Virus record (IMG/VR): IMGVR_UViG_3300044699_000127 | Coordinates: 1-42,468 of that record | DNA: 42,468 nucleotides | Direction: 5' to 3' (one strand) | Source: a virus | Shown here: one piece after another, positions 1 to 42,468 of the stretch | How positions within the stretch are numbered: the first letter of the stretch is position 1 | Layout of the letters: every line of letters starts with the position of its first letter | Program-made: the position numbers and the translations under genes | Notes under the pieces: generated by a model | Database searches by the model: none | What the model saw: only the letters and a program-made list of their open reading frames with translations | Told to the model about the DNA's origin: nothing

Positions 1-224
1 CAGTAATTCGAGAACGGCCGCGGCGGCCATCGCTTTATTCCGCGTCGGCGCATAACAAACGGCGTATCCCGTCGGCACATGCGAGACGGCCCAGTCGCGC
101 TGGGTTGCCCAGTGGCCATTTTTCCAGGTGCATTTGCGATGCACGCCGAGCATTTTGCTGGCGATGATGTAGCCCAGCACCTTCCGTACTTCCAGCCCTC
201 CGAAGATTCCATGAACCATGATCG
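1..224. repeat. Terminal direct repeat, left copy
   Basis: These bases are identical to 42208-42431. The repeat shows that the contig closes into a circle (or is terminally redundant) with a unit length of about 42,207 bp. It is coding: the minus-strand gene starting at 279 reads through it and finishes at 42082, giving one uninterrupted frame across the join. Confidence 0.95.
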
Positions 225-279
225 GGATGTCCGATTTCGTGGAAGGTGGTTTGGATGACGGGTCCGCTGTTTTTTTCAT
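1..279 (-). CDS. Hypothetical protein, N-terminal part (gene crosses the circular junction)
   Basis: The start is ATG at 279-277, six bases after a perfect AGGAGGT Shine-Dalgarno. The frame stays open to base 1 and, on the closed circle, continues to the stop at 42082, giving 134 residues. The first 20 residues are Lys/Pro/Ser-rich and probably disordered. The middle carries Trp-rich segments (KNGHWATQRDW), and a helical stretch rich in Ala follows. I do not recognise the family. It lies 12 bp after the preceding small gene and its stop overlaps the ParB start as ATGA, so it is part of the leftward early operon and translationally coupled to ParB. No frameshift is seen, unlike its neighbours. 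Confidence 0.75.
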   Translation of the reverse strand, partial: MKKTADPSSKPPSTKSDIPIMVHGIFGGLEVRKVLGYIIASKMLGVHRKCTWKNGHWATQRDWAVSHVPTGYAVCYAPTRNKAMAAAAVLELL

Positions 280-288
280 GGGCACCTC

Positions 289-773
289 CTACACCTTGGT
301 GATGTTGACCTTCATTCCCTCGACTGCGACATAACCGCCGTCTTCTTTTGTCAGGAAGCCCTCGTTGGCCAACTTGTCGGTCTCCCTGTAGACGTTCGGC
401 GGGAGCACGGAAGGCCTGCCGGCGCAGCTCGCTCTCGACGGCCGTTCCCGCCCGCGGCGCCGTAAAGAATCCCGAAGCGATCAGCAGGGCGATGCGGCCG
501 CGGAGCGTGTCGCCGCTCGCCTCGACGGGTGCGCCGTTCCACGGTGACCCGGAGTTCGGGCTTATCCGTCAGAACCCGCAGTAAGCTGGGCGCCTCCTTC
601 ACCAGGCGCGCTTTGATGGTCTGGTAGAGCGCATCGATATCGACGGCGCCGACGGCTTGGACGTGGCTGCCGGCGCGCGCTTTGGCATCAGCGAGCTGGT
701 TGTGCAGCTCGGTGTTCTCCGTTCCTGAGTCTCCGGTTTCTTCGCGCAGTTCCCGAGCTTCGTCTTCGTTCAC
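289..773 (-). CDS. Hypothetical protein, coiled N-terminus and winged-helix-like C-terminus (frameshifted)
   Basis: The GTG start at 773 follows AAGGAG with a six-base spacer. The N-terminus (about 35 residues) is acidic and helical. A segment around residues 45-75 (DIDALYQTIKARLVKEAPSLL) is well-formed coding sequence. The frame is then broken at least twice (about 560 and 400), and the C-terminus resumes with NVYRETDKLANEGFL and a short beta-rich end, stopping at TAG 289-291. The C-terminal pattern of helix, 'NVYRETDKLANEGFLT' and wing-like strands suggests a winged helix-turn-helix, but this is inference. It lies between the ATPase and the gene preceding ParB in the same operon. Confidence 0.55.
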
Positions 774-1774
774 AATCTTCTCCTTCGTTCGAGTGGGTGT
801 AGTGGAGGCCTGCGCGATGCAGGGAGTACTCCGTGGCGATCGCTATGGCTTCTGCCGTGCTCATCCCACACGGGCTGGACGTACGTCTTCACCGCGTGGT
901 CGCCCCAGCAGGCATAGAACTGCCCTCTCTTGAGGCCGGCGATATCGGCGGCCGATGGCTTCTTGATTCCGGCCGGAATGTTCGCCAGGTTGCGCTTGAT
1001 CTCGTTGGCTTCGCGCTGGACGCCGATCAGCCACACCGGACAACCGCGGAGAATCGTTCTTATCGACGCCGGCCATGTCCTGGGAATCGATCCAGATGTG
1101 GTTGCCGATACGGATCCTTTCGAACCAGCGCCACCGCCGAATTCTTCACGGGCGAACCTTTGCCTTCCGGAATGAATTCCCAAGCCTCCGGAACGACGGT
1201 TACCGTTTCGGTCTCATGGTTCAGATCCAGTCGATCGCGGACTGACGAAGAGCATTTGCATGGGCGTCGAGTACGCGGTCAGGTCCATCACATTCAGCCC
1301 CTCGCGAAGGAGCATGCTATCGGCCAGGTTGGCCCGCTTGATGTCCGGAACGATCAGATCCAGATACGCGTCGAGTTGCGTGTAGACGCCTTCGTTGATC
1401 CCCTCGCCGTCTCGAGCGCCTTACGGACTTCGCGTTGGACGTCGGCGAGCGTCTGGGTGTGGCGGCAGATCTTCATGATCCACGGCCGCAGAAACTTGTT
1501 CTTCTCCTGGAGAGTGGCATCCAGCAGCGACGCCACGAACTGCCAGTCCGCCCGATCACGGAAGTACGGCGCCGCCAGATGGCCAATAGAGAACGCCTTC
1601 TCGCCACGTTTTCGTAATGAAGGCGAGCGCCGGAACTTTCGCGCGCGAAATCAGCGCCTCGAGCGTCGTGGTCTTTCCGGACTCCTGGGTCTGTCCGGTC
1701 ACCGCGATATTGCGCAGCGGGATCTCGTCGGAGTTGCCCGTACCGACTTCAAAGCCGAGATGGACGGGCTTCAA
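770..1774 (-). CDS. HerA/FtsK-like P-loop ATPase (DUF87 type), frameshifted
   Basis: The TTG start at 1774 follows GGAGG and overlaps the previous stop as TTGA. Near residue 25 there is a Walker A segment (GQTQESGKTTTLEALI), the form seen in HerA/FtsK/VirB4-like DNA-pumping ATPases. Further on, pieces in alternating frames give a Walker-B-like strand (TVTVVPEAWEFIPEGKGSPV), a motif around DSQDMAGVDK, then VWLIGVQREANEIKRNLANIP and FYACWGDHAVKTYVQPVW. These match the order of motifs in HerA-type ATPases, about 330 residues long. Such enzymes form hexameric rings that move or process double-stranded DNA. Frameshifts occur near 1600, 1430, 1240, 1110 and 850. It sits upstream of ParB in one operon, so a role in moving, partitioning or processing phage DNA is plausible but not shown. 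Confidence 0.75.
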
Positions 1775-2231
1775 TGTCTATCCTCCCTGTGCTGGGCAGC
1801 TCCAAAGGTGCGCCGTTCGGTGCTGCAGAGCTGCCGGTAGCGTTCGATCCACGGGCCAAAGTGGGCGGCTTGATGGTTCAACCTGTAGGCTTCGCGGACG
1901 GTATAGCGCGTGGCTTCGACGATATCCAGCCCGGCCTCATACTCTTCGGTCCTCGCCATGAAGTGGGACTGCTGGCCGTCGTGGATCCCATCGAACAAAC
2001 TGAAGCCTCGCGCCGTGTCGTTAACGTAGGCGTGGGCATAGAGATTGCCGTCTGGCGCCTTGCAGATCGCATGAACCAGGCGAAGCCCGTCACGCAGGTC
2101 GGGAATTCGCGGGACAGTTCCGTGAGCAGCTCGAGCGCGTCGTCAAAGCAATGGTGAGTCGGAAGGATTTTGCCGCTCAGAGGATCATCCTCAAAGGAAT
2201 GGCCTGGAGTTCGGCCGACGGCTGGCGGCAC
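1771..2231 (-). CDS. Hypothetical protein (frameshifted, start uncertain)
   Basis: Coding character is clear in two frames that join near 2030: THHCFDDALELLTELSREF at the N-terminus, then FDGIHDGQQSHFMARTEEYE and a C-terminal part with HFGPWIERYRQL. The total is about 140 residues. The stop TGA at 1773-1771 overlaps the TTG start of the ATPase. No good ATG lies near 2180; a GTG at 2231 would overlap the previous gene by about 55 bp. The HxxH/DD-rich opening is reminiscent of small phage proteins of unknown function. I do not recognise a family. Confidence 0.5.
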
Positions 2232-2419
2232 TCGGTGAGCTCGCGCTGAAACTCCGCCTGGCGTGGATCATCGACGGGGATCGTCGGCGCCAGGCGCGCG
2301 ATGAAACAATGCACGGGAACGCCCGATTCTGTGTGGCCTTCCCAGACTCGCGCCGGCACCTCCCCGCCATCAAGGACCAGACGCGTGACCTTCGTCGTGC
2401 TCTCAATTGTGATCTTCAC
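2177..2419 (-). CDS. Hypothetical small protein, beta-rich
   Basis: Eighty residues from a GTG start at 2419, preceded by a GAGGGGGA Shine-Dalgarno. The start KITIESTTKVTRLVLDGG is a beta-strand pattern. The middle has VPVHCFIARLAPTI, and the C-terminus is a helix with EFQRELTECRQP. A longer in-frame version would begin at 2542, but the ribosome-binding site favours 2419. The family is unknown. The stop overlaps the start of the next gene in the leftward operon. The 200 bp upstream (2420-2624) hold no gene I can support. Confidence 0.6.
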   Translation of the reverse strand: MKITIESTTKVTRLVLDGGEVPARVWEGHTESGVPVHCFIARLAPTIPVDDPRQAEFQRELTECRQPSAELQAIPLRMIL

Positions 2420-2624
2420 GGTGTATCCCCCTCTCGAATCACGCCGGGCGCTCCGGATGGCAAACTGGAAAAAGGGGTCCGAAGCGCCCAGCGGATCGGG
2501 ACGTCTGTTTCCCACTGAAGACTCAGGCTTCCACAGCGGCATCCCGGCTATTGCAGCGATTGGTCAACGGTGCTCGCTCGCTGCGGGCGTCTTTGCCCAC
2601 CCCAGGATTAGTAGGCGGACAAAC

Positions 2625-3208
2625 TCAAGGCCGAATCTGCCAGGCCGATCGCGTCAACGCCGCGGCGAGCTGCGTGTATTGAGTCGCCGTGCGGTCGAAC
2701 GCTTCGGACGCGCGCTCGAGCTGGGCATGATCATCGCCGGCCAGCGCGGGATCGTAGATCAAATCGGCGATTACCCTGAAGGCCTTCGCGTAAACGGGGC
2801 GGGGTTCGTCCGGAATCTTACCACACGACGCCGATGAATTCGGCGGGCACGAGGGTTCCTTTCTGGCTGGCCGCGGCGGTATGCCCTGCAGCCGGCGCGC
2901 ACGCCGCAGAGAACGCCCAGCGCCAATTGATAGAGTCCGAACACTGGGTCCAGGTGTTGGGCATGTCCCGCACCAGCGTTTCCTGGGTCTCCTGGAGGGC
3001 CTCGCCGACGACTTCCTTAAACGCCTCCGCTGGGCCATCAGGCCCGGCGTGTTTCAACCATTCCTCACCGTCGCCTTCACCCCATGCGGTTCCAAAGGAG
3101 CCGGCTTCGAGTTCCTTTATTTCCGAGGCGTCGATCTTCCGATCGATGACAGTGACGCTGCACGTGCAGCCACACTCAATGCAGGTGGGTTACGAGAGGC
3201 TTGCTCAT
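2625..3208 (-). CDS. Hypothetical protein with Cys-rich N-terminus (frameshifted)
   Basis: ATG at 3208 follows AAGGAG and overlaps the previous stop as ATGA. After a frameshift near 3190 the N-terminus reads CIECGCTCSVTVIDRKID, which may bind a metal. A helical segment follows (AEAFKEVVGEALQETQETL), then MPNTWTQCSDSINWRWAFS. A stop at 2818 is probably produced by an indel, because an adjacent frame continues with KIPDEPRPVYAKAFRVIADL and a helical end that stops at 2625. It could also be two genes (2818-3208 and about 2625-2815). No family is recognised. Confidence 0.5.
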
Positions 3209-3453
3209 TTCGTTGCCGCTCCTTTCTCGATTTTGATGTCCCACTTCTTGGCGAGTTCCTCCGCGTGCACATCGCAGCAATATTGAATCGTCCGCCAGAC
3301 GGGCGCGCCGCGGTCGGTGGCGGTCACCATGATTTGCCGGTGCGTCGCGAAGGTGGGCTCCTGGCATTTGGTGCAGTACGCGCGCAGTTTATCCAAGGGA
3401 ACGATGCGGCGGCTGCCGGGCGGATACTGCTTGAAGTTGAGAAGGGCCGTCAT
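3205..3453 (-). CDS. Small zinc-ribbon-like protein
   Basis: 82 residues, intact. ATG at 3453 overlaps the preceding stop as ATGA and follows a GGGGGA site. One CxxC pair lies near residue 27 (YCTKCQEPTF) and a CC pair near residue 62 (IQYCCDVHAEELA); together these could ligate zinc. The C-terminus is basic (KKWDIKIEKGAATK). It is likely a small nucleic-acid or protein adaptor, which is inference from the cysteine spacing only. The next gene starts inside its stop codon. Confidence 0.7.
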   Translation of the reverse strand: MTALLNFKQYPPGSRRIVPLDKLRAYCTKCQEPTFATHRQIMVTATDRGAPVWRTIQYCCDVHAEELAKKWDIKIEKGAATK

Positions 3454-3818
3454 GGTTTCCCCCACGACGGTCCATCGTTCGCGCAAGCGATAGCCTTGTC
3501 GAGTGTCGCAAACATGCCCCAGCATGTCGGCCGGTCCCACGCGCCTCCATCGAGGCAACGGACGTCGTAGCGCGTACCGGACGGCCACCTGGCGAACCAG
3601 CCCTGACGCCATTTTTCGAACCACGCCGCACGTTCGTCCTCTGTCGCATTCGCCGGGCCGGGCGCCCCGCTGCTCATGCGCTGCCAGTCATACGTCTCGA
3701 TGTAGGGGCGATGCCACCAATCCTGATGCGATGCCGGCCGGTCGTCGTTCGGGGTGTCGCTGAAACGTGGGGGAAGTTTGGGATCCACATCGATGCCGTT
3801 GATGCAGCGCGCTTTCAT
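3450..3818 (-). CDS. Hypothetical protein, Trp-rich
   Basis: 122 residues, intact. ATG at 3818 overlaps the upstream stop as ATGA, and its own stop overlaps the next start. It is unusually rich in aromatic residues: HQDWWHRPYIETYDWQRM, then AAWFEKWRQGWFARWPSG. The C-terminus is DKAIACANDGPSWGKP. There is no transmembrane segment and no motif I recognise. The coupling at both ends places it firmly in the early operon. Confidence 0.7.
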   Translation of the reverse strand: MKARCINGIDVDPKLPPRFSDTPNDDRPASHQDWWHRPYIETYDWQRMSSGAPGPANATEDERAAWFEKWRQGWFARWPSGTRYDVRCLDGGAWDRPTCWGMFATLDKAIACANDGPSWGKP

Positions 3819-4246
3819 CGCTGCGCCTCTACCGGCCGCGTGCTCTGACGAGGCTTCCGCACCGGCTTCTCCTGGAGCGCTTTTACGATCGCCATACGAA
3901 TATCGGCGCGAAGTTCCACGGGCCGTTGAATGAACGCGAGTACTGCCGCGGCGGCCAGTTGTTCGTTGTCTTCGTCCAGGCCTGCGAGGTTCCGGTAAAG
4001 GTTCACTTCCAGGTCCTGATTGAACAGCGACAGCGCCAGCCGCACCATGCGCTGCTCACCGCCGGACAGAACGCCGTATTCCCAGAGCAAGTCCTCGATG
4101 TAAATCGTTCGCCGGTCCAGGTCGATCCACGCCCAGACGAGACCGTTGTCGGCGAGTAGATCCCCAGAGAAGATTGTCAGCGCCGCGCGCCAGCCGGTGT
4201 CGTTCAGCAGTTCGAGTCGTTTCGCGATGCGTTCATCGATGCTCAT
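3815..4246 (-). CDS. Hypothetical protein with an ABC-signature-like segment
   Basis: 143 residues. I chose ATG 4246 because AAGGAG lies six bases upstream and because it overlaps the previous stop as ATGA; a longer frame begins at 4276. Residues 55-80 read YGVLSGGEQRMVRLALSLF, very like the LSGGEQ signature helix of RecF/SMC/Rad50-type ATPases, followed by an acidic stretch (GLDEDNEQ) and a helical C-terminus. There is no Walker A or B, so it is not an ATPase by itself. The segment may be chance, or may mimic the signature helix to interact with a host ATPase. Function unknown. Confidence 0.75.
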   Translation of the reverse strand: MSIDERIAKRLELLNDTGWRAALTIFSGDLLADNGLVWAWIDLDRRTIYIEDLLWEYGVLSGGEQRMVRLALSLFNQDLEVNLYRNLAGLDEDNEQLAAAAVLAFIQRPVELRADIRMAIVKALQEKPVRKPRQSTRPVEAQR

Positions 4247-4482
4247 GAGGCTCTCCTTGTCTGTTTTCTCAGACACTCGATCTGGAACGGGGCAGTGCGC
4301 GCAATACAGATCACGTGAGCACTCTCAGTGACGACTCTGACCGCCTCCCCCAGGATTCCCACGCCGGCGCCCTGCAGAAACTGCACCGTACCCAGCCGCC
4401 GCACCTCTCGCCCCGCGCTTCTCTTGCTGTGACTCGCCAGCCGCTTCTTCATCGCAACCTCTTCCGTTTTTAAGACCTTCAT
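4243..4482 (-). CDS. Hypothetical small basic protein
   Basis: 79 residues from ATG 4482 to TGA 4243, which overlaps the next ATG. The first 30 residues are strongly basic (KKRLASHSKRSAGREVRR). The middle is small and hydrophobic (FLQGAGVGILGEAV), and the end is basic again. It may bind nucleic acid. No family is recognised. It follows the first gene of the operon by two bases. Confidence 0.6.
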   Translation of the reverse strand: MKVLKTEEVAMKKRLASHSKRSAGREVRRLGTVQFLQGAGVGILGEAVRVVTESAHVICIARTAPFQIECLRKQTRRAS

Positions 4483-4484
4483 TT

Positions 4485-4724
4485 TCAGTTCACCCCTACA
4501 AATCGGAAGTCGGGATACGACCGCACTGTTTTGTCCAACCGCTCCTGCTCGCGCTGCAACGCCCGGATGCCTGCCTTTAAGAAGGCGAGTTCGTTGTCGG
4601 CGTCTAGCCGGGCTTTCGCACGGTTCGGTGCAGAGACGACCAGCTCCAGCCATAAGGGCTGAGGGCGGCCACCGAGGATCTTGCGGTGGGTGAAGAAGTA
4701 TTTGGTGTGGAGTTTAGGTTTCAT
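4485..4724 (-). CDS. First gene of the leftward early operon, hypothetical
   Basis: 79 residues from ATG 4724: KLHTKYFFTHRKILGGRPQ at the N-terminus, a helical charged middle (AFLKAGIRALQREQERLDKT) and FRFVGVN at the end. It is the promoter-proximal gene of the leftward operon. The 15-bp operator TAAGGTGTTGCCTCA lies only four bases before the ATG and there is no Shine-Dalgarno. The -10-like element lies about 15 bases upstream of the start, so the mRNA would have a leader of only a few bases. By position it corresponds to lambda N or a PL-proximal gene. No family is recognised. Confidence 0.65.
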   Translation of the reverse strand: MKPKLHTKYFFTHRKILGGRPQPLWLELVVSAPNRAKARLDADNELAFLKAGIRALQREQERLDKTVRSYPDFRFVGVN

Positions 4725-4728
4725 GTTG

Positions 4729-4770
4729 TGAGGCAACACCTTATAGTTAGAGCTGTAAGGTGTCAACCTA
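4729..4770 (-). promoter_or_regulatory. Left operator pair and early promoter (PL-like)
   Basis: On the minus strand TTGACA (-35-like) and TATAAG (-10-like) are separated by 15 bases. Operator 1, TAAGGTGTTGCCTCA (4729-4743), covers the -10 region. A related imperfect palindrome, TAGGTTGACACCTTA (4756-4770), covers the -35. The exact 15-mer of operator 1 recurs at 6431-6445 before the Cro-like gene. This is the expected layout for repression of both early promoters by one regulator. The short spacer is atypical and may reflect a sequence error. Confidence 0.65.
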
Positions 4771-4893
4771 TTTCAAGACAAAAGCGTGGGTTCTCTCGTG
4801 GTAGCGTTCTGGGCGTCGCGCTAGGCGGAATCAAAGGCGGCTGGGCGTCGCGCTAAAGTAGTCGAGCGCGGCGGCAGTGTAGGTCAACAATAG

Positions 4894-4986
4894 CTACTTT
4901 TTCGGCTTTTGTTTTTTCTTCGACTTGGGCCTCGGCATGAAAAGCGCTGCGAAGTCCTCGGGGTCAAGGGGGATCAGGGTGGGCAT
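4894..4986 (-). CDS. Candidate 30-residue small protein
   Basis: The ORF begins 16 bases after the stop of the exported-protein gene, behind a GAGGAAG site. It starts MPTLIPLDPEDFAALF and ends in a run of Lys (PRPKSKKKQKPKK). The contrast between an acidic/hydrophobic start and a basic tail looks like coding sequence. It could equally be untranslated 3' sequence of the repressor operon. Nearby the 14-mer CTGGGCGTCGCGCT occurs twice (about 4810 and 4841). Confidence 0.4.
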   Translation of the reverse strand: MPTLIPLDPEDFAALFMPRPKSKKKQKPKK

Positions 4987-5002
4987 CGGAAAGCAGCTTC
5001 CT

Positions 5003-5793
5003 CTACTGTTCTTCGATCGACACGTCCCAATCGCCTGACGAGTTGATCGTCAGATAGTATTTGCCGGGCTTCGTGTGAACAGTCGAGATCTCGGCGCCTG
5101 CGCCTGTCTTGTTTGCAGCGAGACTGACGAGCCCGCCCGAAGAATCATAAACGTAAATCTGAAGAATTCCGGTTGATGAAAACTTCCAATTCACTCGCCA
5201 CTCGGCCGTGCTGGTCGTGAAAGATTCGGTCGTCTTAATGCCAGAACCTTTCCATGACGCGAGAGCGTGCCAGCCTGGAGCCGCCGCAGGCGCTTTTGCG
5301 TTCATCGCCGCCGACCTCGCTTCGGCAATCTTGGTACGATTCACAGCGACCCATTCGTTGAGTTGCTTCGTTATGTTTGCCGCCAGATCCTTCCAAAACC
5401 ATTGAGCGCTTATCGACAGTTCATTTCGGTAGTCGGTGCCTTTAACTCGAAGGGTTGCCTTGATGGTTGGCGCGGTCTGGTTGGTAGTCGAGGTGTTCGC
5501 CACGACGCCGCCGAAAATGCCGCGCCCCACGGCTGTTTGCGTTGCCTGCCCCACGACGGCCTGCCAGAAAATACGACTTCAAGCGTTAGATCGGCACTGT
5601 CCGGAGAGAACGTCCACGTCAAACCCTTATAGCGCGCAAAGGCCTCCCGGATATCACTGACGGAACTTTCCAGACGCTGGGAATCCACGAAGCCTTCCTG
5701 AGATTTTATGGCGAATACATGAACACGAACCTCACTCTGCGCTTGCGCCGCGTTCGACATCAAAAGGATTACCAGCAGCATCCCCAGCTTCAT
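5003..5793 (-). CDS. Exported protein, candidate lysogenic-conversion factor (one frameshift)
   Basis: The ATG at 5793 follows AGGGGG. The N-terminus MKLGMLLVILLMSNAAQAQS is a classic Sec signal peptide with an AQA cleavage site. The mature part starts with a compact domain (EVRVHVFAIKSQEGF). A frameshift near 5555 joins it to a second part with GRGIFGGVV, then a helical middle with LAANITKQLNEWVAVNR, and a C-terminal beta-rich domain with YYLTINSSGDWDVSIEEQ. The protein is about 263 residues and probably periplasmic or secreted. It lies directly downstream of the CI-like repressor on the same strand, between the two operators, the place of rexAB in lambda. It is therefore likely to be expressed in lysogens. 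The C-terminal fold may be a small jelly-roll, but that is inference. Confidence 0.75.
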
Positions 5794-5851
5794 TCCTGCC
5801 CCCTGTCGTTTCTACCTCGCGGATTCTATCGTTTCTTTCCGTCGAGCAGCT

Positions 5852-6346
5852 TCAACCACGGTTTGAGCTTTCCTGTTTCTTTAGTTTTCGATTGGTCTGT
5901 CCGCTTCCCTGCGGTCCCGTCCGCGCGTCCTGGCCCTCCCGTTTCCCGGGGTCCTCTGGGGCCTCGCGTGGGCGTCCCCACCGTCGTTTCTTCGAGAGAG
6001 CGCGATCCGCCATTGCATCAAGAAACTCACGGACGACGACCAATGTGGCGTCGTGATCTGACCGGACTATCGTCTCTAACATGGTGAACAGGTTGTCGTG
6101 TTTCGCCAGGACCGGATCCTTGTGATTTGATCGGTTCCCAGCAAGCCAGTCCTCGGGGGTTACCTGGCCGCAGGCGAATAGCAGCTTTTCGTAGTTGTCT
6201 GGGGAAACGTTTTGCTTTCCTGCCTCGATGTCGTGAATCGATTTGGTGGTGAGCTTCACTTTGTCGCTGACGTCGGTAACGGAGAGTTGGGCCAGACGGC
6301 GATAGTTTTTAAGTTCCTCGCCGAGAAGTTGCCGCAGAGTCTTCAC
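5852..6346 (-). CDS. CI-like repressor, Xre-family HTH
   Basis: 164 residues from a GTG start at 6346. Residues 4-66 form a typical Xre/HTH_3 domain: LRQLLGEELKNYRRLAQLS, then VSDKVKLTTKSIHDIEAGKQ as helices 2-3, and NYEKLLFACG as helix 5. A helical region follows (LFTMLETIVRSDHDATLVV). After residue 120 the sequence becomes basic and Pro/Gly-rich, either a disordered tail or a frameshifted end. There is no S24/LexA peptidase domain, so RecA-stimulated self-cleavage is not expected. It is divergent from the Cro-like gene with the operator between, and it is followed by an exported protein in the same direction. Confidence 0.85.
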   Translation of the reverse strand: MKTLRQLLGEELKNYRRLAQLSVTDVSDKVKLTTKSIHDIEAGKQNVSPDNYEKLLFACGQVTPEDWLAGNRSNHKDPVLAKHDNLFTMLETIVRSDHDATLVVVREFLDAMADRALSKKRRWGRPREAPEDPGKREGQDARTGPQGSGQTNRKLKKQESSNRG

Positions 6347-6430
6347 TATAAGTTCCCATCACAGAGTGTGGTGAATGTCAGCGGTATCTGAAGAATAAAA
6401 ATTACACTTGCAGCAACTCACTTCTAGTAC

Positions 6431-6445
6431 TAAGGTGTTGCCTCA
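6431..6445 (+). promoter_or_regulatory. Right operator (PR-like)
   Basis: TAAGGTGTTGCCTCA is identical to operator 1 at the left promoter (4729-4743, opposite strand). It ends three bases before the ATG of the Cro-like gene. TACTAA, overlapping its start, is a possible -10, with TTGCAG about 14 bases upstream as a weak -35. The implied leader is under ten bases, with no Shine-Dalgarno, as at the left promoter. Confidence 0.65.
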
Positions 6446-6448
6446 TAT

Positions 6449-6685
6449 ATGGATACGCAACGTCAAACCATCGGGGACAACCTGCGGCGCATTCGGCGCG
6501 ACTCGGGCAAAACAATGGCAGTACTCACAAAAGCAGCCCAGTTGACGCCGGGATACTGGTACGAGGTCGAGCGCGGTGAAGTGAACGTGACGATTGACGC
6601 GTTGCAGTCTATCGCCTCGGCGCTCTCGGTCACCGTCCTCGACTTACTGGAGCCGGCCAAGCCGAAGAGGAGGGCGTCCGCGTAA
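6449..6685 (+). CDS. Cro-like repressor, Xre-family HTH
   Basis: 78 residues, intact, with one Xre/HTH_3 domain filling residues 6-66: IGDNLRRIRRDSGKTMAVL, then QLTPGYWYEVERGEVNVTI as turn and recognition helix, and LQSIASALSVTVLDLLEP. The tail is basic (KPKRRASA). It is divergent from the CI-like gene, 102 bp away, with the shared operator directly before its ATG. It is the natural candidate for a Cro-type regulator of the rightward early operon. The next gene begins immediately after its TAA. Confidence 0.9.
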   Translation: MDTQRQTIGDNLRRIRRDSGKTMAVLTKAAQLTPGYWYEVERGEVNVTIDALQSIASALSVTVLDLLEPAKPKRRASA

Positions 6686-6904
6686 ATGGACAAGGTCTTG
6701 GATCTGGCAAAGCAAATCGTCGAAGTATTGGACAAGTCGGAGGCAACGCCCTTAGAGCGGCAGCAGGCAGTGACCGTCGTCAGGGACTTGATGAATCGCG
6801 ACGATACGGTCTATTTCGCAAGTTCGCCTCAGGCCGTGGCCCGCCTCATTGGGGAAATCAATAAGGCGGTCCGGGACGGCGCTGTGTTGGGGTTTGGGTC
6901 CTAG
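6686..6904 (+). CDS. Hypothetical small helical protein
   Basis: 72 residues. ATG directly follows the TAA of the Cro-like gene, so the two are probably translated together. The sequence is helical and acidic: VLDLAKQIVEVLDKSEATPL, then a central helix (QQAVTVVRDLMNRDD) and a C-terminal helix (AVARLIGEINKAVRDG). No motif is recognised. Its last 47 bp overlap the end of the convergent gene at 6858-7145, so one of the two 3' ends may be affected by an indel. Confidence 0.6.
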   Translation: MDKVLDLAKQIVEVLDKSEATPLERQQAVTVVRDLMNRDDTVYFASSPQAVARLIGEINKAVRDGAVLGFGS

Positions 6905-7145
6905 TGAGATGTTTCGCGAGGTCGAGCCGACGCCACGCCTCAGCGATGATCTCGTCGACGGTTTTGCCGTCGCCAGCATCGGGAGGGACGACGACGTCGA
7001 AGCCGCATTGGGTAAGGCCTTCAGGGCCGGTCCCGAAGGGATCGTCTACGTCGGCGGTGAGGCTGACGATGTAGCCCCGGGTTGCGGCTCTTTTGATGGT
7101 GCAGGTGTTTCGACGGTTGATGGGAAAGTGTTCGGTATTGGACAC
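6858..7145 (-). CDS. Hypothetical protein, convergent to the right early operon
   Basis: 95 residues from GTG 7145, which follows AAGGAG with a seven-base spacer. The sequence (RRNTCTIKRAATRGYIVSLT, then DDPFGTGPEGLTQCGFDVVV and DEIIAEAWRRLDLAKHL) reads like a small two-layer domain plus C-terminal helix. The last 10 residues are of poor quality and overlap the end of 6686-6904. It is the only minus-strand gene between the Cro-like gene and the integrase. Function unknown. Confidence 0.5.
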   Translation of the reverse strand: MSNTEHFPINRRNTCTIKRAATRGYIVSLTADVDDPFGTGPEGLTQCGFDVVVPPDAGDGKTVDEIIAEAWRRLDLAKHLTRTQTPTQRRPGPPY

Positions 7146-7388
7146 AGGTTTTCTCCTTGCGGGTTTTGGTTGGGATCGTTTGTTTTGGCGAACGCGATTA
7201 TAGGCCGGGATCCGCAGGGGGAAAGAAAAGGGCAGCAGTGACATCGAGCTGTCCCGTAAACGGCGAGAGAGGGGGATGAGAGGGGGGAGGAAGGGAAGCG
7301 CCGCAAACGCCTCCCTTGTGGGGTAGGCCAGTGACCAGCCTGCCTGAGCCGTTTGTCAAAACAGGTCCGTTCGGGCCGAATCGTTGCC

Positions 7389-7637
7389 ATGGCGAAACTG
7401 GAAAGGACCCCGGGGGGTATGAGCGATAACCCCAATATTCAAGTGGAAATCACCGACGCGTCCGAATTCCACTGCTTCCGCTTGACGCTCAATCCGGCGT
7501 CCGCGCCAGGAGAACGGATTGAGATCATGCTGCACGCCCGCAGCCTGGTGGATCTGATCCACAAGTGCTCGCTGGCCCTCTGCGATTGGCAGGCGCAGAA
7601 CACGGACTATTTGCTCAAGAGACTTGGTGCGCGGTGA
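7389..7637 (+). CDS. Hypothetical small protein upstream of excisionase
   Basis: Up to 82 residues. ATG 7419 (SDNPNIQVEITDASEFHCFR) is the alternative start, with AAGGA 11 bases upstream; ATG 7389 has no clear ribosome-binding site. The sequence alternates beta strands (FHCFRLTLNPASAPGERIEI) with a C-terminal helix (SLVDLIHKCSLALCDWQAQ). It is intact. The stop TGA overlaps the GTG of the excisionase-like gene, so it belongs to the integration operon. No family is recognised. Confidence 0.65.
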   Translation: MAKLERTPGGMSDNPNIQVEITDASEFHCFRLTLNPASAPGERIEIMLHARSLVDLIHKCSLALCDWQAQNTDYLLKRLGAR

Positions 7638-7888
7638 TCACTCGAGCGAACGGCGGCACGACGCCCTTGTCAGCAACGCAGGACGATGACCTGGATCTAC
7701 TCGAGGCGAAGGATGTGGCTCGTCTGTTCAAGGTCAAAGAGAGCTGGGTGCGCAGCGCGACTCGATCGCGCGCGCGGGCGCCCATGCCGCATGTGATGGT
7801 CGGCCGGTATGTGCGATTCCAGGAAGCCGCGGTGCGCGCCTGGCTCGAGACGAGGAAAAAAGGCTATCCGGTGAAACGGAGCCACTAG
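7634..7888 (+). CDS. Excisionase-like HTH protein
   Basis: 84 residues from GTG 7634, which overlaps the previous stop as GTGA. After a short polar lead the sequence LLEAKDVARLFKVKESWVRS is the helix-turn-helix of the AlpA/Xis (HTH_17) type. It is followed by the wing MPHVMVGRYVRFQEAAVRAW and a basic tail. It lies directly upstream of the integrase, the usual place for a recombination directionality factor. Such proteins bend DNA at attachment sites and bias integrase toward excision. Confidence 0.8.
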   Translation: MITRANGGTTPLSATQDDDLDLLEAKDVARLFKVKESWVRSATRSRARAPMPHVMVGRYVRFQEAAVRAWLETRKKGYPVKRSH

Positions 7889-7934
7889 AATGTCCCACGC
7901 TAGAACAACGGAAGGGCCAGGAAAGGCAATCTCT

Positions 7935-9101
7935 ATGGCTCGAAGAACGAAGCGGTCGAACAACACCGGTTCGATCGTGCCGCTCGGCGGTGGCAAGTTT
8001 GCCATGCGTTGGCGGGAGTGGGTTTTCGATAAGGACGGCCGGCGTAAACGGAAGATGTGCTACGAGACGCTCGGCGTCCTCGATCGATCGGCGGCGGAGC
8101 AACGGCTTCTCGAGAAGCTCCTCGAGGTGCGGAAGCAGAAGCAGCCGGTTCATCAGATCGTGGGCACCTATCGGGATCTCGCCCAACGGTGGGAGAGGGA
8201 CATTCTGCCCATGTACAAGTTTTCAACGCGTGACGTGAGGAAACAAATCCTCAACGCGCGCCTGGTCCCGCGGTTCGGGGACGACCGGCTGTCGGCCATC
8301 ACCACGGCCGACGCGCAACGGTTTGTCACGGAAATGCGCGAGTCGGATCTGGCTCCGGCAACGATCCACGCCTATTTCAAAGTTTTGAAGGGAACCTTCG
8401 CGTCGGCCGTCGACTGGCATCTCCTGCGGGAGAACCCGGCGATCGGCGTGAAGCTGCCGCGGCTGAAAGCCGCGCGGGAGAAATGGGCGCTGACACCTGA
8501 GCAGGCGGGTGCGCTGCTCGGCAAGCTCAATACGAAAGTGCGGGCCATGATCGGGCTCGCCTTGATCTCGGGAATGCGCCGTGGAGAGCTCCTGGCCTTT
8601 CGCTGGGGGCATCTGGATGACCAGACGGCCACGATTCACGTTTCGGAGGCGGCCTACCGGGGACATGTCGGCACACCCAAGACCGACGCCGGCGTTCGAT
8701 CGATTCCGATCGACGAGTGGCTGCTCGACTTACTCAACACCTGGCGCCTGCGCTCCAAGCGCACACGCCCGGAAGATTTCGTTTTCAGCACCCGGACCGG
8801 AGGCCTGGAAAACCCGAACAATATTTTGCGCCGCTCTGTGTTTCCTGCATGTGAGCGGCTGAAGATACCCCGGGCGACCTGGCTGACGTTCCGTTACACG
8901 TTTTCCACGATGGCTCACGAGAAGGGCGTTCCCGCGAAAACGGTCGCCGTAATCATGGGTCACGTGAAAGTGGACACCCAGTTCGAGTACTACACCCAGC
9001 CGGTGAAGGAGACGACCCGGGTGGCGGCGGAGAGGGTTTCAAAGGAACTGTCCAGAAACTTTGTCCAGATTGAGCAGTTGAGCATCCCGTATGTGAATTA
9101 A
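7935..9101 (+). CDS. int: Tyrosine integrase
   Basis: 388 residues from ATG 7935, which has AGGAAAGG upstream; an in-frame ATG at 7890 lacks such a site. The N-terminal arm-binding region (GSIVPLGGGKFAMRWREW) is followed by a SAM-like core-binding domain (about 75-165) and the catalytic domain. Visible catalytic residues are Arg215 (SGMRRGEL), Arg320 (LTFRYTFST), His343 (MGHVKV) and Tyr352 or 353 (FEYYTQ). The first His of the usual HxxR is replaced (LTFR), a variant found in some integrase subfamilies. The gene is intact and ends 45 bp before the tRNA-derived attachment site. It integrates and, with the excisionase, excises the prophage. Confidence 0.95.
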   Translation: MARRTKRSNNTGSIVPLGGGKFAMRWREWVFDKDGRRKRKMCYETLGVLDRSAAEQRLLEKLLEVRKQKQPVHQIVGTYRDLAQRWERDILPMYKFSTRDVRKQILNARLVPRFGDDRLSAITTADAQRFVTEMRESDLAPATIHAYFKVLKGTFASAVDWHLLRENPAIGVKLPRLKAAREKWALTPEQAGALLGKLNTKVRAMIGLALISGMRRGELLAFRWGHLDDQTATIHVSEAAYRGHVGTPKTDAGVRSIPIDEWLLDLLNTWRLRSKRTRPEDFVFSTRTGGLENPNNILRRSVFPACERLKIPRATWLTFRYTFSTMAHEKGVPAKTVAVIMGHVKVDTQFEYYTQPVKETTRVAAERVSKELSRNFVQIEQLSIPYVN

Positions 9102-9145
9102 CGGGGTGGGGTAAGCGGTAGAACGACGGGGATTTAGGAAGCGAA

Positions 9146-9187
9146 TGGGCGCTACCGGGATCGAACCGATGACCTCTACCGTGTCAA
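9146..9187 (-). other. attP core: 3' half of tRNA-Val(GAC)
   Basis: On the minus strand these 42 bases give the tRNA anticodon loop TTGACAC (anticodon GAC), the 3' stem GGTAG, a five-base variable loop, a T-arm ATCGG-TTCGATC-CCGGT with pairing stems, and the acceptor end AGCGCCC plus discriminator A. The 5' half of a tRNA is absent. Such a fragment directly downstream of an integrase is the phage attachment site: integration there restores the host tRNA gene. The core may extend a few bases past 9187. Confidence 0.85.
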
Positions 9188-9825
9188 GTAAGTGCAACCT
9201 TGTAATCTCATTGGCCTTCCGTTGTTCTAGCAGACACGCGATGCCATAGAGAGACCTCATTTGCCATAATCTGTCCAGAAAATCTGTCCAGTTCAGGCCT
9301 TCCTCTCCGCCGCTTCATCCACTGACTTTGAAGTTCCCCGTGCATGCACCGCCAGCAGCGGTGCCAGGTTCTTTCTGCCGAGGGGCGGTGATGCGGTTGC
9401 GGTGATCGAGCGTTGCGGATTGGCTGAACAATCCGAGTCGAAGAATAACCTGAAATTTCAAAAACGTTCGATTGGTGTGAAGGGAAGCCTCGTCTGTTTT
9501 GCCTGTAAAGACGTGGTATCGGGCCCCCTCCTTAAGGTGTCCTGCCGCCATCGAAACGTTTGAAGAATGCCCGGATTCAGGGACGTCGAGCCGTAGCGCC
9601 GCGAGTCGTCCCTCAGAAGCCTCAGGAAAGTTGTGTCTGTGCGTTTGACGTCGTAACCGCAAAAACCGAGCGGCTCCAGGGAACTGAACTGAAGGCCGCT
9701 TTTCGTCAACCGAAGCTTTTCCCAACGAGAGAAAAATGCGCGCGAAAATTACCACAGCCGGCCCCGAAAATTCCTACTGGGTCCTATCACAGTTTTGACA
9801 GAAATTCCCCGGAGAACAAACGCCT
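9188..9825. other. No supported gene
   Basis: Several open frames exist on both strands (for example minus 9315-9755 and plus 9560-9880), but none has a ribosome-binding site with convincing protein character and they mutually overlap. TAAGGTGT at about 9533 resembles part of the immunity operator, probably by chance. The segment may hold the second arm of attP or a gene damaged by indels. Confidence 0.4.
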
Positions 9826-10083
9826 CGCAAATACCGCAAGGGCTACACCAAGCTGCCGGTCGAAGATTACGACGCGCTGATGGCGTCGCCGGATCGGCCT
9901 CCCTCCTGGTGTCAGGTGTTAATACACCTACGCGTCAAAGCCCTTCGGGGGAAGAGGCGTCGTAGCGATCTGGATCCCGGGGAATTCCAACAGGCCGAAC
10001 GGATCATGGCCCGGCGTACCTACGCGTGGAGCCGCCTGGCCGCTGCGTCTGGGGCGATGGCGGAGTTATTCCGCGGCGGGTGA
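9826..10083 (+). CDS. Candidate replication-type winged-helix protein, partial
   Basis: The frame begins RKYRKGYTKLPVEDYDALMA and continues SPDRPPSWCQVLIHLRVKAL, then DLDPGEFQ, MARRTYAWSRLAAASG. The order of a helix with WxQV..HL..KA, an L.PGEF loop and a following helix resembles the N-terminal winged helix of some phage replication initiators. An adjacent frame from about 10050 gives GGVIPRRVTVVLGS, a plausible wing, so the gene may extend past 10083 after a frameshift, towards a Lys/Arg-rich region near 10300. No start codon is supported. This is a weak call. Confidence 0.35.
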   Translation, partial: RKYRKGYTKLPVEDYDALMASPDRPPSWCQVLIHLRVKALRGKRRRSDLDPGEFQQAERIMARRTYAWSRLAAASGAMAELFRGG

Positions 10084-10839
10084 CGGTCGTGCTGGGTTCG
10101 CGAGAGGCGCGCGGCCCGCGCCGCGACGGTTGTGCTCGGCGTGGACGGGTTTGCTCCGCGCCGAGCGGTGTTTTCCGGAGGTATGCCCACACAGGTTCCA
10201 GCCGTGGGAAAGCCGCGCGGGCAGAGGGTTTCAGGCAACGGTCGCCACTGCATCAACCAGAACCACAAAGCCGAAGAACGAAAAAGAAAAGAACCAAAGA
10301 AAAAGAAAATACAGGGTGTTTAAAACCAGAGAGTTTAAGAACGCCCCTCATCCGGCAAGGTTTCGCCGCAACCTTGCAGCCGCTGTGATGAAAATCTTTA
10401 ACACAGCACAAAAATCGGAAAACGAATTCGTCGAGGGGACGCTCAGACAGCGTTCGAAGAAATGCCCGGAACGAAAACTCCGACGAAGCCAGGAGGCGAA
10501 CCAGGGTAATCGCCAGGGACTGGTAACAGCGCGGGGCGTGCAGCTGCGGGACGTGCAGCATAGCCATCTTCGAGGATGATTGGAAACCGGCTGGCCAGCA
10601 AGGAACGCCGAGCAACTGCCCCGTGTAACAGCCTGGATATTTCCGCGAATGAACTGGGGCGTGTTTCCTGATAACCCATTCCCGGCGCTTCATGACGACG
10701 GTACCCGTGCCTGGCCGCGAGCCGGTGGTCCTGCAGCATGCCGATGAAACGCGAGCCTGCTCGACACATCACTACTTCGAACCACAACGCGGCGGCGAAT
10801 TATTCGCTACGGCCGCGCGAGATTTGGAGCTGAGTGATG
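10084..10839. other. Poorly resolved segment
   Basis: Overlapping open frames on both strands lack ribosome-binding sites. The plus strand around 10260-10320 encodes a Lys/Arg/Glu-rich stretch that may be the tail of the upstream candidate. A plus-strand frame from ATG 10388 (MKIFNTAQKSENEFVEGTLR) is the best isolated candidate, but I cannot extend it with confidence. Confidence 0.3.
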
Positions 10840-11106
10840 TCAGCCCTCGTTCATAGCCGCCGCGGTGAGCCTGGTGGACCGAATCGCGTCGGCGATCTGA
10901 ACAGCCGTGGCCTGATCCCACTTCGTCGTACCGGATCATTTCGAGCAGAGACTCCTTGTTTCGGAATGTCCATGGTGACCTGGGCGGGGCGTATCCCAAT
11001 GTCGACGCCCGGGGTCGTACTCGAGTTACTATCGGTGACGGTCTGCTGGAGCGGTTTTCGCTTCCTTCTGAGCGGGTGCGGAGGCCGTAATGCTTTTCCG
11101 AGCCAT
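10840..11106 (-). CDS. Candidate hypothetical protein (multiply frameshifted)
   Basis: From ATG 11106 the protein reads MARKSITASAPAQKEAKTAP, then in shifted frames TVTDSNSSTTPGVDIGIRPA, NKESLLEMIRYDE and WDQATAVQIADAIRSTRLTA, ending at TGA 10840. The four pieces join in order with at least three single-base shifts and give a sensible composition: a disordered N-terminus followed by two helices. It would be about 88 residues. I do not recognise it. A GGAG lies 14 bases before the ATG. Confidence 0.4.
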
Positions 11107-12510
11107 GGTGTTGTTGTCACTCCGAGTCAATGACGCTGGTTAGGCCTGGCTGGGATAGCTCTCAAAACTTCCGCCGGGCCGGCGTAACACTAACCAAGAT
11201 CCACGGTAGCAGTATCGGATAGAAAAATGAGGTGCAATCGCCTGCAAAATACAGGCGCCTGGTAACATTCACGAGGTTGTACAAAACCATGTCGATGAAT
11301 GAAGCGGGAAACACGCGCGACGTCGGCCCAGATTCTGGCGACTTACGGACCTGGCGGCGTGCCGCGTTCTACAAAACACGAAGGGACTCCGATCTATACG
11401 GCGGTGAGAGCGTTCGTCGTCGGGCTGTGTCCTGGCGCCGGCGGAGTTCGGCCTGGTGAAGGAATACATCCGGCACTGGGTGATGGCGCCGCGCTGGTAT
11501 TGGCAGACGACCTGGATATCGCGGCCGCGGTTGTGCGGGGAGTTGGACGACGCGCGAACGCCGCGAAGATCATCTGGGCTGTGTTGCGTAAGCTGCTGCA
11601 CATCAACATCAGATCCTCGATGCCGCCGCGACGACGTGCCAGACTTCTTAACGGACTTTAGAGCAGTATGAGCCGAAAGAGATTGACCGAGAGGTTTGAG
11701 GCCGGAGCCGACATGGAGTAAGGACGTCGAAAACTTCCTTGTAACTGGAAATATTCCGACCTCGGCTTACTGGATGGGGAATTTTCTCGTCCACGGGTGA
11801 GGTTATTTCTCCGCGATACCCCTTACCGACCCTAGACGTCCTGCCTGCTCCTGCTGAAGTGGCTGCCTGAAACATCTCTCATACAATCAAGTGCTGCTAG
11901 ACAGTGTAGACCTGTTTTCAGTGAAACACCCAAGAACCCTCGGTGAGTCGTTGTACAGGATCACCGTTGTCCCTGTTATTATTTAAGACTTCTGCATATC
12001 TACTATGCACGGAGAGGACATCGAAACTCGCCATCGCCCGAGCCGTGGAGCGTGTGATGGACCTAACCTCCACGATTCCGCTATGACGCGCGACGAACGA
12101 TTCCAGGCGGCGATGGATGATTCTGATCGCAGGCCTTCCTAGTGACGCTTGTGGTGACACGCCTGTGCTGGGGCCACCCCCCCCCCCGCCCCCCCCCATG
12201 CGACACTTGACGAAACGCCCTCGGACGAAATGCGGCATAGACGTACTGGAAGAGTTCGATCAGCAGTACAAGTTGGATCCCGCCCTGGCGGCAGGGTAAC
12301 GTGGCCGGCCATTCAGGTGAGTAGCTGCCATCGGGTTGCGATGAAAGGCAGACGCTCGAAAACGGCTGTGATGTAGAAGGCGTGCGGGTTTCAGCCGATC
12401 CGCGGTGTAATTTCGCCGCTTTTCGCCACTCCAAGATACTGCCCATTTGGGCAGCGGTGAAAGTCGTAAACGGTCGGATTCTCGCGCGGGCGCACGGAAG
12501 GAGTGATCTC
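11107..12510. other. 1.4 kb without a confident gene
   Basis: Fragments with protein-like character appear on the plus strand, for instance AEFGLVKEYIRHWVMAPRWY (about 11447-11505) and MTRDERFQAAMDDSDRRPS (from 12082), but they do not assemble into a gene. The region holds a long C tract (12177-12197). It may contain one or two genes with dense indels, or genuine noncoding DNA. Confidence 0.4.
12177..12197. repeat. Homopolymer tract C11-G-C9
   Basis: Eleven C, one G, then nine C. It is the longest homopolymer in the window. It could be a slippage-prone site or an assembly artefact. Confidence 0.9.
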
Positions 12511-13050
12511 TTGAAACGATTAACCACACAGGACGAGCTTGGGGTAGCGGGGCGAGTTTGTAGTGGTAGCTCGATAAAATCGGTGGCTAAAGAGTACGGG
12601 ATCAGCCGCGCGAAAGTTCGAGCGATCCTGGAGAGAACTCCGACTGTTGACCCTGTAACAAAAGAGAAGATGGAGACGAGGCGAGCCGTGGCTGCAAGGC
12701 GTGCGGCCGCGCGCCTTGTTGGGAAGAAGAAGGGCAGGCCGCGGGCGCACGCGGAACGCGAGCAAGAAATCCTCGACGCTTACGGTGAGAGCAAGAACGT
12801 CAAAGGTGTCGCGCGTGAGTTCGGCATCCCCCGTTCCACAGTCCGGGGCATCCTTAAAAGGGCTGGCGTTACGGCGGCGGTCCCTGGAGGGCGCAAGACA
12901 ATCCGCGCTGGGCTGAGAAGAGCCAAGCCACCAAGCCGGCGGATGCGCGGTTATGAGCTCCTGGTCGAGTTGCTCGCCACACTCAGCGCTGAGTGTGCAA
13001 AAAACCAATCCGCGGGTGATGTCGGAGCGGGAAGCTCGCGAGCTGTTTAA
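12511..13050 (+). CDS. HTH protein with two recombinase-type helix-turn-helix motifs
   Basis: 179 residues from a TTG start at 12511, seven bases after GGAAGGAG; a longer ATG frame at 12382 has no such site. The first HTH is SIKSVAKEYGISRAKVRAIL. A GRPRAHAEREQEILDAYGES linker leads to a second HTH (NVKGVAREFGIPRSTVRGIL). This linker-HTH unit closely resembles the C-terminal part of the serine recombinase at 16198-16900 (GRPPKYATREKEIAA, then NVKAVARQFGLARSTV). There is no resolvase catalytic domain. It may bind recombination sites as an accessory factor or regulator. It looks intact and expressed. Confidence 0.75.
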   Translation: MKRLTTQDELGVAGRVCSGSSIKSVAKEYGISRAKVRAILERTPTVDPVTKEKMETRRAVAARRAAARLVGKKKGRPRAHAEREQEILDAYGESKNVKGVAREFGIPRSTVRGILKRAGVTAAVPGGRKTIRAGLRRAKPPSRRMRGYELLVELLATLSAECAKNQSAGDVGAGSSRAV

Positions 13051-13122
13051 CAGCGGGTGATTCAACCTGGCGCGTGCAACAATGGGCGCGACCGGTTAAC
13101 AGCAAAGAGAAAGGAGAACGTT

Positions 13123-13176
13123 ATGGCAAAGGCCAAAAAAGCGATGCCCAAAGCATCCGGCAAAAAGAAGAAGTAG
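13123..13176 (+). CDS. Tiny Lys-rich protein (17 residues)
   Basis: ATG 13123 follows AAAGGAG with a six-base spacer, a strong site. The peptide MAKAKKAMPKASGKKKK is almost entirely Lys, Ala and Pro. The good ribosome-binding site and its position after the HTH gene argue that it is translated. Very small basic phage proteins often bind nucleic acid; no function is assigned. Confidence 0.5.
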   Translation: MAKAKKAMPKASGKKKK

Positions 13177-13199
13177 GATCCCCTCAGTATCCCGGGACG

Positions 13200-13237
13200 T
13201 GAGCGCGTCGCATTCTCTTTTTGCGATTGCGCTCACG
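13200..13237. terminator. Hairpin between convergent genes
   Basis: GTGAGCGC pairs with GCGCTCAC, and TCGCA with TGCGA above a small bulge, around a T-rich loop. No T tract follows on either side, so it may be a weak bidirectional terminator or an operator. It separates the tiny plus-strand gene from the minus-strand gene ending at 13233. Confidence 0.5.
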
Positions 13238-13427
13238 CCAGGCGCTGCGCTTCTCGGTCTAACGGCGTTCCGGTCCCGGGGAGATAAGCTTCGTCCTTCC
13301 CATCGAGCAGCTTGATCGCTTCGGCCTCCAGGGCCGGCGGCACGAGTTCGTAATCGCCAGCAACATCCGCTTCTTTCAACAACGCTAAAAAGTTGGGACT
13401 AACAATGTGACCTGTGTTCGAGTTCAT
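13233..13427 (-). CDS. Hypothetical small acidic protein
   Basis: 64 residues, intact: HIVSPNFLALLKEADVAGDY, then a helical acidic segment ELVPPALEAEAIKLLDGKDE and a polar end. No clear Shine-Dalgarno precedes ATG 13427. It is convergent with the neighbouring plus-strand genes and isolated from the leftward operon. The composition is convincing, the function unknown. Confidence 0.55.
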   Translation of the reverse strand: MNSNTGHIVSPNFLALLKEADVAGDYELVPPALEAEAIKLLDGKDEAYLPGTGTPLDREAQRLA

Positions 13428-13506
13428 GGAAGCAGTCTAACCGTGAAAACGGGGCCGTCTCGATTCCGTGTTCATTTTGTATTCACTTCGCAGACGGCGC
13501 CGGAAA

Positions 13507-13533
13507 TTCAACCTGGAACGATGCGCGTACAAT
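13507..13533 (+). promoter_or_regulatory. Possible promoter of the exported-protein gene
   Basis: TTCAAC and TACAAT are separated by 15 bases and lie 53 bp upstream of the next ATG. The -10 is good, the spacing short. Confidence 0.3.
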
Positions 13534-13585
13534 GCAAGCTCACGAGTCGGGCCGAGCCCGACATAACAAACATGGAGGTTTGAAA

Positions 13586-14095
13586 ATGAAAGTCTCAGTG
13601 CTGAAAATCGCAATACCCATTCTGGCCGTGCTGCTGGCGTCTACCGCCGGCGCCGCCATCACAACGAACACGGCCGCGCGCGTCGAAGCGGTGCGCCTGT
13701 GGGGCCCAACCGGATCGATCCGCCAACGGCAAACCGGAACGTCGGCGACCTGGACCTACGAATCGGGCGTATACACGCGGTTTGGGTTCGAGACGCGAGG
13801 CGCGGGTACCGGTGGCTGGGCGGCCGCATTCAACCCGCTGCCGGCGGTTGGGTTTCGTACTCCGTTGCCGCAGGAGGGAGAGGACGCCGTCGGCAGGGTC
13901 ATGCGCGTGGGTCGGATCCAAGTGTCGCGTGTAACTGACGTGGCGCCGGAAATTTTGGTGCGCGCCTCCGAGAATGCAAGGAACGGCCGCGATGCCGAAG
14001 AGCGTCTGGGAAAGTTTTTAGACGCGGTGTGTTCGGTCGCACGGCAAGCTTGCGAGACCGCAGCTCAAGACTTCGGGGTTCGGATCCTCCCCTAA
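13586..14095 (+). CDS. Exported protein of unknown function
   Basis: 169 residues. ATG 13586 is preceded by GGAGG; an upstream in-frame ATG (13532) is less likely. The N-terminus KVSVLKIAIPILAVLLASTA ends in an AGA-type signal peptidase site. The mature part is beta-rich and Gly/Arg-rich (RLWGPTGSIRQRQTGTSATW, then GRVMRVGRIQVSRVTDVAPE) with two Cys near the C-terminus that could form a disulfide. It has its own possible promoter and lies among accessory genes, so it may be a second moron acting in the periplasm or outside the cell. It is intact. Confidence 0.7.
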   Translation: MKVSVLKIAIPILAVLLASTAGAAITTNTAARVEAVRLWGPTGSIRQRQTGTSATWTYESGVYTRFGFETRGAGTGGWAAAFNPLPAVGFRTPLPQEGEDAVGRVMRVGRIQVSRVTDVAPEILVRASENARNGRDAEERLGKFLDAVCSVARQACETAAQDFGVRILP

Positions 14096-14327
14096 TCCTT
14101 TTTGAATTCTCACGTCAGCATAGAACTCGCCCAGCATGAACTTCGCCAGCTGGATCCGCTGTTCTTCGTCTCCGTGCGCGTCGAGGCATCGGCGACAGAC
14201 AAACAGATGCCGAGCTCGGCGCGCGTGAGCAAGGGGCCGCCCGTCCTTGGGGTAGGGTTTGCCGTTTTGCTGCAGACGCGGCGAGTCGGTCGGGTGTTAT
14301 ATGGGGGGGACCGCCGACTCGCTTCAC
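14093..14327 (-). CDS. Small CxxC protein (frameshifted)
   Basis: GTG 14327 opens KRVGGPPHITPDRLAA. A frameshift near 14275 leads into NGKPYPKDGRPLAHARRARH, then LFVCRRCLDAHGDEEQRIQL and KFMLGEFYADVRIQ, with a stop near 14093 after another slip in an A run. CRRC with nearby His may bind zinc. It is convergent with the exported protein gene. The unit and ends are inferred from continuity only. Confidence 0.45.
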
Positions 14328-14357
14328 GCGGGTAGTGTTTCAGAAAAGTGAGGTTCG

Positions 14358-14669
14358 ATGACATTGGAACAAAGAGTTGCAGCGTTAGAGGGTGAGCTCC
14401 GAGCGCTTAAAGGCGTGCGGCTTGTGAAGGATGTGCTGGCTCCTGGGTGGGATTTGGCGAACACGTTTCACGAATCCTGCTTTTCTGCCGCAGTATCTGG
14501 AAATGCCCCTAGCCGATTTCGTGCAGTGCTGAATGACAACATGACCGGCACAAACGCTTTCAGAGAGGCACACAAGGGGATCCAAGCGCTGGGCAACCTG
14601 ATCGGTTTGCCACAAGGAAATGCCGGCTGGGAGATGCCTGGGCCGGGCTGGGTACCCCGGGAGCCCTAA
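14358..14669 (+). CDS. Hypothetical protein
   Basis: 103 residues, intact, from ATG 14358 behind GTGAGGT. It begins with a helix (MTLEQRVAALEGELRALKG) that looks like a short coiled coil or trimerisation segment. A middle with AAVSGNAPSRFRAVLNDNMT follows, then QALGNLIGLPQGNAGWEMPG and a Trp/Pro-rich end. No family is recognised. The neighbouring membrane protein starts 12 bp downstream. Confidence 0.65.
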   Translation: MTLEQRVAALEGELRALKGVRLVKDVLAPGWDLANTFHESCFSAAVSGNAPSRFRAVLNDNMTGTNAFREAHKGIQALGNLIGLPQGNAGWEMPGPGWVPREP

Positions 14670-14680
14670 ATGGTTAACCC

Positions 14681-14977
14681 GTGATTGAGAGACGGTCGTC
14701 GTCAAGAAAGATCCGGAGTTTCGTGTACATGGCACTGGCGATAGGCGCCTATACCGGCCTGACAAGTTTTCTCCGGACGCCGGACACGGTCGCCATTAAC
14801 GGCCTGTACATCCTTGGGTCTGGCGGGTTGTTTGTGATCGAGGGCAAAGTCTTGTTGACGCTGTCCGGAATGGGCGGTCAGACCCAGTTCACGCACCGAA
14901 CGGATCGTGGAGAAGGAGAAGACGGTCGTGGAGAAGCCATTATGAGGATTCGCGTTTTAGGTGCAGGGCCGCGATGA
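14681..14977 (+). CDS. Small membrane protein, two predicted helices
   Basis: 98 residues from GTG 14681. A basic start (RRSSSRKIRS) precedes a transmembrane segment FVYMALAIGAYTGLTSFL. A second hydrophobic segment follows (GLYILGSGGLFVIEGKVLLT), then a polar tail rich in Gly, Glu and Arg. The size and two helices are compatible with a holin or a superinfection protein, but nothing specific supports either. The last 30 residues may be out of frame. Confidence 0.6.
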   Translation: MIERRSSSRKIRSFVYMALAIGAYTGLTSFLRTPDTVAINGLYILGSGGLFVIEGKVLLTLSGMGGQTQFTHRTDRGEGEDGRGEAIMRIRVLGAGPR

Positions 14978-14992
14978 ACCGCCCGCGGGAGG

Positions 14993-15027
14993 AAGCCGCG
15001 ATGGATTCGGCGATAGCATCGCGGCTT
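14993..15027 (+). terminator. Stem-loop terminator
   Basis: An 11-bp perfect stem (AAGCCGCGATG / CATCGCGGCTT) with a 13-base loop, followed by TCC. It closes the gene pair 14358-14977. Confidence 0.55.
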
Positions 15028-15072
15028 TCCGAACACGGCCGGCGTGTAAACCCAAGCTAGAGCCGCCCGCGC

Positions 15073-15291
15073 GTGAATGGTAAAGTCCTTTGCCAAGGTA
15101 TGCGCGTGCTGGTCGAAATTCAGCCTCTCCCGGCGGACCATGTCGGGGAAGATCCAAGCGGCGAAACGGACATAGTCGTTAAGCTGGCGCGCTGCCGTTC
15201 CTGCCACAAGGTGCTCGATGATCCCCGCTATTTCTGCAACTCGGCTTGCAAGGATAACTGGCACAACCGCATCAAAAAAGCGAACTCCTAA
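15073..15291 (+). CDS. Small zinc-finger protein
   Basis: 72 residues from GTG 15073 (ATG 15100 is the alternative). The C-terminal half carries CRSCHKVLDDPRYFCNSAC followed by KDNWHNRIKK. Two CxxC/CxxxC pairs at suitable distance form a treble-clef or zinc-ribbon finger. The rest is beta-rich (RVLVEIQPLPADHVGEDPSG). It is intact. It might bind DNA, and the family is unknown. The 15-mer GTGTAAACCCAAGCT occurs just before it (15044) and after it (15323). Confidence 0.65.
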   Translation: MNGKVLCQGMRVLVEIQPLPADHVGEDPSGETDIVVKLARCRSCHKVLDDPRYFCNSACKDNWHNRIKKANS

Positions 15292-15390
15292 GCCCTGAAA
15301 TGGGCGTTTTCACACGCCACCGGTGTAAACCCAAGCTTGCTGTCAGGTAGTGATCCGGTACATCGTGGAGTCCTTCCTGCATGAAGTAGG

Positions 15391-15675
15391 ATGGCGCGCG
15401 GGACCATGATGGAACCGCAGGAGACCTGGTGTGATGACACGGACGTCGACGCAACACTGCGATTCTCTTTTCTGATCAGGCGAAAGGCCGGCACAGCGCC
15501 ACCCGGCCCCCCCTTTTCCAGAATCACCGGTTTCGCCTTCGAGTGCAGACGTCTGCACCGGCGATCCCTACTTCTTATAAAGAACTCGAACGCCGCGTGC
15601 TTTCGCTCGTCCAGGCCTTCCGTGAGCCTGGCCGGCGGAAGCGCGCGCGCAGGAGTCGTTTATGCACGCCTCTGA
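15391..15675 (+). CDS. Uncertain hypothetical protein
   Basis: From ATG 15391 the frame gives MARGTMMEPQETWCDDTDVD, then LRFSFLIRRKAGTAPPGPPF. At the palindrome (15543) a second frame opens with a GTG (QTSAPAIPTSYKELERRVLS, then LVQAFREP) and appears to rejoin the first frame to end at AGVVYARL and TGA 15675. Either one frameshifted gene or only the second half (15543-15675) is real. No family is recognised. The following gene starts six bases later. Confidence 0.35.
   Translation: MARGTMMEPQETWCDDTDVDATLRFSFLIRRKAGTAPPGPPFSRITGFAFECRRLHRRSLLLIKNSNAACFRSSRPSVSLAGGSARAGVVYARL
15543..15558. repeat. 16-bp palindrome GTGCAGACGTCTGCAC, copy 1
   Basis: A perfect palindrome. On the minus strand it is followed by TCGAA, the same flank as copy 2 at 19939. 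Candidate binding site for the phage ParB. Confidence 0.85.
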
Positions 15676-15681
15676 GATCCA

Positions 15682-15915
15682 ATGAAGAAACCCACCAACG
15701 AAAAGCCATTTCAGGGAGAAACAACATCCCCAGAGATTGGCTCGCTCGCCGGCCGGATCCTCAAGGCCGGTATCCATAACGAAGAGGTTGTGGAATTCGG
15801 TCTCGGCGGCGGCAAAACCATCCGGATTACCGGTGCGCAGATGAAGGCGATGGCGAGCAGCCTGGTGAATCAGATGGCGAACAAGCCGGAGAAGCAGAAG
15901 CAGGAGGTTCAGTAA
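15682..15915 (+). CDS. Hypothetical protein
   Basis: 77 residues, intact. The sequence has GETTSPEIGSLAGRILKAGI, a Gly-rich turn with strand (EFGLGGGKTIRITGAQMKAM) and a helical C-terminus ending in Gln/Lys. The stop TAA overlaps the next ATG (TAATG), so it is co-translated with the following gene and then the serine recombinase. The family is unknown; it may be an accessory factor of the recombinase operon. Confidence 0.65.
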   Translation: MKKPTNEKPFQGETTSPEIGSLAGRILKAGIHNEEVVEFGLGGGKTIRITGAQMKAMASSLVNQMANKPEKQKQEVQ

Positions 15916-16197
15916 TGGCAAAGCAACTACCGAAAACCGATGACGCATTGAAGAGGCTGGTCGTTCGGCAGCAGCGCGCGATCGCAATGGGCAAGCGCGG
16001 ATACAAACTTTCTGATCAGCTAACCGATGAGCTCACCAACCACATGAGGGAGGGCCGCGCCGTTCCGCTCGCACTTGGATGCGTCGCCCGCTTGAAGGAC
16101 AAGTTTGCGGAGACCAACCGCGTCGGATACGGCGGCGCCGTTCGCCGGTTCGAGATCGAGATATCCCAAGCCGAGGGACGTGACGGGAAAAGTGTAA
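15915..16197 (+). CDS. Hypothetical protein upstream of recombinase
   Basis: ATG 15915 overlaps the previous TAA. The sequence is basic and helical: DDALKRLVVRQQRAIAMGKR, LSDQLTDELTNHM and VARLKDKFAETNRVG. After RRFEIEISQ a one-base shift gives a stop TAA at 16195-16197 that abuts the recombinase GTG. About 93 residues. No family is recognised, and the arrangement suggests co-expression with the recombinase. Confidence 0.6.
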
Positions 16198-16900
16198 GTG
16201 CGCGTCGCGCTCTACGCACGCGTCTCCACAAAGCAGCACGGCCAGGACGTCGAGACCCAGTTGCAGGCGCTGAGACATGGCCAAACAACGGGGTTGGAAG
16301 ATCAGCGGGAGTACTCCGATCGAGGATGGTCGGGAACGAAGGAACACCGACCGGAGCTCGACCGGCTGATGGCCGACGCAAAGGCCAAAAAGTTTGACGT
16401 GATTGTCTTCTGGCGCTTCGACCGATTTGCCCGGTCCCTCAAGCATCTCATCCAGGCAGCGGACGACCTCAAGAGCTGGGGAGTCGGATTCGTGTCGATG
16501 ACCGAGGGGATCGATACGTCGACGCCGGCGGGCCGGATGGTGTTTCAGATCTTCGGCGCGATCGCAGAGTTCGAGCGGAACCTGATCCGAGAACGGGTTC
16601 AACTCGGTGTCGACCGGGCCCGGCGGGACGGGAGGCGGCTAGGGAGGCCGCCTAAGTACGCGACACGCGAAAAGGAAATCGCCGCGGCAGTCGGCAAACA
16701 GCACAACGTCAAAGCCGTCGCCAGGCAGTTCGGCCTCGCAAGGTCGACAGTCGGGGCATCGTCGCGAGGCAAAGGGCTGAAAGAGGTAAAGCCAAAACTG
16801 CCCGCAAGGCAGACGGGGCAAGGTTGGGCGCGAAAGAGGTAAAGAAAAGGCCGGCCGAGGTAAAGGCGAAGGCGGTAAGACGAAGAAGAAGGCAGCGTGA
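16198..16900 (+). CDS. Serine recombinase (resolvase/invertase family)
   Basis: GTG 16198 directly follows the upstream stop. The N-terminus VRVALYARVSTKQHGQDVET has the catalytic Ser10 within YARVST. Conserved blocks follow: EYSDRGWSGTKEHRPELDRL, FDVIVFWRFDRFARS, GIDTSTPAGRMVFQIFGAIA and EFERNLIRERVQLG, then a GRPPKYATREKEI linker and an HTH (NVKAVARQFGLARSTV). Paired shifts near residues 27-40 and another near residue 185 interrupt the frame; the true end is a Lys/Gly-rich tail stopping at 16900. About 234 residues is the small resolvase/invertase size, not a large serine integrase. It probably inverts or resolves DNA rather than integrating this phage. Confidence 0.9.
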
Positions 16901-17160
16901 ATGATACCGGCAGCACAAACTTCGGCGATGGAAAGAGAACGCGCTCGCGTTCGCCGTGGAGTGCTGCAACTTCGTGCCGGATGCCTGGCAGCGGGATTTC
17001 TTATTGGTCTTGCCATCGGAAGACCCGGACAAACTCCGGATGTCCCTGCAGGACTGCACGGGCCTGGGGAAGAGAGCAGTACTCGGGTTCATCTGCTGCC
17101 ATGGCGGGGAGCCGATGCTGGCCAGCCGGCCGCACAACGAAAGACGTTGCTGGGGTACTG
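16901..17160 (+). CDS. Terminase-like ATPase fragment (frameshifted)
   Basis: ATG follows the recombinase stop directly. After a one-base shift near 16937 the sequence reads ENALAFAVECCNFVPDAWQR, then DFLLVLPSEDPDKLRMSLQD and CTGLGKRAVLGF. A WQ adenine motif followed by R-x-SLQ and a Walker-A-like CTGLGK is the N-terminal pattern of large terminase or similar P-loop ATPases. Walker B and the nuclease domain are absent; a new gene starts at 17161. The true large terminase is at 21110. This is either a remnant or a mis-sequenced gene. Confidence 0.45.
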
Positions 17161-17340
17161 ATGCTGATCAACGTCACAGTTCGGCATCGCCGGGGCCTAA
17201 AGAAGGTCATGCACCATCTGAGGCGCATCATGCCGGCGCCGCATTTCATCGTCGATCTCGATGAAGGCGCCGAATTCGACCCCGAGGATCTCGGCGGAGA
17301 TCCCCAACATCCAATAAGTCCCAAAGGGGTTTTAGCGTGA
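17161..17340 (+). CDS. Small hypothetical protein
   Basis: 59 residues from ATG 17161: INVTVRHRRGLKKVMHHLRR, then MPAPHFIVDLDEGAEFDPED and a Pro/Gly-rich tail. The basic N-terminus and acidic C-terminus are well separated. The stop overlaps the start of the next gene. No family is recognised. Confidence 0.5.
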   Translation: MLINVTVRHRRGLKKVMHHLRRIMPAPHFIVDLDEGAEFDPEDLGGDPQHPISPKGVLA

Positions 17341-18446
17341 CGCGAAAACTTATCGGACCAGGATCCATCCGCATCTCGAGCGGCCGTTCCTCGAACGGGA
17401 AATACTGTCTCGTTCAACAGCTCGACGGATTCATTCATCTCTACACGCTCGCGGGCAAAATGCTCCGCGTTCTCGATCGTTCGATCCGCACCGACACGCA
17501 ACCGATGCTCGACTGGCTGGATGATGATCACGTTTACGTCGTCCAGGAAAACGCGGTCACTCGCCGAAGCCTGATCTCCGACACTGAAGTCGATCTCGTC
17601 AAGACGTTCCCCGAATACAGCAACCTTTCGGGAGGCCGGCACGCGGAGGGCGATCTCCAGAAAAGCGGGTTTATGGCGCTGACGGGAGTCTCGGCCGATG
17701 ACGGTGGCGAATCTGTTTTCACGTTCAACGTTTTGACCGGAGAAACGGGCGCGCCTTATCCCGTCGGAACCCGTTCGATGGTTTGAAAGTCTGCAACGAC
17801 GGCACGATGCTCGTGTCCGGACCTCTCGGCGTCTCGCGATCCGCAAGTCGGAACCTCTTACATGGTGACCGAAGCAACGGGCACGCGTGCGCCTGTGTCG
17901 CGAATGGCCGCTCAAAACTTCTCTGGGTTCGAATGCCCGCCGGCGCGGATGGCAGAACGCCGTGCTGCTGATCGACGTCCAGGATCCCGCCGCGGAAAAC
18001 TCCATCATGTTGATGGACCTGGGGAAAAAGAATTACGCGATGCACTTGTCTGCAGGTCCTGCAGAGGGATTTTGTTCTCTCTACGATCCGACCAATGCGC
18101 TTCCAAACCAGATCTGGCGTCTTCCGTTCGATGGGTCAGCGCCGGAAAAACTCCATGAATGGCGCGCGCCCTACATGGTCGACTACGAACCGCGGGCTAC
18201 TTGCTCGGGAAACCTGATCCTCTACAACGTGCCGGATGGCAGCGGACATTGCCGCGTTCAAGGGCTCTATCTGTCCCCTCCTCAAGATGAGGGGACACCC
18301 GTCGAGCCTCCTCCGGAGGTTGGCGATCGCTACGCGCTGATCGATTACACCCCTTTCGAGGGCCGCAATTCCGGCTCGAGCAGGACCTGGTCGCCCGCGG
18401 CGGCGTGCTCGTCGCAACTTCAACAAGGATGTATGAGCGCGTATGA
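17337..18446 (+). CDS. Propeller-like protein (frameshifted)
   Basis: GTG 17337 overlaps the previous stop. The first 150 residues have repeated beta-strand blocks like blades of a WD40/TolB-type propeller: SNGKYCLVQQLDGFIHLYTL, MLDWLDDDHVYVVQENAVTR and VFTFNVLTGETGAPYPVGTR. Shifts near 17786 and 17900 lead to NAVLLIDVQDPAAENSIMLM, FCSLYDPTNALPNQIWRLPF and NLILYNVPDGSGHCRVQGLY. The end is uncertain; the best stop overlaps the next ATG at 18443. About 370 residues. There is no signal peptide. It may be a virion or adsorption-related protein, but its place before the lysis genes is unusual. Confidence 0.55.
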
Positions 18447-19139
18447 GTGAAAAAACTGGTGGTGGTTCGAGTTTGGGGCCGGCAATCGACAGGATGGGCT
18501 CGCCGGTTATTGATCCCACCGAAACGTCAAAGCTTTGTCTGAAGCTGCGAGTAAACGTCAGGACGACCTGCGTGCAAAAGACAAAGAGATATCCGATTCC
18601 AAGCACCTTCACATGAAAGAACTGACTTCGCTTCGGGCGGACCATGAGCTGCTCGTGGGTACCTTGCGGGAGGAGCACCAATCGAAAATCCAGCACGCCG
18701 AAGCCGACAGGCTGAATTCGATCCGGCAAGTGGACCGTGAGGAAGTCGCCAAGACAGCGGCGGCGGCGAACACGGCGATCATGACCCTGGCGAAAACAAA
18801 CCACAGACCTGCAGCAGACGCTGGCCAAGCAGGTGACCGATACCGCAGCCGCACAGGAAGCTCGTAACGCGGCGCAGTACGGGGATGTGAACAAGCGGTT
18901 GTCGGCGCTCGAGCTGGCAATGTCCGAAGGTAAAGGCAAGACGTCGGTGTCGATCCGCAAATGGATCGGCTGACAACCCTTGTTGAGCAGATGGCCCGGA
19001 CTCAATCGGCGGGCACTGGAGCACAACAGGCCGCCAAAGACTACACCGCATGGATATTGGCCGGCCTTGGGGCTTTGTTCGGACTGGCGTCCTTCATCTT
19101 TGCCTCGTCTACTTCATCCGGGCAGTCCCCCCCAACTAA
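18443..19139 (+). CDS. Coiled-coil protein with C-terminal membrane helix (frameshifted)
   Basis: ATG 18443 overlaps the previous stop as ATGA. After a shift near 18535 the body is a long charged helix: SEAASKRQDDLRAKDKEISD, LTSLRADHELLVGTLREEHQ, then VNKRLSALELAMSEG and MDRLTTLVEQMARTQ. Near the end lies one transmembrane segment (AWILAGLGALFGLASFIF). A slip in a C6 run gives the stop at 19137. A cytoplasmic or periplasmic coiled coil anchored next to an endolysin gene suggests a lysis-cassette role (holin- or spanin-like), which is inference. Confidence 0.6.
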
Positions 19140-19191
19140 AGGAGTAACGCGTTCCGATGGTCCGATAGAAAAGAAAGAGAAGGAGAAAGTC

Positions 19192-19341
19192 ATGGAAGAC
19201 ATGTTGATGACGATGGGTATTTCGATCATCCTGGCCTCGATCAAAAACCCCAAAAACAAGGCGAAGTTGAAGAAGGCGATGCTCAAAGTACGCAATGCGA
19301 TCAACGCAGCCTACGCCAGTGATCCGGACTTTGAGGTTTAG
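19192..19341 (+). CDS. Small protein of the lysis cassette
   Basis: 49 residues from ATG 19192, six bases after GGAG. A hydrophobic start (MLMTMGISIILASI) precedes a Lys-rich helix (NPKNKAKLKKAMLKVRNAIN) and an acidic end. It is too short for two full membrane helices but could be a membrane-associated antiholin-like peptide. Its 3' end overlaps the start of the endolysin frame. Confidence 0.5.
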   Translation: MEDMLMTMGISIILASIKNPKNKAKLKKAMLKVRNAINAAYASDPDFEV

Positions 19342-19877
19342 CGGTTTCTCCAGGTCGTTCGCGGACGTCGTCGCCCTCGAGGCGCGTACTCGCACGACCC
19401 GGCGGATCCAGGAGGGGAAACAAAGTTCGGGATTACGTTCGGGACCGCGCGCGTCCACGGGTACATGGGAACGATGCGGGACATGCCGTTGACCGAAGCC
19501 CGGCGGATCTACAAGGTCGCGTTCTGGGACTTCATGGAACTCGACGCGATCGGGGCGTTGAGCCCGAAGGTAGCGGCCGAGCTGTTCGAGTGTGGCGTGA
19601 ACAATGGCCCGGCGATCGCCGGCATGTTCCTGCAGCGAGCTCTGAACAAGCTGAACAACGGTGGGAAGTTCTATCCGGACCTAAAGGATACCGACGGGGT
19701 GATTGGGCCGTGACGATCGCGGCGTTTATCGCCTTCGTGCGGGCCCGCGGGAAGAATGGCGAGCTGGTGATGCTGCTGGCGTTGAATTGCCAGCAGGGCG
19801 CGCGCTACCTGGCCAGCAGGAACGAGCGGTTCATCTTCGGCTGGATGCTGAAGCGCGTGAATTTGTTAGTCGATTAG
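19331..19877 (+). CDS. Endolysin, GH108 family N-acetylmuramidase (frameshifted)
   Basis: After correcting a missing G near 19390, the N-terminus gives ALEGAYSHDPADPGGETKFG and ITFG, the GH108 signature with catalytic Glu in EGAYS and the DPGGxTxxGI block. The rest follows in order: MPLTEARRIYKVAFWDFM, LFECGVNNGPAIAGMFLQ and KDTDGVIGP. After another shift near 19711 comes TIAAFIAFVRARG, then LNCQQGARYLASRNERFIFG, matching the PG_binding_3 helical domain. About 180 residues, the usual size. It hydrolyses glycan strands of peptidoglycan at lysis. A TTG at 19331 is the likely start. No signal peptide is visible, so a holin would be needed. Confidence 0.85.
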
Positions 19878-19903
19878 GAAAGAAAGAGACGTGAGTTTCT
19901 TGG

Positions 19904-19938
19904 GGGATTTTTAGGGAAAGATAGGGATTTTTAGGGAA
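19904..19938 (+). repeat. Two 15-bp direct repeats (iteron-like)
   Basis: GGGATTTTTAGGGAA occurs at 19904-19918 and again at 19924-19938, with a 20-bp period. It is immediately followed by copy 2 of the 16-bp palindrome. The element sits in the only intergenic gap between the endolysin and the next gene. Confidence 0.85.
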
Positions 19939-19954
19939 GTGCAGACGTCTGCAC
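19939..19954. repeat. 16-bp palindrome GTGCAGACGTCTGCAC, copy 2
   Basis: Perfect palindrome followed by TCGAA, as in the inverted copy 1. It abuts the direct repeats. Intergenic. Confidence 0.9.
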
Positions 19955-19969
19955 TCGAAAGAGGGAATC

Positions 19970-20302
19970 ATGAATGTAGCACCTGTCGACCGAACCGCCC
20001 GCGTTCTCGCCGATGGATCTCCAGAGACGGACGACCATCGAGAGATCAACCCGAACACGGGCCAACAAAAGGGCTACGTCGTGCTGTCGGCCGAAGAGCG
20101 CGCGAAAGGATTCGTGCGGCCTGTTCGGCGAATCTATCAACACACCCCGTGTGGCGCTACGACAACGATGGGCCTCTCGATTGCGGAAACCTATGCACGC
20201 GATCCCGGATTCTATTCCGGCACGTTTTGCACTAGATGCCGCGCCCACTTTCCTTTGAATGAATTCGTCTGGGACGGTACCGACGAACAGGTTGGCTCAT
20301 GA
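19970..20302 (+). CDS. Conserved phage hypothetical protein with CxxC
   Basis: 110 residues, intact. The pattern GYVVLSAEERAKGFVRPVRR, then CGATTTMGLSIAETYARDPG and FCTRCRAHFPLNEFVWDGTD, is a form seen in phage hypothetical proteins encoded just before HNH/terminase genes. C(19)..C and CTRC with His could bind zinc. The stop overlaps the next ATG. Function unknown; it may assist packaging. Confidence 0.75.
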   Translation: MNVAPVDRTARVLADGSPETDDHREINPNTGQQKGYVVLSAEERAKGFVRPVRRIYQHTPCGATTTMGLSIAETYARDPGFYSGTFCTRCRAHFPLNEFVWDGTDEQVGS

Positions 20303-20633
20303 CCACTGAGCGCTTATGGTCACTTACCGGTGTCCTGTTGGTTGCCCTCTGCCTCATAGGTACCACCCCCGGCTACGCGCAGACCAGCGCGGCTACACCA
20401 GCGCACGCTGGAAGCGAGAGCGGCTCCAGTTCCTTTACGAGAATCCACTGTGTGTTCGATGTCGTGCGAAGGCATCACCTGCCCAGCAACGGTCAAGGAT
20501 CACGTCGTACCAGTCACCGGTCCCGACGATCCCACGTTTTGGACTGGACCATTCCAGGCGTTATGTGATTGCCGCACTCATCAGTGTCATCGAGTCAAGA
20601 CGCGCGAGGACATGCGGGGGCGCGGTAGGGTAG
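20299..20633 (+). CDS. HNH endonuclease (frameshifted)
   Basis: One frame from ATG 20299 overlaps the previous stop; ATG 20316 opens another with RCPVGCPLPHRYHPRLRADQ. The core is RGYTSARWKRERLQFLYENP and LCVRC, then in a shifted frame TCPATVKDHVVPVTGPDDPT and FWTGPFQALCDCRTHQCHRV, then KTRED. DH of VKDHVVP, the ALCD block and CHxxKT match phage HNH nucleases with a zinc-binding Cys cluster. These are encoded beside the terminase and are needed for cos cleavage in several HK97-type phages. The exact start and stop are obscured by indels. Confidence 0.8.
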
Positions 20634-20748
20634 GCGAAATCCTCCTAAGTCCTTTAGAGCGGAAACCCGCGGGCATTTCCGCGCATTTTTGTGATTTGAA
20701 AATTTCTAGAGAAAGGGCCCCCTGAAGCGGGCAGCGAAAAGTGTTGGC

Positions 20749-21089
20749 ATGCCCGGACGTAAACCAAAGCCGACACATATGCACCTGGTCGAGGGACGTT
20801 TAACGTCACCCGCCACAAAGATCGGACCGATGAGCCCGCCGTCAAGGAGCCGATCGCGAAGCCGAAGTCCTTACGTGGCCGCGCTTCGAAAATCTGGGAT
20901 GAGGTGATGGAGTTTGCGTACTGGCTGACGGCGGCCGACAGCCACACCCTGGCGATGTGGTGCAGGCTCACCGCCCAGGCCGAAAAGGATTTTAAGGGTT
21001 TCACGGGCTCGATGCTCTCGAATCATCGAGCCTATGGGTCCGTGTTGGGGTTCGATCCGTCGTCACGTTCGCGCATCAATGATCGGTAA
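20749..21089 (+). CDS. terS: Terminase small subunit, P27 family
   Basis: ATG 20749 opens PGRKPKPTHMHLVEG; one missing base near 20803 shifts the frame to TFNVTRHKDRTDEP, the RHxxRxxEP block of P27-type small terminases. The rest (KSLRGRASKIWDEVMEFAYW, LAMWCRLTAQAEKDFKG and SSRSRINDR) matches the family. About 113 residues. It recognises the phage packaging site and recruits the large subunit encoded next. The terS-terL order and the HNH gene upstream are standard. Confidence 0.85.
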
Positions 21090-21109
21090 AGCGCTGGGTA
21101 AGAAAACTG

Positions 21110-22855
21110 GTGAAAAAGAAAAGAGCAATAAGTTCTACGCCTGATCCGGTGACTCAATACGCTCTGGACGTCACGAGCGGAAAAGAGATTGCCGGACCTC
21201 TGGTGCGATTAGCCGCGAGCGGCATCTGCGCGACCTGGCGATGGCCCCCCGGCGTGATTGAAATGGGAATGGACCGAGTGGAGGTCTGCGCCGCGCGGTA
21301 CCGGAAAGTACGTCGCGGATTTCTTCGAGAACGAGCTCGTGTTGGCCGAGGAGATTCCGTTTGTCCTGGCGCCGCCGCTGATGTTTATCATCGGCTCGTT
21401 ATTCGGCTGGAAGGGTCCTGACGGATATCGCCGCTTCCGCATCGCATTCATCGAGATCGGCAAAGGCAATGCGAAGACAACGCTGGGTGTGGCCTGGGCC
21501 TGTACATGCTTGTCGCCGACGGGGAGCTGACTGCGGATTGCTACATGGCGGCCGCCGAAAAAGACCAGGCGAAGATCCCGTTCAAGGATTCCGTCAATTT
21601 TCTCAACCGTAACCAGCGGCTCGATTCCGTAATCAAGCGCAGCGGCAGCGACGGTCAGGAGTGGAATCTGGCGTACCTGAAAACAGGATCCTTCCTGCGC
21701 CGATCGCGTCAGAATCCAAAGGCCGCGGCCGCTCCGGATTCCGCCCCCACTTCGTGCTGCTGGACGAACTGCACGAGCATCCAACCGCCGCCATGGTCGA
21801 CCTCGCCGAAGCCAACCTGAAGACCAGGACCCAGCCCCTGGTGTGCAAGATCACGAACTCTGGTGTCGTGGATCCAGGCGCGGTCTGCTTCCAGACCCAC
21901 GAGCATGGCGAGCGGATGCTGCAGGGGATCGATCCGAACGATGACTCCCGCTTCTTCTACATCGGCGGCCTCGACAAAGGCGATTCGTACCTGGATCCGG
22001 CGATCCGAAAGAAAGCCAATCCGATGTATGACGTGATTCCGCGGATGGACCGTTACCTCGACGATGCCGTTGCAACAGCGAAGGGCATGCCGTCGAAAGT
22101 TTCGGTCATTCGCCGGCTCAATTTCTGCGAGTGGGTCGAGAGTGCGGATCCGTGGGTAGACAAGGAGATTTGGGACTCCAATAGCGGCGAGGTGGATCTC
22201 AAGTCCTTGATCGGCCGCCCGTGCTTCGGCGGGCTCGATCTATCGAGACGGGTGGATCTCACCGCGCTCGTCCTTGTGTTTCCTGACGATGTCGAGTTGG
22301 TGCGCGACAAGGCCGACGAGGAAGCGCCGCGCGGTTCGTGGATGTCTTACTGTTCGCGTGGACGCCGCCGAGGGAATTCTGGACCGCGAGCACCGCGACA
22401 AGGCGCCTTACTCGCAGTGGATAAAAGAAGCGTTCTCTTAACCACGCTGGCAAGACGATCGATTACAGCTTCGTTGCGGTCAAGATCGGTCAACTCGCGA
22501 AGCTCTACGATATTCAGTTGGTGGCGTTCGATCACTGGCACTTCGACGAGATGGAGAAGGCGCTGAACGAGGCGTCGGTCCACATCACGGCAATGGACCA
22601 TGCCCAGGGATTTGCCGGCATGAATCCGGCGATCGAAGTGACTGAGGAAGATTTAAAGAACGGCGCATCCGGCACGGCGGCAATCCACTCCTGACATCCG
22701 CAGTTTTCAATCTGAAGGTCGAGAAGAATGCCGCGGCGCTCCGATCGTTCGAAAAGCGGAAGGCCACAGGCCGAATCGATCCAGCGCTCTCGCTGGTGAT
22801 GGGACGCCACGCCGCCGAGACGGCAGAACCGCAGGCTCTTACGCCTGCACTGTGA
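21110..22855 (+). CDS. terL: Terminase large subunit (HK97/Terminase_1 type, frameshifted)
   Basis: The frame starts at GTG 21110. The N-terminus has DPVTQYALDVTSGKEIAGPL; then PFVLAPPLMFIIGSLFGWKG, a Walker-A-like IEIGKGNAKTTLG, and Walker B HFVLLDELHEH. The nuclease domain shows CFGGLDLSRRVDLTALVLVF with its catalytic Asp, and the C-terminus NLKVEKNAAALRSFEKRKAT, then IDPALSLVMGRHAAE. About 580 residues. Shifts near 21230, 21500, 21700, 22360 and 22690 interrupt it. The ATPase powers DNA packaging through the portal and the nuclease domain cuts the concatemer. This is the clearest family assignment in the packaging block. Confidence 0.95.
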
Positions 22856-22875
22856 TCTAACGTGGGAGGAGCGGC

Positions 22876-23034
22876 ATGAACAAGCTGAGAGACTTGATGC
22901 AAAAGATCGATTCCGCCGATGTAGGGCTCGCGCTCGTTGGTGGCGGAGTTGCTCTGATCCATTTCGGGGCTGCTCTAATTATCGTCGGAGCAATCCTGGT
23001 TCTTCAGGTGCGCCCCTTGCGGACGTGGCTGTAA
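22876..23034 (+). CDS. Small membrane protein between terL and portal
   Basis: 52 residues, intact, from ATG 22876 behind GGGAGGAG. A charged N-terminus (NKLRDLMQKIDSADVG) precedes one long transmembrane segment (LIHFGAALIIVGAILVL). The stop TAA overlaps the portal ATG as TAATG. It could be a minor membrane protein or a holin candidate; the sequence does not decide. Genes of this size in this position are common in HK97-type phages. Confidence 0.7.
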   Translation: MNKLRDLMQKIDSADVGLALVGGGVALIHFGAALIIVGAILVLQVRPLRTWL

Positions 23035-24562
23035 TGGCGCTGTTAATCAAGAACGCCACGTACAAGGAAACCACCGGATGGTTTGCAGATTGCTTCGCGG
23101 AGGACAGGAGTCTGACTCCGGCGCGTCGTGAGCCAACGCACGGCGATGACGATGGCCGTGGTCTGGCAATGTGTGAACTGGCGCGCGAAGATGTACGGGC
23201 ACCTCCCGCATAAGCTGATGGAAAACGTCACGATGTTCGGAAGGACGCTCAGCAGAAGCCTGGAATCATTGGCTGTTTCCTATCCTTCACTCCTCGCCAA
23301 ACCCGACCTTGACTGCGGGCGGCGTACCACGGTTTGATTTCCGCGGATCTACACCTTGACGGAAACTCCTATGCCTGGATCGACCGTGGCTCGAACACCG
23401 GGCGCATACGGAATCTCTGGCGCTTCCTGCCCAATATGATGAGGCTCGCCACCGAGCGGGGCGTGATCGATTACTACGCACGCCGCAGCGACGGGACAGA
23501 GCAGCGATTTGAAGCGAGCGAGATCCTGCACATCCGCGGCCTGGGTTACGACGGCGTGCGTGGCTACAACCCGATTCACTTGATGCGCGAAGAACTCGGA
23601 TGGACCTTAGGGACTCGGAAGTTTTCGTCGAAATACTACCGCAACGCGTTCAGGCCAAGCGGTCTGCTCATCTCTCCGTCCGTGCTTAAAGAGCCAGCAA
23701 AATCCGGGCTGATCAATGCCCTGCGCGAAAGCGGGAAAGAAGGAGGGCTCGCGCTGATAGAAGGCGCTCTCGATTTCAAACCTATGGGTATCCCGCAAAA
23801 CGACGCTCAGTTCCTCGAGACCATGCAGTTCCAGGACGACCGGGTGGCCGGATCATGGAAGTGTACCCGCACGAGATCGGCATCATGCGCCACATGACGA
23901 ACAACAACGTGGAGCAAATGACGATCTCCTCGGTAACGCGGAACCTTTTACCGTTCTCGGTCGGCGTTGAGCAGTGGATGGAACTGCAACTCCTCTCCTA
24001 TGCTCGTCTTCGGGGCGTGGCGGCGGCACAGAGCGCGAACGGTACTCGATCCGGTCTAACTTCAACGCCTTGCTTCGCGGCGACACAGCGTCCCAGACAG
24101 CGCACATTACGGCCATGTTCGACCGCGGTATTTATTCCGGCAACGACGGCGCGGCCTACCTGGGGAATTCGCCCTACGAAGGCGGCGACACCCGGTTTAT
24201 CAATCGCGCCTACGGACCTGTGGACATGGCTGGTGAGTGGTCGAAGGCCTCGCAGAACAATCCGTCACCTGCGGAGCCGGATCCGGATAAAGGCGAGACC
24301 GGCAAGAAGGCGGCTAAGCTCGCGCTGGCCGTGTTCCGCGGGGGCGTCGGCGCACGCTCGCACGCAAGGGCGACCGCGAGAAGGCCGTCGCGTCGGTCTT
24401 CGGGGAGTTCCTCGAAGGTCTTGGATTCTCCGCGGACTTCGCCAGTGAATATCTTGGAGCTCTGGCGAAGCGCTCGAATCATGGACGGAGGCGGAGGCAG
24501 GAAGCATCGCCGAATCGGAAGTTACTCGCGCCATGGAGGCGCTCACAAGGAGGCAGCAGTGA
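23034..24562 (+). CDS. Portal protein, HK97 family (frameshifted)
   Basis: The start overlaps the previous stop. The N-terminus is broken several times before 23330 (LIKNATYKETTGWFAD, then VSQRTAMTMAVVWQCVN). A long intact stretch follows: LDGNSYAWIDRGSNTGRIRN, EILHIRGLGYDGVRGYNPIH and MGIPQNDAQFLETMQFQDDR. After a shift come PHEIGIMRHMTNNNVEQM and SIRSNFNALLRGDTASQTAH, the DNA-tunnel and clip region of HK97 portals. The C-terminus ends ESEVTRAMEALTRRQQ, with a stop overlapping the protease GTG. About 508 residues. It forms the dodecameric ring at one capsid vertex through which DNA passes. Confidence 0.93.
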
Positions 24563-25264
24563 AAAACCATCGAGGTTTGATCGTCAACGGGAGCCCGGTC
24601 AAAACATGGAAGGACCGCTGGAAGAAATGGGCGGCTGGGCGAACATCCCCAACCGGAAGTTTGAAGCCACGAAGCAGGACGACACTGCAGAGATTCTGAT
24701 TTACGAACAGATCGGCCAGTCGTGGTGGGACGATTCCGGCGTAGGCGCCAAGAAATTCGTTGAGGACCTGCGGGCTCTCGGGATGTGAAGACGATCAACG
24801 TCAGGATCAACTCCCCCGGCGGCGACGTGTTCGAAGGCGACGCGATTTACTCGGCGCTCGCCCAACACAGCGCAACCATCAACGTGTTCATTGACGGATT
24901 GCCGCGTCAGCCGCGTCTTATATCGCGATGGCCGGCGACACGATCGCGATCGCCGAGCACGCCAAATTCATGATCCATTCCGCGTGGGTTTTGCTATGGG
25001 TAACGCCGACGAGATGCGCGCGACTGCCGAAATCCTCGACACCGTCGATAAGTCAATTCGACTGATCTACAAGGCGAGAACCGGCAGTCTGATTCCCAGC
25101 TGAAGGACTGGATGAAGGCTGAAACATGGATGATCGGGCCAGGAAGCTGTCGAGAAGAAATTCGCGGATAGCGTCATGAAGGCCAAGGAACGGCCGGAAG
25201 ATGCGGTGCAAGTTCCAATCCGCGACCTGATGCGCATGCGGCTGGAGTTAGCGAGGAGCGCTTA
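24559..25264 (+). CDS. Prohead protease, ClpP-type (S14, frameshifted)
   Basis: GTG 24559 has AAGGAGG five bases upstream and overlaps the portal stop. After shifts near 24640 and 24785 the core reads TAEILIYEQIGQSWWDD, INVRINSPGGDVFEGDAIYS and INVFIDGL. Then AASAASYIAMAGDTIAI carries the catalytic Ser, and AKFMIHSAWGFAMGNADEMR the catalytic His. An Asp near LDTVDKSIRLIYKARTG would complete the triad. The C-terminus ends MRMRLELARSA. About 235 residues. It cleaves the scaffold part of the capsid protein during prohead maturation, which fits the delta-like domain seen in the capsid gene. Confidence 0.92.
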
Positions 25265-25393
25265 AAAAAGATTCCGTGACACCGGCAATCATCGGGTGTA
25301 GGGTTCAGTCTGGATTCATCTTCGAAGTTGTGCGGGATGCGCTGCTCCAGGAGAGCAAGCAACGACGAGGAAGCAAAGATCCGAAGTTCCAGG

Positions 25394-25450
25394 AACGGCG
25401 GAGGCTTCGCAAAGGTGAAAACTTTTGTTGAGCCTCCGCCGTTTTCGTTT
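25394..25450 (+). terminator. Strong hairpin terminator between protease and capsid genes
   Basis: A 13-bp perfect stem (AACGGCGGAGGCT / AGCCTCCGCCGTT) followed by TTCGTTT. The 24-base loop contains a second possible hairpin. A terminator here would separate capsid expression from the upstream packaging genes, or attenuate read-through. Confidence 0.7.
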
Positions 25451-25551
25451 ATGGCGTGAGGCAGGAGAAAACGCCATGAACAGTATTCGAGATAAGAAGC
25501 GTGGTGGGCCGCCAACTTCTGCACCCTCACATTAAATGCGCTGAAAACCAA

Positions 25552-27036
25552 ATGGTCGGGCTGGGTCTCGGCCTGGGATTAGTGGGGTGCCTGGTTATGG
25601 CACTCACTGTGGCCCTGCTGCTGCACGCGGCAACCCTTGACGCGCAAGCCGCCCCGGTTGGATTCGCGATCCTCATCAGTGATCAGTTAAAGCAAAGTCG
25701 CGCAACCAAGGCTGAAGAGGCCCAAGCCATTTACAAGGCCGCCGACGACGCCAAGCGTGCGCCAACCGCCGAAGAGAAAACCAAGTTCGACGGTCTCATG
25801 GTGGAAGTCGACGCCCTCTGCGCCCGCATCGAATCCCAACTCAAGATCGAAGCCGTCCTCAAGGACAAACCGGCGGACAGAATCCCGGCGCTCCTAAGCT
25901 CGACGACGACCACAAGCCAGTGATCCTGTTCCCTCGCCATTCCAGCCTGAAGGCGTTCGCGCGAAGTCCTACGGCGGCAGCATCCAGAAGGCGAGGAAGC
26001 CGCTTATCGGACCGGCAAGTGGATGCAGGCGTTCTTCGGCAACGAGAAGGCGCGGCAGTACTGCCAGGAGAACGGCGTGTTCTCCTACGGCACGCAGCAA
26101 GTCATCTACAACGTGCAGGAAGAGGGTTCCACCACCACGGGCGGCGCTCTGGTTCCTGATGAAATGGAGCGCTCGATCATCGACTTGCGCGAAGAGTACG
26201 GCGAGTTTCGCAAGTACGCCAAGATCGTGCCGATGGGCTCGGACTACAAAACGCAGCCCCGGCGCACCAGCGGGCTGACGGCCTATCCGATCGCAGAAAG
26301 CGCGGCCTTCATCGAATCCACAAAGGGATGGGACAGCGTCTCGTGGACCGCGAAGAAGTGGGGAGTGCTGGCGAAGTACTCTGACGAACTCGGGGAAGAC
26401 GCGATCATCAATATTGCCGACGATCTCACCGACGAGGCGTCTTACGCTTTCGCGGTTGCGGAAGATAACGCCGGAATCAATGGCGATGGCACCGGCACCT
26501 ATAACGGCATCACCGGCCTGCAGAAGAAGTTCTTCGACGCCAACGCGGCGGCCTGGACCAAGGTTGTCGTCTCGACGGCCACCCATGACCTGTTCAGCGA
26601 AATCGACGGCGACGACATCGACAAGCTGATCGCGCTCTTGCCTAAGTACGCACGCCGGAACGCCAAATTCTACATATCGCCAGTCGGCAAGACGCTCGTA
26701 TTCGACCCGATCCTGCGGGCAGCCGGCGGAAACACTCAAGGCGACATTGCCAGCGCGCACCAGCGAAATACCTCAGCTACCCGATCATCGAAGTGGTCGC
26801 GATGCCGAGCGACGTGACCGCCCTTGATGAAATCGCGATGTTCTACTTCGCGATATGTCCATGGCTGTCGGTATGGGCGTGCGGCGCGGTGTCACGTCAA
26901 GATCCTCAGCGAGCTCTACGCAGGCAACGGCCAGATTGGCGTGATCGCCTCCGAGCGGTTCGACATCAACGTCCACAGTATCGGCTCGGCCGCAGCGGCT
27001 GGCCACTTGTCGCCTACGTCGGCCGAAACCAGCTAA
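25552..27036 (+). CDS. Major capsid protein, HK97 fold (frameshifted)
   Basis: The N-terminal delta/scaffold-like helices are ISDQLKQSRATKAEEAQAIY, then EEKTKFDGLMVEVDALCARI. After shifts near 25900-26010 the mature region is intact: GNEKARQYCQENGVF, GGALVPDEMERSIIDLREEY, SGLTAYPIAESAAFIESTKG and YISPVGKTLVFDPILRAAGG. Another shift follows near 26760, then SYPIIEVVAMPSDVTALDEI. The end is INVHSIGSAAAAG with TAA at 27034. Above the scaffold part an in-frame hydrophobic leader (VGCLVMALTVALLLHAATL) appears from ATG 25552; it may belong to a separate small membrane ORF fused here by an indel. The true start is therefore uncertain. About 400-490 residues. It forms the capsid shell. Confidence 0.93.
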
Positions 27037-27045
27037 GGAGGGATC

Positions 27046-27517
27046 ATGTATTCAGTACCGAAACCCGTCATGGTCTTTGCGATACGTCCGCCACGGCCGC
27101 CGGCACTCCAGCAGCAGGGCGTGATCGACCGGAAGGGCTACAACTTCGTCAGATCGCGCTGCGTCAGGCGACCATCGCCGCGGCATCCAACCGTCCAACC
27201 ACGATGAAGATTTCCGAGTCGGACATCACGGATGCAACCGGCTCGCGGCGATTGTGAAATTCACCGGAGGCACACAGACGTCGACCTCCATCGGCTTCGT
27301 GATCGCGACCTCCACCGAACACTGCCGTAACCCACATGACCGTGTTCAATATCGACTGCCGCGGCAGGAAGCGCTACCTGAAGCTGGAAGTGGTTCCCGC
27401 GACGACTCAGTCAACGGGGCGTCCGCCATTATGTCGCGCGGGGAAGTCGCCCCGGTCAGCGCGGCGAATGCTGGCGTGCTGCAGTTGATCGAAAGGCTAA
27501 GGAAGAACCGCGGATAG
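27046..27517 (+). CDS. Head-associated conserved phage protein (frameshifted)
   Basis: ATG 27046 has AGGAGG three bases upstream. The reading is MYSVPKPVMVFA, then DTSATAAGTPAAG, VIDRKGYNFVQIALRQATIA, KISESDITDATG, AIVKFTGGTQTSTSIGFVIA, VFNIDCRGRKRYLKLEV and MSRGEVAPVSAANAGVLQLI. Beta-rich proteins with the pattern 'RGRKRYLKL ... SRGE.AP' directly after the capsid gene occur in several siphoviruses and may decorate the capsid. At least four shifts are present. About 157 residues. The exact role is unknown. Confidence 0.65.
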
Positions 27518-27587
27518 GCCATCGAAGCCGAAAAGCTGGATACCCTGCCACCTGCCGCGGTGTTCGTCAGGGGTGATTGAGGGATCA

Positions 27588-28726
27588 CATGAAATTGAAC
27601 ATTGGGACGTTGTTGATCACGAAGGCTACAAGTCTTACGACATCAAGCGTGGCAGCGGCGACGCATCGAAGATCGATGCCGTCGATGCAAGTTTGAAGAA
27701 GTCCCGCCTCCCACATCCTGGAGCACTTTCCCCACGGACGGATTCTGGACGTGCTTCGGGAGTGGGTTCGGATTCTAAGGCCGGTGGCGTTCTCAAGATC
27801 GCCGTGCCGGACTTCAAGCAGATCGCCGATCAGTATTTAAGCGGGCGCACCGATCAACACGATGGGCTATGTCATGGGCGGACAAGTTGACGAACACGAC
27901 TTTCACAAGACGCTCTTCGATCATGAAGTGCTCAGTGAAGCATTGCGAGACGCCGGGTTGATCGCGATTCGCCGCTTGGCAGGATGGACATCAGACGATT
28001 GCTCGCGCCTTCCGATCTCACTGAACCTTTGCGGGACCAAGCCCCGATGTCTGGCCGAAAGCGGCGGCCGTTCTCAGCTCCGCGCCTCGGCTTCAACGAC
28101 TTCTGGGACTGCGCCATGCTGGAACTGGCGCCGCTGATGCCGTTCCGACGGGTGACGGGCGCTTATTGGGACCGCGACCTCACGCATGCGATTGAGGAAT
28201 CGATCGCCGACCACGACCGGAATGGATCCTCTGCTGTGATTACGACACGGTCTTTCACGCGCGATCAAATCTATACCTTGCTTGATCTGGCGGTTCGTTA
28301 TCCACATGCCGATGCCATCGCGCCGCTACAAACCGCGCGTCATCACGCGGCGCCGATGTTCACGGTACCGGCAACGACGGCAATCTCATCTCGGGAATGG
28401 CCAGAGAGGACCTCGCGCGCGGGGAAATGCTCCGGCCGAAAACCGCGCATTTTCGGGCTGACGCTGGCTGCGGGTATCGAAGCTGCAGGCGATGCCGAAG
28501 CCTTGGTACAACCGCACGTAAGACCTAATGGCGAGAGCGACAAAGATCCCGACGTGCAGTTCTGGCACAACTGGAAGGCCGCAGGCAACACGCTATACGT
28601 CGCGCTGCGCGTTCCGGTCGGTCACTGCGACCTGATGGTGCGCTGGCCCAGCCTGAACCTTCGAAAGCGATGTTTCAACAGCCCAGAGTTCACAAGAACG
28701 GAATACCCGAAAACGTTTGGAGATAG
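27588..28726 (+). CDS. Methyltransferase-glycosyltransferase, probably fused (frameshifted)
   Basis: ATG 27588 opens KLNIG, the motif-I strand of class I SAM-dependent methyltransferases. YKSYDIKRGSGDASKIDAVD follows, then (shifted frames) SHILEHFPHGRILDVLREWV and GGVLKIAVPDFKQIADQYL, with the LEHF and PGG marks of that family. GQVDEHDFHKTLFDHEVLSE links to RLGFNDFWDCAMLELAPLMP. The second half has DLTHAIEESIADHD, then CCDYDTVFTRDQIYTLLDLA, the Asp-x-Asp metal-binding motif of a GT-A glycosyltransferase, and PHADAIAPLQTARHHAAPMF. The end is QPRVHKNGIPENVWR and TAG 28724. No internal start is evident, so one polypeptide of about 380 residues is likely, though two genes are possible. It probably modifies a capsid protein or a host glycan. 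Confidence 0.75.
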
Positions 28727-28728
28727 TG

Positions 28729-28900
28729 ATGGCAAAAAAAGAAAGAAGCCGATACGGAACGCGTCGAGACGAAAAAAGAAGTCGAAACCGAGACGCAGGA
28801 AGCCGGACGCGAGACGGAACAGCCGGCGACCCGGAAGACCCTCGACCCCCATCGCAACCGCGTGGGTCGCGACCGCCGTGGGAAGAGGTTCGCCGAGTGA
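28729..28900 (+). CDS. Small highly charged protein
   Basis: ATG 28729 follows GGAG. After a shift in an A run the sequence is DTERVETKKEVETETQEAGR, then ETEQPATRKTLDPHRNRVG and RDRRGKRFAE. It is almost all Glu, Thr, Lys and Arg, about 56 residues, with an acidic middle and basic end, and probably disordered. The stop overlaps the next GTG. Its role is unknown; it lies in the head completion region. Confidence 0.55.
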
Positions 28901-29009
28901 ATCCGAGTATCCGTATGATTGGCCGTTACGGGAGCTACCGCGTAGGCGAGATCCTCAGCCTCCAGCCAGCCTGCGAAAGATCCTGCTGGATCGGAAGCTG
29001 GCGGAATGA
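28897..29009 (+). CDS. Very small head-region protein
   Basis: GTG 28897 overlaps the previous stop as GTGA. The reading NPSIRMIGRYGSYRVGEILS, then (one shift) ASLRKILLDRKLAE is about 38 residues. The stop overlaps the next ATG as ATGA. No family is recognised. Confidence 0.5.
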
Positions 29010-29068
29010 TGGAAGCCCCGCCTCACGAAATCTACAAGACCCCACGCAAAAAGAATAAGCGCAAATGA
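29006..29068 (+). CDS. 20-residue peptide
   Basis: MMEAPPHEIYKTPRKKNKRK, overlapping both neighbours by ATGA. The couplings on each side suggest it is translated, but it might be the tail of the preceding gene after an indel. Confidence 0.4.
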   Translation: MMEAPPHEIYKTPRKKNKRK

Positions 29069-29867
29069 TTCCATCGCGATCCCACCCTACGCGGAGCCTG
29101 TCCATCTGTTGGATATGAAACAACCATGAAGTCTCCCGTGGAAGTGACGACGACGACGCGCTTATTCCCTCGCAGACCTCAGCCGCGCGCGATGTGGTGG
29201 AGACGGCAACCGCGCCAACACCAGGCGCCATCGCGTGATGGTGGTGACACAGTTCGAGCTCACGCTGACGCAATTCCCGCGTGTGGGTCTATCGAAGTGC
29301 CGCGGGTGCCTTGGTGTCCGTGGCCTCAATAACCTACGTCGATACGGCTGGCGTCAACCAGACGCTCTCTGCGTCGGTTTACTCGGTCGATGCGGTTGGC
29401 GCCGTATTCTGGCTGGCCTATCTGCAGGCGTGGCCGCCGACGCGCAACGCCTATGAAGACCGGGTGACGTCACGTTTGTGGCCGGCACCATGGCTCCCTT
29501 CACGGCAGATGCCACAACCGACATGTAACCCCGCGTGGACGATCCTTCTCAACCGGCGACCGCGTGCGATATGCTGAACTCCGGAGGCGCGCTGCCGGCG
29601 GGCTCTCGGCGAACACGGATTACTTTCTGATCGCGGGCCCGAAGCTTTCTCTGCGGCAGGCGGATCCGCCGTCGACCAATCACGGCACGGGCACGGGCAC
29701 GCACTTCATGGCCTGGACGTGGTGACCTTCGAGAACATGCGCGCGGCCGTGAAGCTGGAGATGGGCAAGCTGTACGTCAATCGCGGAGATGGCGGCTCCA
29801 GCGGCGCGGCTCGATCGATAACACGCAGCGGACGATCGATTCTCTCGTGGCGGCCAGCCATGCTTAA
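29065..29867 (+). CDS. Head-tail connector, gp6-like (heavily frameshifted)
   Basis: ATG 29065 overlaps the previous stop. Pieces in order: IAIPPYAEPVHLLDMKQ, a DDDDA-type segment, LIPSQTSAARDVVETATAP, RVMVVTQFELTLTQFPR and SVASITYVDTAGVNQTLSAS, then TFVAGTMAPFTADATTDM, AVKLEMGKLYVNRGDGG and a C-terminal SIDNTQRTIDSLVAASHA. This is the pattern of gp6-like connectors that stack below the portal, although a longer loop (GGLSANTDYFLIAGPKLSL) appears before the last helices. At least six shifts occur. Typical members are 100-200 residues; this one may reach about 265. Confidence 0.75.
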
Positions 29868-30195
29868 AACCATCGGCCAGAAAAATCAATGGATCGTGAT
29901 TGAGTCTTCGACGGAGACCCCGGACTCCGAGGTCAGCCGGTTCAGGGCTGGGCGACTCTGTCCAGCACGTGGGCTGCGTTCGATTTCCTTTCCGGCGGGA
30001 ATTGAAGCGGCCCAGAAGATCAATGCGGAGATCTCGGCAAAGTTGTGATTGCGATTACGCCGCGACCTCACCGAAAAGATGCGCGTTCGTTGGAAGAGCC
30101 CCATCGCCTCCGCCGATCAGTACGGAACATTCATATCCTTGCGGCCCGGGGTGGACCGGATGGACATGGAGCTGATGGTGGGGAAGGTGCTGTGA
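29860..30195 (+). CDS. Head closure / head-tail adaptor protein (frameshifted)
   Basis: ATG 29860 overlaps the connector end. MLKTIGQKNQWIVIESSTET is followed (shifted) by VQGWATLSSTWAAFDFLSGR and AAQKINAEISAKVVI. A third frame gives DLTEKMRVRWKSPIASADQY, then GTFISLRPGVDRMDMELMVG. The alternation of W..F.... A......E..I R.......R and a small domain closing in VGKVL is the SPP1 gp16/Phage_H_T_join pattern. About 110 residues. It closes the head after packaging. The stop overlaps the next ATG. Confidence 0.75.
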
Positions 30196-30582
30196 TGGCT
30201 GAAGTAGTCCAGGGCCTGCAATCCCTCCTCGAGTCCATGGATGATCTGGCCGCTCGCGCTGCAAAAGAACCTGATCGTGCGCGCCCTGCGCACGGGCTCT
30301 GAGCCAGTCCGGGAGCGCGCGGAAGACGGCGTCCTCGTGACGAAGGCCAGCTCGCCGAAAGCAGGATGGTCACGGTGAGCCGATCAGACGGCGACGGCGC
30401 TATCGCAAAGAGTGGCCTGTCGCGGAAAGGGTTCTATGGGCACATCCCGGAATTCGGACTGGCGGGAAAACCCGGCTCAGCCGTTCCTGCGACCCGCGTT
30501 CGACGAAAAGCAGGAAGAGGCCGTAACGCTGATTGGTGAGGTTCTCGCGGCGGGGATCGAGAAGGAGTTGAAAAAGCTGTGA
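30195..30582 (+). CDS. HK97 gp10-like tail completion protein (frameshifted)
   Basis: ATG 30195 overlaps the previous stop. EVVQGLQSLLESMDDL is followed by ALQKNLIVRALRTGSEPVRE in a shifted frame, then EFGLAGKP..., QPFLRPAFDEKQEEAVTLIG and EVLAAGIEKELKKL. The L..AL..GA..... opening, the EFG and PFLRPAF.. signatures are those of the HK97-gp10 family. About 128 residues. It sits at the head-tail interface. Four indels are visible. Confidence 0.85.
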
Positions 30583-30996
30583 GCCGCAGACTGCATTGGT
30601 CGCCATAAAGACCGCAAACTCCACGCTCAATACGCTGGTCGGCACCCGTTTCACCCTGATGGATTGCCGCAGAACGTCGCGATGCCGGCCGTGTGCTTCC
30701 GGGAAGTCAGCCGGACCCGGCAAGAAGGCATGGGGTATGTGGTGGCGAAACCGGAAGCCGAGAGTCCAGATGGATGGCTACGTGAAATCACCAGGAGCGG
30801 CGGCACCACGTCGGTCGAGACGATGCGGGATGCGCTCATTGCAGCGTTCTACGGCTACAGCGGAACGATTGGCGGCGAGACGATCACGGCCATCCGGATC
30901 GATAACGAAATGCGCAACCCTGCAGGATTTGAAATGGTCGACCAGAACACGGAGGCGGACAGAATCATGATCGATTTCATCGTGGACATGTCATGA
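30579..30996 (+). CDS. Tail terminator-like protein (DUF3168 type, frameshifted)
   Basis: GTG 30579 overlaps the previous stop. ALVAIKTANSTLNTLVGTRF is followed (one shift) by GLPQNVAMPAVCFREVSRTR, GMGYVVAKPEAESPDGWLRE, then MRDALIAAFYGYSGTIGGET and a C-terminal strand DRIMIDFIVDMS. The layout of N-terminal helix, PQ..AMPAV strand, central helix and final strand matches DUF3168-like tail completion proteins that cap the tail tube. About 139 residues. The stop overlaps the tail-tube ATG. Confidence 0.75.
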
Positions 30997-31741
30997 GCGG
31001 GCCAACGGGAAGCATCATTCTCACCGATGCGAAGGTCTACCTGGGCGCCTACGACATCTCAGGCGCCTGAACCAGGTCAAGATCGGCGTTACTCCGGATG
31101 CCAAAGAAGACAGCGCCTTCGGCTCCGCGTGGCACACGAAAAAGCCAGGGATGCTCGACATCAAGGCGCACATCGAAGGCTATTCCAAGTTTGCCGATGT
31201 CGAGGCGAACGCCATCGACGGCAGGCTGTATGCGCCAACGATTGCGCGAACCGAAGGACTTCCAATCTCCGCGGCGGCTGCTGGCGGCGACGTCGGCGAG
31301 AATGGGTTCTTCTTCAAGTCGATGCTGGCGAAGTACTCCATCGGTGGAAGCATCGGGGATCTGCTGAAGTTCCAGTGCGACGCTGAGGCAAACGGATCAG
31401 GAGTGCAGCTCGTGCGCGGGACCATCATGGAAGATGGCAAGACCTCACGAACGATAGCGGGCAACACAGCCACGCAAGTGTTGGGCGCAGTGTCGGCAAC
31501 CCAGAACGTGTACGCGGTTCTTCATCTGCTGGCCTTCGTCGGGACCAACGTGACGTTCACTGTCCAATCCGCGGTAACAGACTTTGCCACGATCACCAGC
31601 GGGCAGCATTCACCCAGAACACAGCCGCAGGATCGCAGTACATCACGCCGGTAGCAGGCGCGATCACAGACACGTTCTGGCGCGTCTTCTGGACGGGAAA
31701 TTTACAAGTTTTTCAGCCGTCGTCATTGTCGGCATCCAATA
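30993..31741 (+). CDS. Major tail protein (tail tube)
   Basis: ATG 30993 overlaps the previous stop. GSIILTDAKVYLGAYDISGA, then IGVTPDAKEDSAFGSAWHTK, followed by a long intact region (KAHIEGYSKFADVEANAIDG, DVGENGFFFKSMLAKYSIGG and EDGKTSRTIAGNTATQVLGA). After a shift near 31605 the end is FTQNTAAGSQYITPVAGAIT, WRVFWTG, TSFSAVVIVGIQ. About 249 residues, a usual tail-tube size. The C-terminal part resembles an added beta domain. A close relative of its N-terminus is the next gene, suggesting duplication. Confidence 0.85.
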
Positions 31742-31751
31742 AGGAGAATCC

Positions 31752-32246
31752 ATGGCAGCACCACCAGCACCATCATCTGACAACGTCCTTCGTCTCGATC
31801 AACGGAGTGGATCTGTCGGCCTACGTCAAAAGCGTCAAGATCGACATCACTCGGACGGCAAAGAGGATTCCGCGATGGGCAGCACGTATCACACGAAGAA
31901 GCAGGAGCCTTGAACTTTTCGGCGAAGTGGAGTTCTTCCAGCGTTCGACGCCTCGCTGGTGAACGAGACGATTTACCCGCTCGTGATCGGGGGACGTTAT
32001 TCCGGCAGTGATTAAGGGTGTTTCTGCATCAGCCACCAACAACACTTCACCTTGGCGAACGCCATTGTGATGGCCCTGGGATGTTCTGGGTGGCAGCTTC
32101 TCCGACCTGTTGATGGCCAAGCTGAAGCTCGGCCGGCTCTGGCTTCACCTGCACCAAGTCGTAGGAACGGTAGTCCGGTTCGGCTGGCGCGGTGTCCGTC
32201 AAGGGGTGGCGAAAGCGCCAAGTCAGCCAATAACCACGTGAGGTAA
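31752..32246 (+). CDS. Second tail-tube paralogue (frameshifted)
   Basis: ATG 31752 follows AGGAG. VSINGVDLSAYVKSVKIDIT, then AKEDSAMGSTYHTKK, FSAEVEFFQ, SLVNETIYPLVIGG and GVSASATNNT... are joined through several shifts; a C-terminal piece LARCPSRGGESAKSANNHVR ends at TAA 32244. The motif AKEDSAxGSxxHTKK is shared with the major tail protein just upstream, so the two are paralogues. About 165 residues, shorter than the first. It may be a minor tube component or a differently positioned tail protein. Confidence 0.7.
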
Positions 32247-32251
32247 GGGCA

Positions 32252-32817
32252 ATGAATCGAGAGAGTTTTTAGGATTCCAGATTCTGTTATCGAGAAGGTC
32301 CATGTCCAAGGCCATGAACGCCGATCTGTTTGTCCGCTCGCTGGCGCAGCCGAAAAGGCGGCATGGGGAGCAACAGCCTCTCATTGAAGACAAGAAGAAC
32401 GCGGGACCGGACTCCGGATTTCCAAGGATCGAACAGAACCGCGCGCGAGCGTCTCGTGGAGATCGCGGTGTGCAACGAAGACGGCAGCCGGTTTTTCAAA
32501 GATGGCGACGCCTCGGCAATCGGCAGGAAAAACGCGGCGACGATTTACGCAGTTGTTCGACGTGGCGACTCGGCTGAACGCCATCACCCAGGAGGATGTC
32601 GAGGAAGTCGTAAAAAACTTAGATGCCGACCCGGACGCCGTTTCCCACGTCGGCCTAGCCCATCAGTACGGCATTGCCTGTTTCGGAGTTGCTGGCCCGA
32701 TGGAGCGGCAGAGAAATCGTCGAACTTGGGGCGGAGTTCATGATCCAAAACGAAGAGCGCGACAACCCGGAGTCGGACCTTGACGCACGGGCGCGCGCGT
32801 TGGCGGAGACACTGTAA
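32252..32817 (+). CDS. Tail assembly chaperone region (one or two products, frameshifted)
   Basis: ATG 32252 has a GAGG upstream. The first product reads IPDSVIEKVHV, MNADLFVRSLAQ, RTARERLVEIAVCNEDGSRF, FKDGDASAIGRKNAATIYA and LFDVATRLNAITQEDVEEVV, like the G-type tail chaperones. The second half, in another frame, gives SELLARWSGREIVELGAEFM and QNEERDNPESDLDARARALA, like the T extension that ends in a helix. In many siphoviruses the T part is made by programmed ribosomal frameshifting; the abundant consensus errors here prevent a decision. It helps assemble the tail tube around the tape measure. Confidence 0.7.
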
Positions 32818-35046
32818 TGGCAACGATCTCGTCATTGGTTGTGAGCTAAAACTTCAAGCCGACAACTCAACAACGGATTGAAGAACGCGCAGCGCGAGGC
32901 GAAGGAATTCGAAAAAAACGGTTAAGCCAACGACCCAACTCCTCAACGATATCGGATCGGCGGCAACCAGCGCAGGCCAAACCTGTCGCTTGGTCTGACC
33001 GTGCCGCTCGTCGCCTTCGGCGGGTTGGCGGTTAAGACTTCAACGAAGCGGAGAGAGCTTCCACGTTGATGAGAATGCAATCCGGTCCACGGGCGGAGTT
33101 GCTGGAAAGAGCGCAGATGAGTTGCGCAGGCTCGCGACATCGCTGCAAGGCGATTCGGTCTTCGATGATGACGAGATCATTCAGAAGACAATTACTCAAC
33201 TGTTGACGTTTACCAACATTGCCGGGACCGCGTTCGACCGTGGCGCGCAGGCGGCACTGAACATGTCGACCGTGCTCGGCCAGGATCTCCAATCCTCAGC
33301 AATCCAGGTCGGTAAGGCTCTCAACGATCCGGTCGCGGGCGTCACGGCCCTGCAGCGGTGTCGGCGTGAAGCTGTCTGAACGATCAGAAGGAACTCGTCA
33401 AGTCCTTCATGGCGGTCAACGACATTGCGGGCGCGCAAAACGTCATCCTGAAGGAACTGGAAAAGGAGTTCGGGGGCGCGGCTAAGGCGGCTCGCTGGTG
33501 GGCTCTGGGCCCTGCAGCAACTCGGGGTTCAGCTTGGCAACGTCTCAGAGAAATTCGGCGAACTCATATCAGAGGGATTGCTCCTCTCATCGGATATGTC
33601 GAAAGGCTGGTGACGTGGCTGGGCAGCCTTGATGATTCAACCAAGACGGTACTACTGGTTATCGGCGGGCTGGCTGCCGCAATCGGCCCCTGCTCGTCTT
33701 CTTCGGAACGCTCGCTCTTTCCATCTCAAGCATCATCACGTTGTTGCGGCGGGCGGCCATTCATGATCGCGATGACGGCCGTCGGCACGGTCTTGACCGG
33801 CCCTGTCGGTATCGCCATCGCTATCGGCGTTGTGGTTGCGGCTCTTACTGCGTTTGCTCTGAAGAATGAAGCGGTGCGCGAGGCTCTCGGCGCCGGTGGG
33901 CGCGATCCGGGACAGCGTCGGCAGTGTGCTCACTGAACTCAAGGGGCTGTTTGATGTCTTCATGCCTTACATCGAAGCCGCGTGGAAGCTTTGGGTCGGG
34001 GTCATCAAGGCGGAATGGACGGTCATTTCAACACCCTCGGGCCTGTTCTCAGTGTGGCTTTCGACGTGGTCAAGACCGTGCTCAAAAGCGCACTGGATAT
34101 TCTCGCAGGCGGCATACGCGCGTTTACCGGACTGATTACCGGCGACTGGACAAAGTTCGGGGAAGGGATCCAAAGATTTGGCAAGCCCTATGGGACGCCA
34201 TCAAGCGCATCCTGACGGCGCCCTCGACGCGGTTAAGGGCGCGGTAACGGGCTTCACCCAGGGTGTTACGAGCGCCTTTTCGAGTATGTGGGACAAGGTC
34301 GTGGGCATTCTTTCGTGCCCGACATGATCAACCGGATACAGGGTAGAGTTTGCCGACTGTCCAGCGTTATGGAAAGTCCGTCTTGGATGCCACGAAGTCC
34401 GTGATGGATTCTTTCACGTCGATGTTTAACACGCTGACGTCCGAGCGCGTCCTGGGTAGACAAGATCGGAGCGATTTTCGGCGGGCTTAGCGGGGCCGCT
34501 GGTGGCGGCGGCGGGGGCGGCCTGCTTAGCGGAATCCTCGGCAAGCTTGGCATTGGCGGCGGGGGCGGCGGCGGTGCCGATGGCGGGGCGGCGCGGGCTG
34601 CTCCGGCGCCGGTGGTGGCCTTACCGGTGCGCTTGGACCTCTCGGGATGGGTTTCGACGTGGGCTATAAGATCGCCAAGATGTTCGGCCTGGGAGGCCAT
34701 CCGAGCAAGAAAAATTCCAGAAGGAACACGACGAAGCTGTGCGGAGGCAGGCGGCGCTAATCGGGCATCGCACGATCAGTGGCTCCAAATGTCTCGAACT
34801 GGTCCCGGCTACGATTCACCACTGCAAAGTCCGTATGGCGCGTTTTACGGTGCCGATGGACGCCCTGCGCGGGCCTTGGCGGCGGTGCCATCGGCGGCGG
34901 TATGGCTGGGGGCGGCGGCATCACCGTCAACGTCAACATCGCCTCCGGGCTATGGTTTCCGGTGAAGACATCGTGCGGAAGATCGCCAGTGACATCGGCA
35001 GATGGCGCTCGCTGGCGAAATCAATCCTTTCGCGTTCGGACGCTAA
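32817..35046 (+). CDS. Tape measure protein (frameshifted)
   Basis: ATG 32817 overlaps the chaperone stop (TAATG). Order: MATISSLVV, ELKLQADN, LKNAQREAKEFEK, SLGLTVPLVAFGGLAVK, KSADELRRLATSLQGDSVFD, DEIIQKTITQLLTFTNIAGT, ALNMSTVLGQDLQSSAIQVG. Then NVILKELEKEFGGAAKAAR, LVTWLGSLDDSTKTVLLVIG and GLAAAIGP..., hydrophobic segments (VGIAIAIGVVVAALTAFALK). A Gly-rich region follows (34490-34620), ending ITVNVNIASGYGF, GEDIVRKIASDIGR. About 743 residues, which suggests a tail of roughly 110 nm by the usual residue/length ratio. Membrane-like helices in the middle fit a role in DNA ejection. Confidence 0.9.
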
Positions 35047-37016
35047 ATGGCAAACGCAGGATCACTTTCAATGCGGTCAACGCGGACTTCACTAAAGACG
35101 TGGCGTCGTTGGAGATTCTTCCGGTTCGCGATAAGTCGCGCCTGAAGTTCCAAATCTGAACATCGCGTCAGCGTTCACCGTGCGGGCACCTATCGCAACT
35201 TGAGAAACTCCAATGCGACAGAGTCCGACCTGAAGACCGCGTTGCTTCAAGCATCGATGTGGGCGGAAGCAGGATTGCCGTGGACGTTCGCACGCGACAG
35301 CGGTCTGGTTGTCAGCACGACCTTGGACGCCGCGCCGCAGCCGGTGCTGCCGCAATCCCGTAGCGTCGGCGGCAGGCATTGTCACGGGCAGCCGCTACGT
35401 GATCGAAAGCGAGTCTGAGGCTGCCGTCGTCAAGGCAACCAACTCCGCGACAGATCCTGTGACGATTTCCGTCGCCATCAACGCGGGCTTTGCTCGGCTC
35501 GCGCTTCAGGTACTTCGAGTTCCTGCCGATGCTGGGCACAATCAAAATCACCGAGACAGATCAGTTGGATTACGACGTGGAAATCAGCGGGCGTCGTGGA
35601 TCGGAGAGCGCTCTAATGCTTAACCCAACGCTAACCTACGCAGCAGCGAACGCTCTGGCGACGCGGACACCTACCTATGCCGTGGAAAATTCTCCGGGGC
35701 TTCGTGAAGAGATCCTGAAGGATTCGCCTTCGCTGTTCCTGGAGCTTGGCGAGGAGTCCGGCCCGTCGCTTCGGATGCGTCCGGCAATGGGCTGGACGGC
35801 ACCTATCAGGCGGCTCCAACGCTGGCGTGCGCGGTCCCTTCGTCAACGACCGGGCAACCGCGTGCTGTTCAACGGCACCACGCAGTACGTCAGCATCGCC
35901 GACAACAGCTGCTTGATCCTGCGGATCTGCAATCGGGCGAGGCATGGGTGCGCCCGAGAGTCATCGGCAGCACGATGACCATTTTCGGCAAGGGCTCGAC
36001 GTCGCTGGAGTTCTACATCAAGACCACCGGGAAAATTGCGATCTCGAAAAACGGAACCGCGGAGATCGTCGAATCCACCGTGGCGCTCACCGCGGGTTTG
36101 GGCTCACGCTGCCTATACGAAGTCGGGCAGCACGGTTCACTATACATCAACGGCAGGACGTCACCAGCACGGTCACGAATCAAACGATTGCCGCCACCGC
36201 GTCGGCATTTTCAATTGCATCGACGACAGGCTGGCTCTCTGGATCGCTTTGCCGTCTGGCCCTCTACGCCACAGAACTTTCGGCAGCACGCATTCGGCGC
36301 ACTATAACGCGGGCCGCGGCGTCGGCGCGTTTGCGATGCTGGCAAGCGCTACACGACGCACCATCTGTTCGATTACTTCGAGGAAGTCTTAGCCGCAACC
36401 CGTCGCTCTATCTACGGCTTGGCGAAGCGCAGGAACTGTCGCTGTGGATTCCAGCGGCAACCGGCTTGATGGCGTGTATGTGAACACGCCCACCCTTGGG
36501 TTACGGGCGCACTGTCCGGTGACCAAAACACTGCCATCACGCTGAACGGACGGACGAATACATTACCCGTGCGGATCACGCGCTGCTCGATCCCGGCGAC
36601 GTCTGCTCCTTCACATTTTGGTAAAGCCAGTCCTCGCTGGATCAGCGGCGAGATGGCGGTGCTGTTCAAGAATAGCGGCGGCTACTACGTCAGCATCCAC
36701 GACACGACAGGATCATCAGTCTGGTGAAGGTTGCCTCCACGCGATCGCTCATTCCACAACCGGAGCCGCGGCTGGCGTCTGGAGTTTCGTCGCGATCACC
36801 AAAAACGGGCGACCCACAAAACTCTATCTCAACGGCGTGGACGTCACGACGCAGAGCGGCGACACGAATCAAACGATTGTTGCTACGGCTTCAGACCTCT
36901 ATATCGGCTCCGATACGTATGGATATTTCAAAGGGTCTTTGGACGAGCTTGCGATCTATCCCGCTGCTCTCTCTGCGGCTCGCGTGCAGGCCCACTACGA
37001 TGCTGGCCGCGGCTGA
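35047..37016 (+). CDS. Distal tail protein with two LamG-like domains (frameshifted)
   Basis: ATG 35047 follows the tape measure stop directly. The N-terminus is FNAVNADFTKDVASLEILPV, then NSNATESDLKTALLQASMWA, SRYVIESESEAAVVKATNSA and FRYFEFLPMLGTIKITETDQ, a tail-type beta module. From about 35700 a first laminin-G/concanavalin-A-like domain follows: SPSLFLELGEESGP, LFNGTTQYVSIADNS, FYIKTTGKIAISKNGTAEIV, LAL.ATELSAARIR. A second similar domain starts near 36390: SLYLRLGEAQ, ALLDPGDVCSFTFWVKP, FVAITKNGRPTKLYLNGVDV and LDELAIYPAALSAARVQAHY. About 656 residues. LamG-like domains bind sugars or proteins, so receptor binding is likely. The stop overlaps the next ATG as TGATG. Confidence 0.8.
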
Positions 37017-39913
37017 TGAATCTGCCAGACAATATCAAGTGCATGAACCCGACGGCCTTGCGTGGAATCTCAGCTCAGGTCGAGCCCGAGCGCGGACGAT
37101 CCACAGTAAGCTCCATCGTGCTGCCGCTTATCGATCAGAGTATCTATGACGCCGAAGTCCTGGCAGATGCGCCGTCGCTCTATCTGCCTTTGAATGAAAA
37201 GTCCGGCGTCGTGGCAGGCGACGCGAGCGGCAACTGTCTGCACGGCTCGCCTGTTGCAGCTCCGACATTTGGGAACGCCGGGCCGCTGGCTGAGCCGAAT
37301 ACCTGTCTCGCGATGAACGGTTCAACGCAGTACGTGAGCGTACCGGATCACGCGCTGCTCGATCCCGGCGACACGTTCACGCTTGAGGCTTGGTAAAGCT
37401 CCCTCTTTCGTGGCGATCAGGACTTTATCTCGAAGGGCTTTAATGGCTACAGGTTTTATGTCAACAGTTCTGGCGTGGTGAAAGGTGAGCGGTATGGCGC
37501 GGGCGCGATTGTGCTGGCGTTGACTGCACTGAGCTTGAATATTTGGTATCACGTCGCATGGGTCAAGTCTGGCGCGACAAACACCCTCTACGTAAACGGC
37601 GTGAACGTCACGAGCAGCGGCACGAATCAGACCATCACCGCGACAGCCTTTCCTCTGAACGTCGGACGGAACCAAGGGCCGGGTGGATATTTTGGCGGCA
37701 GCATTGCCCGCGTTGCTATCTATCCAGCGGCGCTCTCTGGAGATCGCGTGCAGGCCCACTACATCTCAGGCTCTGCGAATGTCGGCAGCCGCGGTGCCGT
37801 GACGCGATTGCTTTACGAGGGACTCAGCAACAGGCGGGCCACGTTCCGAGCTGGCTTCAGCTCGATCTGCTATTCCGATTTCACGAGCTTTCAGCGAGGG
37901 GTGATTGAACGTGCCTCTATGACTTCTGATCTGCTCGGCTTCGATGTGACGCTCAAAGATCCTTCCACGTTGACCAATAGGAAAGTCTGCGGCGGCGGGC
38001 GAGTAAGCTCACGTTGGCAATGACCACGGTAGTGACGACGCTGTATCTGGTGGACGCGTCGAGCTATGAGGATACGGGCGTCGTGCAGATCGACAGTGAG
38101 CTGGTGTCCTATACAGGCAAACGGGAAGGCTTCACGATCAACACACCGCAATTCGATACCGCTTACGGCGGCGGCTCGTGGGTCTCTGTCGGCACAAACG
38201 ATTGCTGGTACTCCGACGATGGAAAGAACTGGCATGTGGGCGTGATCCCAGCGGGAGCCTATTTGAGCGTGTGCGCGCTGCGGCGTTGGGCTTGTTTGTC
38301 GCCGTGGGAGCCTATGGGGTTATCGCAACGAGCCCTGACGGGCGGGTGTGGACTGCGCGAACCGCCGCGGAAGCGAATCAGCTTAGTAGTGTTTGCTGGA
38401 ACGCAGACAACGGGCTGCTCGTGCTCGTGTCCAGAGACGGCACGAACCGCGTGCAGTATTCCAGCGACGGCATCACGTGGACCGCAGCAGCCGCCGCGGA
38501 AGCCAATCCTTGGGGGAGCGTCTGCTGGGCATCGGGGTTGTCGGGTGGCTCGAAGTTTGTGGCGGTTGCGGCAACGGGCACGAATCAGGTGATGTATTCC
38601 AGCAACGGAATCACGTGGACTTCCGCCGCCGCCGCCGCCGCAAAACCTTGGGGCTGCATTGCCTACAACGGGACGATGCTTGTCGCGTTGGCTGCTGGGG
38701 ACATCGCCTATGGCACGAATCTCGTTATGACCTCCACCAACGCCACGGCATGGACGAGTCAGAGCTGCCAGCCGGGACTGTGGTATCGGCTTCTGTATGT
38801 ATCCGCGCTGTCGCGATGGATAGGGGTGGGAACGAGTGGCCTTGACGTAGCCTCGCTTCAGTATTCCGCGGACGCCATCACGTGGAGCTACAGTGCTGCT
38901 GGATCGAGCTGGAATCCGCCCGTCGTCGGTGCCTGTTACGGCGTGGCATGGTCTAACGACCATTCGCTGGCGGTGGTGGTCTGCGGCGCGTTGCTTAGTG
39001 CCCAGCCGCCTATCGCGAGTATCTGGTCTACCAACCTGATGACGTGGGAAGCAACGTTCAGTGCCTTGACCGGCCTGACACGTGGCGTCGATATTCTGAA
39101 CACGATAACGGTGCCCGCGACACATGCCGCGGGACAGACCGTCAGAGAAACGTTTCACGCTCGGCCAGCGCACATCGTGGATATTGTCGAAGGTCTGCTG
39201 CTGGCACCGGCAAGCTGGGTGCTGACATGCCGCCATCGCTCGTGAACAGCACAAAGCTGGCGGCGGTCAAAGCTGCGCTCGGCGACAGTTACATCGTTCA
39301 ATTTTTTATCGAAGAGGAGTTCAATCTAAAACTCTTCATCGAAGACGAGTGCTGTGCGCCGTTCGCTCTGTATCCCGGCATCGGGGAGAAGTGGTCTCTG
39401 GTGCGAATTGGCAACGATGCCGCGGCGGTAGCGACAATCGTGGACGCAGACATTGTCCCGGCTGACGGCATTCCGCAGATTGGCTTCGACCCGGATTACG
39501 CGTCGATCTTCAACCGCGTGACTGTCGAGTGTGACTGGAACTCGGCCACCTCGAAGTATGAAACGGCCCGCGTCTTTGAGCGTCCAGACTCGATTATCGC
39601 CAACGGCGTGCGCCCCTTCACCGTGCGGTCCAAAGGACTGCGGACGAGCTTCGCTGGGACGGAGACCTTGATCGCCGACATCGCGAGCCGCCTCCTCGAC
39701 CGTTACGAAAACGGGGCACCAAAGGTTTCCGCAACGACCTATCTGTATAAGAACGTCCTCGAAGCTGGAGACCAAATAAGTCTCACGTCGGCAGTAATTC
39801 CAAACCTAGCCACGGGCGTGCGGGGCGTGTCCGCGCAGCTCAATGAAGTCGTGAGCCGCGGGCTCCAGTTCAGTGCCGGTACTGTGAAATTCGAACTGAT
39901 GAAGGTGGGGTAA
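37016..39913 (+). CDS. Baseplate/distal tail protein with inserted LamG-like and propeller-like domains (frameshifted)
   Basis: ATG 37016 overlaps the previous stop. The N-terminal tail part is CMNPTALRGISAQVEPERGR and SSIVLPLIDQS. A LamG-like domain follows (APSLYLPLNEKSGVVAGDAS, NIWYHVAWVKSGATNTLYVN, VAIYPAALSGDRVQAHYISG). The tail core resumes with VTRLLYEGLSNRRATFRAGF and TLYLVDASSYEDTGVVQIDS ELVSYTGK. It is then interrupted by about 300 residues of propeller-like repeats (VQYSSDGITWT, VMYSSNGITWT, LQYSADAITWS). It continues FSALTGLTRGVDI, ATHAAGQTVRE, DIVEGLLL, and finally IVQFFIEEEFNLKLFIEDE, FDPDYASIFNRVTVECDWNS and EVVSRGLQFSAGTVKFELMK. About 965 residues. The tail core is typical of siphovirus tail proteins that sit below the tape measure. 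Both extra domains look inserted into it and probably contact the host surface. Confidence 0.8.
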
Positions 39914-39948
39914 AGGATGATGCGATCGCCGCGGCGCGCGACCTCTTC

Positions 39949-40134
39949 TCAATTCTTGACCGTTATCCGGACGGTAACTTCTGTCCCGCAATGTGGACAG
40001 CGGTAAAGCCCATCGCTTCCTTCGACGTCCGTCGTCAGGCGCATCGCCTCCCCTTGCGAATCTTCGCCTTTGCACGTATCGGCGTTGTGGCACAGGAGCT
40101 CGACTTCCACCCGCATTGACCGTTCGCCTGTCAT
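39949..40134 (-). CDS. Small zinc-ribbon protein
   Basis: 61 residues, last gene of the leftward operon. ATG 40134 has CGGAGG seven bases upstream and overlaps the previous stop. RVEVELLCHNADTCKGEDSQ is followed by GLYRCPHCGTEVTVRITVKN. Cys pairs C-x(5)-C and CPHCG give a two-strand zinc ribbon. Intact. Only 35 bp separate its end from the convergent late operon. Confidence 0.75.
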   Translation of the reverse strand: MTGERSMRVEVELLCHNADTCKGEDSQGEAMRLTTDVEGSDGLYRCPHCGTEVTVRITVKN

Positions 40135-40362
40135 TGGAATCCCTCCGAATGTTTCCCTGTAGCATTCGGAGCGTCAACGCAAGGTCCGCCTCGAGTGTCT
40201 TGCCGACATGGTCCCACGATCGTGCAAGCGGTCCGAGATTGAGTTCATTCGCTTCCTCGGCCAGTTCCGCAGCACGAGCCCGGCCTTACGCGTCGTTTCG
40301 ATAAACTTTGTGCGGCGCTCCTCCAGGAGCCTCTCATCTTCTTCCGGTGTATTTGTGGACAT
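40131..40362 (-). CDS. Hypothetical helical protein (frameshifted)
   Basis: ATG 40362 follows GAGGA. MSTNTPEEDERLLEERRTKF and IETTRKAG continue in a shifted frame as ELAEEANELNLGPLARSWDH, then VGKTLEADLALTLRMLQGN. The stop overlaps the next ATG as ATGA after another slip. About 77 residues, all helical, perhaps a coiled coil. No family is recognised. Confidence 0.6.
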
Positions 40363-40371
40363 GCTATTCCT

Positions 40372-40719
40372 CTACCCCCCCTCAGGCCGTTCGAAATAAA
40401 ACCCGGCGAAGCACTGTTGGCGGTGGCCTGCTTCACAGACCACCTCCGCATAGACCTTGCCGCGGCTAAGAATTCGCCATCGATGGCGCTCCGTTCTCGT
40501 CCGGGCCGGCATCGGGAACAGCGCAGCCGGACCGCGCGGCCGTCGATAAGGAACCAGAGTTCGACGCCACAGCGCTCCTTCTTCCTGGGCTTACTCCTGC
40601 GGATCCGCCATTTCCGCGGCTTGAGCGGACCGCGCCTGGCAATCCATTCCGGGTCACCGAACACCGGCTTGCCCTCAAGGGAAGCACGGCTGTGATTTCT
40701 TCAACCGCTCGCCTGTCAT
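40372..40719 (-). CDS. Hypothetical protein (frameshifted)
   Basis: ATG 40719 overlaps the upstream stop. MTGERLKKSQPCFP, then (shifted) FGDPEWIARRGPLKPRKWRI, CGVELWFLIDGRAVRLRCSR, and in a third frame RHRWRILSRGKVYAEVVCEA, GHRQQCFAGFYFERPEGG. Cys residues recur (RCSxC, VCEAGHRQQC) and could bind zinc. The start shares AATGACAGGCGARCGGT with the gene at 40134. About 115 residues, unknown family. Confidence 0.55.
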
Positions 40720-40866
40720 TCAGTACTCCCGTTGCAGTTGGTTCAATGCAGGGTCGAATGGGTCGCTCTCGTCGTGACACTCCACGCAAAACTCATAAGC
40801 CGGCGTTCCATGCTTGCAGCAGTCTTGTGGGTCTGGTAGTTCGCTATCGTCAAACTCGTTCGACAT
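40720..40866 (-). CDS. Small acidic Cys-rich protein
   Basis: 48 residues, intact, from ATG 40866 behind GAGGAGCG. The sequence MSNEFDDSELPDPQDCCKHG, then TPAYEFCVECHDESDPFDPA has CC..H and CxxCH, likely a zinc site. It is strongly acidic. The stop is followed directly by the next ATG. Too short for the usual gene-finding cut-off. Confidence 0.65.
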   Translation of the reverse strand: MSNEFDDSELPDPQDCCKHGTPAYEFCVECHDESDPFDPALNQLQREY

Positions 40867-40872
40867 CGCTCC

Positions 40873-41179
40873 TCATCTCCACCTTTCGGTCTCTAAATCT
40901 TTCCTGGATAGCAGACGGTTCCGCTGGTTCATCGGCGGCAATTCTTCAATCGGTAGGGGACCAGCTCCGCGCACCTGACCGCCCGGGTTTATTCCTAACT
41001 GGTGCGCCCTTCGGATCGCACAGGTCAGGGGATGGCTGCCCCCTCCGACGGGGCCGCGGGCTTGTCGGTACCGCAAGTGAAGGATCGGATTCCACGTAAC
41101 AACCGCCGAGCCACTGCTTTCCTTTCGGCTTGTCAGGATCTGCGAATGATAGCCACCACCAGTCCATACCAGGCTTCAT
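40873..41179 (-). CDS. Hypothetical protein (frameshifted)
   Basis: ATG 41179 overlaps the ParB stop as ATGA. MKPGMDWWWLSFADPDKPKG and KQWLGGCYVES lead, after a shift near 41060, into HPLTCAIRRAHQLGINPGGQ and PPMNQRNRLLSRKDLETER. About 102 residues. The same type of Trp-rich opening is common in small phage proteins. No family is recognised. Confidence 0.6.
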
Positions 41180-42085
41180 GGCCGCTTCTTTCCGACTGCA
41201 GACGTCTGCACTTTCTTCGGGGGATGCCAGCGCGCGTTTGCTGCGGTCCTGGCGGAGGCCTGCCGCTCCGATTTGGTCATGACCTGGTTCCGCCGGCGGA
41301 CGCCTTTGCTGCCGAGTATGCTCAGATGGCTCCTCAGAATTTCGGCAATCGCCGCGCGCGCCTCCGGATCTCCGCCAGCGGCGGCACGAAGCATGGCGGT
41401 AGCGTGATCGCGGTGGGTGAAGTGGTTGTTCGTCCGGGGACCAGGCGCGGGCGGCATCGGCGTTTTCTCGTTGTTCGTCACGATCCGGCCCAGCTCGCGG
41501 ACGGACAGAGTCGCGAACGCCGCGGCCGCCTCACCTGTTGCGTAAGGCTCCTGTTGTCCTGCCGGCAGCCGGGCGAGCAGGATCGCATGGCCCGCAGTCA
41601 TCTTCTTCGCGTAGAAAAGTTCCTGCAGGCCTGCGACCAGCCTCAGCAGCTTCAGCCGATCGTAAACGTACTTCTCTGACTTGCTGATCCGCCCGGCGAT
41701 CTGAAACGCCGTCATCTTGTGCCTCTCCATCAGCTCCCGGTAGCCGTTGGCTTCGTCGAGCTCGTGGACGTCCTCCCGCTGCAGGTTCTCGACCAGCTGC
41801 AGCTCCGCCACGGTCAGGTCGTCGAGGTCGCGCTGGATGGCTTTGATGGTGGTCTTACCTGCCCATAGCGCTCCCCGGTACCGCCGTTCGCCGAAGATGA
41901 TCTCGAACCGGGAGGGCCTTACTGGGTGCGTGCGGACGAGAATCGGCTGCGCGACATCGTGGGCTTTGATGCTGTCGGCATCTCCTGAATCGATTCGTCG
42001 GTCAGATGTTTGCGCGGATTGGTCGGCGACGCTCGATGAGAGCGAGCGGTAGGGCCGGGTGGTAGATCTCTTCTGCAGACGTCAT
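41176..42085 (-). CDS. parB: ParB-like partition protein (two frameshifts)
   Basis: ATG 42085 overlaps the upstream stop as ATGA. The first 25 residues (TSAEEIYHPALPLALIERR) lead, after shifts near 42025 and 41981, into NPRKHLTDESIQE, SIKAHDVAQPILVRTHP and FEIIFGERRYRGAL, the ParB box with GERR. ELQLVENLQREDVHELDEAN, the second ParB box, follows. Then comes the HTH part (MERHKMTAFQIAGRISKSEK, YVYDRLKLLRLVAGLQELFY). The C-terminus is basic (KSERQASARTAANARWHPPK). About 302 residues, the typical ParB length. It binds a centromere-like site and, in CTP-dependent ParBs, slides on DNA. No ParA is encoded. A copy of the 16-bp palindrome lies inside its own 3' end. Confidence 0.88.
41197..41212. repeat. 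16-bp palindrome, copy 3 (one mismatch)
   Basis: CTGCAGACGTCTGCAC: the 14-bp core TGCAGACGTCTGCA is intact and one outer base differs. It lies in the 3' end of parB, coding for VQTSA. A partial copy (CTGCAGACGTC) lies at the parB start, 42073-42083. Confidence 0.8.
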
Positions 42086-42431
42086 GAGTTCACTACCGCC
42101 CCACGGGCCCTCTTTCCTGCCTGCGTTTTGAATCCTGCTGTTGTCAGCGCCCGGCGGATCTTGCTGCCCAGCCTGGCGGCCGCTAAGGGATTTGTAAAAT
42201 TCCAGTCCAGTAATTCGAGAACGGCCGCGGCGGCCATCGCTTTATTCCGCGTCGGCGCATAACAAACGGCGTATCCCGTCGGCACATGCGAGACGGCCCA
42301 GTCGCGCTGGGTTGCCCAGTGGCCATTTTTCCAGGTGCATTTGCGATGCACGCCGAGCATTTTGCTGGCGATGATGTAGCCCAGCACCTTCCGTACTTCC
42401 AGCCCTCCGAAGATTCCATGAACCATGATCG
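42082..42431 (-). CDS. Hypothetical protein, second copy over the terminal repeat
   Basis: The C-terminal 114 residues of the gene that starts at 279, here in the right-hand repeat. The end, AGKRARGAVVNS, overlaps the ParB start codon. The stretch beyond 42431 diverges from the left copy. Confidence 0.75.
42208..42431. repeat. Terminal direct repeat, right copy
   Basis: Identical to 1-224. The last 37 bases of the window (42432-42468) are only loosely similar to 225-268 and look like a low-quality or variant end. Confidence 0.95.
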
Positions 42432-42468
42432 CATGTCCGAGTTCGAATTGGGTTGGATACGAGCCGCT

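Follow-up and report, generated by a model that had tools for sequence, protein, structure and literature searches.

Genes that lie between the repressor gene and the left operator of temperate phages supply many functions in phage defence and conversion, and few of them encode exported proteins. Among the exclusion systems with an exported protein, the Ltp type is defined by its ability to block DNA injection by superinfecting phages. The interval between the repressor gene and N is a known site for accessory genes (morons): it holds rexAB, and in phage BTP1 cI and bstA form one operon there (PMC7067206). Exported exclusion proteins of lysogeny modules include Ltp, and Glo has been described as a soluble periplasmic protein (PMC3952083). 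Here we describe an exported protein encoded at this position in IMG/VR virus record IMGVR_UViG_3300044699_000127, which was analysed over its whole stretch of 42,468 nucleotides (referred to below as the window).

The exported-protein gene and its frameshift

In the window, one minus-strand gene encodes a protein with an N-terminal export signal and two domains:

5003–5793, minus strand: exported-protein gene, 262–263 aa once a frameshift is bridged, identified from translations, the signal-peptide filter and C-terminal domain homology
5740–5793, minus strand: signal peptide MKLGMLLVILLMSNAAQA, from the sequence and the signal-peptide filter, with predicted cleavage between AQA and Q
5327–5739, minus strand: N-terminal domain, about residues 19–155, beta-alpha-beta-beta-alpha-looking by eye, with no detectable relatives
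5003–5275, minus strand: C-terminal domain, about residues 173–262, all-beta-looking, from an HMM match and alignment, found in small bacterial exported proteins too

The gene starts with ATGAAGCTGGGG at 5793, downstream of an SD-like GGGGGCAGGA on the minus strand, and ends with a TAG stop at 5003–5005. In the raw sequence it is split into two frames, with a break at about 5564–5567. Specifically, frame 1 can be followed to about 5567, ending ...SADLTLEVVF, while frame 3, two bases on, can be followed from about 5566, beginning FWQAVVGQATQT..., to the stop. The simplest account of the break is a single base missing from the T-run of GTATTTTCTGG (about 5564–5567). The joined protein has 262 aa as read and 263 aa with the missing base restored. 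The gene called at 5003–5793 in the original prediction is therefore a real minus-strand gene once this one frameshift is corrected, and the mention there of a "corrected sequence" fits the raw frame break and implies that the break had been noticed.

The frameshift is most likely a sequence error, because terminase, portal and capsid on this contig show the same kind of break, and two related phages have these genes intact. These two phage contigs (L002 and L010), found via terminase and capsid, carry an intact large terminase (578 aa), portal (553 aa) and capsid (465 aa). In the window, the best-matching terminase stretches are spread over all three frames, the portal follows the frame order 1-3-2-1 with no internal stop in the portions that match, and in the capsid the frame is lost over short stretches and then restored. 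Such repeated frame changes resemble the pattern left by indel errors, and a decayed prophage appears less likely. The same evidence bears on the possibility that the frameshift is real and the gene a true pseudogene with no functional product. Although the frame is indeed broken in the sequence as given, we consider this very unlikely, given the repeated frame changes in genes that L002 and L010 keep intact, with no in-frame stop in the portal segments, and given that the integrase gene and both HTH genes of the window are unbroken.

At 20763–28211 and over most of the plus-strand late region, terminase, portal, protease and capsid are cut up by frameshifts that are absent from L002 and L010. 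Since the contig looks like uncorrected, indel-rich sequence, any claim that rests on a single ORF elsewhere in the window needs a check for frame breaks.

Signal peptide and mature protein

The protein begins with MKLGMLLVILLMSNAAQA, which comprises a charged start and a hydrophobic core, and its mature part begins QSEV... after a predicted cut behind AQA. A simple signal-peptide filter, applied to the whole window, retains only nine distinct ORF N-termini; that of the exported protein is among them, and is one of the few that also have a plausible SD. These features agree with the clear Sec signal peptide that had been proposed earlier. The predicted mature protein comprises 244 aa, with a pI of 8.75, no cysteine and no second hydrophobic or transmembrane segment (largest 19-residue Kyte-Doolittle mean, 1.01). 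Because it contains no cysteine, it is not a lipoprotein.

A second exported-looking protein (MKMKVSVLKIAIPILAVLLASTAGA...) is encoded at 13580–14095 on the plus strand, with a GGAGG-like site upstream, and has no family match at the thresholds used.

An N-terminal domain without detectable relatives

Searches of Pfam, NCBIfam, PHROGs and PDB sequences turned up no relative of the N-terminal domain, and neither did searches of phage and plasmid records, viral and genome contigs and 398 Pseudomonadota genomes; of these, the contig searches detect close relatives only. In viral contigs, no relatives are found with the exported-protein query P0001, with the N-terminal part or with a two-row alignment, and the full-length protein finds none in genome contigs. 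In tblastn searches of 50,697 phage records, P0001 has no match at E 1, and the full-length protein gives only chance-level matches up to E 10, none of them from Vibrio. With no relative in the phage records and viral contigs searched, there is no comparative support for a conserved linkage of this gene to the immunity region. The structural model of P0001 folded alone has a pLDDT of 51 and a pTM of 0.33; it was too poor for the fold searches (all E > 0.05) to be used.

The C-terminal domain is shared with small exported proteins of bacteria

A profile built from four host proteins, with the window excluded, recovers the C-terminal domain at E 2e-13 and 48 bits, far beyond the best of 5000 shuffled controls (9.5 bits, E 0.28), which indicates that the domain is real and its frame coding. 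The homologous stretch spans about 85 residues and has no Pfam name. Weak matches to PPC, filamin and RTX-adhesin domains suggest a generic beta-sandwich only. Two hypothetical proteins were reached through weak matches, WP_023848982.1 (Ponticoccus) and WP_147429444.1 (Paracoccus), each of which has an apparent signal sequence and is encoded two genes from a PQQ-dependent methanol/ethanol dehydrogenase. Further relatives of the domain occur in two sampled Pseudomonadota genomes; in one of these (G146), the relative lies upstream of a frame that appears to encode a c-type cytochrome, as judged from a CXXCH motif. The members of this unnamed family of small exported proteins each comprise a CYD-motif stretch followed by the shared domain:

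L023, 1830–2243: family member
L024, 1839–2243: family member
L027, 1237–1719: family member
L029, 1495–1989: family member

Three of these four loci lie near PQQ-dehydrogenase or cytochrome-like genes.

The phage protein and WP_023848982.1 and WP_147429444.1 are homologous over the C-terminal domain of about 85 residues and differ in the remainder: in the two host proteins, the N-terminal part consists of a short stretch with a CYD motif and a weak resemblance to VasI, whereas the phage protein has an N-terminal domain of 135 residues. The two also differ in setting, being host genes near PQQ-dependent dehydrogenases, unlike the phage-borne gene described here. The original prediction gave the mature protein about 243 residues and two domains, and both statements agree with the 244 aa found and with a C-terminal part that matches an independent protein family. 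It further stated that the protein resembles nothing recognisable, which is borne out for the N-terminal domain but not for the C-terminal domain.

Membership in the T9SS sorting-domain family was considered and not accepted. The protein scores 21.3 bits with TIGR04183 (cut-off, 23) and 17.7 bits with PF18962 of Pfam (cut-off, 27). The genome scan gave 23 bits, and the same loose search matches 13 of 14 control genomes, one of them above the cut-off.

The host relatives also bear on what the protein might do. It could serve lysogenic conversion without exclusion, in which case a change in the envelope (adhesion, metabolism or stress) would benefit the lysogen and leave superinfection unaffected; lambda Bor and Lom offer the comparison for such a role. 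We regard this as a real, if doubtful, possibility. It is in keeping with the presence of the C-terminal domain in small proteins that hosts export, several of which are encoded next to PQQ-dependent alcohol dehydrogenases or cytochrome-like proteins, and with the lack of any match to the PADLOC defence models; nothing speaks directly against it, and the N-terminal domain offers no clue.

A probable rex position within a lambda-type immunity region

The region around the exported-protein gene comprises the following features:

5852–6346, minus strand: CI-like HTH repressor candidate, 164 aa, GTG start; PF13560 33 bits and PF01381 24.8 bits, both over cut-off
6449–6685, plus strand: Cro-like HTH protein, 78 aa, divergent from the repressor gene; PF13560 35.7 bits and PF13443 28.5 bits
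7890–9101, plus strand: tyrosine integrase, 403 aa; PF00589 56 bits, phrog_1 E 7.8e-61
6431–6445, minus strand: OR candidate TGAGGCAACACCTTA, 3 nt before the ATG at 6449
4729–4763, plus strand: OL candidate, made up of TGAGGCAACACCTTA at 4729–4743 and an inverted partner of 11 nt; the leftward ATG at 4724 follows after 4 nt
4894–4986, minus strand: possible 30-aa gene MPTLIPLDPEDFAALFMPRPKSKKKQKPKK, directly behind the exported-protein gene with a 16-nt gap

The sequence TAAGGTGTTGCCTCA occurs as two exact inverted copies, each of which lies 3–4 nt ahead of the gene that opens an early operon, and this 15-mer has no further copy in the window at up to 3 mismatches. The two 60-nt leaders share a longest common word of 15 nt, while about 19,900 pairs of random 60-mers never share more than 13. 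The OL candidate is a near-palindrome formed by 11-nt arms (4736–4746 and 4753–4763), with a TTGACA just upstream on the minus strand. The exported-protein gene follows the HTH repressor gene at a distance of 58 bp, on the same strand and between both operator-like copies, and the repressor gene is the one that is not directly preceded by the shared element.

A lambda-type OL/OR layout, with both operators as candidates, is well supported by this arrangement. The HTH repressor and Cro-like genes are divergent and both exceed their Pfam cut-offs, and an exact 15-mer marks the putative operator sequence at both early promoters. A self-cleaving domain of the S24/LexA type is not found in the 164-aa repressor candidate, which matches HTH models only, so induction would probably not proceed by the usual self-cleavage. 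The tyrosine integrase indicates a temperate phage. The original prediction had placed the exported protein just downstream of the CI-like gene, in the same direction, between two operators and in the rex position. The adjacency and direction hold, the operators are real as sequence, in the form of an exact and unique 15-mer upstream of both early operons, and the rex position is well supported by the adjacency to the repressor gene, the strand and the OL/OR-like copies on either side.

Two exact 15-nt direct repeats (CTGGGCGTCGCGCTA, 4809–4823 and 4841–4855, spacing 32 nt) lie in the non-coding stretch from the exported-protein gene to OL. A search for the pattern of operator plus ATG in viral contigs returned 7 stretches, which have no protein similarity to the window and are attributed to chance.

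On the coding strand, no terminator-like site was found between the repressor gene and the exported-protein gene. A sigma-70-type scan found no promoter anywhere in the region and is thus uninformative as to a separate promoter in the 58-bp gap. Transcripts from the left early operon would run away from the exported-protein gene and those from the right one come from the opposite strand; read-through in the lytic cycle would thus not cover the gene in sense. This suggests the repressor promoter, in the lysogen, as the natural source of its message. It also makes a lytic role, as an envelope protein in lysis control or a virion-associated protein, extremely unlikely, even though phage lysis proteins also carry export signals. 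Consistent with this, the gene lies outside the late operon on the opposite strand, and no virion or lysis family match was found in Pfam, PHROGs or phage records; homology to a virion protein, which the original prediction had named as evidence against its reading, did not emerge from the phage-record, PHROGs and family searches.

Alternatively, the phage could have picked up an envelope gene from a host and carry it along as a passenger, without selection for any role. The host-type domain and the lack of relatives in the phage records and viral contigs would fit such an origin, but the gene sits exactly within the immunity region, has its own SD and is tightly spaced to the next small ORF, which makes a passenger quite unlikely. 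Genes of immunity regions are usually kept for functions in the lysogen.

Comparison with described systems

Like lambda rexAB and the BTP1 cI-bstA operon, the exported-protein gene lies directly behind the repressor gene, on the same strand, in the interval between the repressor and the left operator; no sequence relation between these proteins and the exported protein was found. To our knowledge, the RexAB and BstA proteins are not Sec-exported soluble proteins. Furthermore, the Rex system pairs cytoplasmic RexA with multi-TM RexB, whereas the locus described here encodes a single exported, soluble-looking protein with no TM segment and no family match.

Two exported proteins offer further comparisons. 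Glo, a superinfection-exclusion protein of Vibrio phage K139, is described as soluble and periplasmic (PMC3952083), and the likeness drawn here is to that description. Ltp of phage TP-J34 is likewise exported; its gene adjoins the CI gene within the lysogeny module and is transcribed in the prophage state. However, Ltp is a lipoprotein with a lipobox cysteine, and the protein described here, with no cysteine at all, lacks that lipobox and so would not be lipid-anchored in the way of Ltp.

Phage relatives and other features of the window

Neither the repressor nor the integrase has relatives in the viral contigs searched. Relatives of the terminase occur at 42–45% identity in Yersinia, Serratia, Pseudomonas and Snodgrassella, and those of the integrase are distant; at these distances, the relatives in Gammaproteobacteria and Snodgrassella do not place the host. 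The window also carries an Rfam int-alpA RNA (RF02996, 27507–27573, plus strand, 42.5 bits against a gathering threshold of 35.8) in the structural region, far from the integrase gene. Besides the tyrosine integrase, there is a serine recombinase or DNA invertase (16198–16842, plus strand, phrog_125 E 8e-55). A ParB-type HTH protein (41176–41811, minus strand, PF17762 58.5 bits) may mark the distal end of the leftward operon, should the contig be circularly permuted.

Discussion

The exported protein is probably an envelope protein expressed in the lysogen, as judged from the export signal and the layout of the immunity region. By analogy, it is most likely a soluble envelope protein that would act as a superinfection-exclusion or conversion moron and work in a way comparable to Glo or Ltp. 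We tentatively judge superinfection exclusion to be its likeliest function, even though the host relatives of the C-terminal domain adjoin PQQ dehydrogenases and not defence loci and PADLOC has no match for the protein, both of which count against exclusion.

In the model that we propose for exclusion, the lambda-type immunity region would hold the gene as a moron in the rex position, to be transcribed together with the repressor gene while both early promoters are shut. The protein would be exported through Sec to the periplasm of the lysogen, or to an equivalent outer compartment, where one of its two domains could attach it to a component of the envelope. Once docked, it would keep related phages from bringing in their DNA, in the manner of Glo in the periplasm and of the Ltp lipoproteins.

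In kind, the protein would belong to the lysogen-expressed exported morons already described; what appears new in these searches is an orphan protein with a new combination of domains. It seems rather unlikely to us that superinfection exclusion by soluble periplasmic proteins has here a family of its own, in which a novel N-terminal domain, fused to a host-type envelope domain and made from the repressor transcript, would block the entry of DNA or the function of a receptor at the host cell envelope. The C-terminal half nevertheless ties this orphan to envelope proteins of the host, which makes it a concrete candidate to test, and the gene adds a phage example of a periplasmic domain that has no name.

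Follow-up and report, generated by a model that had tools for sequence, protein, structure and literature searches.

We describe a tail-hub protein of about 960 residues, encoded on the + strand at positions 37016-39913 of an uncultured, temperate, siphophage-like contig, which is probably a central tail-tip hub bearing two modules nested in frame, a LamG domain and a beta-propeller, likely to provide extra contacts with the host. The window, i.e. the whole stretch of 42,468 nucleotides analysed (IMG/VR record IMGVR_UViG_3300044699_000127, positions 1 to 42,468), holds the following features, in which the insert boundaries (about 37139-37792 and about 38122-39065) are approximate:

33122..33376, + strand: piece of the tape-measure gene, a gene-order marker (Pfam TMP_2, E=1.8e-4; 21.7 bits, below the Pfam cut-off of 30.2)
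35047..37016, + strand: broken tail gene upstream of the hub, called Dit-like from its position only, with two LamG domains (about 35690-36330 and 36331-37013)
37016..37138, + strand: hub core up to LIDQ, beginning of the gp27/gpL-like N-terminal attachment domain (aligns with L223 hub residues 40-66)
37139..37792, + strand: insert 1, LamG (Laminin_G_3), about 218 residues (Pfam PF13385; PDB 4qvs)
37793..37984, + strand: hub core, remainder of the attachment domain, with GAVTRLLYEGL (aligns with L223 hub residues 68-93; hub profile)
37999..38121, + strand: hub core up to ELVSYTGK, hairpin module of oligosaccharide-binding type, first half (half-module profile)
38122..39065, + strand: insert 2, most likely a Ycf48/BNR-like beta-propeller, about 310 residues (four-sequence profile; phage relatives)
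39066..39200, + strand: hub core, hairpin module continued (second half, LTGLTRG...ATHAAGQTV), plus the stretch that follows (hub profile)
39209..39913, + strand: hub core, C-terminal domain (L223 identity; hub profile)

Reading frame and continuity of the hub core

The hub gene is broken in the contig by one stop and three frame changes, so that an intact product is not seen and the protein described here is a read-through. The in-frame stop (37394-37396) lies inside insert 1 and one frame change (near 38286) inside insert 2. Where insert and core meet, the reading frame is kept at all four junctions, each of which falls within a single open piece. The core strings that an earlier note had joined across the two stretches are present on the + strand where it placed them, though in three reading frames, and its claim that the core is continuous without those stretches is borne out by profiles, shuffled controls and nine insert-free homologues.

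A hub profile built from nine sequences places its positions 112-221 at window residues 257-366 and its positions 222-523 at residues 677-959, thus resuming behind insert 2 at the very next position (221 to 222), 311 residues on. With a six-sequence profile, in which the first stretch is weak, LIDQ and GAVTRLL are found to flank the LamG domain, the site of insert 1 falling between hub residues 66 and 68. In total the two hub profiles score 81.9 and 84.6 bits on the read-through protein; the top scores among 200 shuffles are 3.1 and 2.3 bits. When single core pieces were aligned to one insert-free homologue (L223), none of 300 shuffles scored as well for 37016-37138, 37784-37984 or 39209-39910, and the score of 37999-38121 beat 299 of 300; for 39060-39200, 152 of the 300 shuffles were equal or better, and its assignment to the core is drawn solely from profiles. 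The C-terminal piece shares 33% identity with the L223 hub over 161 aa (pairwise E=3e-20) and matches the hub profile at E=7.1e-23 among the window's six-frame pieces. The profile of the first half of the hairpin module ranks 37999-38121 best of 1015 six-frame pieces (E=3.9e-12), and the top window match of the second-half profile is the piece behind insert 2, which the module profiles match weakly (E=0.017 and 0.11). A hairpin-module profile built from many other phage proteins also splits at the turn in the window hub.

Short open frames occur all along the contig, the longest from stop to stop spanning 408 aa; of six other records, five reach 579-1504 aa and one 381 aa. Together with the stop and frame changes of the hub itself, this speaks for an artefact, a chimeric or error-ridden contig merging separate genes. 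We regard such an origin as very unlikely, since behind insert 2 the core picks up at precisely the profile position that comes next, the four junctions are in frame within open pieces, and a cut at a hairpin turn followed by rejoining there is hardly expected of a chimera.

Both extra stretches are absent from nine hub homologues, so the same domains are not carried by all homologues, and none of the hub homologues found has just one of the two inserts. Seven of the nine were obtained with patterns that do not span the hairpin turn and two (L121/L224 and Pan4) through a pattern or match that does; none was found through insertion site 1, which one pattern spans with a string absent from L228. 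The loci L223/L227 and L228/L234 overlap. The hub profile matched 151 ORFs, of which the listing kept those hit in several stretches or over more than 150 columns of the profile, and later homologue searches followed hub-type ORFs only. The hub C-terminal piece had no relative in 50,697 phage records (E<=0.01), none among viral contigs and none in 38 records with related capsids (E<=1, in a search without positive control); a homologue's C-terminal piece gave none among phages at E<=0.1. A core piece returned four rows at E 2-3 from phages, i.e. at chance level, a capsid alignment returned none from bacterial genomes, and scan A4 added no homologue beyond one found before.

The two inserted domains

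The LamG-like domain that the earlier note had placed between the first pair of core strings was recovered as Pfam Laminin_G_3 (PF13385) on the piece 37397-37984, with E=1.8e-17 and 64.3 bits, above the gathering score of 27.6. Insert 1 also matches an S-layer domain-containing protein in the PDB (4qvs, E=1.2e-4). The nearest relative found of the hub LamG lies in the adjoining upstream gene, which has two further LamG domains (Laminin_G_3 E=3.2e-16 on 36618-37013; weak, E=0.028, on 35948-36304) and shares DNA repeats with it. Two loci found via the LamG piece (L003 and L005) were set aside; by eye, the stretches in common seem to be LamG-type only.

Insert 2 contains seven blade motifs, counted by eye. 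The repeated blade motif that had been reported for some 300 residues thus stands in its repetition and extent (about 310 residues), its exact form being kept in two of the seven copies (VQYSSDGITWT and VMYSSNGITWT), with the other five degenerate. A profile of the window piece and three phage relatives matches PDB 8am5, Ycf48, a solved beta-propeller, at E=1.1e-5, and 5ojp at E=0.83; searched alone against the PDB, the window piece did not find Ycf48, and searched against viral contigs it found none. A model of the propeller piece alone was unusable (pLDDT 34.8). At the level of sequence, insert 2 is most likely a seven-bladed, Ycf48/BNR-like beta-propeller.

BNR-type propellers include sialidases. 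An enzyme-like or trigger module (e.g. glycosidase-like or sensing) in place of a plain binder would also have a parallel in the Tal proteins of Streptococcus thermophilus phages, whose published gp27-like-domain insertions are lysins (PMC9437275). We hold such a function to be quite improbable, given that no Pfam family above cut-off and no NCBIfam family is listed for the window propeller piece and that the assembly factor Ycf48 is the one relative of solved structure that a profile matches significantly.

Hub fold and insertion sites

Folding of the core without its inserts was looked at on one naturally insert-free homologue, L227, through a model of modest confidence (mean pLDDT 45.7; 57-69 for residues 61-120; poor beyond residue 213), and among the matches listed the fold comparison is informative for residues 1-124 and 135-213 only. 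Three PDB matches were obtained at E<=0.001, all of them chains from a tail tip or baseplate (phage Chi, JBD30 and RcGTA). For residues 1-124 the alignments include lambda gpL (Z 8.8) and T5 pb3 (Z 8.7), the T4 gp27 entry scoring Z 6.3, under the tool's caution line of 8; for residues 135-213 they include modules from the tails of GP4, Chi and JBD30 (Z 8.6-9.8). The second row of the comparison is a chain from an entry whose title names the capsid of Vibrio phage VP1, and a match to the hairpin module is therefore no proof of a hub. The homologue core is thus predicted to fold in part like known tail hubs (Chi, JBD30, lambda, T5 and RcGTA), and the identity of the homologues as hubs rests on fold and gene order. 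In the window the order would be tape measure, Dit-like gene and hub, and a similar order is read here for Pan4, whose genes are annotated as hypothetical proteins.

Insertion into a beta hairpin had been proposed for both domains. In the L227 model this describes insert 2, whose site is a hairpin turn between strands 174-178 and 185-187 (local pLDDT 74-86), but not insert 1, which falls in a strand-to-helix turn (58-64 / 66-77, pLDDT 57-66).

Proposed role and relation to known tail proteins

We propose that a single chain would comprise an N-terminal attachment domain, an RcGTA-type oligosaccharide-binding hairpin module and a C-terminal hub domain, with a lectin-like LamG domain nested in the strand-to-helix turn of the first and a propeller at the hairpin turn of the second. 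Each insert joins the core with both of its ends at a single short turn, which should leave the core able to fold and trimerise; a trimer would then bear three LamG domains and three propellers per tail tip, in addition to the LamG domains that the adjacent tail protein contributes. Related hubs and the domain types lead us to infer outward display and ligand or receptor binding; most likely, the inserts would offer additional multivalent contacts of low affinity with sugars or proteins on the host surface before DNA delivery, much as carbohydrate-binding modules do in evolved Dit and Tal.

LamG domains and propellers are typical ligand-binding folds. This, the LamG-bearing gene adjoining the hub gene and the propeller of the phage phi11 receptor-binding protein (PMC4901313) argue against the inserts being structural spacers or stabilisers of the tail tip, in contact with fibres or a neighbouring tail protein. 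Phage tails commonly bear decorating modules (PMC7291167), and the hairpin module itself occurs, among the matches listed, over many unrelated structural proteins; even so, we consider a purely structural role unlikely.

In the evolved Tal of Gram-positive siphophages, foreign domains are likewise inserted in a structural domain of the hub, the gp27-like domain of a trimer; those of SW13 and TP-778L lie between sub-domains 3 and 4, with linkers of about 40 residues, and project far from the axis (PMC7291167, PMC9437275). The Tal inserts described there are CBMs or lysins, whereas the window hub, of another family, carries a LamG in its attachment domain and a propeller at a hairpin turn. Evolved Dit similarly nests CBMs in loops of a ring-forming tail protein, in its galectin domain, with host binding weaker than that of the main RBP (PMC7291167), but Dit is a hexamer and not a hub, with another carrier fold and other modules. 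As judged from sequence, the likeness to evolved Dit and Tal is that foreign domains occupy loops of structural domains and are absent from the nine homologues.

The RcGTA hub g13 (PDB 6tba; PMC7296036) matches the L227 model in the order of attachment and oligosaccharide-binding domains, over residues 2-213 at Z 8.7, though with an rmsd of 11.7 across 184 residues. Its chain, as described, has 292-296 residues and divides the work with the megatron protein, the window hub being a single, longer chain that has two more domains. The propellers of phi11 RBP and phiKZ gp131C, used or proposed in phage adhesion devices, belong to RBPs or peripheral proteins, and the text of PMC4901313 drawn on here describes none nested in a hub hairpin. 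Nor did we notice, in the literature searched, any account of a tail hub with a nested propeller, which is no proof of absence. The family phrog_11439 ('tail fiber protein'; Pan4_15 and relatives) shares the layout of hairpin module and C-terminal domain, Pan4_15 having no insert at the two sites, and is distant in sequence, no window piece matching it at E<=0.1.

Domain insertion in the tail hubs of Gram-positive siphophages is already known; added here are a beta-propeller, another family of hub and two sites, each placed to a few residues. With tolerated insertion points given, one of them in a widespread hairpin module, how phages gain host contacts without breaking the tail becomes directly testable. 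Tentatively, the hairpin turn might be a general docking socket of tail proteins, accepting a propeller of some 300 residues without loss of fold, and in this phage lectin-like domains might also have been duplicated between neighbouring tail genes, making the tail tip a multivalent ring for adhesion in which fixed turns are the points of exchange. Among the matches listed, the first half of the module was found in 155 cases (E<=0.01, reaching the module end, ORFs of at least 150 aa), with the second half adjacent in 148, a proportion that is no measure of rarity because most loci came from a pattern requiring an intact turn and some overlap. Six of the remaining seven have, by eye, no long insert at the turn, and the seventh (L149) carries about 22 extra residues.

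Position of the two inserts in the tail-hub core

Two inserted modules are almost certainly nested, as real architecture, in the core of the tail-hub protein, whose arrangement in the window is as follows:

35690-37013: two further LamG domains, in the broken gene just upstream of the hub
37016-39913, plus strand: tail-hub protein of about 960 residues, in five open pieces read through one stop and three frame changes
about 37139-37792: insert 1 (site 1), a LamG domain
about 38122-39065: insert 2 (site 2), a propeller

Close relatives of single core pieces were not found in searches of viral contigs for the hub C-terminal piece or in searches of phages. The homologue hunt began with a pattern scan of viral contigs for the hairpin motif of the window, which recovered at least 120 stretches in many unrelated structural proteins; two of them, L121 and L169, were judged by eye to be hub-type, and nine hub homologues were reached from these two.

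Hub homologues reached from the motif scan
L223/L227: record of L169; closest insert-free homologue
L224/L121
L228: Nitrospiria bin
L229, L230, L231, L232, L233
Pan4_15: Pseudanabaena phage Pan4

The L223 hub shares 33% identity over 161 residues with the C-terminal hub piece of the window (pairwise E=3e-20). Pan4_15, a member of family phrog_11439 (E=7.3e-98), is encoded two genes after a 1,917-base gene that is annotated as hypothetical and occupies the tape-measure position.

A profile of all nine homologues was matched to the read-through window protein, with profile positions 112-221 falling on residues 257-366 and positions 222-523 on residues 677-959. Insert 2 thereby appears as 310 extra residues between adjacent profile positions (221 and 222), bearing out the proposal of the earlier note that the core is continuous once the inserts are removed. 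The six-sequence profile places positions 70-105 at residues 13-49 (-0.7 bits, alone not significant) and positions 113-219 at residues 268-365 (7.5 bits). Profile totals on the window hub reach 84.6 bits for six sequences and 81.9 bits for nine, against 2.3 and 3.1 bits for the best of 200 shuffles. Aligned directly to the L223 hub, 37016-37138 matches residues 40-66 and 37784-37984 matches residues 68-93 (0/300 shuffles as good in each case). The match of the piece that precedes the propeller runs to residue 181 (1/300), and that of the short piece following the propeller does not reach significance with the L223 hub as sole reference (152/300).

Hairpin modules from the motif scan were also cut at the turn, and the two resulting sets of halves (91 and 80 distinct segments) were each turned into a profile and searched against the window, translated in six frames into 1015 pieces. 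Both profiles yield their top match at the expected place, the first half with E=3.9e-12 and the second weakly, with E=0.017 (runner-up 0.62). A profile of the whole module (96 segments) is likewise broken at this site, matching over positions 5-46 (E=1.1e-9) and then over 48-72 (E=0.11).

Of the frame breaks in the hub gene, one interrupts the LamG domain, one the propeller and one the C-terminal core, and another separates two core pieces. Insert boundaries carry none, and each of the four insert/core junctions stays within a single frame, evidence against a chimera or a set of separate genes. Frames are short across the entire window (1-42468), as in the capsid (264 aa, versus 465 aa in the relative L008), and the longest stop-to-stop piece has 408 aa, as against longest pieces of 381 to 1504 aa in six fetched records. 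With this many genes affected, we take read error, rather than decay, as the probable cause; the pattern is that of an unpolished long-read contig. The window is an entire IMG/VR virus record of 42,468 bases, and the Pfam families matched in it are those of a phage integrase, the nuclease domain of a large terminase and a phage capsid, together with a sub-threshold tape-measure match.

Structure of the core and the hairpin module

The insert-free homologue L227 was modelled with AlphaFold2 from eight sequences (mean pLDDT 45.7; 57-69 at residues 61-120 and 63-86 at residues 141-210). The earlier note had placed both inserts in a beta hairpin; in this model the description holds for site 2, flanked by strands 174-178 and 185-187, but not for site 1, which has strand 58-64 on one side and helix 66-77 on the other.

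Foldseek returned three PDB matches at E<=0.001, all tail-tip or baseplate chains (phage Chi, phage JBD30 and RcGTA). In VIA-align 2, L227 residues 1-124 align with hub attachment domains (lambda gpL, Z 8.8; T5 pb3, Z 8.7). Residues 135-213 align with phage modules of the GP4 portal-tail complex (Z 9.8), Chi (9.1), JBD30 (8.6) and LKA1 gp49 (7.6, where a Z under 8 possibly denotes only a common arrangement), as well as with one chain from an entry that bears the title VP1 capsid (Z 9.3). The RcGTA hub spans both L227 regions (Z 8.7), but with an rmsd of 11.7 over 184 residues. Its resemblance to the LKA1 gp49 insertion domain gave the second RcGTA module the name oligosaccharide-binding domain (PMC7296036). 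The window propeller thus sits within a module itself linked to sugar binding.

The hairpin module (ELITYTGK....TGCTRG..GTTAASH; loci L103-L222) is a mobile building block that recurs, at differing positions, across many phage structural proteins unrelated to one another, some of which hold two or three copies.

In hub-like proteins from four genomes of the phylum of L228 (L243, L247, L248 and L250), about 230-245 extra residues apparently separate the hairpin module from the C-terminal domain, which points to a possible third place of hub variation; their second stretches of profile match are weak (E 0.11 to 3.2). The C-terminal domain of L243 matches Pfam Phage-tail_3 (E=3.6e-6).

Probable receptor contact and relatives of the inserts

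The inserts probably make receptor contact. In lactic-acid-bacteria phages, the CBMs nested in Dit loops attach to the host with an affinity below that of the main receptor-binding protein, and CBMs also occur in the gp27-like domain of some Tals (PMC7291167). In SW13 and TP-778L, two lysin modules are inserted between sub-domains 3 and 4 and, in predicted structures, reach well away from the axis (PMC9437275). The receptor-binding protein of phi11 includes a propeller (PMC4901313), and a central tail hub with LamG at residues 874-1024 of 1036, towards the C-terminus, was reported for phage AXL3 (PMC7504290). The window hub combines the ideas of evolved Dit/Tal, phi11 and AXL3 at two sites, a pair of insertion sites for which the portions of the literature consulted offered no description.

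Insert 1 scores 64.3 bits as a Laminin_G_3 domain, above the cut-off of 27.6. It is identical to the nearer upstream LamG at 46/91 alignment columns, versus 34.4-38.7% identity to phage records among the 10 listed of 13 with a match, and it shares DNA repeats with the upstream copies, one of them identical over 29/29 bases. The higher identity to the upstream copy and the repeats linking the copies make a LamG duplication between neighbouring tail genes likely. By position, the upstream gene is Dit-like. In the closest insert-free relative, the gene that precedes the hub (L227:3140-5011) seemed, by eye, to have a lectin-like stretch near its start; no Pfam family matched this gene.

Seven blade motifs were counted by eye in insert 2, and Ycf48 is seven-bladed. 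When the window piece is combined in one profile with stretches from Synechococcus phage B23, Stenotrophomonas phage RAS14 and Limnohabitans phage DC31, Ycf48 (8am5) is matched at E=1.1e-5; the window piece alone gave no match to Ycf48, and its AlphaFold2 model was unusable (pLDDT 34.8). By tblastn, 8 phage records hold repeats related to insert 2; they include these three phages, Stenotrophomonas phage CM1 and, at E=1e-3, Caulobacter phage KSC, where the match is to a protein annotated as tail fibre. In phage B23, a 323-residue open frame of propeller repeats (L254:3869-4837) lies on the strand opposite the annotated b23_0328 and b23_0329, and the annotation there may be wrong.
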